Positions 1 through 64,000 of a stretch of DNA of 64,000 bases are shown piece after piece (the stretch's first letter is position 1; every line of letters starts with the position of its first letter). Source of the DNA: Armatimonadota bacterium (GTDB lineage Bacteria > Armatimonadota > Fimbriimonadia > Fimbriimonadales > Fimbriimonadaceae); the NCBI GenBank assembly GCA_017303935.1, contig JAFLBD010000003.1, positions 186,001 through 250,000 on the forward strand. The letters run 5' to 3'. The notes beneath the pieces are model-generated. The model was not told the origin of the DNA, did no database searches, and saw nothing but the letters and a program-made list of their open reading frames with translations. The position numbers were made by a program, and so were the translations under genes.

Positions 1-2
1 CG

Positions 3-671
3 AACTACGCCGAGACAAAGATCGGATTCGATCCCGCTAAGCAGCTTCCGGCCGGACGGATTGGGAAGGTGATGCCTCGCGACCAAGCGTGGAAGTTGCT
101 CAAGCCATTCACTAACAAGTTCGGCATGCGGACGGTCAATGCGGTGAAATATGGTCTGGGCCGCGCTTTGTCCAGTTCGAAGCCGCACGTCGAATCACTT
201 GCCGCCTTCAATTTTTTGCTTGATTCTATGCCTGGCTGGGAGCAGAGTTACGGCGAGTCTGGGCTGATGCAAATTCAGATTTTCGTTCCTGAAGACCGCG
301 CCGAGTTGGTCTTTGGCGAAGTGATCGAGATGCAGAATCGCATGGGACTGGTGAGTTTTCTCGGCGTGATGAAAAAGCACAAATCGAGCCCAGCGCTGCT
401 GGATTATTCGGTGGATGGCTACTCGCTGGCGATGGACTTTCCGCGTTCATCCGATCCTCGGCTATTGCAGGAATTGGGGATCAAGATCGCCGATTTTGTT
501 ATTGCATCGGGCGGCAAATTCTATTTGGCGAAGGATGATTTGCTGACGCCAGCACAATTCGAGAAAATGCACGGGATAGAGGCGGTTCAGCGCTTCAAAT
601 TGATGCGCGAAATTGCTGATCCAGAGCGGCTGCTGAGTAGTGAACTCGCCAAACGATTGAACTTAGCCTAG
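3..671 (+). CDS. FAD-binding sugar/alcohol oxidase, C-terminal part (5' end outside window)
   Basis: The frame is open from the window edge to the TAG at 669-671, so only the last ~222 residues of a longer protein are present. The C-terminal text, a G-G-K-F-Y-L-A-K-D core followed by an M-R-E-I-x-D-P-x-x-L-L-S-S-x-L-A-x-R-L ending, is typical of the substrate/C-terminal domain of FAD-linked oxidases of the DprE1 / aldonolactone oxidase type. The FAD-binding (PCMH) half would lie upstream. A decaprenylphosphoryl-ribose oxidase-like or sugar-lactone oxidase role fits the family, but the substrate cannot be told. The GTG/ATG at 69-72 are internal codons and not the true start. nrnA follows 14 nt downstream in the same direction. 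Confidence 0.72.
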   Translation, partial: NYAETKIGFDPAKQLPAGRIGKVMPRDQAWKLLKPFTNKFGMRTVNAVKYGLGRALSSSKPHVESLAAFNFLLDSMPGWEQSYGESGLMQIQIFVPEDRAELVFGEVIEMQNRMGLVSFLGVMKKHKSSPALLDYSVDGYSLAMDFPRSSDPRLLQELGIKIADFVIASGGKFYLAKDDLLTPAQFEKMHGIEAVQRFKLMREIADPERLLSSELAKRLNLA

Positions 672-685
672 GTATTCTGGATTTG

Positions 686-1663
686 ATGCCGTTTGATTCT
701 ACGCTCGCAGAGCGATTTGACTTGCTCCTCAGCCAAGCTCAGCGGGTTTTTGTGGCGTGCCACCTAAACCCGGATGGTGATGCGCTGGGCTCTGCGCTTG
801 CCATGAGTCAATACTTGCAGCATCGCGGAGTGCCGCATGAAGTGCTTTGCAACAACGATGCCCCATTTAACTTGAAGTTCCTGCCAGGCGTGACCAAGGT
901 GACGTTGCAACCGAAGGGAGAGCAGGCAGATGTTGCGATCGTTTTGGACTTAGACAGCTTCGATCGTTTGGGGCGGGTTCGGCCCTACATCGAGGCGGCG
1001 GATACCGTTATTTTGATCGACCACCACGTTCCGCATGAAGCACAAGGCGACTTGCGGATTGTCAACGTGGAATCGCCAGCCACGGCGCTTGTCGTGCATC
1101 AACTCTTTAAGGCGGTCGGTTATCGCCCTTCCGCAGAAGCTGCCACTTGCCTGCTAACCGGGATCGTAACGGATACCGGTAGTTTTAGGTTCCGAAACAC
1201 TACTGCGGAGGCGCTTCACGCTTCGGCTGAGCTTTTGGAATGCGGTGGCGATTTGGCGTTGGTCGGGCGAGAGGTTTACATGAACCGACCGCTGAAGAGC
1301 ATTGAACTCGTCGGACGGACGCTGAGCAATATGCAGTTGGATCTGGACGGCAAACTGGCTTGGTCGGTGTTGACGATCGATGATTTTTCAGAATTTGGTG
1401 CGGAGGAGCAGCACACCGAAGGGCTCGCGAACGAACTACTTTCCATCGACACGGTTCATATTGCGGTGATTATTCGTCAGCCCACAACTGGGAAGGTTCG
1501 TGCGAGCATTCGAAGCCGGGAGCCGTATGATGTGAGTAAGGTCGCGCAGAAATTTGGTGGCGGGGGTCATCGCAATGCGGCGGGATGCACTTTTGATTTG
1601 CCCATCGAACAGGCGGAGACCGAACTTATTGAGGAGATTAAGAAATGCTTGGAATCTTGCTGA
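686..1663 (+). CDS. nrnA: Bifunctional oligoribonuclease / pAp phosphatase NrnA (DHH-DHHA1)
   Basis: A 325-residue DHH-family phosphoesterase. It degrades very short RNA oligomers (nanoRNA) and pAp in the cytoplasm. Visible motifs are HLNPDGDA at residues 26-33 (metal-binding aspartates), LDLD, the DHH triad in LIDHHVP near residue 112, and the C-terminal DHHA1 glycine cluster GGGGHRNAAG near residue 290, which binds substrate. The length matches the family. The ATG at 686 is preferred over the TTG three bases earlier. The 3' end overlaps truB by 19 nt, which points to co-transcription; an nrnA-truB neighbourhood is common in Gram-positive and related genomes, often behind rbfA. Confidence 0.93.
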   Translation: MPFDSTLAERFDLLLSQAQRVFVACHLNPDGDALGSALAMSQYLQHRGVPHEVLCNNDAPFNLKFLPGVTKVTLQPKGEQADVAIVLDLDSFDRLGRVRPYIEAADTVILIDHHVPHEAQGDLRIVNVESPATALVVHQLFKAVGYRPSAEAATCLLTGIVTDTGSFRFRNTTAEALHASAELLECGGDLALVGREVYMNRPLKSIELVGRTLSNMQLDLDGKLAWSVLTIDDFSEFGAEEQHTEGLANELLSIDTVHIAVIIRQPTTGKVRASIRSREPYDVSKVAQKFGGGGHRNAAGCTFDLPIEQAETELIEEIKKCLESC

Positions 1664-2514
1664 TTGATAAGGAACCTGGAATGACTTCGCATGACGTTGT
1701 GGCGAAGATTCGGCGCAAACTCAATACAAAGCGAGTGGGACATGCTGGCACTCTCGATCCGATGGCGACGGGGCTGCTGGTGATTGCTGTTGGCCCTGCG
1801 ACACGCTTTTTGCAATATCTGCCGCTTGAACCTAAAGAATACGAATTTAAGGTTAAGTTTGGGCAAGAAACCAACACTCAAGACGCTGAGGGCGAAGTGG
1901 TCGCTACCAAGGATGTGCCAGGAAACTTGCAAACTTTGGTCGATGAGTTTTTACCGAAACTGGTCGGTACGATCGAGCAGATTCCGCCGATGTTCTCTGC
2001 GGTGAAGAAGGACGGCAAGCCCTTGTATGCGCTTGCGCGGCAGGGTGTGGAGATCGAACGCGAACCTCGACAAGTGACCATTTTTAAGCTTGAAGTTTTT
2101 GGATGGGAGGGTGAACAGGCGTGGTTCCGATGTCAATGTTCGGGCGGAACGTACGTGCGAACTTTGGCGCATGATCTTGGACAAATGGTGGGTTGTGGTG
2201 CTCACGTTACGGAGCTAAACCGTGTACAAGTTGGCCGGTTTCAACTTGAAGATGCTGTGCAACTTGGTGACCTTATTCCTGAAGATTTGATTCCTCTGGA
2301 AAGCGCGCTGTTGCCACGCCCGATTGTCAAGCTTGATGCGCGTAGTGCGGCGCTTGCCTACAACGGTCAACAGGTGGCGGTGCGGCCTGTGCCCGATGCT
2401 GATTTTGTTGCAATCGCCGAAGCGTCAGGGCGCGTCTTTGGAATGGCGAAGGTCACCGAACACGGATTTTTGCAGCCCGAGTGCGTGATTCCTGCCGAAG
2501 CGGTTCATGGTTAA
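1645..2514 (+). CDS. truB: tRNA pseudouridine(55) synthase TruB
   Basis: A 289-residue synthase that isomerises U55 in the T-loop of most tRNAs. The N-terminus has the family signature D-K-P/E-x-G-M-T-S-H, then G-H-A-G-T-L-D-P-M-A-T-G-L-L with the catalytic Asp at residue 38. A central SGGTYVRTLAHDLG motif and a shortened PUA-like C-terminal region follow. The start ATG lies inside the end of nrnA (19-nt overlap) and the stop overlaps the next gene by 8 nt, so nrnA-truB-DUF2752 probably forms one translationally coupled operon. Confidence 0.95.
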   Translation: MLGILLIDKEPGMTSHDVVAKIRRKLNTKRVGHAGTLDPMATGLLVIAVGPATRFLQYLPLEPKEYEFKVKFGQETNTQDAEGEVVATKDVPGNLQTLVDEFLPKLVGTIEQIPPMFSAVKKDGKPLYALARQGVEIEREPRQVTIFKLEVFGWEGEQAWFRCQCSGGTYVRTLAHDLGQMVGCGAHVTELNRVQVGRFQLEDAVQLGDLIPEDLIPLESALLPRPIVKLDARSAALAYNGQQVAVRPVPDADFVAIAEASGRVFGMAKVTEHGFLQPECVIPAEAVHG

Positions 2515-2986
2515 GTTCGATCCGGGATATTCCAAGAAGCAGTTGGCGGGCCATTTGCAATGGTTTGTTTCCTGGGTGATTGTCACCGGGTTCGCGCTCT
2601 ACCTCTCGCCTGATCCTGCTGGACATGGCACACACACACACCTTGGCTTGCCCGCTTGTCCTTCGGTTAGCCTTTTTGGCCGGCTGTGCCCTGGCTGCGG
2701 ATTGACGACTTCGTTTACGGCAACACTCCACGGACGGTTCGACCTCGCCTGGCAAGCGAACCCGTTCGGAACGTTGTTTTATCTGTTGTTCACGATCAGC
2801 GCGATCGGATGCGGGATTGGGTACTGGCGTGGGAGTCGGTTCAATACGGACGCTCGGCCAATCCAGGCGTTTATGGGTGTACTCGTGGCGCTTTACCTCG
2901 GATTTGGCGTCTGGCGATTTACGACCCAGCCGGTGCCGACGTTGGAATCTCAGCTCAATAAGTTAGGTGTTCAGGTTCGGAATTGA
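2507..2986 (+). CDS. DUF2752 family membrane protein
   Basis: A 159-residue protein with about three hydrophobic segments (residues ~18-38, ~85-107 and ~120-140). Between the first two is the motif C-P-x-C-G-L-T-x-x, here LCPGCGLTTSF, the hallmark of DUF2752; the cysteines could bind metal or form a disulfide. The family's function is unknown. The ATG at 2507 lies in the 3' end of truB, so it is probably expressed with nrnA-truB. Its 3' end runs 24 nt into the convergent PLP-enzyme gene. Confidence 0.8.
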   Translation: MVKFDPGYSKKQLAGHLQWFVSWVIVTGFALYLSPDPAGHGTHTHLGLPACPSVSLFGRLCPGCGLTTSFTATLHGRFDLAWQANPFGTLFYLLFTISAIGCGIGYWRGSRFNTDARPIQAFMGVLVALYLGFGVWRFTTQPVPTLESQLNKLGVQVRN

Positions 2987-3937
2987 ACCAAAGAGTGCCG
3001 GAATTCCGCCAGTGTGCCAGAAAAGCACTTTGCCCCTGAGTTTCCCCGTTGTCGCGAGATGGATCAAAGCTGCGAAAGCCTTTGCAGTGTAGATCGGGTC
3101 CAGAAAGATGCCTTCTGTTTGGGCTAGGTTTTTGAGGGCAATCATTCCCTCTTCACTTGCGATTCCGTATCCTGCACCGACGAAGTCCAGGTTCACATTG
3201 AATTCCTCGGCCGTAATCTTAGGCATGCCGGTTTCACGAGCGAGGCTTTCGCTGAGGGCGGCGAAGTCGTGGACAATTTCGGGTTCTGGATCGCACGCGA
3301 TGCCAAGAACTTTGGTCTTCGAACCGTGTAATGCAGTAGCCAATCCGACGTGGGTGCTCCCTGAACTGCTAGCAAACACGATGGTATCAAACTCCTCGGC
3401 CAGCTCGAGTGCAGCTTGGGTGAAGGCGTATGCCCCCAAAAAGTTACTCCCTCCAACCGGTATGTTCATCACCTTTTTGCCTCCGGCTTGGAGTTCGGCG
3501 CAAATTTTGGCGGCGTAATCGTAAAGAACTTCCCAGTCGTCGTCTGGGAAAAGGTGCAAGTTGATACCGAGGATCTGGTCGAGTAGGATGTTGCCATTTC
3601 CTGGTTCGACCGCTTCGACTTCGATCTTTTCGGCGCTGGAGTCGAACGGGAGTTGCATGATGGCGGCGTGGCACTCGATGCCGCAAACAGAGCAGGCCGC
3701 ACCCAGTTGCCGGATAAAGTTGCTTTGCGCGGCGCCACAGGTAACGATGGCCTCGATGCCATCTGCGACCGCTCTTGCCATCAAATATTCCAATTTCCGG
3801 CCTTTATTCCCTCCAAGAGCGAAACCAGTGAGGTCGTCGCGCTTTATCCATAAGTCGATGCCCAATTTTTCGCTCATCTTCGGGAGAGGATGGAGCGGTG
3901 TTGGCAGACAGACCAGTGGAAGGCGCGGAAAACTCAC
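2963..3937 (-). CDS. D-cysteine desulfhydrase / ACC deaminase family PLP enzyme
   Basis: A 324-residue member of the fold-type II PLP enzymes. LGGNKGRKLEYL carries the PLP lysine (K45), AAQSN follows, SSSGSTHVGL resembles the phosphate-binding loop, and a C-terminal WHTGGIPALF matches the family. These enzymes break down D-cysteine to pyruvate, ammonia and sulfide, or deaminate 1-aminocyclopropane-1-carboxylate; sequence reading cannot separate the two, though D-cysteine desulfhydrase is commoner in such genomes. The start appears to be GTG at 3937. It is transcribed against the upstream operon and overlaps the DUF2752 gene tail to tail. Confidence 0.85.
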   Translation of the reverse strand: MSFPRLPLVCLPTPLHPLPKMSEKLGIDLWIKRDDLTGFALGGNKGRKLEYLMARAVADGIEAIVTCGAAQSNFIRQLGAACSVCGIECHAAIMQLPFDSSAEKIEVEAVEPGNGNILLDQILGINLHLFPDDDWEVLYDYAAKICAELQAGGKKVMNIPVGGSNFLGAYAFTQAALELAEEFDTIVFASSSGSTHVGLATALHGSKTKVLGIACDPEPEIVHDFAALSESLARETGMPKITAEEFNVNLDFVGAGYGIASEEGMIALKNLAQTEGIFLDPIYTAKAFAALIHLATTGKLRGKVLFWHTGGIPALFGSIPNLNT

Positions 3938-3970
3938 GAGAACAGAGTACCAAAAGCCATAATTGCGAAT

Positions 3971-4534
3971 ATGAACTCTGGGAAAAAGAAAGCAGGCAAG
4001 GTTGTGCTCGGCATTGTGGTTGCAGGGCTCGCTGTTGCTGGGTATCTGTTCGGCCCGACGGTAGCTGCATTGTGGAAAGCCGGCTTCTTTTCAGATGTGA
4101 AAAAGTCAGAGTACGTCGGAACCAGCAAGGACAATCTTCGCCGCCTTTACACCGCGATGATGCTATATCACGAGAGCGAGGGGCAATTCCCTGCTGCAGA
4201 AGGTTGGATGGATGCGATTGAAAACCGTCTCCAAACGGCGGATTTGAAGGATGGTGAGGGCAAGAAGAAATTGCACAACCCGTTGCTGGGCGAAGATTCG
4301 TACGGTTACGCGATGAACTCTCTTGCAAGCGGCAAGTATGTGGACGATCTTCCTGAAGGCAAGAAGACCATTTTGCTCTTTGATAGTTCGAAGACGAACC
4401 GGGATGCGAGCGGTGATCCAAAGGTGGATGTGCCGAATCCTGCGCGGCAGGGTGGAAACCTCGCGATTCTAGCGGACGGGACTTTGCTCGTCGACGGGAA
4501 GCCGGAAGTAGCACCGGCCCAAAGTGCCAAGTGA
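3971..4534 (+). CDS. Single-pass membrane protein with pseudopilin-like globular domain
   Basis: A 187-residue product from the ATG at 3971; a longer reading from 3890 would overlap the divergent gene and has no support. A lysine-rich N-terminus is followed by one hydrophobic helix (residues ~9-30) without the usual prepilin cleavage motif. The ectodomain has N-L-R-R-L-Y-T-A-M-M-L-Y-H-E-S-E-G-Q-F-P, closely resembling the post-helix segment of DUF1559-type pseudopilins, and ends with a short A/P/Q tail. It may be a relative of pseudopilins that lost the cleavage signal. It lies 34 nt before the redoxin-cytochrome-monooxygenase gene, possibly co-transcribed. Function unknown. Confidence 0.7.
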   Translation: MNSGKKKAGKVVLGIVVAGLAVAGYLFGPTVAALWKAGFFSDVKKSEYVGTSKDNLRRLYTAMMLYHESEGQFPAAEGWMDAIENRLQTADLKDGEGKKKLHNPLLGEDSYGYAMNSLASGKYVDDLPEGKKTILLFDSSKTNRDASGDPKVDVPNPARQGGNLAILADGTLLVDGKPEVAPAQSAK

Positions 4535-4568
4535 ACCTTAGACCTCTGGCGAACGTTTTAGGTGATAG

Positions 4569-6392
4569 ATGAAGAGTTGGTGGCTTTTGGCAATGGTGGC
4601 GAGTTTGCCTCTCACGATGGCGTTTGTTTGGCATCGAGGAGGCGCGCGGCAAGAAACCGAAGTTTCGATCGTTCGTACCGCTGATCTTTGGAGTCCTGCC
4701 GAAGCTGGGATTGGGCGATTTGTGCCCCCCGCTTCCCTGCCTGATCTTGCCGGAAAAGCGACGAACTGGACTCAATTTGCGGGTAAACGCGGCACCGTGA
4801 TCCTGCTGACCAGTGCGACCTGCCCTGTCAGCAAGCGCATGACTACGGCAACCATTGATCTGGCGAAGAAGTATCAAATACAAGGATTCGGCTTCGTGGT
4901 AGTCAACGTCGCTCCTGACGAGGATGCCAAAGAGATTTCGGCTCAAAAGAGCCGGCTCGGACTGCCCTATTTGGTGGACAAAAAGGGTGAATTCTCGAAG
5001 ACACTGGGTGCGAAAACGACTACCGAAGTTTTTGTGGTGGACACTGCGCGAACGCTGCTCTACCGCGGCGCACTCTCGGATCAATATGGAGTCGGCATGG
5101 TTTCCGATTCGGCGCGCAACCCCTACCTGGCGGATGCCCTAGACCAGATTGTGCGCGGGGAGCCGATCACCATTGAAGCGACCCACGCTCCTGGATGCGC
5201 TCTGGCGAGTTCGGAGTCTGTCCCGAAGATCGCCGGCGTGACGTACACCCGCGAAGTCAGCCGGATTTTGCAGCGCAACTGTGTGAGCTGCCATCGACCA
5301 GGTGGAGTTGGGCCGTTTCGGTTGGACAACTTCAAGGATGTCAAGGCACGTGGGCCGATGATCGCTGGGGTCACAAAGGATCGCATTATGCCGCCCTGGT
5401 TTGCGAATCCGGCAGAGGGACAACCGAAATGGGCGAATGATCGCAGCCTGAGTGAGTCGGACATCGCGACGCTGCAATCTTGGGTGCAAGCAGGGACTCC
5501 TGAAGGCGATCCGAAAGACTTGCCAATCCCCGTCAAATATCCATCCGAATGGACCATCGGCAAACCCGATTTGATCGTGCAGTTGCCTCAGCCGGTGCCG
5601 GTGAAGGCCGATGGATTCATGAATTACGTCAATATCACAGTGCCGCTGAACCTCACTGAGGATAAGTGGGTGACTGCGACGCAAATTCTCCCTACGGACC
5701 GAGCCGTGGTCCACCATGTTTTGGTGTTTATCACGGAAAATGGACGGCGATTCACTTCAGACGATGAAGGAGTTTCGGGCTTTTTCGCGGGATATGTGCC
5801 GGGGACGGACTCGTTTGTGATGCCTGCTGGACTGGCGAAGAAACTTCCAAAGGGGTCCCAACTTCGGTTCCAGATTCACTACACTCCGAACGGAGTGGCC
5901 ACCACTGACCAGCTTCGATTGGGACTCAAGTTTACATCCGAGCCACCGAAGCAGGAATTGAAGACGGTTGCGCTCGCAAATCTGCGATTTGAGATTCCGC
6001 CATTTGATCCCAATCACCGCGTCGAAGCAAGGTTGAAGGTGCCTTTTGATGCCGAAATTCAGACCTTCATGCCGCACATGCACGTTCGTGGAAAGGCGTA
6101 TCGTTACGAGGTGATTTTGCCGTCGGGTGAGAAGAAGTTGTTACTCGATATTCCGCATTACGACTTCAATTGGCAGCTGCAGTATGTGCCGATTGAACCT
6201 ATCAAAGTGCCAAAAGGGTCCTCCCTCATCGGGACGGCTTGGTTCGATAATTCTAAAGAAAATCCAGCCAATCCGAACCCGGCCGCGACGGTGCGGTTTG
6301 GCGATCAAACCTATGAAGAGATGATGCTAGGATATTTCAACTATACTGGCGGAACCGGACGACTTCGAAATCGTTTGTTCGGTGGAAACTGA
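4569..6392 (+). CDS. Secreted redoxin - cytochrome c - copper type II monooxygenase-like fusion
   Basis: A 607-residue exported protein. The start at 4569 has an AGGTGATAG ribosome site, and the N-terminus (residues 1-20) is hydrophobic. Domains in order: an AhpC/TSA-like redoxin (residues ~50-200; the active site reads T-C-P-V-S at 84-88, with only one cysteine of the usual pair); a c-type cytochrome segment with one haem motif CVSCH at 238-242; then a region with a VHHVLVFI histidine pair and an MPHMHVRGKAY motif, as in copper type II ascorbate-dependent (peptidylglycine/DBH-like) monooxygenases. Such fusions are known in Planctomycetes, Acidobacteria and Armatimonadota; the substrate is unknown. 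It probably acts in the periplasm or at the outer surface. The gene behind follows after 5 nt. Confidence 0.82.
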   Translation: MKSWWLLAMVASLPLTMAFVWHRGGARQETEVSIVRTADLWSPAEAGIGRFVPPASLPDLAGKATNWTQFAGKRGTVILLTSATCPVSKRMTTATIDLAKKYQIQGFGFVVVNVAPDEDAKEISAQKSRLGLPYLVDKKGEFSKTLGAKTTTEVFVVDTARTLLYRGALSDQYGVGMVSDSARNPYLADALDQIVRGEPITIEATHAPGCALASSESVPKIAGVTYTREVSRILQRNCVSCHRPGGVGPFRLDNFKDVKARGPMIAGVTKDRIMPPWFANPAEGQPKWANDRSLSESDIATLQSWVQAGTPEGDPKDLPIPVKYPSEWTIGKPDLIVQLPQPVPVKADGFMNYVNITVPLNLTEDKWVTATQILPTDRAVVHHVLVFITENGRRFTSDDEGVSGFFAGYVPGTDSFVMPAGLAKKLPKGSQLRFQIHYTPNGVATTDQLRLGLKFTSEPPKQELKTVALANLRFEIPPFDPNHRVEARLKVPFDAEIQTFMPHMHVRGKAYRYEVILPSGEKKLLLDIPHYDFNWQLQYVPIEPIKVPKGSSLIGTAWFDNSKENPANPNPAATVRFGDQTYEEMMLGYFNYTGGTGRLRNRLFGGN

Positions 6393-6397
6393 TTTTT

Positions 6398-7033
6398 ATG
6401 ATTCAAACAGTGCTACTTTCCGCGGCAATTTTGGCCCAGAACCAAACTCCGAACTACGGCTATACCACCGCTCAAATGGACGCGATGGGATTGGAAAAGT
6501 GGATTGCCATTTGCGAATCCAAGAGGCCAGGTGGAATGCCGGAGTACGAATATCGCGACCAAGTGAGCCAGTACGCCAACGCTGTGAAGGCTCAGAACAC
6601 AGTGCGAATTTCGAAGTTGGTCCCGGCGGATCAAGATTATTACAACGCGATCACCAAACATCTGCAGAATTACGGCTACAAGCTGGTGGAATCCGAATAC
6701 AACTTCATGGGCGGAGGAACGATGTACCTTCTGTTTTTTGCGGGCCGTGACGCCGAATGCTACGACGCCATCAAAGCTTTGCTATTGAAGAAAGGCGTTG
6801 CTAAGAAGCGGTTGTATGTGAATGATGTCGTTGCCAAGCTTGAAGTCATTGGCAAAGCTCTGAAGTCGAATGATGGGGAGAAGATGGGGGACACTGAAGC
6901 GGCGATCGCGTCCTATCACAGTGCTCGTGCGTCGTTCGATGAAGTCACGAGACTTGCCAGCCTCCGAACGGTCACCGAACTTGCGTACTTGATTGAAGTT
7001 TGCGATAAGTGGGCGAAGTTCACCACTAACTAA
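6398..7033 (+). CDS. Secreted hypothetical protein
   Basis: 211 residues, beginning with a short hydrophobic leader cleaved probably near LAQNQ (residues ~1-14). The rest is soluble and mostly helical, with no motif I recognise. It starts 5 nt after the redoxin-cytochrome fusion, so the two are likely one transcript and may share an envelope role. The stop codon overlaps the convergent D-aminoacylase gene by 4 nt. Confidence 0.72.
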   Translation: MIQTVLLSAAILAQNQTPNYGYTTAQMDAMGLEKWIAICESKRPGGMPEYEYRDQVSQYANAVKAQNTVRISKLVPADQDYYNAITKHLQNYGYKLVESEYNFMGGGTMYLLFFAGRDAECYDAIKALLLKKGVAKKRLYVNDVVAKLEVIGKALKSNDGEKMGDTEAAIASYHSARASFDEVTRLASLRTVTELAYLIEVCDKWAKFTTN

Positions 7034-8484
7034 GGCTGTCTGCGGACACTCTTGCCGTTGCGAAGCAGCGTTGGCTTCCCTTGGGCGAGCGTTTTGACGC
7101 CTGAGACCCAGACGTATTTCATGCCTGTGCTGAGGAGTTTTGGCTCGGAAGCAGTCGCGTTATCTCGAATGGTCATTGGATCAAACGCCACGATGTCAGC
7201 GACGTAACCTGGCTTGAGCCTTCCGCGCTTTGGCAAGCGAAACGTTTCAGCGGTCAGTGAAGTCATCTTGCGGATCGCTTCTTGGAGCGTAATCAGCTTC
7301 TTCTCTCGAACATAAACTGCAAGGATTCTGGGGAAAGAGCCAGCGCCTCGTGGGTGTGATCCTCCGATGCTTCCATCGCTGCAGAACATGATCTTGGGAT
7401 GTTTGATGAAGTGATTGAGGTCACGATCCTGCATTGCTGTCACGGCAACGCTCTGACGCCCGGACCCATCTGGCCCTTCTGTTTTTCGCAAGATTTCTTG
7501 AATGATACTGATCGGATCTTTGCCTGTAATCTTAGCGATCTCTGTGAGCGTTTTGCCAACCCAACTGGGTTCGTGGGTGTAGCTGGTGAGCCGGACATTT
7601 TGTGCTCCGCCGACATCGGCCAGTCCTTTGACCCAAATTGATCGATCTTCCCAGTCGCGACTTGGGGAGAGTGCTGAAATCGTGGATTGCCAGAATAGGT
7701 ATGGATAAACATCTGCACTGACTTTCGAGTTGGACAGGATCGCATCGACATCGCCAGCTTTGCCCCAAACCTTTGCCGAACCTAGCTTGATGTGCGAAAT
7801 CTGGGTTCGAATTCCTGCGGATTTGCCGATTTGAACGAGTTCGTCGAAGGACTCAAAAGTGCGGTCAGCCTCATCGCGTACATGGCTGATGTAGAGCCCA
7901 TCATATGGCTGGGTCATCTTGGCTAGGGCTATGAGTTCTGCGGTGTTGCTGTAGTATCCGGGATCGTATTCGAGTCCACTCGAGAGGCCGATAGCGCCCG
8001 CTTCCATATCTGCCTTGACCAGGAGTTGCATTTTGGCGATCTCTTCTGGCGTGGCGAGCCGCTTGTAGTTATCGCCGAGGACTTGGCCGCGAATCCCGCC
8101 GTGTCCGGTGAACAGAGCGAAGTTGATCGCTGGCTTGAGTGATTCTAGTTCTTTGAATTCATCCGCGACGGGTTGGCTCCAGCCGCCATCTTGTCCTACC
8201 ACAGAGGTCGTGATTCCTTGGGTGATCTGTGAGACTGCGAGGGGATCTTTGCTGATGTTGCCGGCTGCGTGAGAGTGCGCGTCGATGAATCCGGGAGCGA
8301 TCGCAAGACCTTTGAGCTCGATGACGGGTTCTCCTGATACTGGCTTCAGCCTGCCGACTGCCAAAATCTGTTCGCCGCGTATTCTAACCGAGCCCAAATA
8401 CGGTTTGGCACCTGACCCATCATAGATCGTCCCTCCGTGCAAAAGGACCGTTTGGACCGAAGCGAGGACAAAGGCAGCAAGCAT
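7030..8484 (-). CDS. D-aminoacylase / N-acyl-D-amino-acid deacylase family amidohydrolase
   Basis: 484 residues with a short export-like leader (MLAAFVLASVQTVLL). It is a TIM-barrel amidohydrolase: GFIDAHSHAAG gives the metal-binding HxH near residue 70, GQDGG follows, SSGLEYDPG and ISHVRDEAD are D-aminoacylase hallmarks, and a late FCSDGSIGGSHPRG segment precedes the typical C-terminal GRLKPGYVADIVAFD sheet. The family removes acyl groups from N-acyl-D-amino acids, or hydrolyses dihydropyrimidine-like and D-peptide substrates; the exact substrate cannot be read. It is convergent with the preceding gene and divergent (47 nt) from the BSP peptidase gene. Confidence 0.86.
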   Translation of the reverse strand: MLAAFVLASVQTVLLHGGTIYDGSGAKPYLGSVRIRGEQILAVGRLKPVSGEPVIELKGLAIAPGFIDAHSHAAGNISKDPLAVSQITQGITTSVVGQDGGWSQPVADEFKELESLKPAINFALFTGHGGIRGQVLGDNYKRLATPEEIAKMQLLVKADMEAGAIGLSSGLEYDPGYYSNTAELIALAKMTQPYDGLYISHVRDEADRTFESFDELVQIGKSAGIRTQISHIKLGSAKVWGKAGDVDAILSNSKVSADVYPYLFWQSTISALSPSRDWEDRSIWVKGLADVGGAQNVRLTSYTHEPSWVGKTLTEIAKITGKDPISIIQEILRKTEGPDGSGRQSVAVTAMQDRDLNHFIKHPKIMFCSDGSIGGSHPRGAGSFPRILAVYVREKKLITLQEAIRKMTSLTAETFRLPKRGRLKPGYVADIVAFDPMTIRDNATASEPKLLSTGMKYVWVSGVKTLAQGKPTLLRNGKSVRRQP

Positions 8485-8531
8485 AGATCGGATGTTACAG
8501 CAATTTTGGTAGCACGTGTAGACTGAGCTGC

Positions 8532-9242
8532 ATGATTAAATCGCTGATGTGCGCGGCTGTACTCTCCGCCCCAAACAAGAGCATTTACCCTCTGGCGAAG
8601 CCAAAACCATGCCCGAATGTGGTGCTCGATTGCAGAGACTTTCCTCAAGGCGAGGCGTGGGGCAAGGATGCAGTGAAGTTGATTTCGGATTGGTATGACT
8701 CGGTCACGAGTTGGTTGGCGACGGATGGCGTTGATCCATTTGACGCCGCGATCAGCACAACTCGGTACGCGATCCCTAAGACGATTCTTGTGGTGATCAA
8801 GAAAAAGATTGACCCACCCGCCTATGCCTCAGGCGGGACGATCACGATCAATGGCGAATGGATCACCGCGCATCCCGAGGATTTGGGGATGGTGATTCAT
8901 GAACTGACGCATGTGATTCAGGCGTACCCGGCTAACAAGGCAGATACTGGCTGGTTGGTTGAAGGGATCGCGGACTACACACGTTGGTGGCGCTATGAAC
9001 CGGAATTACACGCGACCAAAGGGAGGACTGTGGTCGACTTCAGCAAGGCCAATTACACCGACGCTTATCGGACGACTGCGGTTTGGCTGGCGTGGGCATC
9101 TCGCAAGCACCACATGGCTCTTGTACCGGCTCTGGATGCGGCTTTGAGGCGCGGGGATGACCCAGCACCGATCTTTGTAAAAGTGACTGGAAAGTCTGCC
9201 GCCGAGCTCTGGGCGGAGTTCAAACAAGACTCAGGAAGTTAG
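8532..9242 (+). CDS. Basic secretory protein (BSP) family zinc metallopeptidase
   Basis: 236 residues. The sequence holds HELTH at 123-127, a HExxH zinc motif, followed about 20 residues later by WLVEGIADYTRWW, the second metal-binding and structural motif of the BSP family. The C-terminal WLAWASRKHH ... LRRGDDPAPIFVKVTGKSAAELW pattern also fits the family. BSP proteins are putative secreted proteases first known from plants and common in Bacteroidetes, Planctomycetes and Armatimonadota. The first ~13 residues (MIKSLMCAAVLSA) look like a short signal peptide. The 3' end overlaps the convergent gene by 4 nt. Confidence 0.82.
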   Translation: MIKSLMCAAVLSAPNKSIYPLAKPKPCPNVVLDCRDFPQGEAWGKDAVKLISDWYDSVTSWLATDGVDPFDAAISTTRYAIPKTILVVIKKKIDPPAYASGGTITINGEWITAHPEDLGMVIHELTHVIQAYPANKADTGWLVEGIADYTRWWRYEPELHATKGRTVVDFSKANYTDAYRTTAVWLAWASRKHHMALVPALDAALRRGDDPAPIFVKVTGKSAAELWAEFKQDSGS

Positions 9243-9793
9243 TCTTGGACTGCCTGTGGCACCGTGCGATGTTCGTTGTATCGAACAAGCATCAGCTTGT
9301 TCGAAAGCTCGGTGGTCATTGGTCGGACAACGACCACTGCTCCAGGTTTGACTGGCAATGTTGCCTGCCAAAGCGTCGCACGCCCGATCTCGCGGTCGCC
9401 GTCCATTTGGCACTTGCTTTGGCAGAGGTAGAACCAGTTCTTCCCTTTCGATTGCGTCACGCGAAACTCATTCACGCGGACGTTTGATGTGACGCGCTGG
9501 ATCACGCTCGTGAGTACGTTTTCCTGCGCGGTGATGGTCTTGTCGGTGGTGAGCTTTCCGCCGATCTCGGCCAGCCGGGCCGAGTAGGATGTCCAGTCCG
9601 AGCTTGGGATCACATAGAAAACCACGGATTCTTTGGTGAAGAACTCGTCGGCAACAAACTGAGTTGGACGCCTCCCTTGAGCAAAATCAAACTCCTTGAC
9701 CTGGACTTCAAACCCAGAAGGTGCGATTTCGTCGGCTTTGAGCGGCGTTACTTGTCCGTTCAATGCCACTGCCATTGCGATTAACTGAAACAT
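9239..9793 (-). CDS. Secreted hypothetical protein
   Basis: 184 residues beginning with a weak signal-like segment (MFQLIAMAVALNGQ). The body is a soluble mixed alpha/beta sequence with a Cys pair (LCQSKCQMD) that could form a disulfide. No family recognised. It converges on the BSP peptidase gene with a 4-nt overlap and shares an intergenic promoter region of ~85 nt with the dioxygenase gene that runs the other way. Confidence 0.65.
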   Translation of the reverse strand: MFQLIAMAVALNGQVTPLKADEIAPSGFEVQVKEFDFAQGRRPTQFVADEFFTKESVVFYVIPSSDWTSYSARLAEIGGKLTTDKTITAQENVLTSVIQRVTSNVRVNEFRVTQSKGKNWFYLCQSKCQMDGDREIGRATLWQATLPVKPGAVVVVRPMTTELSNKLMLVRYNEHRTVPQAVQD

Positions 9794-9878
9794 CCTGCAT
9801 GATAAGACTTGTTTGGGTGGCGAATCGTCGCAACATTGACAACGGAACCAAAACAGCTTGAGTGACGTTTATTTGACT

Positions 9879-10775
9879 ATGCAACTACTTTCAAAGGGAT
9901 TTCACCATATCACGACGATTGCTGGCGACCCTCAAGCCAACCTGGATTTCTATGTCGGGACGCTTGGGATGAAGCTCGTGAAGCAGACTGTGAATCATGA
10001 CGATGCCACTATGTATCACTTTTATTTTGGTGATGAGATCGGTCGTCCTGGGACGTTGTTGACGAGTTTCCCGATTCCTGGGGCTGGACCTTCTATCCCT
10101 GGCGCGGGCGAAGTTTCTCGAATCGTCTTCGGAGTTAGCGCAGCCGGAATGGACGTTTTGGTTCGAAAGCTGGGTGGCACTCGAGTGACACGGAGATTCG
10201 GAACGGACGAGGTGGTTTTCAACGATCCAGACGGACTTGAATTAGCCCTAGTCGTTGACCCGAGCATTCAGCATGATCGATTAGGGCGAGTCGTAAGAGT
10301 CGATATCCAGTGGATGACTGACCGGAATACGCCTAGAGTCTTGGAAGGGCTATTCGGTGCGGAGAGGATCGGCGAGGAAAGCGGCATTCAACGCTATCAG
10401 ATCGGTGATGGCATGGTCGATCTGGTGCCGACGAATCACACGCGATTCGGACGAGGCGGGCAAGGTTCGGTACACCACATCGCCTTTCGATCCAAGGACG
10501 AGGCTGACTCTGGCGCGATGCGCTCAGCGGCTCTTGACCTGGGACTACGAATAACGGAAGTCATTGATCGCAACTACTTTAAGTCGATGTATTTCCGGGA
10601 GCCTGGCGGAGTGCTGTTTGAGATCGCTACCGACGGCCCAGGGATGGACGTTGATGAACCAATCGAAGCCCTGGGGCAGTCTTTCGTTTTACCGCCGTGG
10701 ATGGAGTCGCACCGGGCTGAGATTTTGCAGGTCCTTCCCAGTGTTTCGATCCCAGGATTGGAAGTATCCGTATGA
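9879..10775 (+). CDS. mhqO: Ring-cleaving dioxygenase of the MhqO/PcpA-like glyoxalase family
   Basis: About 298 residues with two vicinal-oxygen-chelate (glyoxalase) modules. Module 1 begins GFHHITTIAGDPQANLDFY, the conserved opening of MhqO-type hydroquinone dioxygenases; module 2 has GSVHHIAFRSKDE. Metal ligands expected are His in HHI, His in VHHIAF, and Glu in VLFEIATDGPG. The substrate class is hydroquinone or catechol-like quinols. The ATG at 9879 fits the family's usual N-terminus better than the TTG at 9858. It is coupled by an ATGA overlap to the hydrolase gene, the same order as mhqO-mhqD of Bacillus, where the genes detoxify quinones. Confidence 0.85.
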   Translation: MQLLSKGFHHITTIAGDPQANLDFYVGTLGMKLVKQTVNHDDATMYHFYFGDEIGRPGTLLTSFPIPGAGPSIPGAGEVSRIVFGVSAAGMDVLVRKLGGTRVTRRFGTDEVVFNDPDGLELALVVDPSIQHDRLGRVVRVDIQWMTDRNTPRVLEGLFGAERIGEESGIQRYQIGDGMVDLVPTNHTRFGRGGQGSVHHIAFRSKDEADSGAMRSAALDLGLRITEVIDRNYFKSMYFREPGGVLFEIATDGPGMDVDEPIEALGQSFVLPPWMESHRAEILQVLPSVSIPGLEVSV

Positions 10776-11380
10776 GTTACGCCTACAATTTTATCCAAGG
10801 AAAAGAAGGTCATCCTGTCGTGTTCGCCTTCCACGGGACCGGGGGCGACGAGCATCAGATGGTGCCATTCTCAACCCGAGTGGCACCGGATTCACACCTC
10901 ATCACTCCTCGCGGCGACGTGCTTGAAAACGGCACTGCGCTCCGGTTTTTTCGGAGATTTGGGGAGGGTGTTCTGGATGTCGAGGACCTGAAATTCAGAG
11001 CTGGAGAGCTTGCAAACTGGTTCCCGGAGCCCTTGGAAAAGCACGGTCTTGCCGGACTGCCGATACATGGGATTGGATACTCGAACGGTGCGAGCATCCT
11101 TGGAGGCATCACCTTGCTTTACCCTGGTTCGTTCAGTAAGGTGGTCTTGCTGCGACCGATGGTGCCTTTTGAGCCGGATTCGATGCCTGATTTGTCTGGA
11201 ATCTCGGCGCTGATCTTGGCCAGTGAGGAAGACGACATCACTCCAATTGCTGGCGCGCGGCGGCTAGTGGAAATCCTAAGGGCGGCCGGAGCAGCCGTAG
11301 AATTCCACGTGGTTCCAGGTGGGCATGGTCTCACTCAAGCGGATGTTGACGCCGCGAAATCCTTCTTAGAAATGCCTTGA
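10772..11380 (+). CDS. mhqD: MhqD-like alpha/beta-hydrolase (carboxylesterase/phospholipase family)
   Basis: 202 residues. HGTGGDE near residue 18 is the oxyanion-hole loop, GIGYSNGA near residue 93 holds the nucleophile Ser in GxSxG, Asp sits in ASEEDDITPI, and the catalytic His is in VPGGHGLT. It belongs to the small carboxylesterase/phospholipase clan that includes Bacillus MhqD and YpfH. The ATGA overlap with the dioxygenase gene means translational coupling. The likely role is hydrolysis in an aromatic or quinone detoxification path; the direct substrate is unproven. It overlaps the convergent dehydrogenase gene by 15 nt. Confidence 0.84.
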   Translation: MSYAYNFIQGKEGHPVVFAFHGTGGDEHQMVPFSTRVAPDSHLITPRGDVLENGTALRFFRRFGEGVLDVEDLKFRAGELANWFPEPLEKHGLAGLPIHGIGYSNGASILGGITLLYPGSFSKVVLLRPMVPFEPDSMPDLSGISALILASEEDDITPIAGARRLVEILRAAGAAVEFHVVPGGHGLTQADVDAAKSFLEMP

Positions 11381-12355
11381 TGGCGAAACCGGTTTGCCCG
11401 TGGCCGCGCTCTGCATGGCCGCCCGCGCGATCGAGACAGCCATCAATCCATCAAGCGCGGTGACGGGCGGAGCGGTCTTGTTGACGATCGCCTCGACGAA
11501 GCCTCGCCCTTGAACATAATAGGGGTCTCGTGCCTGATCCATCGGATTTTCTGTTATGGACTTGCCTTCCGTATGCACTCGCGAAACTCCGACCTTTCGT
11601 GAGTCGAATTCGATCATGCCGTCAGTTCCGCAAACCTCGAAGGTTGCGCGGAATCCGCTCGGATCGAGCCATGTGCCTTCGACGTGCGCGATCAGGCCGG
11701 AATCGAATTCCAAAGTCGTCAGACTGTAATCGCCGGGAAGTCCTGCCAGCATCTCCGGGCGAGTGATTCTGACGGTGCGCGAACTCACCGAGGCGACTTC
11801 GCCAAACGTCCATCGAAGCCAGTCGAAGTCGTGAATGGCGAGATCGAGTAGTACACCGCCCGAACGGTTTGTGTCGGTGAACCAGCTTCCGCTACCGACT
11901 GGTGCCTTGCCTCCTCGGCGCGTTCGAGCCGCAATTGGCGTTCCCACCTTCCTTGCCACAACGAGATCATGCGCATGTTTGAATTCCGGGAAACACCGAA
12001 CGACCTGTGCAGGCATCAACAACACTCCGGCTTTGCTGGCTGCCTCCATCATCTCGATACATTCTTGTTCATCGATCCCCATAGGCTTTTCGCAGAGTAC
12101 AGATTTCCCGGCGGCAATCGCCATGAGCGCGTGTGGCTTGTGCAGGTCGGTCGGCAAGCAAACATCGATGGCATCGGCCCAGTCAATGAGTTCTTGCAAG
12201 CTCGAGGCTGGTTTGACTTGGTGTCGACCCGCAAAATCAGCCTTGGCGTCCTCGCGGATGTCAAAGATAGACACTTCGACGTCCGGCATCGCTTTGTAAT
12301 GACGGGTGTGTACATTACCCATTCCGCCGGCACCGAGGACACCAATTTTCACCAT
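11366..12355 (-). CDS. Gfo/Idh/MocA family NAD(P)-dependent oxidoreductase
   Basis: 329 residues. An N-terminal Rossmann fold with GAGGMGNVH (residues ~8-16), the family signature CEKPMG near residue 92, and a C-terminal mixed alpha/beta domain for the substrate. The family oxidises or reduces sugars and inositols; the substrate is unknown. The start has a strong AGGAGG site 5 nt before the ATG. It lies just downstream (23 nt) of the phage head cassette on the same strand, and read-through from that cassette is possible because I see no terminator between them. Confidence 0.88.
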   Translation of the reverse strand: MVKIGVLGAGGMGNVHTRHYKAMPDVEVSIFDIREDAKADFAGRHQVKPASSLQELIDWADAIDVCLPTDLHKPHALMAIAAGKSVLCEKPMGIDEQECIEMMEAASKAGVLLMPAQVVRCFPEFKHAHDLVVARKVGTPIAARTRRGGKAPVGSGSWFTDTNRSGGVLLDLAIHDFDWLRWTFGEVASVSSRTVRITRPEMLAGLPGDYSLTTLEFDSGLIAHVEGTWLDPSGFRATFEVCGTDGMIEFDSRKVGVSRVHTEGKSITENPMDQARDPYYVQGRGFVEAIVNKTAPPVTALDGLMAVSIARAAMQSAATGKPVSPSRHF

Positions 12356-12378
12356 GATTACCTCCTATTATGACCTTG

Positions 12379-12711
12379 TTAGGTTCCTGGAGATTCGGGC
12401 GGCGGCACTTCGGCGATGATCGCCATGAGCACCAAAGGTTCATTGATGTGCCGAACCTCTTCGATCTTGAGCACCTTGTATTCCTTGCTGCGATAGGTGA
12501 TCTCGCTTGAGTCGGTGAGCGTGATTCCGGGCTTGAAGTACGCCTTCCGAATTGGGCGCAACGCCGAGTTTACGGCAGCATCTCCGACATAGATCCGCGC
12601 CAATCCGGTCGAGATCGAATGGAACAATCCTTTCTGATTGACCGTGTCGATCACGCACGGTTCGCCGACTTTGTCGATCATCGCCGCAAGGCGATCGTCC
12701 ATCAGGATCAT
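12379..12711 (-). CDS. Putative phage head-tail connector / neck protein
   Basis: A 110-residue soluble protein. It is assigned only from context and size: the last gene of a Mu-like head module, where small head-completion or tail-attachment proteins usually sit. It contains a beta-rich stretch (RKAYFKPGITLTDSSEITYRSKEYKVLKIEEV interrupted by turns) as in small virion joining proteins, and a Pro-rich tail. Its ATG overlaps the stop of the preceding gene (ATGA), so translation is coupled. It could also be an unrelated host gene. Confidence 0.5.
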   Translation of the reverse strand: MILMDDRLAAMIDKVGEPCVIDTVNQKGLFHSISTGLARIYVGDAAVNSALRPIRKAYFKPGITLTDSSEITYRSKEYKVLKIEEVRHINEPLVLMAIIAEVPPPESPGT

Positions 12712-13127
12712 GCTTCTTCACCTTGCTTGCCGGTCACTTGGCTAATCGTCGATGGTCGCACATTGGGCTGGCCTTGCTTGAGATATGGGGCCAATCGGCT
12801 CCAACCCTTTTTGATCAGCAGTGTCGGATCGTCCACGTTGTCGTACTTTCGGGGGTACATCTCCACATCGCCGAGCTTGAATGAGAGCTGAAACTCGGGG
12901 CGGCGAGAAATCTCGGCGAACAACTTTCCGGCGATGATCTCCAGGGCCGCGAGGTTGAGGGAGGCTTGGAGGCCCGATTCCGCTGAACTGGAGAGTGCAC
13001 CTGGCTCGAGTGCATACTCAATTACCGAAATTTGCTCGTTCATTAGCAGCGTGACGTGGCTGTCCCAGCTACTTCCCTCTAATCCGACCTTGCGCTTGAT
13101 CGCTTCGATTCCAACTGAAATCGCCAT
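12708..13127 (-). CDS. Putative phage head-completion protein (gp36-like)
   Basis: A 139-residue, mainly helical soluble protein with a hydrophilic C-terminus. Size and place, two genes behind the major capsid gene of a Mu-like module, match head-completion or head-tail adaptor proteins such as the Mu gp36 (DUF1320) type, but I do not recognise a diagnostic motif. It is separated by 1 nt from the gene before and overlaps the gene after by 4 nt, so the three small genes probably act as one unit. Confidence 0.48.
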   Translation of the reverse strand: MAISVGIEAIKRKVGLEGSSWDSHVTLLMNEQISVIEYALEPGALSSSAESGLQASLNLAALEIIAGKLFAEISRRPEFQLSFKLGDVEMYPRKYDNVDDPTLLIKKGWSRLAPYLKQGQPNVRPSTISQVTGKQGEEA

Positions 13128-13128
13128 T

Positions 13129-13392
13129 TCAATTCCCCTTTTCGGTGAACTTGACGTTCAGGTGATCGGCGGTGCGCTGGAGAAGTTTCGCGTGTTCGCG
13201 TACAGTGGTCGTGAGTTCACCCAATGCGCCTGAGACGCTGGTAGCGGCGTTATTGGTGTCCTCCGCGAGTTGGATCAATCGCTCAATCAGGATCTTGTGT
13301 TGACTCAAGAGAGAGCGGGCGATCGCGAACGTGCCCGTGAGCACGGCCCCGATGACAATGGCGAGTTCGTGTCCTAGTTCAAATTGGTTCAT
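13129..13392 (-). CDS. Small holin-like / coiled-coil membrane protein
   Basis: 87 residues from the ATG at 13392. Residues ~8-25 form one hydrophobic segment (LAIVIGAVLTGTFAIA), followed by an amphipathic heptad-rich region with no prolines. This layout resembles XhlA-type holin-associated proteins or small phage membrane proteins. It is the first gene behind the strong terminator that follows the capsid gene, so its expression may need read-through or a promoter not seen here. A role in host lysis or membrane attachment is inference. Confidence 0.5.
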   Translation of the reverse strand: MNQFELGHELAIVIGAVLTGTFAIARSLLSQHKILIERLIQLAEDTNNAATSVSGALGELTTTVREHAKLLQRTADHLNVKFTEKGN

Positions 13393-13399
13393 TTTGGTA

Positions 13400-13440
13400 G
13401 TTAAAGAAAAATCGGGCCGCAGAAAATCTGCGGCCCGAGA
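13400..13440 (-). terminator. Strong Rho-independent terminator after the capsid gene
   Basis: Perfect 12-bp stem (13412-13423 with 13427-13438, TCGGGCCGCAGA and its complement) with a 3-nt loop. On the minus strand it is followed by a T-rich run (complement of 13403-13411). It lies between the major capsid gene, which ends at 13460, and the small holin-like gene. It would end most transcripts after protease, decoration and capsid genes. Confidence 0.9.
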
Positions 13441-13459
13441 ATGAGGAGAGACGAACGAC

Positions 13460-14386
13460 TTAGGCGTTTCCGCCAGCGAACGCGAACTGCCACAAGCCGA
13501 AGCCGACGTTGTAGCGACCACGGACGCCATAGTAGTAGCGATCGCGGATGAACGCCGATTCAGAACCGCTGTTGCTGTCGAGAGCGGTGAACTCAACCGG
13601 AACATCCGATCGTTGCTGGAGGATCAAGGACCGTACCGGCCGCGAGGTATCCATCAAGAACCAGAGGTCCGAGTTGTTTCCAGAAATGAACGGCGACACC
13701 ACCACATTCAAGCGACCTTGCAGTACGTTCTTATACGGTGTGCCAGCGGACGCGGCTGACTTCGCAACGACGATCTGACTCTCGACCAACTCAAGCGCGG
13801 TCCAGTAGTTTGCTGGACCAACCAACAAGGTATCTGGCATGACGCCGAGCGGAGTGTCCGATTCGTCCTGGAACGCCATCATCGTGGAGATCGCCGTTCG
13901 CAAGGTTTCTGTGTTGAGCGAGTCTGTCAGGCTGTTTTCTTGAGTTTGAGAGCCCACCGTGTGTTCGCCAAACATCGCCTGACCATCTGGCCCTGGAGCA
14001 GTTCGTCCGGAAAGCAGCTTCTCCACCAAGATTTGGTGCCGGTGCTGCACGACGCGCTGTGCCAGATCCTTGATTCGGAACCGAATCAAGTCCAACTGGT
14101 CGTCTTCGATCGCCCGGCGGTCGATCGCCAGTGTCGATTCAAACACCTTGTCTTCGATGGATAGAGAATACGATTTCAGACCCGAAGGACGGCGTTCGTC
14201 GATGAACTCGCGCATCGGCGGCGGGAAGCTCAGCCAAGCGTAGTTTTGCACCGGAACGGTGGTGTTCACAGTCGTCGCGATCGCAGCAGCAAGGCTGTTG
14301 TCAAGCTGCGAACGGTAAGCAAGATCAAACTCGGTCTTCAGACCGGCGAGCATAAGTTCAGGAATATCTGATTTTGTAAGTGCCAT
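13460..14386 (-). CDS. Mu gpT-like phage major capsid protein
   Basis: A 308-residue protein close to the Mu major head subunit gpT. Matching landmarks are Y-A-W-L-S-F-P-P-P-M-R-E-F near residue 49, Y-S-L-S-I-E-D-K-V-F-E-S-T near residue 73 and I-x-R-x-x-I-E-D-D-Q-L, and at the C-terminus W-F-L-M-D-T-S-R-P-V-R followed by Y-Y-Y-G-V-R-G-R-Y-N-V-G-F-G-L-W-Q-F-A. In Mu these correspond to YGWL..., YSIANKTFEGT, SRDDFEDDNL, YLLDCSRAVKPF and the AGFGFWQM ending. The frame is intact and of family-typical length (~305). It lies 3 nt after the decoration-protein gene, and a strong terminator follows. It should form icosahedral shells if the upstream protease is active. Confidence 0.88.
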   Translation of the reverse strand: MALTKSDIPELMLAGLKTEFDLAYRSQLDNSLAAAIATTVNTTVPVQNYAWLSFPPPMREFIDERRPSGLKSYSLSIEDKVFESTLAIDRRAIEDDQLDLIRFRIKDLAQRVVQHRHQILVEKLLSGRTAPGPDGQAMFGEHTVGSQTQENSLTDSLNTETLRTAISTMMAFQDESDTPLGVMPDTLLVGPANYWTALELVESQIVVAKSAASAGTPYKNVLQGRLNVVVSPFISGNNSDLWFLMDTSRPVRSLILQQRSDVPVEFTALDSNSGSESAFIRDRYYYGVRGRYNVGFGLWQFAFAGGNA

Positions 14387-14389
14387 GGT

Positions 14390-14827
14390 TTAGAGTGAAT
14401 AGTTGTCGATTCGGACGCGAACGCCAGATGTGCCAGTCGAAGTCAGTTCAGTGCTCACAATCGTGCCCACCTTGTACTGGTTGGTCAATCCAGTTACCGC
14501 GACTTGCACTTCGTTGTCGGTGTTGGCATAGACTTCTTTGCCGATGTCGGCTTGAGCGGGTGTAAATCCGGCCACGCCAAGCACAATCGAGCCTGATTTG
14601 GTGACATTGACGGACTTACTGCCAGCGGTGCCCGTGGAGTTGCTCACCGACTCGTTGGCAACGCCTACAAACTTAAGCCCAGCAGTACCGTGCGCCATCG
14701 GAACGAGAAACCCGGAAGCGTTGACGCCAACCAGGGCTCCTTTCCAAATGTTCACGTTGCTGACTCGGTACGACACCACCAATCCGGGGCGTTCAAATGT
14801 TTCAAATGGTTTTGTTAGTGCAGACAT
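14390..14827 (-). CDS. Putative capsid decoration / head-stabilising protein
   Basis: 145 residues, rich in Gly, Ser, Thr and Val with a beta-strand pattern (TKSGSIVLGVAG, VSTELTSTGTSGVRVRIDNY). This is typical of small trimeric head-decoration proteins (DUF2190 or Mu Gp-N-like) that bind the outer capsid. It lies between the protease/scaffold gene (6-nt gap) and the major capsid gene (3-nt gap), exactly where many phages code for decoration proteins. No specific family signature was recognised, so the call rests on order, size and composition. Confidence 0.62.
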   Translation of the reverse strand: MSALTKPFETFERPGLVVSYRVSNVNIWKGALVGVNASGFLVPMAHGTAGLKFVGVANESVSNSTGTAGSKSVNVTKSGSIVLGVAGFTPAQADIGKEVYANTDNEVQVAVTGLTNQYKVGTIVSTELTSTGTSGVRVRIDNYSL

Positions 14828-14833
14828 GATTGT

Positions 14834-15526
14834 TTAACTGCGCCTCTGCGCGATTTGATCGAGAGTTACGTCGGGGAAATAGCGCTGATAAAACGCTGCT
14901 TCTTCAGGAAGAAAGGTGGACTGTTCGCCAGAAACAAGCTTTGACTTTGCGATTTCGCCGAACACGCGAAGCCGTGGCATCCGTTGCAAGAACTGCTCGA
15001 ACAGCTGCGCAATGTCTGATTCTCCGGCGCCAAATTCTGCGTTGCAGCCTTGTTCCAGAATCGACTTTGCAAGATCGGCTTGGCAGGGCAACAATCGTCC
15101 CTCACTCAAGAATTGCTTGATCGTCGTGGCCACTCGGTGCGCCGAAAACAGCTGAGCATCTGGCACTCGGGGAGATTTGACGAGGCTGACTTCGAGAATC
15201 CGGGTCAAGTCCTGCGATAGTCCGATGGAGACAGACTTTGCACCCGATTTGACCATCAGCGCATTTGCTTCTGGAACCAAGCGAAAAGTCCCAAAGAGTT
15301 CATTGCCGATCACTTCGACTTGAGTCAGGTGGCCCAGCTCAAGCGGATTTTGCGAGTGCTCAATCAGCAATGGCACCGGCTCCGAGAAGTTCTCTACCAG
15401 CCGCTCCAGATCTTCCGGACCGATCGAAAGCCCCTTATCGGGATACTCTCCGGTCTCAAAGATCTTCGCGCGCCTTTCGATGTGCGACTCGGCAATCTGA
15501 TTTTCTGTTTGAAATGCATACTTCAT
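14834..15526 (-). CDS. Mu gpI-like prohead protease / scaffold protein
   Basis: 230 residues from the ATG at 15526. The N-terminal half resembles phage Mu I-type head proteases: an E-Y-P-D-K-G-L-S-I-G-P-E-D-L-E-R segment, L-I-E-H-S-Q-N-P-L-E-L-G-H-L with a candidate catalytic His, and S-G-A-K-S-V-S-I-G-L with a candidate catalytic Ser, followed by S-L-V-K-S-P-R-V-P-D-A. The C-terminal half is helical and charged, as scaffolds are. The ATG at 15550 was rejected because it lies between the -35 and -10 boxes of the promoter. Cleavage of capsid N-termini during assembly is the expected role. Confidence 0.78.
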   Translation of the reverse strand: MKYAFQTENQIAESHIERRAKIFETGEYPDKGLSIGPEDLERLVENFSEPVPLLIEHSQNPLELGHLTQVEVIGNELFGTFRLVPEANALMVKSGAKSVSIGLSQDLTRILEVSLVKSPRVPDAQLFSAHRVATTIKQFLSEGRLLPCQADLAKSILEQGCNAEFGAGESDIAQLFEQFLQRMPRLRVFGEIAKSKLVSGEQSTFLPEEAAFYQRYFPDVTLDQIAQRRS

Positions 15527-15536
15527 ATTGCGTCGG

Positions 15537-15566
15537 AATATAGTAGACATATTTCTACTTTGTCAA
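15537..15566 (-). promoter_or_regulatory. Sigma70-type promoter of the capsid cassette (nearly leaderless)
   Basis: On the minus strand: -35 TTGACA (complement of 15561-15566), 18-nt spacer, -10 TATATT (complement of 15537-15542). With transcription starting about 7 nt behind the -10 box, the transcript would begin near 15530, only ~4 nt before the ATG at 15526. There is no room for a ribosome site, which suggests leaderless or near-leaderless translation. The -35 box is a perfect consensus. Confidence 0.75.
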
Positions 15567-15592
15567 TCGGCAATATGGGACGAGCGGCCATA

Positions 15593-16717
15593 ATGAACGA
15601 GATGAAGCGAATCTCAATTTTGGGGGCCACTGGCAGCATTGGAACTCAAACGCTAGACATCGTGCGGCAGATGGGCGATCGATTCCAAGTGGTCTCGATG
15701 GCGGCCAACACCAACGAAAGCTCGCTTCAAAAACTTGCGACCGAATTCGGAGTAAGTCGCCTCGCTTTGGCCAAAGAGGGTGCCTCCAGTTCGATCCCAT
15801 CGGGCCTGAACGCGCTTTCCGATATGGTCACGGCAAGCGATGTGGATTTGGTCGTGGTAGCAATTGCAGGCGCTGCGGCGATCGTCCCGACCGTGGCCGC
15901 GATCGAGGCGGACAAGTCCATCGCACTCGCTAGCAAGGAAGTACTCGTCGCGGCAGGAGAATGGGTCATGCCGCTGGTGGCGAAGCACGACACCCGATTC
16001 ACACCGATCGACAGCGAGCACAGCGCCATCTTTCAATGCCTTCAAGGCTATTCACCCAGCCAAGTGTCCAAAATCATCCTCACCGCTAGCGGTGGCCCTT
16101 TCAGAGGATTCACCCGCGACCAGTTGGGCGGGATCAAGCCAGAGCAAGCCCTCAATCATCCGAATTGGAGCATGGGCGCAAAGATCACCATCGACAGCGC
16201 CAGCATGATGAACAAGGCACTAGAAACCATTGAAGCTCGGTGGTTGTTTGGACTCGACTTGAGCCAGGTTGATGTCCTGGTCCATCCCCAAAGCATCATT
16301 CATTCGATGATCGAATTTGCAGATACGTCCGTGATCGGTCAACTCGGCTGGCCGGATATGCGCCTGCCTATCCAATATGCGCTGACCTACCCAGAACGGA
16401 TACCGAATGAACTCAAGCCTTGGAACCCCGTCGCGACTGGACCTTTGATTTTTGAAGAGCTGGACGAAGAAGTTTTCCCCGCTATTCAACTCGCCAGACA
16501 CGCCGATGCAGCAGGTGGCACACTTCCCGCAGTCTTCAACGCAGCAAACGAGGCCGCTGTTGCGCAGTTTTTGAACGGCCAACTCAGCTTCCTGGGAATC
16601 GCAGACACGGTTCAAAACGTTATGAATGAACATAGTCCCTCTGCAATCAGTTTTGAGGCAATTCTTGAAGCTGATCAATGGGCACGAATCCGCGTAGAGG
16701 AAATCGCGAGCGCTTAA
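15593..16717 (+). CDS. dxr: 1-deoxy-D-xylulose 5-phosphate reductoisomerase (DXR)
   Basis: About 374 residues. It converts DXP to MEP with NADPH, the second step of the non-mevalonate isoprenoid path. NADPH loop GATGSIG (residues ~11-17), ASKEVLVAAGEWV, PIDSEHSAIFQCL with metal ligands Asp and Glu, LTASGGPF, the flexible substrate loop NWSMGAKITIDSASMMNK, and VHPQSIIHSMIEF are all present. ATGs at 15593 and 15602 are equally possible starts; longer readings run back through the promoter of the divergent capsid cassette. rseP follows after 3 nt, a dxr-rseP pairing common in bacteria. Confidence 0.96.
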   Translation: MNEMKRISILGATGSIGTQTLDIVRQMGDRFQVVSMAANTNESSLQKLATEFGVSRLALAKEGASSSIPSGLNALSDMVTASDVDLVVVAIAGAAAIVPTVAAIEADKSIALASKEVLVAAGEWVMPLVAKHDTRFTPIDSEHSAIFQCLQGYSPSQVSKIILTASGGPFRGFTRDQLGGIKPEQALNHPNWSMGAKITIDSASMMNKALETIEARWLFGLDLSQVDVLVHPQSIIHSMIEFADTSVIGQLGWPDMRLPIQYALTYPERIPNELKPWNPVATGPLIFEELDEEVFPAIQLARHADAAGGTLPAVFNAANEAAVAQFLNGQLSFLGIADTVQNVMNEHSPSAISFEAILEADQWARIRVEEIASA

Positions 16718-16720
16718 CTT

Positions 16721-18271
16721 ATGAACGAATTACAACAACTTTTAGGGTACGTGGGATCGGGCCTGATTTTCATGCTGATGCTGGCGGTGCTCGTTTTCGT
16801 TCACGAGCTCGGACACTTTTGGGCAGCGCGAGCTCTCGGGATGAAGGTGGATGCATTCGCGGTGATGTTTGGCGGGATTCGTAAGACAGACTTGCGTTCC
16901 AGCCTGGACAAGCCGATTCTCGATTCAAGGATTGTCGGAGCGCTCTACGGACTTGCCGTCTTTGCGGCTCTTCTGGGTACTTCGCTTCATTCAGCAGCGC
17001 TCAGTCAAGTAGCCCTGTTCAGCTTGGCAACCGTTTTCCCAATTTGGATTTGCCTTCGAATCGGAAGGCTGTACCACTTGTCACTTCTGGCGAGTCTTAA
17101 GCCCCTCTTGTTTGCTTATGGAGCGCTGGTCGCGGTGGGACTGTTTGGTACAAAGGGCGCGATATTCAATTCCACGAATTCCCTACTTCAGATGCTGTTT
17201 ATCGGCGGAATCATCGGCACCCTGTTTGTCTATTACACACCAGTCATCGGTAAGCCGGAAAGTGCTCCGATGGGAGATGGCAAGGTCGGCGATCTGGATG
17301 TTCAATTCAGGCCGATCGCTTCTCGCAAAGATAAGCATGGCACCGAGTTCAGCCTGCTCTTGCTCCCGCTAGGAGGATTTGCGGCCATCAAAGGCATGCA
17401 TCCGAAAGAGGACGGTAGCGAAACCCAAATTGAGAATGGTTTCTATTCAAAATCGCCATTCGCCCGTTGGCTTGTACTTTTTGCCGGGCCGCTATTCAGC
17501 ATTCTTCTTGGCGTGATTTTGTATGCCACGTCCTTGTCGATCTACGGAGACGAAAAGCCCGTCAACAAGCCGATCATTGGTGAACTTAACGATAAAGGCG
17601 CCGCAAAAGCAGCAGGCATACAAGTCGGCGACAAAGTCGTGTCGGTGAACGGCAAAACGATGACCTCGTTCTACGACATCATTTTGATGACCAGGCAATC
17701 TGGCGGCAAGACATTGAGCTTCATCATCGATCGAAATGGCATGGAGAAGAAGATCGAGCTGAAGCCAACTAAGGACACTGAAGAAACACGAGTATTCAAT
17801 TCCGATCTCGAGCTCACGGAAGAGACTGCGATCCAATACAAGCTCGGAATGGGACCAAAGACGGTGATGGTTCCGGTGTCCTTCGGACAGGCGATTTCTA
17901 TGTCAGCTTCCCTCCCAGTTGAGGGCGCCGTCGGCTTTGTTAAGACCTTCAGTCAACCCGCGAAAGCGAAGGACAATGTCGCAGGCCCGGCTTCCATTGC
18001 ATCAGCCACTCACCAGGCAGCGAAAGAAGGTTTCTTCAGAATTCTGAATTTGGCAGCGGTGCTTTCCCTGTCCCTCGGGTTCATGAACTTACTCCCGGTC
18101 CCACCGCTAGATGGTGGTCAGATGGTCGTGGCGTTCATCGAGATGTTCCGCAAGGGCAAGCGGCTATCCATCGATACCCAGATGAAGATCAACACTGTAG
18201 GTTTCATGCTGGTCGCGATGCTGATGTTCTTTGTGTTCTCGCAGGACGCCGCAAAACTGCTCGTCAAGTAA
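16721..18271 (+). CDS. rseP: RseP-like site-2 protease (M50) with extra membrane insert and PDZ domain
   Basis: 516 residues. The first helix has HELGH at 28-32, the zinc motif of the intramembrane S2P family; the partner motif NLLPVPPLDGGQ lies near residue 455. A PDZ domain is at ~285-365. The conserved beta-loop D-K-H-G-T-E-F-S-L-L-L-L-P-L-G-G-F begins only at residue ~204, because ~148 residues with about four hydrophobic helices (residues ~56-203) are inserted after M-F-G-G-x-R; in E. coli RseP these motifs are close together. The usual role is cleavage of anti-sigma factors and leftover signal peptides. It lies 3 nt behind dxr and ends at a strong terminator. Confidence 0.9.
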   Translation: MNELQQLLGYVGSGLIFMLMLAVLVFVHELGHFWAARALGMKVDAFAVMFGGIRKTDLRSSLDKPILDSRIVGALYGLAVFAALLGTSLHSAALSQVALFSLATVFPIWICLRIGRLYHLSLLASLKPLLFAYGALVAVGLFGTKGAIFNSTNSLLQMLFIGGIIGTLFVYYTPVIGKPESAPMGDGKVGDLDVQFRPIASRKDKHGTEFSLLLLPLGGFAAIKGMHPKEDGSETQIENGFYSKSPFARWLVLFAGPLFSILLGVILYATSLSIYGDEKPVNKPIIGELNDKGAAKAAGIQVGDKVVSVNGKTMTSFYDIILMTRQSGGKTLSFIIDRNGMEKKIELKPTKDTEETRVFNSDLELTEETAIQYKLGMGPKTVMVPVSFGQAISMSASLPVEGAVGFVKTFSQPAKAKDNVAGPASIASATHQAAKEGFFRILNLAAVLSLSLGFMNLLPVPPLDGGQMVVAFIEMFRKGKRLSIDTQMKINTVGFMLVAMLMFFVFSQDAAKLLVK

Positions 18272-18290
18272 CGAGCTGCGTAAATAATAA

Positions 18291-18327
18291 TCTCCCCGGT
18301 TGGAATTTCCACCGGGGAGATTTGTTT
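18291..18327. terminator. Bidirectional Rho-independent terminator
   Basis: Stem TCTCCCCGGT (18291-18300) with ACCGGGGAGA (18311-18320), followed on the plus strand by TTTGTTTTG and on the minus strand by an AT-rich tract. It serves rseP on the plus strand and the amylase operon's last gene on the minus strand. Confidence 0.88.
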
Positions 18328-18342
18328 TGTGTCGTGTGAAAG

Positions 18343-18588
18343 TTAGCGAGTGCCGCCAGGAGACTGTTGCCGCATTTGCTCTTCGCTCATGCCGCCTCCT
18401 GAATTCGGATCACCGCCGCCAGATCGGTTCTTGAGGTCGTTGGCGTAGGCATCGGCTACTTGGCTGACATCTTCACTTGGTGGAACTCCGCCAGGGCCCT
18501 TGTAAGCCATGTACCCCCCAACCCCGAGCACCAAGACGGCTGCACCAATAATCAGTGCGACAATCTTAGGATCAAGTTCTTTCTTCAT
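18343..18588 (-). CDS. Small single-pass membrane protein
   Basis: An 81-residue protein with one N-terminal helix (residues ~9-29, IVALIIGAAVLVLGVGGYMAY) and a Gly/Ser/Asn-rich, disordered tail. No family recognised. It is the last gene of the LacI-amylase-pseudopilin operon, 6 nt behind the pseudopilin gene. The spacing suggests it serves with the pseudopilin, perhaps as an accessory or anchor, but this is inference. Confidence 0.68.
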   Translation of the reverse strand: MKKELDPKIVALIIGAAVLVLGVGGYMAYKGPGGVPPSEDVSQVADAYANDLKNRSGGGDPNSGGGMSEEQMRQQSPGGTR

Positions 18589-18594
18589 AGATTC

Positions 18595-19494
18595 TTACTG
18601 TTCTCCAGGAACGGTGCATCGACCGCCAACTGGTGTTCCACGAGTGTCTTCGACGTTTCGTGCAGAACCAGTGCAGCTCATGCCTTTATCCCAGAATGGA
18701 TCGCTTGTTGCGCCTACCCAGAAGTCGGCCTTTTCTTGGTATCCAGGGAATACGGCACCGACGGTGGTTCCGTCACTGCGTCGACCGGCAATTGGATATG
18801 TTCGAACGCTGGTGTCCACACGGGCAAACACGGCGCGATCGCCGTAGCTATAGCTGATCTGGCCCAGAGTGCGGTTACCGTTGTAGTTGATGCCGAGCTT
18901 TCGAGTGTTATAGAAGTCTGAGCACCAGAACCACTGTCCAGCCGCCCAAGGATCAGCCTGGGTCGAGCTGTTGCACATGCGTCGTTCGCCGAGTGCGACA
19001 GTTTCGGATGGTTGTGGGAACCAGCTCAGCGACAAGGTTGACTTTGGTGTACCGCTGATTGACTCGTACGGGTTACCTGGTCGGATTTGAATGCCTTCGA
19101 AAACGTTTTCGGCAACCGAGAAGCTGCGTCGTCCTGTTCCAAACGGCGTCTTGTACGAAGGGTTAGGATCAATGCCGGCCTTCATGATGTCGATGTTCTT
19201 GGTGTACGGCTGCACGATCGCGTCCCAAGACATTGCTGGGCCTGGGTCAGGACCGTTCGTAGGTGCTTCGTAACCGACGCGGCGGCGTGGTGGCAAATAG
19301 TCGTCGTTATCTCCAGCGTACATCGTGACACTGGTCATCAATTGCTTCAAGTTACTCGTGGTTACGGTCTTGAAGGCGGCCACGCGTGCTTGAGCAAAGA
19401 CTGGGAATAGGATCGCCGCCAGAATGGCGATGATCGCAATGACGACAAGTAGTTCGATCAGGGTGAATCCCTGTTTCTTCATTTTTCGTGTCAT
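18595..19494 (-). CDS. DUF1559-type prepilin-like protein (type II pseudopilin)
   Basis: 299 residues. The N-terminus has a basic stretch, then G-F-T-L-I-E-L-L-V-V-I-A-I-I-A-I-L-A, the type IV prepilin cleavage site (after Gly) with Glu at mature position 5, and FPVFAQAR after the helix, typical of Armatimonadota. Then N-L-K-Q-L-M-T-S-V-T-M-Y-A-G-D-N-D-D, the conserved start of the DUF1559 globular domain. Start ATG at 19494 has AGGAG 8 nt upstream and overlaps the amylase stop (ATGA), so it is translationally coupled to a glycoside hydrolase, an odd partner for a pilin. The C-terminal Cys residues may form disulfides. Confidence 0.87.
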   Translation of the reverse strand: MTRKMKKQGFTLIELLVVIAIIAILAAILFPVFAQARVAAFKTVTTSNLKQLMTSVTMYAGDNDDYLPPRRRVGYEAPTNGPDPGPAMSWDAIVQPYTKNIDIMKAGIDPNPSYKTPFGTGRRSFSVAENVFEGIQIRPGNPYESISGTPKSTLSLSWFPQPSETVALGERRMCNSSTQADPWAAGQWFWCSDFYNTRKLGINYNGNRTLGQISYSYGDRAVFARVDTSVRTYPIAGRRSDGTTVGAVFPGYQEKADFWVGATSDPFWDKGMSCTGSARNVEDTRGTPVGGRCTVPGEQ

Positions 19495-21644
19495 GGCATG
19501 GACTCCTTACGAGAAAGTGCTCGGGAGGCGGCCTTTTCGGCGTCTCGAACGAGACTGAGATGAGTATTGCTATTATTCAGACCCACAAGGGCTGAAACTG
19601 GTTCGAGGGTGACGGTCAAACGTCCCTGGCTATCTGCGGTAAATGTTTTGCCAGTGAGGACATCGACGAGCACCCGATTCTTGTTTGCGGCTCCCAATTG
19701 CACGGCTCCTTTAAACTGTTTGGAGCTGCGGTTGATCACCACTACGGCGAGATCTTGACCAGAAACCCGGCCATAGGTCGCAACGTTCTCGTTATCAAAT
19801 TGATTAAAAATCACCGGTTCACCGTTGTGAAGAACGGAAGCTCCCTTTCGGACAGCGATCAGCTTCGAATAGAGGCTAAGAAGCTCGTTCTTCGGCCCGA
19901 CCATGTCCCACCGCATTGCTCGGCGATTGTCAGGATCTTGCGCCCCTTCCATGCCAATCTCTTCGCCGTAATAGACGCTAGGAGCACCTGGCCAAGTGAA
20001 TTGCACCACGGCGCCGAGTGCTTGGAGCTTTCGATCGTTCCCTGCTTCGTGTAGGAACCGCGGTGTATCGTGACTAGAAATCAAATTGAGCTGGTTTCGC
20101 GAGACTTGCGGAGCGTACAGTCCATAAACTCGCATCAGGTTGTTGACGAACTGTGTGGGCTTGGTTGAACCTTTGGCAACGTATTGGATCACAACGTCGC
20201 GGAACGGGTAGTTCATGCTGGCGTCCCACTGGTCGCCCTTTAGCCAAGGATTCGCGTCGTACCAAACTTCTCCGACAATCCAAGCATTCGGGTTGTGCCC
20301 TTTAACGCGCTTCCTAAAGTCTTGCCAGAACCACTGCGGAGGCTCGTTTGCAACGTCCAGTCGCCATCCGCTCAGTTTCGCCTGCGCCATCCAAAAGTCC
20401 ACCGACTCCATCAGGTAGTTGTAGGCATCCTTGTTGGCGAGGTTGATCTTTGGCATCCATTCCGTGCCCCACCAACCCACATAATTTGGATTCGGCTTAA
20501 CCTCAACCGGGTAGCCCGTGATAAAGAACCAATCTTTGAACCGGCTCTTTTCTTGGAATCGAAGCACGTCAGCAAACGGCGGGAAGGTCACGCCCACGTG
20601 GTCAAAGATCTGGTCTAGGACGACCCGGATTCCCTGGCGGTCCAGTTCGTGGGTCATCTTGATGAATTCAGCATTGGTGCCAAACTCAGGATCGACGCGG
20701 TAAAAGTCACTCGGATCGTACCGGTGGTTGCTCGGAGCGAACATCACCGGATTAAAGTAGACGCCGTTCACGCCGATCGCCTTCAAATATTCCGTCCGGC
20801 GGTTTACACCGGCCACATCTCCGCCATAGCGATTATCGTAAGTCGGCTTGTCGACCCACTTGGTCAGATTCTTGGGGTCGTTTTCCTTGCTGCCATTGTC
20901 AAATCGGTCTGGGAAGATTTGGTAGAACACCGTGCCTTCAACCCAGGACGGAACTTCAAATGGCTTAAACTTCATAGCATCGAGCGAAAATGGAGTCTTG
21001 TTTGTGCTTGAGAGCCCTTTGGGGCCAAAGTAGGAGGTTTTCGAGCCGTCCGTCAGGACAAAGAAATAGTTGAGATTCGATTTGCGATCCCAAGGCAGCG
21101 TCGCTCGGTAGGTTTCGCGCAGGTCGTTTGACCCGATTTTTCGCATCGGAATCAGCTTGCCGCCGAGGTCAACTTGCAATGATTGGACATCACCCGTGCG
21201 AGCCGTAAGTGTGACTGTCAACTTGCCTTGATCAAAATTGAGATTCGGAACTTCTTGAATGTGAGTGACCGCACTAGGAGTGATCAGTCCGTCCCCGATT
21301 TTGGCGGGATACTTCGTGTAGTCCTCTGGCACGATCAGAAGTAGAGAATTCGTATTCCCATTACCATCGTCCACGTTTCGAAACGCTTTTGGATCGGTGA
21401 CCCATCGTTCGCCATTCAAAACGAACTTGTACTGATAGCTTCCAGGGGAGAGGTTAACGGTCGCGGACCAGTTCTTTGTACCGGCCGCCTTGGTCATTGG
21501 ATTTGCGTCTTTGTTCCAGTTGTTGAACTCACCGGCAACGCTGACTGCTTTCAGGTCTTCCGTGGTTGTGAATTCAAACCGGTGAGCGACCTGGTCTGAA
21601 CCAGCGAACACTCCTAACAACGCGCAAATCATGATTCCGTTCAT
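19491..21644 (-). CDS. Secreted GH13 alpha-amylase / neopullulanase-like enzyme with CBM48
   Basis: About 717 residues from the ATG at 21644, which has AGGAG 6 nt upstream; longer readings lose the signal peptide (MNGIMICALLGVFAGS). Residues ~20-105 form a CBM48/AMPK-like glycogen-binding module (VAGEFNNWNKDANPM), then a further beta domain, then the GH13 barrel: VFYQIFPDRFDNG, GWRLDVANEPP (nucleophile Asp), WIVGEVWYD (acid/base Glu) and ISSHDTPR (third Asp), with a C-terminal all-beta domain. It probably cleaves alpha-1,4 and/or alpha-1,6 glucans outside the cytoplasm. It sits between lacI and the pseudopilin with 4-nt overlaps on both sides. Confidence 0.92.
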   Translation of the reverse strand: MNGIMICALLGVFAGSDQVAHRFEFTTTEDLKAVSVAGEFNNWNKDANPMTKAAGTKNWSATVNLSPGSYQYKFVLNGERWVTDPKAFRNVDDGNGNTNSLLLIVPEDYTKYPAKIGDGLITPSAVTHIQEVPNLNFDQGKLTVTLTARTGDVQSLQVDLGGKLIPMRKIGSNDLRETYRATLPWDRKSNLNYFFVLTDGSKTSYFGPKGLSSTNKTPFSLDAMKFKPFEVPSWVEGTVFYQIFPDRFDNGSKENDPKNLTKWVDKPTYDNRYGGDVAGVNRRTEYLKAIGVNGVYFNPVMFAPSNHRYDPSDFYRVDPEFGTNAEFIKMTHELDRQGIRVVLDQIFDHVGVTFPPFADVLRFQEKSRFKDWFFITGYPVEVKPNPNYVGWWGTEWMPKINLANKDAYNYLMESVDFWMAQAKLSGWRLDVANEPPQWFWQDFRKRVKGHNPNAWIVGEVWYDANPWLKGDQWDASMNYPFRDVVIQYVAKGSTKPTQFVNNLMRVYGLYAPQVSRNQLNLISSHDTPRFLHEAGNDRKLQALGAVVQFTWPGAPSVYYGEEIGMEGAQDPDNRRAMRWDMVGPKNELLSLYSKLIAVRKGASVLHNGEPVIFNQFDNENVATYGRVSGQDLAVVVINRSSKQFKGAVQLGAANKNRVLVDVLTGKTFTADSQGRLTVTLEPVSALVGLNNSNTHLSLVRDAEKAASRALSRKESMP

Positions 21645-22657
21645 CTTGCTCCTACTGTGGGTCTCCTCTTTGTAGAGCCGCGCACCACCAATTGACAACC
21701 AACGGTGTCTTGGGTTGGGCCGGTGAGAGGCTCATCTTCGATCACTTGAATCAATCGGCGGATTGCCCATCTCACCATCGATTCGATTTGAAGGTTGACG
21801 CTGGTCAATCCACCAAAGATAAGGTCGCAAACTGAGCTGTCGTTAAATCCAACCACGCCCAGATCGTCGCCTAGAGCGAGGCCGAGTTCTCGAGCGGCTT
21901 GCACTACGCCGAGCGCCATCGTATCGTCCATGGCAACAATCGCATCCGGCCGATTGTTCCCACGTAATAGTTGCAGTGCGACTTGACGAGCATCCTGCCA
22001 TCCAAACTCGGCATACCGGATTATCGGCTGGTCCACAATGCCGGAATATCCTGCGACGCGATCTTGAGTGACCGTCAAATTGGCTGGACCGCCCAAAAAC
22101 GCAACCTTCTCGTATCCGTTTTCGACCAAATGCTGAGTGGCAATCTTGCCCGCGAACACGTTGTCATTGTCGATCGCATTCAGTTCAGGTACTTCCGAAG
22201 CATTGCCGATCAACACAAATGGGAAATTGTCTGCCTTGAGAGCGAGAATTCGGTTATCACTCGGTTCGACTTCCACCATCATCAGGCCGTCGACACGCCG
22301 AGTCCGAAGAAGATCATCGTAAACGTGTTTTTGGCGAGAGGAGTCGTTCGCGATATCGACGCAGAGGTGCCAAGGTGTCCCAGCGAGAGCGTCCACGATC
22401 TCAGATACGAGCATCGCAAAGAACGGATCGCCTTTAAGAGTGCCCTGCTCCCGCTTGAGCACGAGGCCAATGAGGTGAGTTTTGCGTTGCCGAAGATTAC
22501 GGGCGCGCACATCCGGCTGGTAGTTGTGGCTCTTCATCACGGCAAGAACCCGATCTCGGATCTCACCGTCAACACGGTCGTCGCCCCCCAGCACTCGGCT
22601 TACGGTTGCCTGGCTAACCCCGGATATTCTCGCGATATCTTGTTGTGTAACCCTCAT
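21641..22657 (-). CDS. LacI-family transcriptional regulator
   Basis: 338 residues from the ATG at 22657; longer frames read back through promoter and operators. N-terminal HTH: VTQQDIARISGVSQATVSRVLGGDDRV (a LacI-type recognition helix), hinge with Y-Q-P-D-V-R-A-R-N-L, then a periplasmic-binding-protein-like ligand domain to residue ~325. It probably senses a maltose- or glucan-derived sugar and controls the amylase that follows with an ATGA overlap. Palindromic sites flank its own promoter, so autoregulation is likely. Confidence 0.92.
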   Translation of the reverse strand: MRVTQQDIARISGVSQATVSRVLGGDDRVDGEIRDRVLAVMKSHNYQPDVRARNLRQRKTHLIGLVLKREQGTLKGDPFFAMLVSEIVDALAGTPWHLCVDIANDSSRQKHVYDDLLRTRRVDGLMMVEVEPSDNRILALKADNFPFVLIGNASEVPELNAIDNDNVFAGKIATQHLVENGYEKVAFLGGPANLTVTQDRVAGYSGIVDQPIIRYAEFGWQDARQVALQLLRGNNRPDAIVAMDDTMALGVVQAARELGLALGDDLGVVGFNDSSVCDLIFGGLTSVNLQIESMVRWAIRRLIQVIEDEPLTGPTQDTVGCQLVVRGSTKRRPTVGAR

Positions 22658-22659
22658 TG

Positions 22660-22671
22660 GTGAATATTCTC
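22660..22671. promoter_or_regulatory. Operator-like near-palindrome at the lacI start
   Basis: GTGAATATTCTC on the plus strand (GAGAATATTCAC on minus). It has the same half-sites as the two larger inverted repeats upstream, fused without a spacer. It lies 3-14 nt ahead of the start codon of the LacI-type regulator and could hinder initiation or ribosome access when bound. Confidence 0.5.
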
Positions 22672-22695
22672 GGCAATTCTTCGTCGAATCCGATT

Positions 22696-22713
22696 TGAGA
22701 ATTCGTATTCTCA
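22696..22713. promoter_or_regulatory. Operator: perfect inverted repeat (site 1)
   Basis: TGAGAAT-4 nt-ATTCTCA, a perfect 7-bp inverted repeat of the size and symmetry expected for a LacI-family dimer. It lies just downstream of the -10 box of the promoter at 22719-22747, a repressing position. Confidence 0.72.
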
Positions 22714-22718
22714 CAAGA

Positions 22719-22747
22719 ATATTATCACAATATCGCGCAAACGACAA
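22719..22747 (-). promoter_or_regulatory. Promoter of the lacI-amylase operon
   Basis: Minus strand: -35 TTGTCG (complement of 22742-22747), 17-nt spacer, -10 TAATAT (complement of 22719-22724). It is framed by operator site 1 downstream and site 2 upstream, so bound repressor would cover or loop across it. Confidence 0.65.
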
Positions 22748-22753
22748 TGCTTG

Positions 22754-22769
22754 GTGAATCAATATTCAC
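22754..22769. promoter_or_regulatory. Operator: perfect inverted repeat (site 2)
   Basis: GTGAAT-4 nt-ATTCAC, a perfect 6-bp inverted repeat upstream of the -35 box, with the same spacing as site 1 and closely related half-sites. The centres of the two repeats are ~57 bp apart, which would permit looping. Confidence 0.68.
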
Positions 22770-22809
22770 AAAAAAATTCCGGCAATCCATAGGATTTGCC
22801 GGAATTGAT
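22770..22809 (-). terminator. Rho-independent terminator of the response-regulator gene
   Basis: Inverted repeat AATTCCGGCAA...TTGCCGGAATT around an ~10-nt loop (about 22776-22806), with a run of seven A on the plus strand at 22770-22776, which gives the U tract on the minus-strand transcript. It separates the regulator gene from the lacI operon promoter. Confidence 0.85.
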
Positions 22810-22826
22810 TTTCTGTTGAGTGAAAG

Positions 22827-23234
22827 TTACACTTCGTAGCGCTTTGGTCCGCCGTTGTTTCCGCCGGCACCTTCAGCAATTCGCTTCACAAAGGTCACCA
22901 GTTCAATCGGGTTAAACGGCTTGGTGAGATACATGTCTGCGCCATAGTGATAGCCTTCAAACACGTCCTTGTCTTGCGCCTTCGCGGTCAACATGATCAC
23001 CGGGAGATCCATGAAATCGGGTTCGCGTCGAAGGTTCTTGAGCACTTCAAACCCGTCCATGTACGGCATCATCACGTCCAATACAACCAGGTTCGGCTTT
23101 TCGGCTTTGATCTTCTCGAGACCTTCTTTGCCGTCGTATGCCGTCACAACCTGATAGCCTTGCTTCTCCAAGTTAACTTGGATCAAGCGAACAATATGTC
23201 TTTCGTCGTCACAAACTAGAATCTTCAGGGCCAT
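22827..23234 (-). CDS. Stand-alone CheY-like response regulator
   Basis: 135 residues, receiver domain only. The acidic pocket D9-D10-E11, phospho-acceptor D53 in VVLDVMMPYMDGFE, Thr/Ser of MLTAKAQ and the conserved Lys of LTKPFNP are all present. The C-terminal Gly/Asn-rich tail (GAGGNNGG) has no output domain. The cognate kinase is not in the window. It lies between the lacI operon and the E1 genes, with ~135 nt to the E1 beta stop. Confidence 0.92.
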   Translation of the reverse strand: MALKILVCDDERHIVRLIQVNLEKQGYQVVTAYDGKEGLEKIKAEKPNLVVLDVMMPYMDGFEVLKNLRREPDFMDLPVIMLTAKAQDKDVFEGYHYGADMYLTKPFNPIELVTFVKRIAEGAGGNNGGPKRYEV

Positions 23235-23369
23235 GTAACTCTTCCCTATGCGGTGTCCAATGCTACCTTATCCAATCGATGCGCCGCCCGTGTATGACTG
23301 CGCAAACTGCGGTTTCGTTCTGATTTCCAGGGCTTCTGGCAGAGCATTCTCCGCCAGAAGCCACAAGCC

Positions 23370-24377
23370 TTAATACTTGATGAGCCGTTCGGCCGTGTCT
23401 GCAATCTCTTTAATGCTTGGCAGCACAAAAGTTTCAAGCGTCTTTGCCCAAGGCACTGGCGTGTCCATTCGCGTGATTCGCGAAGCTGGAGCGTCCAAAT
23501 ATTCAAACGCCTTCTCGTTGATCCGTGCTACCAATTCGCCTGCAAATCCACAGGTTCTTGGGGCTTCGTTCACCGCGAGGAACCTGCCGGTCTTCGCAAC
23601 TGAGGCGACCAAGGTGTCCTCGTCAAGCGGATTCAAACTTCGAAGGTCGATCACCTCCGCGCTCATTCCCTGCTTTTCGAGCAGAGCGGCGGCGTCCAGG
23701 CAGTGATAAACATTCTGTCCGTAGGTTGCGATCGTAATATCCTTCCCTTCTTTTCGGACCACAGCTTTGCCCAGTGGCACTTCGTAATCCTCGGTTGGAA
23801 TTTCTTCTTCGATCTTAGGCAATCGGTACAGGTTCTTAATTTCGTAAATGATCACCGGGTTTGGATCGCGCAGGGCGGCCTTCATCAAACCTTTGGCGTC
23901 GTATGGCGTGGATGGGCAAACCACCTTAATGCCAGGCGAATTCAGGAACCAGGCCTCATTCATCTGACTGTGATAGAGCGCGCCGCCAGAATACGCTCCA
24001 GCAGGGCCGCGCACCACAATCGGCATCGACACGTCGCCAGCAGTTCGGTAATGGTAGGTCGCCATCATATTGACGATCTGGTCAAAGCCGCACGAAATGA
24101 AGTCAATAAACTGCATTTCGACCATCACGGTCTTACCATTGAGTGCCATTCCAACAGCTGCACCCACGATGCAGGCTTCGCTGATCGGCATGTCAATCAC
24201 GCGATCTGCGCCAAACTTGGCTTGAAGTCCTTCTGTGGTTCCAAACGCCGAACCGAGGATTCCGATATCCTCGCCCATGCAAACCATGTCAGAGTTCCGC
24301 GCCATTTCCTCGAAAAGCGCGTCTTTGATCGCGTTGATGTAATTGGTTTTCACACCCTTACTTGCAGTTGCAGACAT
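23370..24377 (-). CDS. pdhB: 2-oxo acid dehydrogenase E1 component, beta subunit (PdhB-type)
   Basis: 335 residues; thiamine-diphosphate-dependent E1 beta. Landmarks are MGEDIGILGSAFGTTEGL, PISEACIVGAAVGMAL, a QIVNMMATYHYRT segment, GPAGAYSGGALYHSQ, and the C-terminal EAPRTCGFAGELVARI. It works with the alpha subunit encoded 5 nt upstream. Pyruvate is the most likely substrate, but branched-chain oxo acids or acetoin remain possible; no E2/E3 genes lie nearby to decide. Confidence 0.93.
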   Translation of the reverse strand: MSATASKGVKTNYINAIKDALFEEMARNSDMVCMGEDIGILGSAFGTTEGLQAKFGADRVIDMPISEACIVGAAVGMALNGKTVMVEMQFIDFISCGFDQIVNMMATYHYRTAGDVSMPIVVRGPAGAYSGGALYHSQMNEAWFLNSPGIKVVCPSTPYDAKGLMKAALRDPNPVIIYEIKNLYRLPKIEEEIPTEDYEVPLGKAVVRKEGKDITIATYGQNVYHCLDAAALLEKQGMSAEVIDLRSLNPLDEDTLVASVAKTGRFLAVNEAPRTCGFAGELVARINEKAFEYLDAPASRITRMDTPVPWAKTLETFVLPSIKEIADTAERLIKY

Positions 24378-24382
24378 ATCGA

Positions 24383-25519
24383 TTACTTATCCTTCCTTTC
24401 AGCAAAGACCCACTTTGCGCCTTCTTCGGCTTCGGGCACACCGCTCTTGATCGCAAACTCCACGGCTTTCTTCATGCGCTCCACCACTTGCGGTGGGAAG
24501 TCATCATCGCTTGCTTCAGTCGCATGCTTTCCTTCAGCCATGTATTGCTTGGCTTCGTCCTTGGTCATGTGTCCCAGGCTGACTAGTCGGGCCTTAGCAA
24601 TCGCGATCGGATCACGGCTCCGGCCCTTTTCAATCTCTTCCTTGCTTCGGTACTTGTCAGCTCGATCATCGTCGTGATCGCCGTGACCGTAGCTTCGGAA
24701 TGTCTTACATTCGATGATGCTCGGACCGTTGCCAGCTCGGGCGTACTCTACGGCTTGCATCACCTTGTCGTAAACATCAAAAACGTCTTGACCGTCAGCG
24801 ATCAAGCCAGGAATGCCGTACCCATCAGCGCGGCGAGCAAAATCAGGGAGCGAATATTCCAGGTGTGTCGGAGTTCCATAAGCCCACTGGTTGTTTTCGA
24901 TGATTGTGATCACCGGGAGCTTGTGGACAGCGGCAAAATTGATCGCTTCATGGAACACGCCTTGGGCGGTCGAGCCTTCACCGTTATAAGTCAAGACGAC
25001 GGCATCGCCACCGTTGAGCCGGTCGGCGTACACAACGCCTGCCGCCGCTGGAATCGTGCCAGCCAGCATCGACGTGCTGTGAATAATGTGCTTAGCCTTT
25101 GATCCAATGTGCGACCAGTTATCGCGCGCACGCCCTGGAGAATCAACGCGGCACCAAACCTGCGAGCAAACTTCTTCGATGCTCATGCCCATGCGGTTTG
25201 GATCATCCTTGCCAAACCGGAAATCCTTCAAGAAGAACGCAGGCATATCGCGGTGGATCGGGCTGATCCAGTCGGTGGAACGCAATCCAAACACCGAACC
25301 AACAAGAATCGCTTCCTGGTTGTGGCTGGAATACAAGGTGCCTGTCAGTCGACCACGTCGCTTTTCTTTGACCAGCCGGACATCAAAATATCGGGCCAAA
25401 TAAAGCTGCATGAGCATCTCAATATGCTCATCTTTGGTCAGTTTGGTACTGGGCAACGCGCCAGCCCCAATGTCATTGGCCGTCTGGCCATTTGATTTTG
25501 TAGTGGGTGAACTCGCCAA
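24383..25519 (-). CDS. pdhA: 2-oxo acid dehydrogenase E1 component, alpha subunit (PdhA-type)
   Basis: 378 residues. The ThDP/Mg motif GEGSTAQGVFHEAINFAA...IIENNQWAYGTP is complete, and HSTSMLAGTIPAAAGV and the phosphorylation-loop-like YGHGDHDDD are conserved. The start appears to be TTG at 25519 with GGAG 7 nt upstream; the next ATG lies too far in. E1 alpha and beta (pdhA-pdhB order) are separated by 5 nt and form one operon. It decarboxylates a 2-oxo acid and passes the acyl group to E2. Confidence 0.92.
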   Translation of the reverse strand: MASSPTTKSNGQTANDIGAGALPSTKLTKDEHIEMLMQLYLARYFDVRLVKEKRRGRLTGTLYSSHNQEAILVGSVFGLRSTDWISPIHRDMPAFFLKDFRFGKDDPNRMGMSIEEVCSQVWCRVDSPGRARDNWSHIGSKAKHIIHSTSMLAGTIPAAAGVVYADRLNGGDAVVLTYNGEGSTAQGVFHEAINFAAVHKLPVITIIENNQWAYGTPTHLEYSLPDFARRADGYGIPGLIADGQDVFDVYDKVMQAVEYARAGNGPSIIECKTFRSYGHGDHDDDRADKYRSKEEIEKGRSRDPIAIAKARLVSLGHMTKDEAKQYMAEGKHATEASDDDFPPQVVERMKKAVEFAIKSGVPEAEEGAKWVFAERKDK

Positions 25520-25618
25520 AACACTGCTCCGGGCCCCCCGTCCTGGCGGGCGCCACTAGGGTTCATTCTACCTAAAGGCTAACTTAAATCTTCGGCCTGT
25601 CACGCTCAAAAATGAAGC

Positions 25619-25649
25619 GGCGAGCCATCTCAAAATGAGATAGCTCGCC
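25619..25649 (-). terminator. Rho-independent terminator behind the LolA-like/thioredoxin gene
   Basis: Stem GGCGAGC-ATCTCA paired with TGAGAT-GCTCGCC around a short AT loop. A T-rich stretch follows on the minus strand. Confidence 0.7.
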
Positions 25650-25671
25650 GAAGTTGATCAACTCGTCTCGA

Positions 25672-26661
25672 TTACTTACCGAGAGCTTTGTCCATTTCGC
25701 CCACAAAGCGATCAGCTGGCATGTAGCCCACCACTTCGTGAATCTTCTGACCAGAGGTGTTCAAGAACAGAATGGTTGGGAAGCCTTCGACTTCAAAGCC
25801 GTAGGTCTTGCCTGGATCCTTTTCTGGATTGATCTTGAGAAGAACGAAGCTTCGAGCCTTGTTCTTGAAGATCTCGGTGGTGTAGACCTCTTCGTCCAAC
25901 ATGTGGCAGTAGTGGCACCAGTCAGTGTAGAAGTCGAGCAGAATCGGTCGATTGGTTCGCTTAGCTTCTGCCATCGCTTCGTCATAGTTCTCGAACCACT
26001 TGGTCGACATCAAATCAGCTTCGCTGATTTCCTTCGCGCCCGCCGGAGGAGTAAAGGTGAACTTGCTTGCCGCAGGTCGAGCCAACACGAGCTCGGTAAA
26101 GTCTGCGATCATGGTCTCGCCGGTTCCAGTTGCCTTGCCAATTTCGATTTGTCGTGCAACACCGTCGGTCGATGCGATAGCGATAGTCGCCTTCATCCCG
26201 CTACCGTAGTTGCCGGTAACAGGAGTCAACATCACACCCTTCTTGTTGATCGGAGTTCCAACCTTCAAGCCAGAAAGTCCGCTCAGTGCATTCGCATTGA
26301 AGAACGAGCGCAACGGCATCATCGCATCCGAACCAAGAACCTTTGCCATCGATTCAGCATTCACAGGGCTCTTGTAGTAAACATTTTGCGACTTCAACAA
26401 GGTGTAAACCGATGTTCCATCAGAGATCACCAATTGAGTTGGAGAGTCGATCCGAAGCAAATTTGGCTTAGCAAAATCGACCATGGTTTGTAGTCGACCA
26501 GCCGCAGAAGAAACGGTAATGATCTTGGTGCTCAGACCATCTGCTTTGGCGAGGGCAGCGGAGTGGCCATTGACCAGCTCTGCAGCTCCAGGGGCAGCCA
26601 TAAATGCGGCGCAAGCCATCACAGCAGCGACGCTTGAAATAAATAGGGCAATTTTTCTCAT
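25672..26661 (-). CDS. Exported LolA-like / thioredoxin fusion protein
   Basis: 329 residues from the ATG at 26661. A signal peptide (residues 1-27, MRKIALFISS...AAPGAAE) is followed by a beta-rich region (~30-205) with the shape of LolA/DUF2092-type lipid-binding periplasmic domains (MVDFAKPNLLRIDSPTQLVISDG), and then a thioredoxin fold (~225-329) with active site C249-H-Y-C252 and conserved FPTILFLN. Thioredoxin-like CHYC sites occur in periplasmic reductases. It probably reduces or protects envelope proteins. The LolA-like assignment is from sequence style only. Confidence 0.78.
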   Translation of the reverse strand: MRKIALFISSVAAVMACAAFMAAPGAAELVNGHSAALAKADGLSTKIITVSSAAGRLQTMVDFAKPNLLRIDSPTQLVISDGTSVYTLLKSQNVYYKSPVNAESMAKVLGSDAMMPLRSFFNANALSGLSGLKVGTPINKKGVMLTPVTGNYGSGMKATIAIASTDGVARQIEIGKATGTGETMIADFTELVLARPAASKFTFTPPAGAKEISEADLMSTKWFENYDEAMAEAKRTNRPILLDFYTDWCHYCHMLDEEVYTTEIFKNKARSFVLLKINPEKDPGKTYGFEVEGFPTILFLNTSGQKIHEVVGYMPADRFVGEMDKALGK

Positions 26662-26761
26662 GACAAACTCTTCCCAGCGAGGGCTGGTTCTAACTCCATT
26701 ATAACGATAGACGCAAGAATTGCGTGAAGAATTACACGATTTTCGGATACCCTTGCTCGTG

Positions 26762-28045
26762 ATGAAGTGGCAATTGGGCCTAATCCTGTTCGTCTTCGCG
26801 TTTTTCGGCATCTGGACGGCAAACGTGACTCCCTACCGGACAGCAGGAATTCTAAGATTCCAGCGAGATGCTGCAGGCAACCATGCCCAGATTCCCGACA
26901 TAGGCGCACCAGATGAACGTCAGCACGCCAACTACATCGCCTATCTTTTGAAGGAGCGCAAGTTCCCAGTGCTCGTGCCAGGCTCGGCCGACCTCGGCGA
27001 GATGTACCAGGCACATCAGCCGCCTCTCTATTACATACTCGCATCCACCCTGGGCGATCCGACCACACCAGATGGCGCAAAGACGCGCTATATCAACGTT
27101 CTAATCGGACTGGCTACACTCGTCGCTCTATTTCGCATTGGCAAGATTTGTACTTCAAGTGAATCCGTTGGATTCGCTGTCGCCGCGATGGGGTTACTGC
27201 CCGGTTTCCTCGTTCTCCACGCGGCGGTATCCAATGATCCACTCGTGATCTGCCTCAGTGCTTGGAGCGTAGTTTTCTTGCTGCTCGGAGTTGTGAATGG
27301 CTGGACTTTCAGGATCGCCGTTGCGGCAGGAGTGTGCGCGGGCTTAGCAATGCTCACAAAGTCCTCCGCGGTCGCACTTGCTCCCACGACCCTCGCCGCG
27401 ATCATCGTCTCGATCCGGAATCAAAACAAGCCAGACATCAAGGCTCTTGCGGGCCTCATCGCTGTTCCGATCTTGATCGCACTTCCTTGGCTCATGCGCA
27501 ATCAATCGCTTTATGGTGATCCGCTCGCACTCAAGGCATTCACGGAAGCCTTCACGGGAAGTCCGAAGGCAGAAATGTTCATCCAGGCTTTTGGCGCGCC
27601 AACCTATTGGACCGATTACGTGGCGTGGTGGACCTATCGCAGCTTCATCGCAGCATATGGCTACATGGACATCTTCTTGGATTCAAACACCTACCGCATC
27701 TTCGGAGCAGTCATCGTGGTGTTCCTGCTTGGCCACATCCTGAAATCACGGACAAGCCCAGACGACCGAGCGGCGCAAGGCGCGCCAGCCGTACTTTGGA
27801 CACTTTTCACCATCGTAGTCCTTCAATTTTTGATGTTCAACAGGACCTATTTCCAGGGCCAAGCACGGTACTTAATGCCGGCTGCACCCGCGATTTTCTT
27901 CGCGTTCGGACTGGGGCTGGTGTATTTGTTCAAGTCCAAAAAGGAGCTTGCATTCTTGATCCCATTGGCACTCTTCGGCGGGCTCCATTTCTGGCTGCTG
28001 TCCAGCTACCTCCCCCAACAGTTTGCGATGCGCATTTTGCCTTGA
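26762..28045 (+). CDS. GT-C type membrane glycosyltransferase (GT39/ArnT-like)
   Basis: 427 residues from the ATG at 26762, with about ten hydrophobic helices. The first periplasmic loop carries A-P-D-E-R-Q-H-A-N-Y, an acidic motif as in GT-C enzymes that use polyprenyl-phosphate sugars, and then a long loop with DEMYQAHQPPLYY-like residues (GEMYQAHQPPLYY), which is typical of GT39-like proteins. It would transfer a sugar to protein or glycan in the periplasm. The donor and acceptor are unknown. The small gene behind starts 39 nt later. Confidence 0.78.
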   Translation: MKWQLGLILFVFAFFGIWTANVTPYRTAGILRFQRDAAGNHAQIPDIGAPDERQHANYIAYLLKERKFPVLVPGSADLGEMYQAHQPPLYYILASTLGDPTTPDGAKTRYINVLIGLATLVALFRIGKICTSSESVGFAVAAMGLLPGFLVLHAAVSNDPLVICLSAWSVVFLLLGVVNGWTFRIAVAAGVCAGLAMLTKSSAVALAPTTLAAIIVSIRNQNKPDIKALAGLIAVPILIALPWLMRNQSLYGDPLALKAFTEAFTGSPKAEMFIQAFGAPTYWTDYVAWWTYRSFIAAYGYMDIFLDSNTYRIFGAVIVVFLLGHILKSRTSPDDRAAQGAPAVLWTLFTIVVLQFLMFNRTYFQGQARYLMPAAPAIFFAFGLGLVYLFKSKKELAFLIPLALFGGLHFWLLSSYLPQQFAMRILP

Positions 28046-28084
28046 CCGATTGACGCACGACCGCAAAGCCACCTCAAGGGTCGT

Positions 28085-28441
28085 ATGTTTTGGAACAGCT
28101 TTATTCGCGTTCTCCGATCCATCGGACAAGACCTCGAAGACCCCGCAAACTGGCGCGTCAGCCTAAACGGCAAGCGCGGGCTGGCCTCTCTCAACAAAAT
28201 TCAACTCGCAGACGGAAAAGTCCAGTTCGAAGTACAACGCTCGAACGAACAAACCGTTGTGTCGATCTCTCCAACTACCGAAGGATACGCGGTCAAAATC
28301 GGCGACCAGCCAGTGCCAAAGGCCAAGGTCATTTTCTCGCTCAAGCACCAGATATTGCGACCATTGATCCTCGTGATCGAAGTCCGAAATGCCCAAACGC
28401 CAACGAGCGAGATTAGCAATTACCGGTTCGAAACGCCATAA
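28085..28441 (+). CDS. Hypothetical small protein
   Basis: 118 residues, start with AAGGG ahead of the ATG. Soluble, mainly beta, without signal peptide or recognised motif. It lies between the glycosyltransferase gene and an ECF sigma gene. Confidence 0.6.
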   Translation: MFWNSFIRVLRSIGQDLEDPANWRVSLNGKRGLASLNKIQLADGKVQFEVQRSNEQTVVSISPTTEGYAVKIGDQPVPKAKVIFSLKHQILRPLILVIEVRNAQTPTSEISNYRFETP

Positions 28442-28482
28442 ACCGTTACCATTTCGCGTGAAATAGCGTCAAGATAGGTGTG

Positions 28483-29043
28483 ATGTCCTCGGTCTACGAG
28501 AATGTCCACGGTAGCGAGTTTGACGATGATTTGCGTCTGATTGATCGCTTTGTGGCAGGCGATGAAGACGCGTTCACGGTGCTGTATCAGCGCTACTATG
28601 ATCGCGTGTTCTCCATTGCGCTCGGCGTCCTGTTGCGCCACGATGAGGCATCCGACGCCGCGCAAGAGATTTTCACATTGGTCTATCGAAAGCTCGACAA
28701 GTTCGACCGCCGAAGCCGGTTCAGCACTTGGCTCTATCGAATCGCCGTCAACCGCAGCATCCAGCACCAACGCACGATGAAGTACCAAAAACTCACCGTG
28801 CAGTTGGATGAGGCGGCCGAGCGCGTCGAGTCAGAACCCGCAGCTGCCATGGACCCGGCGGTTGAGCAGGCGATGAATTCCCTCCCCCCCGATGACCGCG
28901 CGATGATCACGCTCTATTATTGGGATGATCTCAGCCTTCAGGAAATCGCCGAGAGCATGGATTGCAGCCCAAATGCCGCCAAAACGAGGCTTTTCCGCGC
29001 GAGAGAGCGTTTCAAAAAACTGTACGAGGAGGCAAACCGTTAA
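28483..29043 (+). CDS. ECF-subfamily RNA polymerase sigma factor
   Basis: 186 residues. Region 2 (residues ~20-90: EDAFTVLYQRYYDRVFSIALG, DAAQEIFTLVYRKLDKFD, FSTWLYRIAVN) and region 4 (~130-182: PPDDRAMITLYYWDDLSLQEIAESMDCSPNAAKTRLFRARERFKK) are complete. ATG at 28483. It is followed after 2 nt by a membrane protein that carries a signal-receiving C-terminal domain, as an anti-sigma/sigma pair often is. Confidence 0.93.
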   Translation: MSSVYENVHGSEFDDDLRLIDRFVAGDEDAFTVLYQRYYDRVFSIALGVLLRHDEASDAAQEIFTLVYRKLDKFDRRSRFSTWLYRIAVNRSIQHQRTMKYQKLTVQLDEAAERVESEPAAAMDPAVEQAMNSLPPDDRAMITLYYWDDLSLQEIAESMDCSPNAAKTRLFRARERFKKLYEEANR

Positions 29044-29045
29044 CC

Positions 29046-29849
29046 ATGGACCGCTCATTTGACGAGTTGATGTGGCTTTTGGCGGAAGAAAACGATGACG
29101 CCGCGATCGAGGCATTCATCAAGCGCTACCCGGCCCATCGGGCAGAAGTGATTCGGCGCGTGAACATGGTTCGCGGACTCAAAGGTAACCGACCAGTGAA
29201 AGAAGCGTCCGCACCAATTCCAGCTTTCCAAGTGAAAGAAGGAGTGCCCGATATCTCCACAAACTCCCATCGCGGTCGCTGGGTTTGGGGAGTTGCCATC
29301 GCCGTGCCGCTCCTCGCAGTCGCTAGTTATTTCCAGTTCCGGTCTCCAGACCAACCCAACGTTCCTGTTGTCACGACGAATGTGCCGACGGTCAGCGCTG
29401 AAACTCCAAACATCCGCGACAATCCAGGTTACGATCCGTATGCGAACGTCGTGCCCAAAACGCCAAACGATACTCCTCGGCAGATCGCTTACTACGACAA
29501 GGTCGTATCGCTGAGTGGAAGCAATCAGTCGCTGCTCTTGCTCTTTTCCGAAATCACTCGTCAGACGGGTTTGCACATCGAAATCGGACCAGGATTCCAA
29601 GATCGCCCCGTGGACTTCGTGGCTTCTGGCCTCACGGCGATCTCAGCCCTGAAGCAGCTCGGTAAACAGGGCAACTTTACCGTTTTCGAACAAGACCCTC
29701 AAAGCGTGCTAATCATCCCGGCTGTAGATCCTAACGCGCAACCAGCCACTCCAATGCCTGCTTTTGATGTCGAGGCGGATCCTTCGGAGCTCCCACCACC
29801 AGATACTAGCGAAGGCACACTGCCAAAAATTTCTTCCGAATCCGAATAG
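29046..29849 (+). CDS. Membrane protein with anti-sigma-like N-terminus and secretin/TonB short (STN)-like C-terminus
   Basis: 267 residues from the ATG at 29046. Residues 1-75 are acidic and helical and are expected to be cytoplasmic. One hydrophobic helix (~78-97, WGVAIAVPLLAVASYF) is followed by a Pro/Thr-rich linker and a ~60-residue C-terminal domain with LLLLFSEITRQTGLHIEIGP...DFVASGLTAISALKQLGKQGNFTVFEQ, very close to the STN domain used by secretins and FecA-like receptors. The coupling to the sigma gene (2-nt gap) suggests a regulator of the sigma factor, but the N-terminus has no recognised anti-sigma zinc motif. Confidence 0.72.
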   Translation: MDRSFDELMWLLAEENDDAAIEAFIKRYPAHRAEVIRRVNMVRGLKGNRPVKEASAPIPAFQVKEGVPDISTNSHRGRWVWGVAIAVPLLAVASYFQFRSPDQPNVPVVTTNVPTVSAETPNIRDNPGYDPYANVVPKTPNDTPRQIAYYDKVVSLSGSNQSLLLLFSEITRQTGLHIEIGPGFQDRPVDFVASGLTAISALKQLGKQGNFTVFEQDPQSVLIIPAVDPNAQPATPMPAFDVEADPSELPPPDTSEGTLPKISSESE

Positions 29850-29890
29850 GTTTTGAGTTTCGTCCTAATTCCTATGAACTCGAGGAATCT

Positions 29891-30352
29891 ATGAGCGATA
29901 TTAAACGTGCTTCGGACCTGATCGAAATCAACATGCAACAAGCGGCGATGGCTGGCGGTGGAGCTGTTCTCTGCCTCCTGATCGGAGTGCCGATGGTGGC
30001 ATACCAAAGTTCGCTAATGATCTTGGGCTGGCTTTTGATAGGATTTGCCACTATCGCTATCGTTTTTGCAATCATCAAAATGGTCGCGAGCAAGAGTATT
30101 CCGGTCGAGCGGGTGCAATGCCCTTATTGTCAACAGCTCAATGCACTCACGGGCAAACCGACCTCAGAATTCACTTGCATGCATTGCTTGCGGCTCGTAC
30201 CGTTTGAGAACGGCCTGATGCTCCCGGTGTACAAGGTCAACTGCGAAAGTTGCCAAAAGCAGAACTTCTTCAGCAAGAAGACGATCAAGCTCATTTGCGA
30301 AGACTGCGGCAAAGAGATCAATCTAGATTCGATCCGAAATCTTGTACAGTAA
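29891..30352 (+). CDS. Two-helix membrane protein with double zinc ribbon
   Basis: 153 residues. Two hydrophobic helices (residues ~19-40 and ~42-65) are followed by zinc-ribbon-like Cys pairs: CPYC...CMHC and CESC...CEDC, eight cysteines in all. It probably faces the cytoplasm with its zinc domain. Function unknown. SD GAGG 5 nt ahead of the ATG. Confidence 0.72.
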   Translation: MSDIKRASDLIEINMQQAAMAGGGAVLCLLIGVPMVAYQSSLMILGWLLIGFATIAIVFAIIKMVASKSIPVERVQCPYCQQLNALTGKPTSEFTCMHCLRLVPFENGLMLPVYKVNCESCQKQNFFSKKTIKLICEDCGKEINLDSIRNLVQ

Positions 30353-30367
30353 TCGAAATCCAAAATG

Positions 30368-30401
30368 ACGGCGCGGTGCTTGTTCGCACCGCGCCGTTTT
30401 T
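30368..30401. terminator. Rho-independent terminator (both directions)
   Basis: 12-bp stem ACGGCGCGGTGC / GCACCGCGCCGT (30368-30379, 30386-30397) with a 6-nt loop, followed by TTTTT on the plus strand. It ends the zinc-ribbon gene and is placed tail to tail with the minus-strand TlpA-like gene. Confidence 0.9.
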
Positions 30402-30421
30402 GTATGTTTCCGAACTAGAAG

Positions 30422-31675
30422 TTATTTAATCTCAGCAAGCAGCGGATCAATCATCTTGATCTTTTGCTCGAGAGTGACTCCAGATGGGTGCAGACCAGAG
30501 AATCGCAGAACGCCCTTGCTGTCTACGATCGCCATGTGCGGAATTCCGTCCACGCCGTAGTCTGGGTTAAACACGTCTTGCTTGGAAACGGCAACGTTCC
30601 AGGTGATATTTTGCCGCTGAATATACGCAGGGTACATACCGATTTCGGTATCTGGCTTACCCTTGGTGTCTTCTCGCTTTCCGTTTTCGGTGAAGCTGCC
30701 TTGAATGCTAGTCACACCCAAGATCACCAAATTCTTGCCCTTGTAGTGCTCTTGCAGCTCTCTAATGTGTGGCATGGATGCGATGCATGGACCGCACCAA
30801 GTAGCCCAGAAGTCGAGAACAACAACCTTGCCCTTGAGGTCGCTCAGCGAAGAAACGCCTGGGAGAGTCGACCACATGAAGTCAATGTTCGGAGCCGGGT
30901 GGTTCAGCAACTTGCCCATGCCCGATGGAGATTCCATCTTCTGCTTGGATCGCTTAAGGACAGAAAGAGTCCGGGCATCAGTGCCGCCCTTCTCAGCGCT
31001 TGCCAAAGTGGTGACGATCGAATCATGGAAGCTCTTCCAGATTTCGTCGAACTTCGGATTGCCTGCGTTTTCTTTCTGCCAGCTCATCCAGATTTCAGAA
31101 AGCATGGCGCCAGACTGTGGAGCAACCCCATCCTTGATGAGTTCGCCGAACTTGATCATGGACTTGTCATCAACGATTCCGCCTCGATCTGCCGCATAGT
31201 ACATGCCGACGACGAACGGATAGCCCGTCATATCCTTGATTGCTGTCGAAGCATAGCCATGCTTGAGCACATCGCCCAGAGAGTTCTTGGCATCCTTCGC
31301 GCTTGGAGCCTTGCCTTCGCGCGGTTCCAGAATGTTGTATCGGAACTTCAATGTAGCCGAGCTAAAGCCAGCCGCATCCTTGGTCACCGCGAATCGCTTG
31401 ACCTGCGCGCCGAGACCTTCAAATCCTGCCTTTGACTCCGCCATCGGCGAGTTCACAAAGGACATGGCTTCGTCGAGCGAGAGCGTCGAATAGTCGATCT
31501 GAGCCGCAAACTTATCGGCCGCACCATAGTAAGTCGCTTCGGTGAGGTTCTTTGCAGCTTGCAGCGATTGAACTTCCTTGTTGAACGCATTCATCGCGTC
31601 GGAGGCAGACATGCCAGCCGCAAGGAGGGACGCGAGCAACACACCCGCCCCAGCAGAATTGAGAAGGATTCCCAT
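30422..31675 (-). CDS. TlpA/ResA-like thioredoxin protein with long helical N-terminal domain
   Basis: 417 residues. A leader of ~24 residues, then ~230 residues of helical sequence without known motif, then a C-terminal thioredoxin fold (~260-417) with active site W-C-G-P-C at 293-297, LDFWATWCGPCIASMP, and the redoxin GIPHMAIVD cis-Pro loop. This layout (helical domain plus TlpA) is common in Planctomycetes and Armatimonadota. It probably acts as a disulfide reductase outside the cytoplasm. Confidence 0.82.
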   Translation of the reverse strand: MGILLNSAGAGVLLASLLAAGMSASDAMNAFNKEVQSLQAAKNLTEATYYGAADKFAAQIDYSTLSLDEAMSFVNSPMAESKAGFEGLGAQVKRFAVTKDAAGFSSATLKFRYNILEPREGKAPSAKDAKNSLGDVLKHGYASTAIKDMTGYPFVVGMYYAADRGGIVDDKSMIKFGELIKDGVAPQSGAMLSEIWMSWQKENAGNPKFDEIWKSFHDSIVTTLASAEKGGTDARTLSVLKRSKQKMESPSGMGKLLNHPAPNIDFMWSTLPGVSSLSDLKGKVVVLDFWATWCGPCIASMPHIRELQEHYKGKNLVILGVTSIQGSFTENGKREDTKGKPDTEIGMYPAYIQRQNITWNVAVSKQDVFNPDYGVDGIPHMAIVDSKGVLRFSGLHPSGVTLEQKIKMIDPLLAEIK

Positions 31676-31722
31676 ACTTCTAACTATATTGCAAAATTGC
31701 GTGGATTGGTTCCGATTCGCAT

Positions 31723-31757
31723 AAAAAATCCCCGGTTCAAAAATGAACCGGGGATTT
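31723..31757 (-). terminator. Rho-independent terminator of the pyrophosphatase gene
   Basis: Perfect 14-bp stem AAATCCCCGGTTCA / TGAACCGGGGATTT (31726-31739, 31744-31757), four-A loop, and an A run (31723-31728) that gives a U tract on the minus-strand transcript. Confidence 0.92.
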
Positions 31758-31781
31758 GATCTTTCAGTGATCGAAGTTAGC

Positions 31782-34700
31782 TTACTTGCCTTCTTCGGTC
31801 ATCGACTGCATTTCGGTAGCAATCGAACCCTTCTTGCTGACGTAGATCGCGTAGATCAGTGCAGCCAAGCAGACGCCAGATCCGATCAATCGGACGTTGT
31901 CGTTGCCTGGGAAGATGACGTACGGAGCAGCCAACAACGCCACCAGGTTCATCACCTTGATGAGCGGGTTGAGAGCAGGACCAGCAGTGTCCTTGAATGG
32001 GTCGCCAACGGTGTCGCAGACCACACCAGCCTTGTGAGCTTCGGTGCCCTTACCGCCGTGCATACCATCTTCAATGACCTTCTTTGCGTTGTCCCAAATA
32101 CCGCCGGAGTTAGCCAAGACCACAGCCAGCAATTGGCCAGTGAGAATGGTTCCAGCAAGGAAGCCGCCCAGAGCTTGAGCACCAACCAGGTTGTATTCGT
32201 TGCCATCCACCATCGTCGTTGGCTTGCCAACTGCAAGGAGCATCACGACCAGCATTGGCAATGCGATTGCCAAGATGCCAGGGCCGAGGAGTTCCTTTTG
32301 AGCAGCTGCGGTGACGATTGCCACGCATCGTGCATAGTCCGGCTTGCTTGTACCAGCCATGATGCCTGGATCTTCGCGGAACTGTCGGCGAACCTCACCG
32401 ATCAAGTTGAACGAAGCTCGGCCCACAGCGTTGATCAAGAACGCAGCGAACAGGAACGGAGCAGCACCACCAACCAGCAATCCGACGAACACTTCTGGAG
32501 CCTCAAGCGGCATTCCAGCAGTCGTCAGCTTTGCAGCTTCGATGTAGCTGTGGAACAGTGCGACCGCAGCAACAACTGCAGTTGCGATTGCAAAGCCCTT
32601 GGTCAGAGCCTTGGTGGTGTTTCCAGCAGCGTCCAGCCGTTGAACAGCTAGCGCGCCTTCTGGATTGGTGTGACCGGCACCCGACATTTCGAAAACGCCT
32701 TGAGCGTTGTCGCTGATCGGACCGAAGGTATCCATCGCCAAGATATAGCCAGTGGTCGTCAGAAGACCAAGACCCACGAGAGCGATTCCGTAGAAGCTCA
32801 AGACATATCCACCATAAAGATCTGGCGGGAACACCATGAGCGGCATCACCAGCGAGACACAGATGGCAAGCACCGAGAACACGCTGGATTCGAGACCCAA
32901 AGCAAAACCTTGGATCACCATTGGAGCAGGGCCAGCACTTGCAACACCGGCAACTTCTTGCACAGGTCGCTTGTGAGCACTGACGTAGTAGTCGGTCATT
33001 CGCTCGAAAGCAAATGCCATCGCGATACCGAAGAAGATGCAGAGGAAGAATCTCCACCAATCTGCAACAGTCGTTGCAGAGACACCAAATTCAGCATTCT
33101 CTGCCTTTGGTCCAGCGGTTGGATTTCCAGCCATTGCCTTCTCGACGACATCCTTCTTCTCTCGGAAGTAAGTGAGCCCGCCGAATCCGGTCATTCGCTG
33201 AGCGTTGTCGAGGTTGACGCCAAGTTCCTTCACGCCAGCCTTTGAATCGCTGATCGATTTGGAAATGACACCAACGGCGAGTCGGCCCTTCTTGTCCATG
33301 AGCAGTTCGGTTGGGAAGATTGCCAACTTGTCAACCTTCAAGCCGCCCTGCGGATTCTTCAGTGCGTCTGCAATCTGCTTGTCAGCCGCTTCCTTGATGA
33401 CTGGTCCATAAAGAACCGTGGTCTTCATTGGCTTTGGTCGCTCAGGACCAGACGATGGTGGGGTTTGCTCGATTCCGAGCTTGTACACCACGTATTGCTT
33501 ATCGAGTGGCTGATCCTTAAACGCTTCAGCCAATCCCTTGTAGACAGGTGGCTGGCCCATTTCAGAGGCAGGAACCTGAACAGTGTAATTAGCGATTCGC
33601 GAATCAGTCCAGCTGAGCTTCGCAAAGCCTTCCATCTTCTTGACAGGGGCATTGAGTTGCTCATCGGTCATACCCAAGGCTTGCTGCACAGCAGCGACCT
33701 TGTATTGATCGACTGGGAGACCGCTACCTTCAGCAGCCTTTTGGATACCGGCATCTTCCATCACGAGATCTGGGCTCAAGGTGGAAAGATCGGCGGTGAA
33801 CTTCTTATCAGCAGTTGCTTCTTGGCCAATCAGTGGCACGACAACAGCATTCTTGAACTCTTCAGGAGTGAAGAAGTTCTTCTTCTGTTCTTCGGTTTCT
33901 GCGTTCTTAACTTCGCTAGCAGCAAGAGTCTTGAATCCAAGACCGGACATGATTCCGGCGATTCGAGTGTCTTTCATGACCTCGTCCGCAGTAATCATCT
34001 TAGTGTCCTTGTCTGCGCGCTTGGCACCGAGGTCTACGATGATGTCATTGACACCCTTCTTAGCAACAGCAGCCTTGGCAGCGATCGCATTGGCGACCTT
34101 GTGAACCATCTGCTGCTCGGCGCGTTGATAAACTTCAACCGACTTGAGCGAGGATGCAGTAATGACTGGATTCTGGCTTGGCATACCGCCCATAAGGAAG
34201 TAAGCGAGGCCAATCGTGAGAACGGTTGCCACAGCAGCCGAACCCTGGAAACCCTTGGAGATTCGTGCCAAAGGATCGGAGTTAAGATCGTCCGAACCCT
34301 TCACCATGCCGATACCGATGATCGAAGCGATGATTCCAACGCCACGAGCCATCAAGGCGAAGATGATCAGCTTCATCCACACATCTTGTGGGAAGATAAC
34401 TGCAGTGGCCGCACCGAGAACGATAGCAGCAACCAAGGTGACTTCGTACGATTCAAAGACGTCTGCAGCCATACCAGCGCAGTCGCCGACGTTGTCTCCA
34501 ACGTTGTCAGCAATAACGGCTGGGTTTCGTGGGTCGTCTTCTGGAATTCCAGCTTCGACCTTACCAACCAAGTCAGCTCCAACGTCAGCAGCCTTGGTGT
34601 AAATTCCACCGCCAACACGCATAAAGAGCGCGGCGAGCGAACCACCAAAACCGAAGCCAACGAGCAACTTCATGGCGTTTTCTTTAGCGACCAAGAAGAT

Positions 34701-35288
34701 CAACGTTGCGCCGATAAGGCCCATACCAACGGTGATCAAACCAGCGACGGCGCCAGCTTGGAAGCTCACTTCCAACGACTTCTTGTAGCTAGTGAGCGCG
34801 GCGGCGGCAGTTCGCATGTTTGCGTTAACCGCCATATCCATGCCGAGATAACCAGCGACATAGCTAGCAGTCACACCCAAGATGAAAGATACGACCAATT
34901 GGATCGCAATCATCGGGCCGAACTTGCCGACGTAAAGTGCGTAAAGACCGACGCTGAGCAGAACAACGAAAATACCAATCGTTGTTCGCTGCTGTCGCAA
35001 ATATGCGAGCGCGCCATCACGAATGGCCTTTCCGACTTCTTGCATCTTCTCGTCGCCCGTAGACGCCGAAAGAACTTTGCCACGGTATGCAAAGCCTGCG
35101 ACCAGTGCAATTGCACCGAACACAAGCGAAATGTAGAGATAGATAGCGTCTGCGTTGCTAAATTGCAACGTGACATCCTCACCTCCGGATGCGAACGCCA
35201 TTCCTGGCACTAGCAACGCGAGAAGCATGAGAATGACCGCTAAGAAACGTCCCCTTCCCTGATGAGACGTCTTAAAATTGTTTGTCAT
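31782..35288 (-). CDS. hppA: Giant membrane-bound K+-independent H+-translocating pyrophosphatase
   Basis: About 1168 residues from the ATG at 35288 (AGGA 9 nt ahead), against the usual ~700-800. It hydrolyses pyrophosphate and pumps H+ (possibly Na+). Family motifs: GGGIYTKAADVGADLVGKVEAGIPEDDPRNPA, DNVGDNVGDCAGMAADVFESY, DAAGNTTKA, and the C-terminal CDTVGDPFKDTAGPALNP. The Lys in GNTTKA marks the K+-independent class. After the helix LTIGLAYFLMGG there is a ~370-residue insert (protein ~369-739; bases ~33070-34184), hydrophilic, rich in Ala, Lys and Glu, before the core resumes at WWRFFLCIFFG. A cleavable signal-like segment (residues ~14-35) is present at the N-terminus. Confidence 0.94.
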   Translation of the reverse strand: MTNNFKTSHQGRGRFLAVILMLLALLVPGMAFASGGEDVTLQFSNADAIYLYISLVFGAIALVAGFAYRGKVLSASTGDEKMQEVGKAIRDGALAYLRQQRTTIGIFVVLLSVGLYALYVGKFGPMIAIQLVVSFILGVTASYVAGYLGMDMAVNANMRTAAAALTSYKKSLEVSFQAGAVAGLITVGMGLIGATLIFLVAKENAMKLLVGFGFGGSLAALFMRVGGGIYTKAADVGADLVGKVEAGIPEDDPRNPAVIADNVGDNVGDCAGMAADVFESYEVTLVAAIVLGAATAVIFPQDVWMKLIIFALMARGVGIIASIIGIGMVKGSDDLNSDPLARISKGFQGSAAVATVLTIGLAYFLMGGMPSQNPVITASSLKSVEVYQRAEQQMVHKVANAIAAKAAVAKKGVNDIIVDLGAKRADKDTKMITADEVMKDTRIAGIMSGLGFKTLAASEVKNAETEEQKKNFFTPEEFKNAVVVPLIGQEATADKKFTADLSTLSPDLVMEDAGIQKAAEGSGLPVDQYKVAAVQQALGMTDEQLNAPVKKMEGFAKLSWTDSRIANYTVQVPASEMGQPPVYKGLAEAFKDQPLDKQYVVYKLGIEQTPPSSGPERPKPMKTTVLYGPVIKEAADKQIADALKNPQGGLKVDKLAIFPTELLMDKKGRLAVGVISKSISDSKAGVKELGVNLDNAQRMTGFGGLTYFREKKDVVEKAMAGNPTAGPKAENAEFGVSATTVADWWRFFLCIFFGIAMAFAFERMTDYYVSAHKRPVQEVAGVASAGPAPMVIQGFALGLESSVFSVLAICVSLVMPLMVFPPDLYGGYVLSFYGIALVGLGLLTTTGYILAMDTFGPISDNAQGVFEMSGAGHTNPEGALAVQRLDAAGNTTKALTKGFAIATAVVAAVALFHSYIEAAKLTTAGMPLEAPEVFVGLLVGGAAPFLFAAFLINAVGRASFNLIGEVRRQFREDPGIMAGTSKPDYARCVAIVTAAAQKELLGPGILAIALPMLVVMLLAVGKPTTMVDGNEYNLVGAQALGGFLAGTILTGQLLAVVLANSGGIWDNAKKVIEDGMHGGKGTEAHKAGVVCDTVGDPFKDTAGPALNPLIKVMNLVALLAAPYVIFPGNDNVRLIGSGVCLAALIYAIYVSKKGSIATEMQSMTEEGK

Positions 35289-35465
35289 CCAATTCATTCC
35301 TATGGTGGATCCCCCGATTGAAACAAACCCAACCCTCCCGATGGGAAGGCTAGGCAATCTCGCTGAAGATACCTCAAATTCGGATTCAAGGTCAAAGTTT
35401 TTGCACGTTGAACTGAACCTATTCCAGGTATCCGTAGCAAGGACGAGCCAATCAAGCGGTCTGCG

Positions 35466-36749
35466 TCAAGAAACTGGAACTGCCCCAGAACGCAATAGAG
35501 TTCCCAATTCTCCCACCAGATAGAAACTCCCAGAAACCACAACGACATTATTTTCCGCCGCGGCGAGCCGGATCGCTTCCAATGCAGAACCACAAACAGA
35601 TATTTTTACAGCGCAATCTTGTGCTTTTTCCGCAACTTCTTGCGGTGTTCTCGTCCTCCCAAAAGAAACTGGGCAGACGAACAACGCTTCGATCAGCGGC
35701 CGCAAAGGCTGTAAAAAGCTCACCGGATCGTGTCCGTGCAACATCCCCGTCACCAAGGCGAACTTCGAATATCCTTTCTCAGAAAGAGTCGTGGCGAGAG
35801 CGGAAGCCGATTCTGCATTGTGCGCCCCGTCCAAGATGAATGTTTTTGCGCCAATCTTAATCACTTCAAATCGGCCGGGAATCCGCGTGTTCAAGATTCC
35901 AGCGTCAAGTTGTTCTTGACTAAACTCCAGCCCCGCGCGATATGCCGCCGCCACCGCAAGTGCCGCATTCCCGATCTGGTGTGGTCCCGCCAAAACCGCG
36001 AGAGGAAAATCGAACGCCGCGGTGGGAGTTTGCAGCGTCACGCGCTCCGCACGCCTTTCCACGATCATTTCCCTGCCGATCTGCCACACATCACAGTTCA
36101 GTCCGTTGGCAACTTCTCGGATCGCAGCGGTGGCCTCGGCGGGCATTTCTCCGATCACGAGCGGCAGATTCGGCTTACAAATTCCCGCCTTTTCCCGCGC
36201 GATCTCGGCATAAGATTGCCCGAGAATATCCACGTGATCTAATCCAATGCTGACGATCACCCCGCATTTTGGAGTACAAACCGAGCTCGCATCAAGTCTT
36301 CCCCCGAGCCCGACTTCTAAAGCGACCCAATCGCAATTCCACCGCTCGAACGCCAAAAATCCAAGCGCGGTTTTGAATTCAAACTCGGTGACGCCCGCGT
36401 ATTCGGTTTCGTCCATCGCGGCGGCAATCGGCAACAGTTCGCTGGTCCATGCGGCGAATTCTTCTGGCGAAATCAGCTCCTGGTTGTGTTGAACTCTCTC
36501 CCGCACGTCATAGACATAAGGTGAAAAATAGCCGCCGGTGTTCTTTCCCGAAGCAACCATCAGCGATTGCAAGGTCGCGGTCACGCTCCCTTTGCCGTTG
36601 GTCCCCGCGACCTGAATGAAATTCGGCCGGCTTCCCTTCAGCAATCCTGCGCGATCGACAAAAGCCTGCATACGGTCGAGCCCGAGCCGCCAACCTCGTG
36701 GCGCCAAGGCTGCAATAGCCGCAACCGCTTGATCAAAATCCATCTCCAT
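35466..36749 (-). CDS. folC: Folylpolyglutamate / dihydrofolate synthase FolC
   Basis: 427 residues, Mur-ligase-like family. ATP loop AGTNGKGSV near residue 47, FSPYVYDVRERVQ near 75, a VGLGGRLDA motif near 150, LDHVDILG, EKAGICKP, and the C-terminal LDGAHNAESA. It adds glutamate to folates (and perhaps to dihydropteroate). It is monocistronic by appearance, ~180 nt ahead of hppA on the same strand. Confidence 0.95.
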   Translation of the reverse strand: MEMDFDQAVAAIAALAPRGWRLGLDRMQAFVDRAGLLKGSRPNFIQVAGTNGKGSVTATLQSLMVASGKNTGGYFSPYVYDVRERVQHNQELISPEEFAAWTSELLPIAAAMDETEYAGVTEFEFKTALGFLAFERWNCDWVALEVGLGGRLDASSVCTPKCGVIVSIGLDHVDILGQSYAEIAREKAGICKPNLPLVIGEMPAEATAAIREVANGLNCDVWQIGREMIVERRAERVTLQTPTAAFDFPLAVLAGPHQIGNAALAVAAAYRAGLEFSQEQLDAGILNTRIPGRFEVIKIGAKTFILDGAHNAESASALATTLSEKGYSKFALVTGMLHGHDPVSFLQPLRPLIEALFVCPVSFGRTRTPQEVAEKAQDCAVKISVCGSALEAIRLAAAENNVVVVSGSFYLVGELGTLLRSGAVPVS

Positions 36750-36856
36750 TCGGCTCCCTCAAGTGTGAACCAAATTGCGTTCAATCTGGGCCAGGCGATG
36801 CCCACTTTAGGTTCAAATCCTCCAAATTGCGACAACAATTTCCTTGAATGCAGATA

Positions 36857-37020
36857 GATTTTCTTCAAGAAATCACGGTTTTCTCTAAAGAAATGGTGGA
36901 TTTCTTAAAATTGCAACGACTATTTTCTAAAATTTGGTCGCTGATTCCTAAGATTCAGTTACTAATATTTAAATTTCAAAAGCATTTCCCTAAATTTCAG
37001 CAACATTTCTTTTGATCGCG
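36857..37020. repeat. Phased AT-rich array, ~21-bp period
   Basis: Eight degenerate copies of a T-rich/A-rich core (type TTTCNTAAANTTTC). Cores begin at about 36859, 36879, 36900, 36922, 36944, 36965, 36984 and 37004, a spacing of 19-22 bp, i.e. two helical turns. The first copies are nearly palindromic (TTTTCTTCAAGAAAT). The sequence between cores is unrelated (GC-richer). It fills the gap between the folC start and the tRNA gene, with no open reading frame in it. Nothing else was seen in the remaining 36750-36856 and 37021-37150 parts. Confidence 0.7.
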
Positions 37021-37172
37021 GCAGGATTATTCTAAATTCAGAAGACTGCAATCACGTTCCAGATTCCAGCCTTCAAAGGCCAGATCGCCACAACTTAAAC
37101 GGCAAATCTCGCCGCACATCCCCGGCCCACTGGAAATTCGGTCGGGCCCGTGGTAAAATAGATTCTTCCGTT

Positions 37173-37249
37173 CGGGGCATGGCGCAGTTTGGTAGCGCGT
37201 CTGGTTTGGGACCAGAAGGCCGCAGGTTCGAATCCTGCTGCCCCGACCA
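37173..37249 (+). tRNA. trnP: tRNA-Pro(UGG)
   Basis: 77 nt. The acceptor stem CGGGGCA (37173-37179) pairs with TGCCCCG (37239-37245), and CCA is encoded at 37247-37249. The anticodon arm TCTGG-TTTGGGA-CCAGA gives anticodon TGG, and the T-arm holds GGTTCGAATCC. A TAAAAT box 13 nt upstream (37154-37159) could be the -10 element. Confidence 0.96.
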
Positions 37250-37362
37250 ATTCCCTCCCTTGCTTTTGTAGCAAACCTTGTGGAACGTTCCACACTCTCC
37301 AACCGTTTATTCTATTGATTGCTCGGCACGTCATTTTTGTCGCCGACAGTGAGAATTAGACC

Positions 37363-37878
37363 ATGAAGAAATTTGCACTAGGTTCATTAATGGCGGTCTG
37401 CGCCGCGGCGTTGATCGTTCCGGCCACGGCACAAAACGCCACCACAAACAAGCTGCTCGGCAAGCCGATGGTCCCATTCAAGATGACCGGACTCGACGGC
37501 AAAACTTATACAAATGCCAATTTTAAGGGCAAAGTTGTACTCATGGATTTCTGGGCAACATGGTGCGGCCCCTGCAAAGCAGCTTCGCCAAAATTGCAAG
37601 AAATGCACACCAATCTTAAATCTAAGGGATTGATGGTCGTCGGTGCTAACGCTGGCGAGCGCGTGAAGGACGGTTCGACCGCCAAGGCTTATGTCAAGGA
37701 GCACGGATACAACTATCTTTTCACTTATAACAACGACAAGTTGTTTGAAGCTGTTGGAACCCAGGGCTATCCGACATTCGTGATTATCGACCGCAAGGGC
37801 GTCGTACGAGATGTTGTGCTCGGATTCCAAGAATCTAAGATCAAAGCAACCGTCACCAAACTTTTGGCTGAAAAGTAA
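37363..37878 (+). CDS. TlpA-like periplasmic thiol-disulfide oxidoreductase
   Basis: 171 residues. Signal peptide (residues 1-24, cleavage near PATAQ), then a thioredoxin fold with W-C-G-P-C at 67-71, LMDFWATWCGPCKAASPK and GYPTFVIID cis-Pro loop. It is expected to reduce disulfides or apocytochromes outside the membrane. It ends at a strong terminator. Confidence 0.9.
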   Translation: MKKFALGSLMAVCAAALIVPATAQNATTNKLLGKPMVPFKMTGLDGKTYTNANFKGKVVLMDFWATWCGPCKAASPKLQEMHTNLKSKGLMVVGANAGERVKDGSTAKAYVKEHGYNYLFTYNNDKLFEAVGTQGYPTFVIIDRKGVVRDVVLGFQESKIKATVTKLLAEK

Positions 37879-37900
37879 GCTAGGTTTTCTGTTTAAGATC

Positions 37901-37929
37901 AAGGCTGGGACTCTGTTCCAGCCTTTTTT
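37901..37929 (+). terminator. Rho-independent terminator
   Basis: Stem AAGGCTGG (37901-37908) with CCAGCCTT (37918-37925), a 9-nt loop, then T run to 37929. Confidence 0.88.
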
Positions 37930-37947
37930 GGTGTAAATTGGGAGCTG

Positions 37948-39582
37948 ATGAATTGGTTTGCGGTGCTGTCCGCATTCGGGTTGGCGAGTTATGGGGCGGC
38001 AACGCCGCCCCGGCTCTTCTTCAAACTGAAACCCGAAATCCCCATCGAAATCGCTGGCGGCGCCATTCAATCCAAGCTCGGAACAGAAATCCAGCCTGAT
38101 TTTGCGGGAATTCCGCGGCTTGCCTTAGTTTCCTTCCCTTCTGATGCGGCTTTGAAATCCGCGCTCACCGATTTAGAGAAGACCGGCTGGTTTGAATACA
38201 TCGAAGAAGATGGCGTGATCGCCGGTACCACTTTTTCCATCCCAAATGATCCCCTTTTTAACCAGCAATGGGGATTTCGAAACACCGGGCAATCCGGCGG
38301 AACCACCGATTTTGACCTCAATATTGATCCTGCATGGGATTTGCAGCAAGGGCAATCTTTTGTTAAAGTCCTGATCATTGATAACGGCGTGCAAGGTGAC
38401 CACGCGGACCTCACGCTTGGTTTTGGCGCGAATTTTAATGGCCAGCCGGGCAACGGGACTCCTGTTAGTACGTTCGATAACCACGGAACTTGTGTCGCAG
38501 GTGTCATTGGCGCGAAGCTGAACAACGCTCTTTTGGTCGCGGGAATTGCTCCTGGAGTGACGATTGGAAGCGCTCGCCCGCACGTGATGACCAGCGCAAA
38601 CGGATTCACCGCTCAGGCCAGCGATATCGTCGCCGCGATCGGCTATTCCCTCACTACCGGATGCCGCATCACCAACAATTCGAACGGATATGCGACCGCT
38701 TTTCAGTCTGTTGCAGACGCCTACGCCAGTACAAGAGCCGCGGGCGTCGCGCACTTTGCTGCATCAGGAAATAGCGGCGTTTTAGCAATTTCTAACCCAG
38801 CGAATCTTCCGACGGTCTTTGCTGTTGGAGGTGTAGATCGATTTGGAGGAATCTGGTCGAATTCAAATTTCGGTCCTGAACAAGATTTTGTTGGGCCAGC
38901 ACTCGATATTCGGCTGCTAGACCGAGATCCTGGGGGCTATTCTGGAACCGGATCGGTGAATCTGTCCGGAACATCGTTCGCTTCTCCTGCTGTGGCGGGA
39001 ATTGCCGCACTCGCGGTGAGCGCGAATCGATATTTGACGCCAGATGGAATACATACCGTTCTGGCATCTACTGCGCGGGACTTGGAAGCGTTAGGTTGGG
39101 ATATTTATGCTGGATGGGGATTGCCCAGGGCTGACGCCGCAGTCCAAAAAGCACTCAATTATCGCCTTATTGGGAATTTATTGTTGCAAAATCGGCAATC
39201 TCCGGTGGATTCCATCCAAGTTTCGTACGATCTTCCCACCAAACTCCAGGATGGATCGTTCACGGGATCGGTGGGTGCCTTCAATTGGCTTGCTCCAGTG
39301 GGACCTTTTGAAGTCTCCATCAGTTCCCGCCCGTTTTTGACGAAGAAATTTGCGCTCAACAACAGTTCCACAGTGAATTTAGGCAACGTTACGCTGGTTA
39401 ATGGTGACGTTAACGGCGATAACGAGATCGGCGCAGGGGATTTTGATCAAATCGTCGCGAAATTTGGGCTAACTGTGGGCGATAGCTTGTACTCCGCCTA
39501 TGCGGATTTGGACGGCGACGGAGAAATCGGTTCAACAGACTTTGATATCGTTGTCGGTAACTTCGGCCAAAGCGGCGAATAG
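37948..39582 (+). CDS. Secreted subtilase (S8) with C-terminal dockerin-like EF-hand repeats
   Basis: 544 residues. Signal peptide (~1-18), an inhibitor-like prodomain (~20-92), then the S8 catalytic domain with D145 (VLIIDNGVQ), H179 (FDNHGTCVAGV) and S343 (NLSGTSFASPAVAG); the oxyanion Asn is in SGNSG. It ends with a beta linker and two Ca-binding loops, GDVNGDNEIGAGDFD and ADLDGDGEIGSTDFD (residues ~472-540), the shape of dockerin type I repeats. These often anchor to cohesins, but none is seen here. Probably an exoprotease; SD GGGAG ahead of the ATG. Confidence 0.93.
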   Translation: MNWFAVLSAFGLASYGAATPPRLFFKLKPEIPIEIAGGAIQSKLGTEIQPDFAGIPRLALVSFPSDAALKSALTDLEKTGWFEYIEEDGVIAGTTFSIPNDPLFNQQWGFRNTGQSGGTTDFDLNIDPAWDLQQGQSFVKVLIIDNGVQGDHADLTLGFGANFNGQPGNGTPVSTFDNHGTCVAGVIGAKLNNALLVAGIAPGVTIGSARPHVMTSANGFTAQASDIVAAIGYSLTTGCRITNNSNGYATAFQSVADAYASTRAAGVAHFAASGNSGVLAISNPANLPTVFAVGGVDRFGGIWSNSNFGPEQDFVGPALDIRLLDRDPGGYSGTGSVNLSGTSFASPAVAGIAALAVSANRYLTPDGIHTVLASTARDLEALGWDIYAGWGLPRADAAVQKALNYRLIGNLLLQNRQSPVDSIQVSYDLPTKLQDGSFTGSVGAFNWLAPVGPFEVSISSRPFLTKKFALNNSSTVNLGNVTLVNGDVNGDNEIGAGDFDQIVAKFGLTVGDSLYSAYADLDGDGEIGSTDFDIVVGNFGQSGE

Positions 39583-39635
39583 TCCCGGCGATTTGAATCC
39601 ATTTTGAATTTTCCTGCCTCTCTTGGGGCAGATCT

Positions 39636-41102
39636 ATGGTTTTCTCAGTACGAAACTCCACTTTAGTCCTGCTTTCTGCGCTGATTGTGGCTGGATGTCA
39701 AAGCTCTCATTCGCCTAGTCAGAAGAATTCTGTGAACACTGTTCAGGCTGAAGTTCTTTTTGTTGAGGAATCCACTCGGCCTGTGTCCGTGACATATTCG
39801 GGCACGATCCGCGCCGAATTGAATTCCACTTTGTACAGCAAGGTCATGGGAAAAGTCGAGTCGGTTAGCGTGAATGTCGGCGACCGTGTGACGCGCGGAC
39901 AACGGCTCTTGAGCATTGATTCCCGGGAGTTGTCTTCCGCGGTCCAGATGGCAGACGCCAACATCGCGGCTTCTCGCGCCGGTGAAAATAGCGCAAAATC
40001 CGCCGCTGCAATGGAATCTGCGACTTCTAAGGCGCGGATCGCACAGGCAGAATCTGCAGTTCAACAAGCCAAGGCTGCTCTTGTCGCCGCCGAAGCTCAG
40101 CGCGATTTGGCCAAAAACGGTCCAAGGCCTCAAGAAATCACTCAAGCAGAACTCGCCGTCAGTCAAGCGGAATCACAGCATCGCCTCGCACAAGAAGACC
40201 TTGATCGTGCGAGGAGGCTGGAATCAGATGGAATCATCCCGCGCAAAGACTTGGATGCTGCGCAGACTCGTTTTGATGTCACAAAAGCGCAACTGGACTC
40301 CGCAAGAAAGTCTCTTGAAATGGCAGTCGAAGGCACGCGTAAAGAACAATTGCGAACAGCCGAACAAGGCGTTGCCGTGGCCCGTGCCAATGTGAAGCGA
40401 GCCGAGGCGGCTCTGGTGGAAGCCAAGGCAGCCGCAATGATGGTCAGCGTTCGTCAACGAGAAGTCGAATCGGCAAGAGCGCAAGTTCAACAATCTTCTG
40501 CCGCGGCCTCCGCAGCTAGAGTCAGCCTCGGTTATGCCACCATTTCTGCCCCATTTGATGGAGTGATTACTTCCAGAACTGCTGATCCAGGACTCCTGAC
40601 AGGTCCATCAGTCCCGCTCCTCGTGATGGAAGGTGGCGAATTGCGACTAGAAGTCAGCATCCCCGAGAATGATATCGGTCGCCTCTCGATCGGCGATGCA
40701 GCGACGATTACTATTGACGGTAAGTCTGGAAAAAGCTGGATCGGCCATTTGAAAGAACTCAGCCCGCAAGGCGACTCGCAATCGCATACTTTCATCGCGA
40801 AATTCGGCATCGCCTCTCCGGAAGATCTTCGATCAGGAACATTCGGCCGAGCAAACGTCGCGACGGGCGATCCTGTCAGATCAATTTGGGTTAAGTCTGA
40901 TCAGATCATCGCTCGAGAAGGCCTGAAATATGTGTTCACAGTGGCCAAGGATGATACTGCCAGGCTCACTTTGGTAACCACAGGCACGACTTCCGGCGAC
41001 TTTACTCAAATTCGATCCGGAATCAAAGCGGGCGACCGAATGATTGCATCGAACACCAGCGCTGTGAAAGATGGCGACAAAGTCCAGGCGGTTACACAGT
41101 GA
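39636..41102 (+). CDS. RND efflux periplasmic adaptor (membrane fusion lipoprotein)
   Basis: 488 residues. Lipobox LIVAGC with lipid-modified C21. Barrel-sandwich motif VGDRVTRGQRLLSIDSREL, then an unusually long coiled-coil hairpin (residues ~100-300) rich in Ala, Glu and Gln, and the second lipoyl half ATISAPFDGVITSRTADPG, beta barrel and membrane-proximal domain. It links an RND pump to an outer-membrane channel. The stop overlaps the pump start by 4 nt (GTGA). Confidence 0.92.
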   Translation: MVFSVRNSTLVLLSALIVAGCQSSHSPSQKNSVNTVQAEVLFVEESTRPVSVTYSGTIRAELNSTLYSKVMGKVESVSVNVGDRVTRGQRLLSIDSRELSSAVQMADANIAASRAGENSAKSAAAMESATSKARIAQAESAVQQAKAALVAAEAQRDLAKNGPRPQEITQAELAVSQAESQHRLAQEDLDRARRLESDGIIPRKDLDAAQTRFDVTKAQLDSARKSLEMAVEGTRKEQLRTAEQGVAVARANVKRAEAALVEAKAAAMMVSVRQREVESARAQVQQSSAAASAARVSLGYATISAPFDGVITSRTADPGLLTGPSVPLLVMEGGELRLEVSIPENDIGRLSIGDAATITIDGKSGKSWIGHLKELSPQGDSQSHTFIAKFGIASPEDLRSGTFGRANVATGDPVRSIWVKSDQIIAREGLKYVFTVAKDDTARLTLVTTGTTSGDFTQIRSGIKAGDRMIASNTSAVKDGDKVQAVTQ

Positions 41103-44100
41103 AACTAGGGCTTTCGGGCCGGCTTGCATCAGCATTCATTCAAAGCAAACTTACGCCGCTGCTGATCATTACTGCGCTACTACTTGGACTACTAGCAGTC
41201 GTACGAACTCCTAGAGAAGAAGAACCCCAAATCATCGTCCCTATGGCCGACGTGATTCTGGAAATGCCCGGATCAACGGCAAAGGAAGTCGAAACCAAAA
41301 TCAGTTCACCAGTCGAAAAGTGGATTTGGGAGATACCTGGAGTCGAGTATGTCTACTCCACCAGCAGCCCTGGAAGGGGGATGATCGTTGTCCGATTCAT
41401 GGTGGGACAAGACCAAGAACGTGCCTTCGTCCGATTACGAGAGAAGCTGAATAGCCATGTCACCGAACTCCCTAGCGGGGCTTCTCAACCCCTGATACAA
41501 CCAAGATCAATTGATGACGTGCCGATTCTGGCGTTTACATTGCACAGCAAGGAACTCGGCGGATATGCATTGCGGCAACTTGCAGTTCGTCTCGAAAACG
41601 AAATCAAATCAGTTCCGAATGTTTCTGAAACTGCGGTAATCGGTGGTACCAAGCCAACGCTGAAAATTACTTTGGATCCGGCAAAACTTGCTTCGTATCA
41701 TCTTGATTCCAGCCAGGTTTTGGGTGCGCTACGTTCTGCCAACGTTCAATCGAGGCTTGGCGGAATCACTCAAGGAAATCAGGAAATCATTCTTCAGGCC
41801 GGCGAGAGTTACAAGTCCGTCGAACAAGTTGCGGCCTGTGTTGTTTCGGCAAGTGGTGATCATTCGGTAAGAATCCGGGACGTCGCAACCGTTGAGCTTG
41901 GCCCGGAAGATCCAACCCAACTCGTCCTTTTTGGGCGTGGCCGAGCAAGTCACGATGGCCAACCCGAAGCTCCACAGGAAGCCGTGACATTGAGCATCGC
42001 CAAGCGACAAGGAGTCAACGCGATGGATGTAGTCCACGCGGCTGAATCCAAGTTGGAAACTCTCAAAGGCAATCTCATTCCCAGCCAAGTAGAAATCACC
42101 ACCACTCGTAACTATGGCGAGAGTTCAAGTGAGAAATCCAACGAGCTTCTCCTGCACATGGGAATCGCGGTGATCTCCGTGACCATTCTCATGGCAATCG
42201 CTTTAGGATTCAAAGAGTCTCTAGTCGTTCTGGTTGCAATCCCGGTTACGCTTGGGTTGACTCTCCTTGTCTTCTATCTTTATGGCTACACGCTAAACCG
42301 AATCACTCTCTTCGCCCTCATCTTTTCGATTGGAATTTTGGTGGATGACGCGATCGTAGTGGTCGAGAACATCGTACGGCATATTCGCATGCCCGAAAAT
42401 CACGGTCAATCCCTCATCAAGATTGCCGTCACCGCCGTGGATGAAGTCGGTAATCCCACAATTCTGGCAACGTTCGCCGTCATTGCAGCGATTTTGCCAA
42501 TGGCAATGGTCGGCGGATTGATGGGGCCTTATATGCGCCCAATTCCTGTCGGTGCATCGGCAGCGATGATCTTCTCGCTCCTCGTCGCCTTCGCGATCAC
42601 TCCTTGGGCAGCGGTGAGGATTCTCGGAAAGAACCATGCATCAAAGGCCCACTCAGAAGACGAAGCCAGCGACGATCGCATGACAAGGCTCTACCGCCGA
42701 ATCATGACTCCATTGCTACAAAAGCGTCGAGCAAGAATCATGTTCTTCTCGGTTGTCGGCGTGCTCCTTCTCGGCTCGATGGGTTTGATTGCAATCAAGG
42801 CTGTAACGGTCAAAATGCTCCCGTTTGACAACAAGAACGAATTCCAAATTGTCGTGGATATGCCAATGGGCACTCCGCTTGAAGAGACGGTTCGTGTGAG
42901 CCGAGAACTGGTTTCGGCGATCCAAAACGAACCAGAAATCACGAACACTCAAATCTACGCTGGCACGGCGAGCCCATACAATTTCAACGGGCTCGTAAGA
43001 CACTACTTTTTCCGTGCGGCACCCTATCAGGCAGATATCCAAGTCAACCTCGCAAATAAGCACGAACGGTCGGCGCAAAGCCACGATATCGTCAAGAGGT
43101 TGAGGCCGATTTTGGCAGAAGTCGCGAAAGCCAATGGAGCGCGAATCAAGGTTGCAGAAGTCCCACCTGGGCCACCTGTGTTACAAACGCTGGTCGCCGA
43201 AGTCTATGGCCCCGACGCAGAAACTCGCTTAAAGTTAGCCGAGCAAGTCAAGAACATCTTTGCAACGACGGAAGGCGTGGCCGATATCGACTGGTACGTC
43301 GACGATGACCAACGCACGATGCAACTTGTCATCGATGAGGAAAAAGCTGCGCGGTCAGGCGTTAGCATCGCGGCAGCAGTCGCTGCATTGCAAGCGGCTA
43401 CACAAGGAGCACACGCTGGCCTGTACCACGACGCGGAATCACGGGAGGAAATCCCTATCAGATTGCGAATGCCAATCGAGGACCGCAACAACATTGCAAA
43501 CCTCTTGGAAGTGCGTGTGAGCTCGAATTCAGGATCTCTCGTCCCATTGAGCGAATTGGTGACCAACAAGTTGGTCGAGACAGACAAAGCGATTTATCAC
43601 AAAAACCTGTTGCCAGTGGTGTATGTGATCGGTGACGTTACCGGCCGACAAGAGAGCCCTGTGTACGCAATTCTCAAGATGAACAAAGCGCTCAAGGAGC
43701 TAAACAACGGCCAAGGCGTCAAAGTGATGACCGCTTCCCTGCCTTCCGACACCACAGAACCTTCGGTTAAATGGGACGGCGAATGGCACATCACTTACGA
43801 AGTTTTTCGTGACCTCGGCGCCGCGTTTGCCGCTGTTTTGATCTTGATTTACATTCTGGTCGTGGCTTGGTTCCAAGATTTCAAGACCCCGCTCGTGATC
43901 ATGGCGCCCATTCCTCTAACACTGGTCGGCATTCTTCCAGGACACGCTATCATGGGTGCCTTCTTCACGGCAACATCCATGATCGGGTTTATCGCTGGCG
44001 CCGGGATCATTGTCCGCAACTCGATCATTCTGGTGGACTTTATCGAGCTCCGCCGAAGTCAAGGTTCCTCGCTCGAAGACGCCGTCATTGATGCTGGAGC

Positions 44101-44284
44101 AATCCGGTTTCGTCCGATGCTATTGACTGCTGCCGCGGTTATCGTAGGCTCGTTTGTGATCCTGTTCGACCCGATATTTCAAGGGCTCGCGATCGCACTG
44201 ATGGCAGGTGAAATCGCATCGACTCTTCTTTCTCGATTCGCGGTCCCAGTCCTCTACTACATGTCGAAGAGCAAATTGGCTTAG
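41099..44284 (+). CDS. RND efflux transporter permease (AcrB-type)
   Basis: 1061 residues with GTG start at 41099 overlapping the adaptor stop. Family traits are the N-terminal helix, GSTAKEVETKISSPVEKWIWEIPGVEYVYSTS (porter domain), two sets of six TM helices, and the TM4 acidic pair in IGILVDDAIVVVENIVRH, which relays protons. It exports hydrophobic compounds or metals; the substrate is not clear. No outer-membrane factor gene follows; the next gene is convergent (ECF sigma) and overlaps by 4 nt. Confidence 0.93.
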   Translation: MKLGLSGRLASAFIQSKLTPLLIITALLLGLLAVVRTPREEEPQIIVPMADVILEMPGSTAKEVETKISSPVEKWIWEIPGVEYVYSTSSPGRGMIVVRFMVGQDQERAFVRLREKLNSHVTELPSGASQPLIQPRSIDDVPILAFTLHSKELGGYALRQLAVRLENEIKSVPNVSETAVIGGTKPTLKITLDPAKLASYHLDSSQVLGALRSANVQSRLGGITQGNQEIILQAGESYKSVEQVAACVVSASGDHSVRIRDVATVELGPEDPTQLVLFGRGRASHDGQPEAPQEAVTLSIAKRQGVNAMDVVHAAESKLETLKGNLIPSQVEITTTRNYGESSSEKSNELLLHMGIAVISVTILMAIALGFKESLVVLVAIPVTLGLTLLVFYLYGYTLNRITLFALIFSIGILVDDAIVVVENIVRHIRMPENHGQSLIKIAVTAVDEVGNPTILATFAVIAAILPMAMVGGLMGPYMRPIPVGASAAMIFSLLVAFAITPWAAVRILGKNHASKAHSEDEASDDRMTRLYRRIMTPLLQKRRARIMFFSVVGVLLLGSMGLIAIKAVTVKMLPFDNKNEFQIVVDMPMGTPLEETVRVSRELVSAIQNEPEITNTQIYAGTASPYNFNGLVRHYFFRAAPYQADIQVNLANKHERSAQSHDIVKRLRPILAEVAKANGARIKVAEVPPGPPVLQTLVAEVYGPDAETRLKLAEQVKNIFATTEGVADIDWYVDDDQRTMQLVIDEEKAARSGVSIAAAVAALQAATQGAHAGLYHDAESREEIPIRLRMPIEDRNNIANLLEVRVSSNSGSLVPLSELVTNKLVETDKAIYHKNLLPVVYVIGDVTGRQESPVYAILKMNKALKELNNGQGVKVMTASLPSDTTEPSVKWDGEWHITYEVFRDLGAAFAAVLILIYILVVAWFQDFKTPLVIMAPIPLTLVGILPGHAIMGAFFTATSMIGFIAGAGIIVRNSIILVDFIELRRSQGSSLEDAVIDAGAIRFRPMLLTAAAVIVGSFVILFDPIFQGLAIALMAGEIASTLLSRFAVPVLYYMSKSKLA

Positions 44285-44811
44285 GCACTTTCGAATAGAT
44301 TCGAACACTCAAAGCCAGAATCAAGGTTCTTGCGAAGCATTGAACGTGCGCGCAGGAGCCTCGACTTCACCGCGGGCAAGGAGATCCGTAATTCGTCTGC
44401 AACCTTTTGGTTTGAATGACCTTGAATATCTCGAAGCCGAAACACTTCCTGATAAATCGGTGGCAATGCCTCGTAAGCCGACTTGACGCAACGTTGCATT
44501 TGATGCTGGACAGAAACTTCATCTGCTTCGGGAGATTGATCGACAGGATCAAACCCCGCACCTTGGAGTAACTCTAAAGAAACAGCTCCTTTAAGCCTCT
44601 CTCGAATCTTCTTCTTGGCGCACACACGTTTGCCGATTGTAGCGATCCAGGCACGGAATTTTGTGGGATCGTGCAATTGATGCGAGGCACTGAAAGCGGC
44701 CAACAACGCATCCGCGAGAGCGTCCTCCGCGTCATCGTGGTTACCGCAAACGCGTACCATTTGCCGATAAACCGCATCTCGATGCTTCAGGGTGAGTCGC
44801 TCAATATCCAC
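44281..44811 (-). CDS. ECF-subfamily sigma factor
   Basis: About 176 residues from the GTG at 44811. Region 2 (RHRDAVYRQMVRVCG-type core, DAEDALADALLAAF, FRAWIATIGKRV) and region 4 (LPPIYQEVFRLRDIQGHSNQKVADELRISLPAVKSRLLRARSMLRK) are intact. A frame extends to a TTG at 44865, but that codon lies in the terminator hairpin of the neighbouring gene, so the GTG is preferred; a TAAAAT box (~44829-44834, minus strand) sits at -10 distance. No anti-sigma gene adjoins; the C-terminal overlap is with the RND pump gene. Confidence 0.85.
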   Translation of the reverse strand: MDIERLTLKHRDAVYRQMVRVCGNHDDAEDALADALLAAFSASHQLHDPTKFRAWIATIGKRVCAKKKIRERLKGAVSLELLQGAGFDPVDQSPEADEVSVQHQMQRCVKSAYEALPPIYQEVFRLRDIQGHSNQKVADELRISLPAVKSRLLRARSMLRKNLDSGFECSNLFESA

Positions 44812-44850
44812 TGCGTTCGGATTGTGGATTTTACCGGCAACCAAAAGAAA

Positions 44851-44881
44851 AATCCCGCACTCCAAACTGGAGTGCGGGATT
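44851..44881 (-). terminator. Rho-independent terminator of the PEP-CTERM gene
   Basis: 14-bp perfect stem AATCCCGCACTCCA / TGGAGTGCGGGATT, loop of 3 nt, then TTTTCTTTT on the minus strand. Confidence 0.88.
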
Positions 44882-44903
44882 GAATTTAGATCAGAAAGCT
44901 AAG

Positions 44904-45731
44904 TTAGGCTTTCTTTCGTCGTCGAAGCAATGCAGCAACGCCGAGGCCGAGAGCAGTCATAGTGGCTGGCTCAGGCACAGCAGAGTTGAGCGAGCTGTAC
45001 ATCGTGTACGAAGTGCTTTCGCCAACTTGCAAAGTTCGATCTGCCCATTGGAAACCGGTACCAAAGTCACCAGTTCCAGCAGTAACCGTGTTGTTCAGGT
45101 TATCCACAGCCGTGTTGTTGAAAATCGACGAATAGAGCGTGCCGTGTCGATAAGCCGAAGCACCAACTGCGTAGTGCTCTACAAAGTTCGTTGTGATTGT
45201 CGAATCGCTCTGGCGAGCGAATATCCCGTTTGCATCTGTGTAGCTCGATGAGATAGCGTCACCCGAAGTGCCAGGAACGTCGTAGTCGTTGTAGTTGAAC
45301 AACGTCAATGTCGCTGCTGTAGTGCCGATGTTCTGGACCGACATGGTCGCGATCAACATTGGGCTCGTTGGAGTGAGCGAAACCAATCGATAATTCAAGA
45401 CAAACCGCAGGTTGTTGGTACCCGTGTTGCCGAAGTTTCGATCGACAGTCATTGTAAACGTGTCAACCGTGCTCGCAAAAGTTGCTCCCGAACCAGAAGT
45501 CATGTACTCGCGGGTCTCGCCTGCTTGGCGATAGGCCCACATGTTTCGGAAGGCATAATCAGAACTACCGGTCGGTGTGAAATTGCAGCTACCGCCCAAA
45601 GCTGTCGCAAGCGAAGTAAAACTTCCCGAGTTCACAGCGAATGTTCCGCCTGTGGTTGTCAAAGTGGTCAGCGATTGGGCCGAAGCAAATCCAGCCATGC
45701 ACGCCAAACCTAAAAGAGTAATATTCCTCAT
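44904..45731 (-). CDS. PEP-CTERM sorted surface protein
   Basis: About 275 residues from the ATG at 45731 (GAGG 6 nt upstream). Signal peptide MRNITLLGLACMAGFASAQ, a Thr/Ser/Asn-rich beta ectodomain, and the C-terminal sorting tail V-P-E-P-A-T-M, a short hydrophobic helix, and R-R-R-K-K-A. This class is cut and re-attached by an exosortase. No exosortase gene is in this window. Substrate or partner unknown. Confidence 0.86.
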   Translation of the reverse strand: MRNITLLGLACMAGFASAQSLTTLTTTGGTFAVNSGSFTSLATALGGSCNFTPTGSSDYAFRNMWAYRQAGETREYMTSGSGATFASTVDTFTMTVDRNFGNTGTNNLRFVLNYRLVSLTPTSPMLIATMSVQNIGTTAATLTLFNYNDYDVPGTSGDAISSSYTDANGIFARQSDSTITTNFVEHYAVGASAYRHGTLYSSIFNNTAVDNLNNTVTAGTGDFGTGFQWADRTLQVGESTSYTMYSSLNSAVPEPATMTALGLGVAALLRRRKKA

Positions 45732-45857
45732 CCTTTTCCTCATTTCAGAGCCAAAAATTGGCTTCTGATATTATCCGCCAGATCAATCCGAATCCGATAA
45801 TGAAAACAGAAAAACCTAGTATTCTCACGAGGATTATTGGCACGAAATGCTCCACCC

Positions 45858-46481
45858 TCAAGGATCAGATTTGCTCTTTTTTATCTTTCCGTTGATTCTT
45901 CGGCTTTCGACAAGAGTGGGTGCCAAGCTCACCGTCATCGCAAAAAGAAGGTCACTTGCCGTAACTTCATTTTCTGAGAATTCATTGATCAGCTCTGAGA
46001 GCCGCTTCCTAAAAGTGACCGCCCTTTTGAGCGGAATGCGGGCCAGATTCCGGCGAAACGTGACACTCTCTGCAAGCTCCGGGCTCGATTGGAAAGCATG
46101 CGTGACTTCTGTCCGCTCCCGCAGCATCAATCGTAGCATCGCAGCATAACCCTGCATTAGCGCCTGGCGGTATTCGGCGCTCTCTTCGGCAGGGGTCGAA
46201 AGGATCGAAATGCTAGAAACCACGTACAGCTTTTCGGTCCTGGAGCGCTTCTTTCGCTCGCCGACCGGAATGACCAATCCAGCTTCTACCAGTTCGGCGA
46301 CATGATACGCCGTGGCACTCGGCGATCGCCCGAGCGATTCCGCGATCTCACTGATCGAGCGAGGCAATCTCGCCGAAGTATTCCAGAACACTTCAGCACG
46401 TGCAGCCGAAGCCAAACACTTCAACTGTTCGAGGGTAAACCTGGCATCTTCAGTTTGCCCTGGAAACAACTCCCCACTCAT
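45858..46481 (-). CDS. ArsR/MarR-like winged-helix regulator
   Basis: 207 residues. Residues ~18-75 form a winged helix: L-K-C-L-A-S-A-A-R-A-E-V-F-W-N, then ISEIAESLGRSPSATAYHVAELVEAGLVIPVG, typical of ArsR-type dimers; the rest is helical with basic patches and ends in Lys/Ser-rich residues. No metal-binding Cys pair is seen. Placed between two PEP-CTERM genes; regulated target unknown. Confidence 0.78.
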   Translation of the reverse strand: MSGELFPGQTEDARFTLEQLKCLASAARAEVFWNTSARLPRSISEIAESLGRSPSATAYHVAELVEAGLVIPVGERKKRSRTEKLYVVSSISILSTPAEESAEYRQALMQGYAAMLRLMLRERTEVTHAFQSSPELAESVTFRRNLARIPLKRAVTFRKRLSELINEFSENEVTASDLLFAMTVSLAPTLVESRRINGKIKKSKSDP

Positions 46482-46726
46482 CCTTTGGGGATTTTACCAG
46501 CCGCATCGCAAAAAGTCATTCAGATGACAGTCCAGAAATCCCCTTTAGAATGTTTTGCAAACAAGATTCTTTTACGCAGATCATTCGTTCTTAGTCAAAC
46601 GAGTGTTAGGAATCTATTAAGAATTTCTCAGCTCCCAATTGTGATAGCCTTGCCTTAACATTCAGGCTAAAGAATCTCCCCGTCGCCATCCATGCAGGAG
46701 TGGAGGACACGAAAGGGAGATCATCT

Positions 46727-47449
46727 ATGAAATCAACACTTATCTTTTCCGCGCTGATTGGGGTTATTGCTTCAGCAAACGCGGTTACGTTCACTCAGTG
46801 GAACTTTAACAACACGGACAATAGCGGTACAACAGGAACCCTCGCAACCAGCATCGGAGTCGGTTCAGCGGCTCTCATTGGCGGAACCACCGGTACGTTC
46901 GCTTCGGGCAACTCAAACGGCGGCTCGACCGACCCAGAAACCAGCGTGGATGACACTGCTTGGAACATTTCAACCTGGGCGGCTCAAGGCGCAGGTTCTG
47001 GCACCCGTGGCGTTCAGTTCAACACTTCGACCGTGGGCTATAGCAGCGTCATCGTCACTTGGGACCAACGCCACAGCAACACTTCGACCCGATTCACCCA
47101 ATTTCAATATTCTATCGATGGAACTACGTTCACGTCGGCAGGGCTTTTGAACGATGGCATCTTCGAAGGTAACGCCGGCGATACTTGGTTCAACAACCGA
47201 TCCGTCGACCTCTCGTCCATCGCTGGAGTTGCAGGCAATGCAAACTTCGCCTTCCGAGTGGTTTCAGTGTTCGCTCCGTCGACTACTGCATATGCGACAG
47301 CTAGCCCTACTGGCAGCTACTCCACAAGCGGAACTCTTCGATTCGACATGGTGACTGTCGGTGGAACCGTAGTTCCTGAGCCAACAACCATCGCCGTTCT
47401 CGGCCTGGGTGTTGCCGCCCTCGCTCGACGACGAAAAATTGCTCGCTAA
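46727..47449 (+). CDS. PEP-CTERM sorted surface protein
   Basis: 240 residues from the ATG at 46727 (GGGAG 7 nt upstream). Signal peptide MKSTLIFSALIGVIASANA, a Gly/Ser/Thr-rich beta domain, and VVPEPTTIAVLGLGVAALARRRKIAR at the C-terminus split as PEP motif, helix and basic tail. Terminator behind. Confidence 0.86.
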   Translation: MKSTLIFSALIGVIASANAVTFTQWNFNNTDNSGTTGTLATSIGVGSAALIGGTTGTFASGNSNGGSTDPETSVDDTAWNISTWAAQGAGSGTRGVQFNTSTVGYSSVIVTWDQRHSNTSTRFTQFQYSIDGTTFTSAGLLNDGIFEGNAGDTWFNNRSVDLSSIAGVAGNANFAFRVVSVFAPSTTAYATASPTGSYSTSGTLRFDMVTVGGTVVPEPTTIAVLGLGVAALARRRKIAR

Positions 47450-47479
47450 CAAAATTCTCGTCTACGTTCACACTCCCCT

Positions 47480-47506
47480 GGCCCGGTTTTCCGGGCCGGG
47501 ACTCTT
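47480..47506 (+). terminator. Rho-independent terminator
   Basis: Stem GGCCCGG / CCGGGCC (47480-47486, 47491-47497), TTTT loop, followed after GGGAC by TCTTTT. Confidence 0.72.
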
Positions 47507-47519
47507 TTCATAGAGCCTC

Positions 47520-48398
47520 ATGAAAAAAGCCGTTACACTCATCGAGTTACTCGTTGTCATCGCCATCATCGCTATCTTGGCGGCGATCCTGTTCCCAGTG
47601 TTTGCCCAAGCTCGCGCTTCGGCACAGCAAACTGCTAACGTCAGCAACTTGAAGCAGCTAGGTCTTGCCGGAATGCTCTATGCCGGTGACTATGACGACA
47701 ACCTTCCCGCAAATGGCGGCACATGGAACGGCAAAACGATCAATGCAGGATCTTGGTATTGGATTTTCACCTTCTCGACGTACGTCAAATCGCGACCGGC
47801 AAATGTCGCTCAAACGGCTTCAGGAATCTACGTTTCGCCGTTGGCTGGCCGCGTGCAGAAGCAGTATCTGGACGAAACCGGAAGTAATCCACGCGTTTCC
47901 TTCGCGGTTCAAAATGGGCTCGCCGCAGAATGGGGTTTGACTCCCACTACCAACCCGGCAAACGGGCGGGTCGCGCTGGGGTTCTATGCCACCTACGCGA
48001 TCAACGAACATATCTGCGACGAAAATCAGTCGCTTAGCGGATGGGCTAATCCTTCACAGGCTTACATGATTCTTGAGGCGACCGACACCGAAATCGAAGG
48101 AGACGAACTCGATGAACTTTACAGCCGCACCCAGGACTGTACTCCAGGCGGTCCGATCTCGTCGGAGTACTCGAAGGCGACACGCGGAGGATACTCCGGC
48201 GGTACCACAATGGTCTTCTTGGACAGCCATGTGAAATGGACGAAATCGGTTTGGGGCAGTACCAACCAATGCGCAGTATCCTTGGTCTCGAATCCTGACG
48301 GCACATCTGGCCTCGCGATGAATTACAAAGTGCCGCTTGGTACCACCGGCGGACCATCGGTTAGGGCCAAAGGCTGGTCGCCAGACAACGGTGAGTGA
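47520..48398 (+). CDS. DUF1559-type prepilin-like protein
   Basis: 292 residues. Prepilin leader MKKAVTLIELLVVIAIIAILAAILFPVFAQAR (helix with Glu in mature position 5; cleavage is after Ala rather than Gly) and the NLKQLGLAGMLYAGDYDDNLP globular start. C-terminal FLDSHVKW resembles the DG/DGH motif. Its stop overlaps the hydrolase start by 4 nt. Probably assembled by a type IV-like or type II secretion machine that is not encoded here. Confidence 0.87.
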   Translation: MKKAVTLIELLVVIAIIAILAAILFPVFAQARASAQQTANVSNLKQLGLAGMLYAGDYDDNLPANGGTWNGKTINAGSWYWIFTFSTYVKSRPANVAQTASGIYVSPLAGRVQKQYLDETGSNPRVSFAVQNGLAAEWGLTPTTNPANGRVALGFYATYAINEHICDENQSLSGWANPSQAYMILEATDTEIEGDELDELYSRTQDCTPGGPISSEYSKATRGGYSGGTTMVFLDSHVKWTKSVWGSTNQCAVSLVSNPDGTSGLAMNYKVPLGTTGGPSVRAKGWSPDNGE

Positions 48399-49381
48399 AC
48401 AACCACCACGCCCTTGTCGTCTTGCCGATCATGATCTTGAACGTCACTTGTCTTCTCTTAGCAGGGACCTATAATCCGAGCACGATTCCGGCGGGCTATG
48501 AACCGAAGTTCGTGGACCGAACACTACACGATTCCAAAAGAGATCGTGATGTTCCTATTCGGGTTTATCTACCGAAGTCCACTAGCCCCCAGCCATTGGT
48601 GATTTTTAGCCACGGGCTTGGCGGGTCCCGAGAAAACAACGGCTATTTGGGCAGGCATCTGGCTTCACGTGGTTATGTGGTGTTGTTTGTACAACATCCA
48701 GGAAGTGACGAATCGGTTTGGAAGGACACTCCAATGCGTGATCGAATGCGGGCCATGCAAGCTGCAGCAAACGGCCAGAACTTGGAGCTCCGGGTCGATG
48801 ATGTCCATTTCGTGTTGGATCAGATGACGTCGCTGAACAAGACCGATTCTCAATTCAAAGCGCGAATCGATCTGAACCATGTTGGAATGTCCGGGCACAG
48901 CTTTGGCGCCATGACCTCCCAGGCAGTCGGCGGGCAAAACTATCCCATGATCGGTCAAAAGTGGACCGATTCCCGTATTGACGCCGCGGTGATGTACAGC
49001 CCAAGCTCGCCAGGACTAGACGCGGCAAACTCTCGCGCCTTCAGCAAGGTGACAATTCCGTGGTTGCTGATGACCGGCACCGAAGATTCTTCCCCCATTG
49101 GCGGCCAAACACCAGAATCCCGAACCAAAGTCTATCCGGCTCTACCAAGCGGCAATAAGTTCGAAGTCGTCCTGTTTGGTGCAGAGCACAGCGCGTTTAG
49201 CGAACGAGGTCTACCGGGAGACAGTAGAAAGCGAAATCCCAACCACCATAAGGCCATTCTTGCGTTAACCACTGCGTTTTGGGATGCCTTCCTGCGCAAT
49301 GATCCAGCGGCCAAATCTTGGCTCACAGGGCCATCGCCTCGCTCGATCATGGAACCCAAAGACACCTGGAAGAAAAAGTGA
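48395..49381 (+). CDS. Exported alpha/beta hydrolase (PAF-acetylhydrolase/chlorophyllase-like)
   Basis: 328 residues. Start GTG at 48395, overlapping the pseudopilin stop; an internal ATG at 48431 is an alternative. Hydrophobic N-terminus (LVVLPIMILNVTCLLLAG) is a probable signal. Oxyanion region FSHGLGGSRENN, nucleophile in GHSFGAMTS, Asp and His in TGTEDSSP and GAEHSAFS. Substrate unknown. Confidence 0.82.
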   Translation: MNNHHALVVLPIMILNVTCLLLAGTYNPSTIPAGYEPKFVDRTLHDSKRDRDVPIRVYLPKSTSPQPLVIFSHGLGGSRENNGYLGRHLASRGYVVLFVQHPGSDESVWKDTPMRDRMRAMQAAANGQNLELRVDDVHFVLDQMTSLNKTDSQFKARIDLNHVGMSGHSFGAMTSQAVGGQNYPMIGQKWTDSRIDAAVMYSPSSPGLDAANSRAFSKVTIPWLLMTGTEDSSPIGGQTPESRTKVYPALPSGNKFEVVLFGAEHSAFSERGLPGDSRKRNPNHHKAILALTTAFWDAFLRNDPAAKSWLTGPSPRSIMEPKDTWKKK

Positions 49382-49414
49382 AGCCATATGAATGGCCCAG
49401 GCTCTAAAAATTCC

Positions 49415-50155
49415 CTACTCACCGTTCAGATTGAGTTCTACGTCTTGGAGGTCCTGCTGATACGATTCTGCTGTTAGTGAATTCTCGCGAGAAGAGCTTG
49501 AAAGGTTGGCCTCCAATCGATCTAGCAGCTGATTGATTGATGCTTTTCGGCGAGAACCAAAATACGTCGCCCACTTCCGGCTACCAAAAAATCCTGCCAG
49601 CATCGTCGCGACTGCAATTCCAGCTTCTATCGGGAATGCCAAGTTCACTTTGGAAAGCACTCCAATCGTGATGAAAAGCGGGAAAACGACCAAAACGAGG
49701 TGAATCAAGAACGCGATATCACCAAATTTGTTGGTGATCTTTGCCTCGACCGAGTCGCCAGATTGCCGAAAGGTGGCCGTCTTGTACTCTGTGCCCGCAC
49801 TGGTCGAACTCCACTCACGGGTAGTGCCTCGCTGTGCGATCTCTCCAGTTTCCTCAAAGACCTTTCGAAGCTGAGTGACCACGTCCTCCCAGGACTCATC
49901 GGTCAGGACACCTGGAATCGTGCGCGCAATATCGACTTCATAGGGTCCGCCCCAGAAATTTCTTGAACCAATGTCCGACTCCACTTCGCGAATAGCCGAA
50001 TTCAGATTTTCGGGGTCGATTCCCAATTCTGTGGCGACTGCCCGCAATTCTGATTCCGACACGCCGTCCAGCGAGGAACCTCCTCCATTCTGGATTTCAG
50101 ACGCCTTCCGAATGATCTTGGCCATTTCCTTATCCGAAAAGCGCTTTCCACCCAT
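49415..50155 (-). CDS. Two-helix membrane protein with N-terminal RFSDKEMAKIIRKASEIQ motif
   Basis: 246 residues from the ATG at 50155; the ATG at 50173 and the frame up to 50239 are possible but have no better ribosome site. Cytoplasmic helical N-terminus of a kind seen in many membrane proteins of unknown role, a beta central domain, then a hydrophobic pair (~150-195: LIHLVLVVFPLFITIGVL and AGIAVATMLAGFFG) and a helical C-terminus. Function unknown. Confidence 0.65.
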   Translation of the reverse strand: MGGKRFSDKEMAKIIRKASEIQNGGGSSLDGVSESELRAVATELGIDPENLNSAIREVESDIGSRNFWGGPYEVDIARTIPGVLTDESWEDVVTQLRKVFEETGEIAQRGTTREWSSTSAGTEYKTATFRQSGDSVEAKITNKFGDIAFLIHLVLVVFPLFITIGVLSKVNLAFPIEAGIAVATMLAGFFGSRKWATYFGSRRKASINQLLDRLEANLSSSSRENSLTAESYQQDLQDVELNLNGE

Positions 50156-50303
50156 ACTAACGGTAGACGTCATCGATGGTGACGAGGTTGCGCACTGCAC
50201 TTTCGATGCGAATGAAAAGTGGCAAAACAGAAAATTCAAAATATGTATCTTTTTGTCTACCTATGGCAAATTTTCTGCTAAGATGTGAGTGGAAAGATCC
50301 ACT

Positions 50304-50795
50304 ATGAATACTTCAACACCTCAAACCCAATATGGTGCCGGTCTTGGTGCCTGGCTCGACCAACAAGTTCACTTCTACACACGCGATCTGGACGCCCTTT
50401 CCGACGAGCAAATCTTCAATTCGGTCGGCGGCAAGGCCCGAACCCCGTTCGATTTTACGACCGAAGTCGCCATGATGATGGACTGGACAACCACAATGTT
50501 GAGCTCAAACGAGACCCCAGCATTCCCTGACGACGCAACCAAGAAGGCGATCGAAGAAGCCAACAAGTCCAAGGCTGCCTTGATCGAACTCGTCAAGAGT
50601 TCGGGCGCAAAGCTCAAGGAAGCACTGGCAAACGTTTCGCAAGAGCGGCTCGACACCATTATCGACGCTCCGTTCGGCATGACGATGCCAGCAGCGGCAC
50701 TGGCAAACATCTTCGTGAACCACCTCTGGTACCACGACGGCCAACTCAACCTCATCCAAGCAATCAACGGCGACGCCGAAATGCACTGGATGTAA
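50304..50795 (+). CDS. DinB-like four-helix-bundle protein
   Basis: 163 residues. Helical, with the C-terminal helix NIFVNHLWYHDGQLNLIQ, whose His residues (with an upstream His/Glu) resemble the metal site of the DinB/YfiT superfamily. This family often works with small thiols; substrate unknown. Monocistronic; starts near GAAAG. Confidence 0.68.
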   Translation: MNTSTPQTQYGAGLGAWLDQQVHFYTRDLDALSDEQIFNSVGGKARTPFDFTTEVAMMMDWTTTMLSSNETPAFPDDATKKAIEEANKSKAALIELVKSSGAKLKEALANVSQERLDTIIDAPFGMTMPAAALANIFVNHLWYHDGQLNLIQAINGDAEMHWM

Positions 50796-50872
50796 TCCCG
50801 TTTGGATCAATTCGAATCCTCGCGTTCCATTTGGGCGCGGGGATTCGCTGCATCCGGACAGAAAAAAGAGGC

Positions 50873-50891
50873 GGGTGAAGCGCATTCACCC
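50873..50891 (-). terminator. Hairpin terminator of the PEP-CTERM gene
   Basis: GGGTGAA / TTCACCC stem with a 5-nt loop; on the minus strand it is followed by a CTCTTTTTTC tract. Confidence 0.7.
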
Positions 50892-50921
50892 AGCCCCAAT
50901 ATTACGAAAGTGGATAGATAA

Positions 50922-51857
50922 CTACTTGTTCTTGCGACGGCGCGCCATTAGGAGCAAGCCTGGAGCAAGAGCGATCAGCGAGGTCGGTTCTGGAACCACG
51001 TTCACTCGGTCGCCCGTCATTCGCCAACCGTGCGAGTCGCCTTCATACAGACCACCGATGACGCCGTTGCGTCCAATGTATTCGCCCGGATCGTTAACCG
51101 GCTTAGACTTCCATGCCGAGTGGCCATCATTACGTGATTGCCCAGGCAAGAGCACTTGGTTGAACCAGTTCCCTTCAAAGTCCACCAATTCGAGGAAGTT
51201 GTCAGGATCGGAATAGTTAGCGTCTTTCGCAAATGCCGAAACATACCAAGTGTTGGTTCGAATTGCCCTGCTACCAGTGTTCAGAAACTCTGCGGTGACG
51301 TGAGTTGTTTCACCCCAACCAATCGTTCCTGGGCTCACCGCTCCTGTCAAAGAAGCCGTGATCGTCGGGACAACTTCAAGATGGAAGTCAATCGAACCGA
51401 TGGTATCGAGCGCGCTGGACGAACTGCCACCCTTGATCAGGGCGGTGAAGTCATACATCCCCGTTGCAACGTCCGAACTCACCACGCCATTTCGGCGGAC
51501 CAATCCATCGAAATTGATGTCCATTTCCCCGGTGAGTTCAGTACCGAGCGTATAGTTGCCTTGAATGTAGTTGCCATTGATATAGCCGCCAAAGTCGAGA
51601 TCGTTGAAGAGGTTGAGATTCTCGTCGAAGTTCACGCCACCGACGATATCAATCTGGTTAATGTACAACGATTCGTCTTCCGCTCCGCGCATAAATCGAA
51701 CGCCGAACTTGCTCTCGGTCCAGTCCATGGTGCTGGAATCCAGCACGCCACTTCGAGTGTTCCCGTTACTTAACAAGAAGAGATTTTGTGCGCCAGCAAG
51801 GCTAGGCAGCCCGGACAACAACACAACACCAAGTGAGAATAATTGAATATGCTTCAT
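50922..51857 (-). CDS. PEP-CTERM sorted surface protein
   Basis: 311 residues from ATG 51857 (GGAG 6 nt upstream). Signal MKHIQLFSLGVVLLSGLPSLAGAQ, beta-rich body with repeated Asn-rich turns (NYIQGNYTLG) and terminal VPEP-helix-ARRRKNK sorting tail. Confidence 0.85.
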   Translation of the reverse strand: MKHIQLFSLGVVLLSGLPSLAGAQNLFLLSNGNTRSGVLDSSTMDWTESKFGVRFMRGAEDESLYINQIDIVGGVNFDENLNLFNDLDFGGYINGNYIQGNYTLGTELTGEMDINFDGLVRRNGVVSSDVATGMYDFTALIKGGSSSSALDTIGSIDFHLEVVPTITASLTGAVSPGTIGWGETTHVTAEFLNTGSRAIRTNTWYVSAFAKDANYSDPDNFLELVDFEGNWFNQVLLPGQSRNDGHSAWKSKPVNDPGEYIGRNGVIGGLYEGDSHGWRMTGDRVNVVPEPTSLIALAPGLLLMARRRKNK

Positions 51858-51960
51858 AAGAAACTCCAAAATACAGTCTAAACAAGGGTTCGCTAATCTA
51901 ACGCTAATCCTGCGAAACTGTGTGAAGTTCAATTGAAGCGAGACTCAAACACAAAGAAAA

Positions 51961-51990
51961 AACCCCAGTCCGAATTCACGGACTGGGGTT
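51961..51990 (-). terminator. Rho-independent terminator
   Basis: Stem AACCCCAGTCCG / CGGACTGGGGTT (51961-51972, 51979-51990), then TTTTTCTTTG on the minus strand, behind the PEP-CTERM gene that ends at 52024. Confidence 0.9.
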
Positions 51991-52023
51991 TTCAATTAGA
52001 GTTAAGGATAGTTAATCCAGAAC

Positions 52024-53001
52024 TTAGCTCTTTCGTCGGCGGCGAGCAGCGATTGCGCTGAGGCCTGCAGCGAGAGCGAGCATGGTGCCTGGCTCTGGCA
52101 CAGCTTGAACGGTGTACCAGTGAACCTTGTAGGCATCCGAAATGCCGGTCCAAGCACCGTTTCCGACGACGGTCGAACCGAACAGAAGATCGAACGAGGA
52201 ACTCGTCGTCGACGTCGATGCGCTGGTAATCAAGCCAGAGTTCGCGTGTACCGAACCAGTCAAGAAGTCGCCAGCAACGCCACCGCTACCTGCGAGGGTG
52301 TTGATCGTGCTCGTTGCCGAGTTATATCGACCCACGCCGATGTAGTAAGTCTGACCGTTTGCTAAAGTAGCGTTAACCGAGGATTCAGTTGTAGCATTGT
52401 CATCGTCGTTCAGATAAACGAGGTTAAACGCACTGTCGTACACGAAGAGCTCGGTATCTGCGAGAGCCGATTCTGTTGCAATCGTCAACGCACCAAATTG
52501 AACGGTGCCCAAGTTGGTTGGAGTCACGATTCGCTGAGTGATATCTGCCGAATACTGAGCAGTTGTGGCAGTTGTGCCGCCCACGCGATATTGCACGGTG
52601 TGTGCAGCACCAAAGCTGTACCACTGGTTAAATCGAGCTGGAGTAGTGGACGTCGACGATCCCTGCAATTCTGTATCGCTGGTGGTGCTTGCGACGCCTG
52701 ACGAAACGGTCATGCCTCGGATCGAACCGGTGTGACCAGCAATCGTCGAAGACAAGGTGATTCGGTTTTCGTAAATGGCGACCGATTGAGCAGCCATGCC
52801 GATGTTGTAGTAGTCAGCAGCTGTCGAAGTGGTCGAAGTGGTCGAAGTACCGGTCGTGGTACCAACGATGTTATCGCCAGCAACGACACCAGCCAAAGTT
52901 TGACCCGTGTTTCGGGTGTTGTGAGTGCCCGACTCAGTGAAAGTGACCGCAAAGACTGCGGATGCAGACACGAGCCCAGCAAGAATCATTAGACTTTTCA
53001 T
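52024..53001 (-). CDS. PEP-CTERM sorted surface protein
   Basis: 325 residues from the ATG at 53001 (AAGGG 6 nt ahead; the ATG at 53007 is too close to it). Signal MKSLMILAGLVSASAVFA, Thr/Ser-rich beta domain with a run of Thr/Ser (TTTGTSTTSTTSTAA) encoded by short direct repeats near 52825-52860, and C-terminal VPEPGTM, helix, ARRRRKS tail. Confidence 0.86.
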   Translation of the reverse strand: MKSLMILAGLVSASAVFAVTFTESGTHNTRNTGQTLAGVVAGDNIVGTTTGTSTTSTTSTAADYYNIGMAAQSVAIYENRITLSSTIAGHTGSIRGMTVSSGVASTTSDTELQGSSTSTTPARFNQWYSFGAAHTVQYRVGGTTATTAQYSADITQRIVTPTNLGTVQFGALTIATESALADTELFVYDSAFNLVYLNDDDNATTESSVNATLANGQTYYIGVGRYNSATSTINTLAGSGGVAGDFLTGSVHANSGLITSASTSTTSSSFDLLFGSTVVGNGAWTGISDAYKVHWYTVQAVPEPGTMLALAAGLSAIAARRRRKS

Positions 53002-53247
53002 TATCATCCCTTCTTATCGGAAAAGTAAGCACTGAACCTCAGCGACCGTCCCGAGCAAATTACGCCAAGTACAGCAATAGAATCCAGTCACAGCATTTTA
53101 TCGCAGAATCCTGCTTTTAAGTGAACTTTTTTTCGCAAATGGTCCTCCTAGGTTCCCTGGGCTGAAAATACTAGCAATTGTACAGGCCATCTATGGCACA
53201 CGGATGATTTGTTCAAGTCTGGGGCCCGAAGTCGAACACAAAGAAAT

Positions 53248-53289
53248 GCACTCTGTCGGAGGCACCACAACTCGGTCCCGACAGAGTGC
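53248..53289 (-). terminator. Long-stem hairpin behind the secreted protein gene
   Basis: 12-bp perfect stem GCACTCTGTCGG / CCGACAGAGTGC with an 18-nt loop, 20 nt behind the stop at 53309. The tail on the minus strand (ATTTCTTTG) is weakly U-rich. Apart from this and an A/T-rich leader with the divergent-side promoter region, the 53008-53308 gap holds no gene. Confidence 0.6.
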
Positions 53290-53308
53290 TTTGGCGAATC
53301 CCCCTGAA

Positions 53309-54562
53309 CTAGTTCACGATTTCGATCGTAACCTGAATCTTGGAGTTCTTTGGCTTGACGACGATCTTCTGATCTTGCCACAGCTTGTACAAATCAAAGT
53401 TCTCGTTGTGCTTCAGCAACACATCGTCTTCACTGTACTGATCTCGATCCTTGATATCAACGTTCAAATTCATCGTGGTTCCTTTGATCGTAAAAGTCGT
53501 CGAACCGTTTGACTTGCAGCTGATCTTGTCGCCCTTCTTGAACTTAGCGTCGCCCGCCTTATCCCGGGTACCAACCCAAGCCGTTTGCCCGGCCAGCATC
53601 ACGCTCCCAAAAACTTCGACAGTCTTATCATCTTTGCCCAGCTCGTCAGCGACCGCATTGGCAACCTGCCCGACGACGTTTCCGGTTGGGCCGTCAAAAG
53701 TGTCCAAGAATTGCAACGTGACCTTAACTTTGTAACCATTTTGGGCCATTGTTCGCTTTTCACTGTCCGTCATGGTGCGAGCGCGTTCGGTCGGAGATTT
53801 GCTTCCATCGCCGGTACTTGCAGGTCGGCCGCCATTGGTGCGCTCGGTCGGGCTGGTCCCGGTGCTGCTTCCGCCCACCGCGCCGCCAGTTGAAGGCGGG
53901 CGTCCCGAATTTGGCCGAGTTGAGCCAGAACTACCGGTTTGAACTCCCAAAGAAGCCGAAGTATCGGCGATCACATCGGCCGTAGCCACGCCGTTCTTGA
54001 CCGTACATTTCACCCAAAGCGTGCCCATGCCTTCTAGCTTCTTGCGCGCCACTTCCTTTCCGGCGACAATGAACTTCGTGTTGTCATCGATATTGTAAAA
54101 GTGCTCGCCAAGCATCAGTACCTTTGGATAGAGTCCTTTAACTTGACCATTACGCGACCCTTGATGAGCGCTCACCCAAGTCGTGTAGCTCTGTTCGTCC
54201 CAAACTCGAAGGGCGGTTTGAATTCCGTTTACTTTTTGCTGGATCCACCTGACCGATTTCTTCATTTCGGCCTGCGCCATCTTGGTCAAACTGCCAGTGG
54301 TGCCGTCGTTCATGAACACCGTGTTTGCATTGACCACTAAAGTCGAATCCTTCCCCGCCGAATCTCGAACGACGATGCTGCCTGTGTTGCCAAAAACACA
54401 GTTGACCAAAATGCCCTTGCCTAGCTTCGGCGCGGGAGTCTCAGATTGCGACTGGCCAGCGAGCCAAAGAGTCGGGAACGTGGTCGGCGCAGCGACGGAA
54501 GATTGGGACATCGACAAGCAGATCAAGCTCGCCGATAGAATCAGAAGTGCCTTTGGTTTCAT
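53309..54562 (-). CDS. Secreted protein of unknown function with Pro/Gly/Ser linker
   Basis: 417 residues. Signal peptide MKPKALLILSASLICLSMSQSSVAA. Two soluble beta domains (residues ~30-205 and ~270-417) are joined by a disordered linker of Gly, Ser, Thr, Pro and Arg (~208-262, SPTERTNGGRPASTG). Part of the first domain resembles the small OB-like fold in DUF5666-type proteins (GSIVVRDSAGKDSTLVVNANT), but the family is uncertain. Confidence 0.66.
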   Translation of the reverse strand: MKPKALLILSASLICLSMSQSSVAAPTTFPTLWLAGQSQSETPAPKLGKGILVNCVFGNTGSIVVRDSAGKDSTLVVNANTVFMNDGTTGSLTKMAQAEMKKSVRWIQQKVNGIQTALRVWDEQSYTTWVSAHQGSRNGQVKGLYPKVLMLGEHFYNIDDNTKFIVAGKEVARKKLEGMGTLWVKCTVKNGVATADVIADTSASLGVQTGSSGSTRPNSGRPPSTGGAVGGSSTGTSPTERTNGGRPASTGDGSKSPTERARTMTDSEKRTMAQNGYKVKVTLQFLDTFDGPTGNVVGQVANAVADELGKDDKTVEVFGSVMLAGQTAWVGTRDKAGDAKFKKGDKISCKSNGSTTFTIKGTTMNLNVDIKDRDQYSEDDVLLKHNENFDLYKLWQDQKIVVKPKNSKIQVTIEIVN

Positions 54563-54790
54563 TCAAATGTGTCCTTCAGCTGCGCGAAATCAAATCGCTC
54601 AGCTTCGAAAAGACAGTTTGCAGACCTATCGTAAGGTGATCGTAAACTGCCGGATTCAGGAATCACAATTCTTCCAATCCGATGCTTTTCAAAGACGTCG
54701 CCATCGATCAAAATACAAATCTAAGCTCAGGCACACCGTCACAAGTTTTACAAATTTTGGGTTTACATGACCTTATGATATAGTCATCCC

Positions 54791-55780
54791 ATGAACTCAA
54801 TCGTGAAAGCCGGGCTGATCACCGCATGCATGATGATCCACGCGTCGGCTTGGTGCTCGTTTGACTTAATCCTTCTCCCCAGCGCGACGGGCCGAGTCGG
54901 AAGAATTGATCCGAACAACCAAGTCAATTTGGGCTCGTTCGGACCAAACACGCCAGGACACGTGGTCAATTCAGCCGACGGAATCTGGGTTCAAAGCTCC
55001 ACTGGAAGGTACGCCCGATACAACTACTCGACGGGCGAACTCCTGAATCAATCGTCGGTTATCACTAACTTTATTTCTAATCCGATCGCGGGCCTGAACG
55101 CCAACGGACTGACCGGCATCGTCGGAAACAACATTCGCGAGATCAACATGTCAACCGGCGGAGCCACCAATATCGCGACACTAGGCACTACGAACATCTA
55201 CTCACGGATCGAGCGACTCAATAGTGGCCTTTACGTCGCGATGGGCAAGACATCTAGTAACACTCATTTGATCGAGACTTATTCGGCAGGAGGTTTGGTT
55301 GACTCTATACAAATTCTTGGCGCAATGCAAGGCTCGTGTGGGCAAATCGCTGTGACCCCAAATGGGCTGGGGTATCGCATTTACACTTTCGTAGGACTAG
55401 GTGGCGGGTCACCAGCTCCTACATTACGATCTATTACGATTTCGAGCACCGGGCTGATCTCATCGACGTCTTCTATCAGTGTGAGTAGCACAGGATGGGC
55501 ACTGGACTCCGAGCCTGCCACCGTTGCTGGTCACGATGGTCTTTGGGTCATTGGGCAATCTGCGGCAGGCACCACGATCGTAAACCAGATCGCAACCACC
55601 CCGACCATGGCAGTCGTCGATAGCTTTGTCATCGATTATACGATTCCCAGTAATCGTCCCTGGAGCGCGGTGAACATCGTCGCCCCAGAGCCATCAGGCA
55701 TCCTCGCCACTGCCCTTCCCTTAGCCGCATTACTCCTCCGCCGAAGCAGAAGGCAACACTCTCAATCACCAAGAAATTAA
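54791..55780 (+). CDS. PEP-CTERM-like secreted protein with beta-propeller-type repeats
   Basis: 329 residues. Signal MNSIVKAGLITACMMIHASAWC, repeated short beta strands as in propeller proteins, and an APEPSGI-helix-LLLRRSRRQ C-terminus, a variant of the PEP-CTERM signal. Stop TAA overlaps the next start (TAATG). Confidence 0.74.
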   Translation: MNSIVKAGLITACMMIHASAWCSFDLILLPSATGRVGRIDPNNQVNLGSFGPNTPGHVVNSADGIWVQSSTGRYARYNYSTGELLNQSSVITNFISNPIAGLNANGLTGIVGNNIREINMSTGGATNIATLGTTNIYSRIERLNSGLYVAMGKTSSNTHLIETYSAGGLVDSIQILGAMQGSCGQIAVTPNGLGYRIYTFVGLGGGSPAPTLRSITISSTGLISSTSSISVSSTGWALDSEPATVAGHDGLWVIGQSAAGTTIVNQIATTPTMAVVDSFVIDYTIPSNRPWSAVNIVAPEPSGILATALPLAALLLRRSRRQHSQSPRN

Positions 55781-56073
55781 TGGATAAGGTTAAGTGGGCA
55801 CGATCAGATGTACTTCGGTTTCACCTCAAAGAGGCTCACGAAGACTTGACTAAACTCATCACCGAATTAGAAACCAAGGATGTTAGCAATGCCGAGTTAT
55901 ACAGTGTTGTTGCTCATTTGTACCACCATTTGAATAGTGGATGGAACTCCAGACGCTATACCGATATCAACCATCCTGACCTCTTTGAGGATCATAAATT
56001 CATGGAACTAGCAGAATTTCCAAAAGATCTACATCCTTGGGAATTTCCACCAGACAGCGAGCTTGAAGAGTAG
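55780..56073 (+). CDS. Small hypothetical protein
   Basis: 97 residues, soluble, helical with His pairs (VAHLYHHLN) and an acidic C-terminus (PPDSELEE). ATG overlaps the stop of the preceding PEP-CTERM-like gene by one base. Base use is more AT-rich than in its neighbours. No family recognised. Confidence 0.6.
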   Translation: MDKVKWARSDVLRFHLKEAHEDLTKLITELETKDVSNAELYSVVAHLYHHLNSGWNSRRYTDINHPDLFEDHKFMELAEFPKDLHPWEFPPDSELEE

Positions 56074-56190
56074 ATAGGATTATCGTAAGTCTCATCGATG
56101 ATCTGCAAAATGCCCAAGGACATAACCTCTTGACTCGATAAATATGATTCAGATCAATCCGTGTAACATTTTTGGCGATAGTAAAGCATC

Positions 56191-56835
56191 ATGATCACGA
56201 TCACCAAAAGTGAAAGCCATGGCGAGGAGCCGCATGCCCACACTACCTATCTTATAGGTTCAACGATTGTTGCCGCAGAAGGATGCCTTGATCCGCTAGG
56301 CGCATTAGAAGACATCGTGATGTTCCAAATCCAGCATGTAATCGGATGGGATGATACAAGCGATTCGATCATACTTCAGGAATCAGCTATAGAACCTCTC
56401 ATCCCTGGCGCGGCGTCCCTCGAAGGATATGATCTCTATGATCAGATCATAGAATCATTCGGGTTCGATCCGGTGATTACCGTGAGCTATGATTGCAAAG
56501 GCAATTCCTTAGCATTCAAGAAGCTCTTCGCTGCACATCAAACCGATTTAGCATGGACCTGCGGACTGCCAATGGACACCACAATTGGTATTTGGGAGAA
56601 GTATGCGACTTCAAAACTAAAAGATCTTCAATTCGAATTCCACGAGAACGGTTATCGAATGGAAAAACTCCTAACAAAAGCCCTTAAATCCGTTGGATTT
56701 TGGTATACCTTCTCCCCTCTTGAAGTCGAAATCACTTTTTACCGATGCGAACGGAAAGCAGCGTCTTTGTGTGGCTCAGTATCAACCGATTTCGATTCCG
56801 CAATACTCACCGTATTCAACGTACAGAGTATCTAG
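56191..56835 (+). CDS. Hypothetical protein
   Basis: 214 residues, soluble, Ile-rich, without signal peptide. No motif recognised. Like the gene before it, it is AT-rich and without obvious relatives, so it may have come by transfer. Nothing else was seen in the 56836-57033 gap. Confidence 0.55.
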   Translation: MITITKSESHGEEPHAHTTYLIGSTIVAAEGCLDPLGALEDIVMFQIQHVIGWDDTSDSIILQESAIEPLIPGAASLEGYDLYDQIIESFGFDPVITVSYDCKGNSLAFKKLFAAHQTDLAWTCGLPMDTTIGIWEKYATSKLKDLQFEFHENGYRMEKLLTKALKSVGFWYTFSPLEVEITFYRCERKAASLCGSVSTDFDSAILTVFNVQSI

Positions 56836-57033
56836 AAGTCTCGAAATTCGCCTAACTCTTCTTTCTTTGTTGGCTGATACCCATTATCCAACTAAGGCGG
56901 TTCTACAATCTCATTTCCAACCGAACCTCAATTACAGAAACACATTTTTAGAATCGTTTCTACATTCTATCTGCACAAAAAGATAGCGATAAGTTCTTGT
57001 ATCCATCGCTAAAAATAGTGCCTCTCTAATTGC

Positions 57034-58269
57034 ATGATGGCTAAGAAGAGAATTCTTGCTGCGATGGCCAAAGGGAGCGTACTTTTGTACGGAGCCATTG
57101 CAATCGTCGTCGGCTTCACCAGCACAACAGGCATGAAATCGGCCAATGCTAGGGCATCGCTGCCCAACTACATCGTGATTGGCTACAACGATCTCGGAAT
57201 GCACTGCATGAATGAGGATTTCAGCGAGTTCTGCTTGCTGCCCCCAGCAAACACCATGCGAGCAACCGTGATCGACCGAACCCACGGTAGCCCGGAGATC
57301 ATCACCCAAGGCGTGACGGTGGAATATAGCATGCCCGGCAATACCACGTCCGCAAACAAGACAAATTTCTGGCAATACGCACAACTGTACTTTGGCGTCA
57401 ATCTGGCTCCAAACATGGGACTCTTCGGCAAAGGACTGACCGGAACGATGAATGTGAGCGCAGACCGTGACTTCATCGCGCCCGGAATCCCGATCACCCC
57501 GCGAATGGACAATGGGCAAGAAAACGCCTATCAGTTCGCGAAATTGACACTCAAACGCAACGGTCAAATCGTACACGTCACCGCGCCGGTTATCCCGGTT
57601 TCGTGGGAAATGCACTGCGACACATGCCACCTGACCAAGGGCTCGAAGTTCACGATCGGCAACACCGACAAGCGCATGGCGCCCGATGTTTTGTCCGCTC
57701 ACGATAAACTTCATGGCACCAATTTGCGAGCTCAAAAACCAGTGCTCTGCGCCAAATGTCACGCCGATCCAGCGCTCGGCGCACCCGGCGTCGCCGGAGT
57801 TTCAACGTTCTCGCACGCCATGCACGGAGCACACGCCAGCCGCATGGCACAGTTCGAACTCGGAACCAAGAATGAGTGCTATTCGTGCCATCCTGGCGTC
57901 CGAACGCAATGCCAACGAGACGTTCACACCGCTCGCGGAATGAACTGTAACAGTTGCCACGGCACCATGGCCGATGTCGGGAACACGGCTCGAAGACCAT
58001 GGGTCGACCTCCCCACTTGCGGTAGTTGCCACCAGCGCGCAGGCTTTGCCTTCGAAGAACCCGGCAAGCTCTTTAGAGATTCCAAAGGGCACGGCGGCGT
58101 GAAGTGCGTGGTCTGCCACAACACCCCGCACACAATCTTGCCCGCCACCCAGCCGCAAGACAATCAACAAGTAATCTCGTTGCAGGGCTTCGCAGACACA
58201 CTGCAAGAATGCACGGTCTGCCACAAAACCCGGCCGTCCGACCCATTCCCCCACCGCCGCGAAGACTAA
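57034..58269 (+). CDS. Seven-haem c-type cytochrome
   Basis: 411 residues. Signal anchor (~13-40), then a beta ectodomain beginning NYIVIGYNDLGMHCMNEDFS, and C-terminal half with seven CxxCH haem sites (CDTCH, CAKCH, CYSCH, CNSCH, CGSCH, CVVCH, CTVCH). The distal His is expected from scattered His residues. It would carry electrons in the periplasm or outside, with no partner oxidase or reductase gene in the window. ATG at 57034 or 57037. Confidence 0.9.
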   Translation: MMAKKRILAAMAKGSVLLYGAIAIVVGFTSTTGMKSANARASLPNYIVIGYNDLGMHCMNEDFSEFCLLPPANTMRATVIDRTHGSPEIITQGVTVEYSMPGNTTSANKTNFWQYAQLYFGVNLAPNMGLFGKGLTGTMNVSADRDFIAPGIPITPRMDNGQENAYQFAKLTLKRNGQIVHVTAPVIPVSWEMHCDTCHLTKGSKFTIGNTDKRMAPDVLSAHDKLHGTNLRAQKPVLCAKCHADPALGAPGVAGVSTFSHAMHGAHASRMAQFELGTKNECYSCHPGVRTQCQRDVHTARGMNCNSCHGTMADVGNTARRPWVDLPTCGSCHQRAGFAFEEPGKLFRDSKGHGGVKCVVCHNTPHTILPATQPQDNQQVISLQGFADTLQECTVCHKTRPSDPFPHRRED

Positions 58270-58295
58270 CCCGTCGCTTGTCACGGCAGATAAAC

Positions 58296-58342
58296 ACCCC
58301 CCTCATTACTTGTTATGAGGTGGGCTAGGGGGGGGGGGAGAA
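58296..58342. repeat. Hairpin repeat with G11 tract (copy 1)
   Basis: CCCCCCTCATTAC...GTTATGAGGTGGG, followed by an 11-G run at 58328-58338. In reverse complement it matches copy 2 (59268-59312): C-rich block, CTCAT stem, ATGAGGGGGG. The two lie in opposite orientation and flank the minus-strand FN3-like gene. Copy 1 could also act as terminator for both neighbours. Confidence 0.55.
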
Positions 58343-58350
58343 AAAGCAAC

Positions 58351-58992
58351 CTACCCAGCCAGCAGCAAACCGGAGCCGACGCCACCAGCCCACATCGAAA
58401 CAGGCAAACAAGCCACCGAAGTCAGACCCCGGCGCTTTGTCCGAACCCGTAACCAAATCGGAACACCAGGCTCGCCCAAAATCGAGAACTTGGTCGAGGT
58501 CACCGAATCCAGCAGAACCCAAGGCCCAGAGCCGTTGGGAGCGGTTTCCACCATAAAGAGGGTCCCTTTCACATTGCCGTTCCGGTTCCATCGCAGGCTC
58601 AGCTCGCCTTCGCCGTTCGCGGTGATCACCAGGTCGGTCACCGGAGCCGGGGCCGATCGCACAGGCGAAGATCGATGCGGCGCCAGCCGAAGCCCCGCCA
58701 AAATCTCGTCGGGAATGTTCTCGTCGGCGCGCCATCGCCGCGCAAAAGTGCCCACCAGATCCCGAACCACGTCGCGTTGAGCGTCCTTTTCGGTCACCGT
58801 CGCCTTCAGCGCGTTTTTGGCGGCCTGAGTCTGTTGCAGCTGCTTTTCAAACTGGCCGATCTGGGCTTGCAGCTCGGTCAGCTCCGGCTTATCCAGCCCC
58901 AAAGTGTCCGCGTACAGCTGCGCCGCGTCAAAAAACACCTTCAAACTGGCGAGATATTCCGCATCGCCCATCTTTTGCGTGACAAGTTCCAT
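58351..58992 (-). CDS. FN3-like domain protein with helical N-terminus (copy A)
   Basis: 213 residues from the ATG at 58992; the frame upstream is open but has no match in the paralogue at 62481-63122, which has the same length from its ATG. Residues ~1-105 are helical, and ~115-213 form an FN3-like beta sandwich (ANGEGELSLRWNRNGNVKGTLFMVET...), ending in W-A-G-G. The same WAGG ending is in copy B, and both carry L-A-P-H before the beta domain. Possibly an extracellular or phage-tail-associated binding protein. Function unknown. Confidence 0.7.
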   Translation of the reverse strand: MELVTQKMGDAEYLASLKVFFDAAQLYADTLGLDKPELTELQAQIGQFEKQLQQTQAAKNALKATVTEKDAQRDVVRDLVGTFARRWRADENIPDEILAGLRLAPHRSSPVRSAPAPVTDLVITANGEGELSLRWNRNGNVKGTLFMVETAPNGSGPWVLLDSVTSTKFSILGEPGVPIWLRVRTKRRGLTSVACLPVSMWAGGVGSGLLLAG

Positions 58993-59267
58993 AGCCTTAC
59001 TTTTAGGTTCGGCAGAGCCTGTCCCGATCTTCACCTTTTGGTCAAAATCGCCCGGTTTAGGTTCAACGGTGCCCGAATCCGCGTGGCATCCTCCGAATTC
59101 CGTCTGGCGTCTGGCGGAAGTGGCGTGGAGAAAGTCGACTTCCCTGCGGATTCGGTCGGCGAATGCGGCGCGTACGGCGGAAACCACGGGCCGTCATTCG
59201 GAATCTGCCAAGTTTCTTCCGACCGACACGGAGTTTCCGGCGGAATTCTTGCTTAGAATGCTGCCCT

Positions 59268-59312
59268 TCTCTCCCCTACCCCCTCATGCGCGGTCGCGCA
59301 TGAGGGGGGAAT
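59268..59312. repeat. Hairpin repeat (copy 2)
   Basis: CCCCCTCATGCGCG and its exact complement (59279-59292, 59295-59308; 12-bp stem with a 6-nt loop in practice). It shares the C-rich block and CTCAT/ATGAG arms with copy 1. The rest of 58993-59493 contains no convincing gene; the minus-strand reading from 58993 to 59187 extends the FN3 frame without homology to its paralogue. Confidence 0.55.
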
Positions 59313-59493
59313 TTATTTCGAATTGTCGTTTCTTAGAAGATGTGCACGTATAATCTCATTGGCAAGCCCGCCTCTTGGTAGTCTGCTTGAGGCTTGAAAG
59401 GAATGGCCGGTCAATGGTTCGTCATTCCGGGCTTGCTTCTCGTTTTCAATAGTTGCCCAGCTCCAAACATTCTGTATAACAACCTGTAGAACA

Positions 59494-59736
59494 ATGACCG
59501 AAGAAGAAATTAAGAAACGAGTCGCGGAGAACATGGCCAAACACCAAAATCTGGAAGGCATGCCGATTGATTACGACCTATCCGAGCAGATGCGGCAGCA
59601 CAACAAGAGACACTATGATCTCCTGAACGAGCACGGTGAGCCGATGAGCGCAAAGGAACTCGCAGAAATGGGCTGCCGTTCTGCCGCGACTGGCACAGAT
59701 TTGTCTGACCTGGAAGAATACGACCGCACGAACTAA
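59494..59736 (+). CDS. Small hypothetical acidic/helical protein
   Basis: 80 residues, strongly charged and helical (MTEEEIKKRVAENM). It resembles small regulators in shape only. It precedes the methyltransferase by 265 nt and runs in the same direction; the gap shows no further gene. Confidence 0.55.
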   Translation: MTEEEIKKRVAENMAKHQNLEGMPIDYDLSEQMRQHNKRHYDLLNEHGEPMSAKELAEMGCRSAATGTDLSDLEEYDRTN

Positions 59737-60001
59737 TCAAGATTACAATCGCCACGGCGGCGACCAATCAAGGTCGATAAATGCAGGCTCAGGTCAACGG
59801 ACCATCGACACGGTCAACCTTCACGCCCCGAGCGGACTCCCTCCGGACAAGCCTACGCTGTTTCATTATACGTTGCTCGTTCACGAGTAGCGGATTTGTG
59901 ACTGAATCTGCAATCGTCATAATCACCCGACCCGTTTTCAATGAACTTCGCCAGCCTAGGAACCATTGTTGTTAGTGCAAAGGTAAGCTCCGACCGGTAG
60001 C

Positions 60002-61363
60002 TTGACTACGTCCAATAACTACATGTACACGACCGCTCACGACCTGGACCGTCCGCAATGGGACATAAGCAGTCCACTTCATAACAAGCTCTCTGCTGAA
60101 GACAGGCCGATTCACGCTTGGTACCGTTTTGTACTTAGTTTTCCACCTCATTTGGTGCGCCAGTACCTAACAAAATTTCAAATCATGCCCGGCGATGTGG
60201 TCTTAGATCCATTCTGCGGTACCGGTACGACAATCGTTGAGTGTAAGAAGAATGGCATTGCGAGCGTGGGTTTCGAAGCAAATTCGATGGCTGCCCTCGC
60301 AAGTCGGACCAAGACTGATTGGTCGATCTCACCGGCCGAATTGTCGCGTATAGCCAGGTGGATCGCCGAACGAGCGAACAAAGAAATTGAAGAGTTGTTG
60401 CCAAGATCAGAGGCTGCAACTTTATCGAACATCGCCCGTGAGGCAGAGCAGTTTAACCTATACGGGCTCCGATGCCTAGATTGTGATGCCGCTGCTCTCA
60501 TTCTGAAGGACTCAATCAGTCCAAGGCCCCTGCACCGCGCACTTGTGCTAAAGAAATGGATAGCGTCCGCCCCAAGCGAGCTCACCAATCACCTACTTCT
60601 CGCATTGGCTTGGACACTTGTCACGAGAGCCGGAAACCTCAAATTCGGTCCTGAAGTGGGGGTCTCCAAACCCAAATTTGACGTCGATGTTGTGGGCGAA
60701 TGGCTGTCGCATTGTGAACGAATGAGTACGGACATCGAGACTTACAATGACCGACGTAATATCCCTTCACAGTTGATACAAGCAGATTCAAGGGATGTGT
60801 CTCAGCTGGAGGATTGTTCGATTTCAGCTGTTTTCACTTCACCGCCGTATCCAAACGAAAAGGATTACACGAGAACAACAAGGCTGGAATCGGTAATTCT
60901 GGGGCACATCAACAACAAGAAGGAATTACGCGAGTTAAAGCAAGGGCTGCTCAGATCGAATACCCGAAACGTGTACGTCGCCGATGACGACCACCTTTTC
61001 GTGAGAGATGTGCCGGAAATAGAACAAATTGCCCAGGAGATCGAGCGACGAAGGATTGCCCTCGGAAAGACTTCAGGATTTGAAAAGCTATATCACAAGG
61101 CTGCGAAACTCTATTTTGGCGGCATGGCGCGGCACCTCGACAGCCTGCGACCCAAATTGCGACCTGGAGCACTGCTGGGATATGTCGTTGGCGATCAAGC
61201 CTCATATCTACAAGTACACATCCCTACCGGTGACTTACTGGGCCAAATAGCCAAATCACAGGGTTACGAAGTCGTTTCACTCGATCTATTTCGAACAAGG
61301 CTTGCGACTGCAACGAAACAGCAACTTCGAGAGGAGGTACTCGTCCTTAGGTGGCCGGGATAA
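60002..61363 (+). CDS. DNA methyltransferase (amino-type, N4-cytosine/N6-adenine class)
   Basis: 453 residues. Motif I D-P-F-C-G-T-G-T-T at 69-77 (AdoMet binding) and motif IV T-S-P-P-Y-P-N at 279-285 (catalytic) are clear. About 200 residues lie between them, which would hold the target-recognition region, an alpha-class-like order. TSPPY favours N4-cytosine. TTG start at 60002; ATG at 60023 is an alternative. The nuclease gene follows after 2 nt, so it is probably the modification half of a type II system. Confidence 0.86.
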   Translation: MTTSNNYMYTTAHDLDRPQWDISSPLHNKLSAEDRPIHAWYRFVLSFPPHLVRQYLTKFQIMPGDVVLDPFCGTGTTIVECKKNGIASVGFEANSMAALASRTKTDWSISPAELSRIARWIAERANKEIEELLPRSEAATLSNIAREAEQFNLYGLRCLDCDAAALILKDSISPRPLHRALVLKKWIASAPSELTNHLLLALAWTLVTRAGNLKFGPEVGVSKPKFDVDVVGEWLSHCERMSTDIETYNDRRNIPSQLIQADSRDVSQLEDCSISAVFTSPPYPNEKDYTRTTRLESVILGHINNKKELRELKQGLLRSNTRNVYVADDDHLFVRDVPEIEQIAQEIERRRIALGKTSGFEKLYHKAAKLYFGGMARHLDSLRPKLRPGALLGYVVGDQASYLQVHIPTGDLLGQIAKSQGYEVVSLDLFRTRLATATKQQLREEVLVLRWPG

Positions 61364-61365
61364 TC

Positions 61366-62223
61366 ATGACGGCCAAAAGCATTATCATAGAGTCGATCTT
61401 TAAGATGAAATACGACCCCAAGGCCAAGGTGTTGTCGGACCCGATCGTCACCCTCGACGAAGTAGCAAAAGGCATTGAGGATTTTAACGCAGATCATCCG
61501 AACCAGAAAATGAGCGCGAAAAATCCCGCAAATTTCTTCAAGGACTTCGTTCGTGTTCGAGCGAGCGCTGAACGAAATTGGCCACCTTATGTACTGGAAT
61601 GCGGCTTCACCGCACGCCAAGTGACCGGGAATGACGCCTGTTTCGAATTTGTCCGAATCGCCGATGGCCAATCCTCAGCATTTCCGCCCGTCGTTTTTGC
61701 ATCACCAGGCGCTGATACGCCACGACATGCAATTGAAAGCGTCAGTTTGCCTCTGGCCTCGCGTCGGTTGGGCCGCTCGGACGAGCCTTGGCTGATTCAG
61801 GTTATTGCTCGGCTTCGGATCGTCGAGTCTCACTTTTCACTGGTGTCAAAGAGGTCGATCAGGCAACTTGATCTTCTTCAAATGAGCGTCAAATTAGCGA
61901 AGACCGAAATCGATGCGCTCTTTCTTGCTCATGAAGAGGTTACTCCAGGTACCTATCGTGAAGTTATTGTGACGTGCGAAGCTAAAGGGCGGAAGGATGA
62001 TATCTTGGAAGACCAGATATTACGGCAAGCCAAGGCACCATTTGGAATGAGGCAGGTCACGCAGGACATTGTAATTCCGATCGCTGTCAAATGCATAAAC
62101 CCGTCAGAAATCTATGTGGTGGAATTTGAACCCGTCGAACGTTCCTCATTCGCGGGGATCGATAACCTTACGATTGCTAGTGACTCGGTATTTGAAATTC
62201 GCCCACCTGTGCCGGGCATCTAG
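61366..62223 (+). CDS. Putative type II restriction endonuclease (PD-(D/E)XK fold)
   Basis: 285 residues from the ATG at 61366 (a GTG at 61351 would overlap the methyltransferase). The core motif is D183 in TEIDALFLA, about 20 residues later VTCEAKGR with E205 and K207, and Q217 in EDQILRQ, a D-x(21)-E-x-K arrangement of PD-(D/E)XK nucleases. The N-terminal region (NPANFFKDFVR...NWP) may contact DNA. Partner of the methyltransferase ahead. The cleavage site is unknown. Confidence 0.72.
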   Translation: MTAKSIIIESIFKMKYDPKAKVLSDPIVTLDEVAKGIEDFNADHPNQKMSAKNPANFFKDFVRVRASAERNWPPYVLECGFTARQVTGNDACFEFVRIADGQSSAFPPVVFASPGADTPRHAIESVSLPLASRRLGRSDEPWLIQVIARLRIVESHFSLVSKRSIRQLDLLQMSVKLAKTEIDALFLAHEEVTPGTYREVIVTCEAKGRKDDILEDQILRQAKAPFGMRQVTQDIVIPIAVKCINPSEIYVVEFEPVERSSFAGIDNLTIASDSVFEIRPPVPGI

Positions 62224-62225
62224 CT

Positions 62226-62330
62226 TCAGTCCCAGACGATGACGAGACTCTGATTATCCTCCGGGACCAAGCCGAAGTCAGTTAGCTTTGGTGCGTCGGA
62301 GAATTCGGGCTCTTCGAAGTTGTACGTCAT
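62226..62330 (-). pseudogene. Truncated copy of the MTYNFEEPEF membrane-protein gene
   Basis: A 34-codon frame that starts MTYNFEEPEF-S-D-APKL, with 10 identical first residues to the gene at 63397-63849 and then divergence to a TGA. The shared leader AAAGGTATACAT lies 38 nt upstream here (62368-62379) and 14 nt upstream of the intact copy (63864-63875). It faces the nuclease gene tail to tail. Most likely a decayed duplicate, perhaps still expressed as a short peptide. Confidence 0.65.
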
Positions 62331-62480
62331 TGAACTGTGAACGCGGAGTCGCGCCAATCGCTAAGCAATGTATACCTTTAGCTGGGTGATTTTGAACTGT
62401 CTCACTAAAAATCCCGCAGAGGGGCGCCGATATCACCAATAAGTGCTCCGACTTCGATGGCGGAGGACGGGGAGACAACC

Positions 62481-63122
62481 ATGTCCTACATAACAGAAGA
62501 AACTGCTGATGCTCCGTTGGTGACAAAGCTGACCAACTTTAAGGCGGCGAGTGAGGCAAACAAGACCGTGCTCGGTTTGACGCCTGCTGATATCACCACG
62601 ATGGGCACACTTTACACCGCTTTTTCGACCGCTTATGCTGCGAGCGAAAACGCCAAAGCTGCTGCCAAGCAAGCCGTGACCGCCAAGAACGCCGCCAAAA
62701 AGGCCGCCCGAGCCAATGTGGCCGGTTGGTCCAAGATTTGGCGCGCCAATCCTGCCATCTCCGATGCGATTTTGGATGCGCTGATGTTGGCTCCGCACAA
62801 CACTCCGGCCAGCACCACGCCGCCAACCACTCCCACCAATTTGGTGGCTACGGTGAATGGCGAAGGCGTGATCTCACTGAAGTGGGGCCGAAACGGCAAC
62901 AAGCCCGGCACCATCTTTAACATCGAGACCTCTGATTCGCCTTCGGGCAATTGGACGATCTTTGATTCGACCACGAAGGCCAAGTTTGATTACGCTGGAA
63001 CTCCGGGCACCTCGGTTTGGTTCCGGATTGTTGCCAAGTGCGACGGTCAGTCTGCTGCTCCGACCAATCCGATTTCGGTTTGGGCTGGTGGTTCGGGCCG
63101 ATCGTTGAAGTTTGCTGCTTAA
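62481..63122 (+). CDS. FN3-like domain protein with helical N-terminus (copy B)
   Basis: 213 residues from ATG 62481 (GGAG 6 nt upstream). Helical, Ala-rich N-terminus (residues ~40-95: AAAKQAVTAKNAAKKAARAN), L-A-P-H, then the FN3-like domain (VNGEGVISLKWGRNGNKPGTIFNIET) ending ISVWAGGSGRSLKFAA. Paralogue of 58351-58992, with the same domain order and length. Divergent from the truncated gene at 62226-62330. Confidence 0.74.
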   Translation: MSYITEETADAPLVTKLTNFKAASEANKTVLGLTPADITTMGTLYTAFSTAYAASENAKAAAKQAVTAKNAAKKAARANVAGWSKIWRANPAISDAILDALMLAPHNTPASTTPPTTPTNLVATVNGEGVISLKWGRNGNKPGTIFNIETSDSPSGNWTIFDSTTKAKFDYAGTPGTSVWFRIVAKCDGQSAAPTNPISVWAGGSGRSLKFAA

Positions 63123-63210
63123 CGACGTTTAAGTCTTGCCATTGCTTGTTGCGCCTGTCGATTTTTTCGGCGGGCGCTCTCGTTTTTGTTTGTGGCTTGG
63201 GGGCTGGGGA

Positions 63211-63396
63211 TTACTTCTTCCCTGCGTTACTCAGAATGTCGTCGAGGGAGGGTTGGGGGGTGCGGTAGTGCTTTAACGCCCGACCGTATGCGCCTTCGAG
63301 TGCGGCGATCCGTCGGGCGATGGGGGCGCGTATTTGCTCGTGAGCGTTCTCGCTCGACAACTTCCTGATGACAAGCGGTGTCGCCAGTTCTCGATA
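63211..63396 (-). other. In-frame continuation behind the TAG of the membrane-protein gene
   Basis: Behind the TAG at 63397-63399 the same frame stays open for 61 more codons to a TAA (63211-63213). It reads as protein-like (ALEGAYGRALKHYRTP...LDDILSNAGKK). There is no ATG in it; a TTG after AGGAAG could begin a 49-residue peptide. It may be a nonsense mutation in a 211-residue gene. The remaining 63123-63210 gap holds no gene. Confidence 0.5.
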
Positions 63397-63849
63397 CTAA
63401 TTCGCGTGTGCGGTCTCAAAGATCTCAATCAGAGGCTGTAATGTATCCCGATATTGCACTTGGCTCGGCGCGCGAGCACGAACCCGCCTTCGCCAAACCG
63501 CCATTCGTTCGGCGAAGCGGTGTTCTCGTTGGCTCTGATATTTGGATTCCCATTTGTAACAGATCAGGCCAAGCACCACCATCATCACGCCACATGCAAA
63601 ACAAAACGGCCAAAAGTAGTTGCCGAGTGCCTTAGCATTGACGAAGATCGGCGGCAACGTCAGCGGAAGAACAGGGATCGTACGGATCATCGGGACCCAG
63701 GTGATATCCACTGGCGCCGGGATAAACCACGACGCAGACTTGATGGCCTTATCGACCTCGGCCAGGTCCTCATAATCTTTGGCCGTTAATCCGAACTGGA
63801 CTAGCTTCGGGGCTTCAGGAAACTCGGGCTCTTCGAAGTTGTACGTCAT
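63397..63849 (-). CDS. Membrane protein of unknown function, MTYNFEEPEF family (ends at TAG)
   Basis: 150 residues to the TAG at 63397-63399. Hydrophilic N-terminus, one or two hydrophobic segments (~65-110, ALGNYFWPFCFACGVMMVVLGLICYKW), and a basic C-terminal helix (RHRFAERMAVWRRRVRARA). No family recognised. A truncated relative lies at 62226-62330. See the neighbouring entry for the open frame behind its stop. Confidence 0.62.
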   Translation of the reverse strand: MTYNFEEPEFPEAPKLVQFGLTAKDYEDLAEVDKAIKSASWFIPAPVDITWVPMIRTIPVLPLTLPPIFVNAKALGNYFWPFCFACGVMMVVLGLICYKWESKYQSQREHRFAERMAVWRRRVRARAPSQVQYRDTLQPLIEIFETAHAN

Positions 63850-63891
63850 TGCGCCGCTGATCTATGTATACCTTTCGCAGTATGCAAGGTG

Positions 63892-63999
63892 TTACTTCTT
63901 GTCCACAATTCGCCCATTCACGCCGATGGCTTGGTACACGGTGAGATTGTGCGGAATTTCACCAGCAAGCGAGACTATCCATGATTCGGCTAGCGCACA
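63892..63999 (-). CDS. C-terminal end of a gene that continues beyond the window
   Basis: Open minus-strand frame from the window edge to a TAA at 63892-63894, 35 residues, reading ...SWIVSLAGEIPHNLTVYQAIGVNG-R-I-V-D-K-K. No stop codons and a protein-like pattern; it lies 42 nt ahead of the membrane-protein gene on the same strand. Product unknown. Confidence 0.5.
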   Translation of the reverse strand, partial: CALAESWIVSLAGEIPHNLTVYQAIGVNGRIVDKK

Positions 64000-64000
64000 C

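What the first reader, a model, noticed from the sequence alone, without database searches (positions are those of the whole stretch)
58351..63122. Restriction-modification pair flanked by inverted FN3-like paralogues
The methyltransferase/nuclease pair and a small charged protein gene lie between two 213-residue FN3-like proteins in opposite orientation (58992->58351 and 62481->63122). The copies share length, domain order and the WAGG ending. This geometry could mark an island exchanged by recombination between the paralogues, or a defence cassette in which the FN3 proteins have a role.
Basis: partly seen in the sequence, partly recalled or inferred. Interest (0 to 1): 0.58.

Follow-up and report, generated by a model that had tools for sequence, protein, structure and literature searches.

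The report
Defence-gene hot spot beside FN3 genes
A pair of DNA-cutting and DNA-protecting genes sits beside members of a scattered gene family, and relatives in two bacterial phyla repeatedly carry different antiviral genes on that same side, next to odd 21-base repeats.

Summary
In detail: two 213-aa FN3-like (FN3L) genes in opposite orientation enclose a small gene, a DNA methyltransferase (60023-61363) and a PD-(D/E)XK-type nuclease (61366-62223). FN3L is a scattered family (11 places in this genome; 19 of 61 relatives), so it is no R-M subunit. It is not a neutral neighbour either. (1) Most FN3L genes carry, just 5', a tandem array with a fixed 21-bp period but a locus-specific unit, in Armatimonadota and in Kapaibacterium. 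(2) In a congener the orthologous FN3L pair, at another site, encloses a different nuclease-like gene; a third species has the short empty site. (3) Two FN3L genes 87% alike in one MAG abut a type II and a type III R-M system. (4) In 17 genomes 8 of 49 N6/N4-methyltransferase loci lie within 3 kb 5' of an FN3L (0.34 expected), none 3'. Single loci carry HsdR, GmrSD, ApeA, FRG or Cas9 there; in six the cargo lies between array and FN3L. Best reading: a recurrent cargo hot spot, mostly for defence genes, marked by array plus FN3L and exchanged through its flanks. How cargo arrives and what FN3L does are unknown. I found nothing in print in nine searches.

The parts
58351..58992 (-). FN3-A: 213-aa FN3-like protein (helical N-terminal half + FN3 domain)
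   Evidence: sister to G001_L040_5940 and G003_L054 in the tree, 100/99
59078..59245 (-). decayed 21-bp tandem array 5' of FN3-A
   Evidence: best lags 42/63/21; observed 0.484 vs shuffled 0.323 +- 0.029, 0 of 2000 shuffles reach it; located
59279..59309 (.). GC-rich hairpin of the kind common in intergenic DNA of these genomes
   Evidence: read; similar ones seen
59494..59736 (+). 80-aa charged protein of unknown function
   Evidence: no credible family
60023..61363 (+). DNA methyltransferase, N6/N4 type with TSPPY motif IV (likely N4-cytosine, inference from the motif); 446 aa
   Evidence: relatives 57-78% identical
61366..62223 (+). restriction endonuclease-like protein, 285 aa, E-x-D...(C)E-x-K motif
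   Evidence: homologue next to the same methyltransferase in L041, L135, L136, L138 and beside a C5 methyltransferase in L142
62235..62330 (-). remnant (first 32 codons) of a paralogue of the 150-aa gene at 63397-63849, cut off beside the nuclease stop: probable insertion scar
   Evidence: tblastn 62.5% identity, E 2e-9
62405..62432 (+). sigma-28-like promoter of FN3-B (CTAAAA-N13-GCGCCGATA)
   Evidence: de novo two-block motif over 46 FN3L leaders
62481..63122 (+). FN3-B: 213-aa FN3-like protein; no array directly upstream
   Evidence: sister to G001_L040_2845, 96/94
63397..63849 (-). 150-aa membrane-type protein, intact copy of the remnant above; together they flank FN3-B
   Evidence: (nine genomes) the listed rows show it in G000 only

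Best explanation
The R-M pair is exchangeable cargo in a recurrent hot spot. The hot spot is marked by FN3L transcription units: [21-bp-period array]-[sigma-28-like promoter in Fimbriimonadaceae]-[FN3L gene]-[terminator]. Accessory genes, above all R-M and other defence genes, settle on the 5' side of FN3L, often between array and promoter. In this window two units stand head to head, share their 5' space, and the R-M pair filled it, cutting a small membrane gene. Shown: the architecture, the 5'-side enrichment, the cargo differences at orthologous or near-identical FN3L genes, one filled versus empty site. Inferred: that cargo is swapped by recombination in the flanks (conserved FN3L gene on one side, array or neighbouring gene on the other), that the array helps make the region recombination-prone, and that FN3L is a bystander with a motility-type or surface function rather than a defence subunit. 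No recombinase, target duplication or terminal repeat was found.
For: Orthologous pair, different cargo. G001's 4.1-kb island lies between p178 and tuf where G004 has 175 bp (92% and 97.6% identical flanks); G003 and G000 also lack it there. FN3L of G001:C110 and C163 are 87.6% identical in protein, 86.6% in DNA, with homology starting at the promoter, yet one abuts type III mod-res and the other the type II pair. 8 of 49 PF01555 loci within 3 kb 5' of an FN3L, 0.34 expected, P about 3e-9; 0 of 49 on the 3' side (on). 5' cargo by Pfam: MTase fused to Mrr, FRG, DUF4062; type III mod/res, PIN_8; EcoRI methylase + GmrSD, HsdR, ApeA + MTase; Cas9, further mod/res and MTases. Six loci with cargo between FN3L and a distant array: L044, L198, L209, L211, L250, L251 (L209's 823-aa gene has no Pfam family). 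A 1-kb unit of array+gene+terminator is 92% identical in G001 and G003 at unrelated sites.
Against: 105 of 114 FN3L genes have no PF01555 methyltransferase within 3 kb 5'. Four loci have the cargo beyond the array, not between (L052, L197, L202, L216), and L249 has the array on the 3' side. FN3-B and the G001 pair have no array of their own. Some filled 5' flanks hold non-defence genes (L195 thiolase operon, L064 metal efflux, L259; read from ORFs). Genus neighbours of this exact site are lacking, so no empty version of the window site was seen. G001 is a 78% complete MAG with 4% contamination, so C110 and C163 may come from different strains.
Confidence: 0.62

Rival explanations
1. Passive safe harbour. 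FN3L genes are solitary and dispensable with long upstream gaps; horizontally acquired genes, which are mostly defence genes, simply survive there. Array and FN3L have no part in it.
For: Median 5' gap to the next ORF is 260 bp against 85 bp on the 3' side. No recombinase or target duplication seen. Cargo also lies beyond the array in four loci.
Against: The 5'/3' contrast is 8 to 0 within 3 kb. A promoter-edge breakpoint between two 87% identical FN3L genes and six array-cargo-FN3L orders look more specific than random survival.
Confidence: 0.27
2. FN3L is a working part of the defence cassettes, for example a sensor or carrier protein, and the array is its regulatory or binding DNA.
For: 5'-side enrichment in two phyla; arrays persist over very distant FN3L relatives.
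Against: 11 FN3L places but 2 PF01555 loci in this genome; the four R-M relatives looked at outside the genus have no FN3L near; cargo types are unrelated to one another; no PADLOC family of note. Close paralogues L010/L011 (72% DNA) have unrelated arrays, against sequence-specific binding by FN3L.
Confidence: 0.07
3. Ordinary coincidence: an R-M pair that happens to lie between two members of a multi-copy family.
For: FN3L has 11 places in 2.56 Mb; R-M pairs move often (general knowledge).
Against: Orthologous pair enclosing other cargo and P about 3e-9 for the 5' association; leaving out the window and the C110 case still leaves 6 of 47.
Confidence: 0.04

Closest known systems
Type II restriction-modification system (N6/N4 methyltransferase + PD-(D/E)XK nuclease)
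   Same: adjacent methyltransferase and nuclease genes, conserved as a pair in relatives
   Different: nuclease hits no Pfam, NCBIfam or PADLOC family searched; specificity unknown
Defence islands and integration hot spots (E. coli pan-genome, PMC10121019; P2/P4 phage hot spots, PMC9122126; abstract starts seen)
   Same: same neighbour genes, changing antiviral cargo, empty and filled sites
   Different: marked by a 21-bp-period array and an FN3L gene instead of a tRNA, integrase or phage gene; recurs at many sites per genome and in two phyla
Composite transposon (recalled definition)
   Same: two related units in inverted orientation around cargo
   Different: no transposase and no terminal repeats seen; the related units are protein genes 37% identical
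Minisatellite in a MITE of Porphyromonas gingivalis (PMC4596501, abstract start seen)
   Same: short tandem array as part of a repeated bacterial unit
   Different: here the unit sequence differs at every locus while the 21-bp period is kept, and a protein gene follows

Membership tests
Type II R-M system | DNA methyltransferase with SAM and catalytic motifs | tested here: met
   PF01555 4.3e-12; DPFCGTGT at 60206, TSPPY at 60836
Type II R-M system | cognate nuclease with a PD-(D/E)XK active site | tested here: inconclusive
   E-x-D and (C)E-x-K conserved in six homologues, window included, no family hit; single-sequence fold useless, pLDDT 31.6
Type II R-M system | conserved adjacency of the two genes | tested here: met
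   of the seven matches (window included) five have the methyltransferase next door (window, L041, L135, L136, L138), one sits beside a C5 methyltransferase (L137/L142), one (L139) is a 77-residue match with two stop codons
Type II R-M system | methylation and cleavage of the same site | not testable with these tools
   needs methylome or enzyme assay
Defence hot spot | same flanks, different or no cargo | tested here: met
   G001 versus G004 at fusA-p178/tuf; C110 versus C163
Defence hot spot | enrichment of defence genes over chance | tested here: met
   8 of 49, expected 0.34; 3' side 0 of 49; PADLOC families hit by 45 5' neighbours 75, by 48 3' neighbours 4
Integrative mobile element | integrase/transposase and target duplication | tested here: not met
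   none seen in the islands read; junctions show no duplication
sigma-28 (FliA) regulon | TAAA-N15/16-GCCGATAA promoter (consensus recalled) and a FliA gene | tested here: met
   motif LLR +52 against -19 downstream and -56 shuffled; FliA/WhiG equivalog 229 bits, cut-off 189.6; dependence itself not tested
FN3 domain protein | FN3 beta-sandwich | tested here: met

The most novel reading that the evidence does not exclude
The 21-bp array plus FN3L gene is a previously undescribed, cross-phylum genetic platform: a small mobile unit that opens between array and FN3L promoter to take up and exchange defence modules (R-M types I, II and III, GmrSD, ApeA, CRISPR-Cas9), with the array acting through its helical period of two turns rather than its sequence.
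Probability: 0.3. Interest if true: 0.88.

Novelty: new variant of a known kind. Interest (0 to 1): 0.7.

Why it matters
If it holds, FN3L genes and their arrays are a sequence tag for where two distant phyla park antiviral genes, usable to find new defence systems by looking 5' of FN3L. It also poses a clean puzzle: why a strict 21-bp period is kept upstream of one protein family across phyla while the repeated sequence itself changes at every locus.

Tried and rejected
FN3L as phage protein: viral-contig scan found no relative; PHROGs hits were weak (best E 0.0012), the best of them in the FN3 part. Known RNA in the leader or array: Rfam gave only one tRNA in 131 kb. Array as coding N-terminal extension of FN3L: only some ORFs read through it; others, such as L128, have stops between. 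Array in fixed phase to the start codon: weak (R 0.28, n 47, p about 0.025). FN3L remnants beside stand-alone arrays: none with E below 0.1 at five of the six arrays tested; at L055 the FN3L hit is the known intact gene itself. Nuclease fold from one sequence: useless. Array of L248: a masked N run, dropped. Array of L040: a 7-bp repeat, dropped. FN3L relatives on plasmids: none.

Rows dropped or biased: 13 weak G291 FN3L rows (E 7e-9 to 8e-4) were left out; by their coordinates keeping them would add one 5' and one 3' case. The C110 FN3L was found only because its contig carried a methyltransferase. G292 (27 FN3L, 0 PF01555) was left out of the sum, which does not change it. Five genomes with one to three FN3L matches (G022, G027, G050, G053, G058) were not searched for methyltransferases. 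G293 appears to be G026 under another handle (same contigs and places).
Full report
What is there. The window lies in a 2.56-Mb genome (G000, C3:186001-250000) whose relatives are Fimbriimonadaceae MAGs of the Armatimonadota (record titles). At 58351-63122 two FN3L genes stand head to head and enclose an 80-aa ORF, a methyltransferase and a nuclease-like gene. The methyltransferase is N6/N4 type with a TSPPY motif; the nuclease shows E-x-D and (C)E-x-K, conserved in its relatives. The nuclease is found in 7 of 291 genomes of the phylum sample, one of them a weak broken match. It is next to the same methyltransferase in five of these seven, window included, and beside a C5 methyltransferase in one, which fits a cytosine target. 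This is an R-M pair by anatomy; activity is not shown.

FN3L is a scattered family. 11 places in this genome and matches in 19 of 61 relatives, mostly single genes between other, often housekeeping, genes. The model is a long helical hairpin plus an FN3 domain. In Fimbriimonadaceae the leaders share a two-block motif, CTAAAG-N13-tnGCCGA(A/T)A, found de novo in 46 leaders with a log-likelihood of +52 against -19 in downstream controls and -56 after shuffling. It matches the sigma-28 consensus as I recall it, and the genome has a FliA/WhiG equivalog above the cut-off.

The 21-bp arrays. Upstream of most FN3L genes lies a tandem array with a period of 21 bp. In a scan of 693 kb (fetched loci plus the window), 27 periodicity peaks fell 0-700 bp 5' of an FN3L and all 27 were at lag 21, 42 or 63; 26 peaks elsewhere were at assorted lags, 7 of them 21 or 42. 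Over 76 upstream regions the mean best match is 0.537 at lag 21 and 0.326-0.360 at every other lag from 12 to 30. Over 89 distinct loci an array lies within 400 bp 5' in 50 of 83 and within 400 bp 3' in 4 of 81. In Candidatus Kapaibacterium (G291) all 9 FN3L loci with upstream sequence have it; in the Armatimonadota G292 and G293 only part of them do. Of eight weak FN3L-like or truncated FN3L genes looked at, seven have best lag 21 or 42 upstream and one (L189) has the array on the other side. The unit differs from locus to locus, even between paralogues whose genes are 72% identical in DNA; the period does not. About half the unit is conserved and half variable (contrast 0.165 against 0.131 +- 0.006 in permutations). 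FN3-A has a decayed array (0 of 2000 shuffles reach it); FN3-B has none.

Units move. G001:C40 and G003:C27 hold the same unit, array to terminator, 92% identical over 1010 bp at unrelated sites, while a syntenic region of the same two genomes (L043/L062) is 69-72% identical. FN3-A's relatives in G001 and G003 are 94% identical up to the stop codon and lie beside tuf and beside a different gene.

Cargo changes. In G001 the orthologues of A and B enclose a 759-aa ORF (SEC-C-like by eye; no Pfam hit for the 667 aa scanned), in the same head-to-head order. Against G004 this is a clean 4.1-kb island in place of 175 bp between p178 and tuf, without target duplication; G000 has fusA followed by tuf, and G003 another gene there. 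The R-M pair of G001, 76-78% identical to the window's, abuts a different FN3L. On another G001 contig an FN3L 87.6% identical to that one abuts a type III R-M system, and the DNA homology starts at the FN3L promoter. In the window a cut-off paralogue of the neighbouring 150-aa gene lies between nuclease and FN3-B, a likely scar.

Enrichment. I listed 114 FN3L genes and 49 PF01555 loci in 17 FN3L-bearing genomes. 8 loci lie within 3 kb 5' of an FN3L: window, G001:C49, C110, C163, G020:C3, G291:C61, G291:C101, G544:C37. Expected 0.34, Poisson P about 3e-9; none of 49 on the 3' side. Without the prompting case and the C110 case it is 6 of 47. PADLOC models hit by the nearest 5' ORFs (45 scanned) number 75, by the nearest 3' ORFs (48 scanned) 4, at E<=1e-6; many of the 75 come from the same few methyltransferases. 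Single examples on the 5' side, checked by Pfam: MTase fused to Mrr, FRG, DUF4062, PIN_8, type III mod-res, EcoRI methylase with GmrSD-HNH, HsdR, ApeA with MTase, Cas9. These examples were picked by reading neighbourhoods and are not a count. L215 has an AAA/DUF4276 pair on the 3' side, a case against a strict 5' rule.

Position of the cargo. In six loci the cargo lies between FN3L and an array 2.0-7.4 kb away: L044, L198, L209, L211, L250, L251. In L209 the 823-aa gene has no Pfam family. The window has the same order if FN3-A's array is counted for FN3-B. In L052, L197, L202 and L216 the cargo is beyond the array; in L249 the array is on the 3' side. In L259, L073 and L055 the genes between are not defence genes by what I saw. 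In G003, 5 of 19 FN3L lie within 600 bp of a contig end (expected 1.5%, P 7e-6), as expected for strain-variable places, though other assembly causes are possible.

Mechanism. Shown: unit architecture, the same unit at unrelated sites, cargo differences at matching FN3L genes, 5'-side enrichment. Inferred: exchange by recombination in the flanks, with the conserved FN3L gene as one arm. The paralogues inside one genome are too different to recombine well. Whether the array promotes this or only marks an old mobile unit is open. The passive rival, dispensable genes with long upstream gaps (median 260 bp against 85 bp), remains serious because I had no matched control genes.

Literature. Nine searches gave nothing on an FN3 family with 21-bp arrays or on its link to defence genes. 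I saw listings and abstract starts only. The library lacks most subscription papers, so this is weak evidence of novelty.

Noticed in passing
window 36867-37000: A 21-bp-period array (0.53) between a folC-like gene and the next locus, with no FN3L or FN3L remnant nearby; stand-alone arrays also at L052:2642 and L059:13850.
   Followed up: partly
L142:5202-8262 (G081): The window's nuclease family occurs beside a C5-cytosine methyltransferase (named by eye), so the same nuclease type pairs with two methyltransferase classes.
   Followed up: partly
L262:6946-10059 (G544:C6): A 1037-aa Cas9 lies 5' of an FN3L-like gene in a Bacteroidota genome (Pfam).
   Followed up: partly
L195 (G291:C42, 6458 bp): A whole contig begins and ends inside head-to-head FN3L genes around a thiolase operon and a BrnT-like toxin gene: the window's geometry with other cargo.
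   Followed up: partly
L200:4399-9279 (G000:C3 near 298752): A type III-like mod-res pair beside SocA/Panacea-like genes in the window's own genome, without FN3L within about 5 kb; a similar pair in L250 does sit beside an FN3L.
   Followed up: no
window 59279-59309 and many loci: GC-rich hairpins (CCCCTC...GAGGGG type) recur in intergenic DNA and lie at the left edge of the shared FN3L unit in L042/L049.
   Followed up: no
G001, G003 and G004: A dockerin-like C-terminal segment (query 846-996) recurs in dozens of proteins of these genomes.
   Followed up: no
L073:10304-13951 (G035): A 21-bp array stands next to an EcoRI-type methyltransferase (named by eye) without an adjacent FN3L.
   Followed up: no
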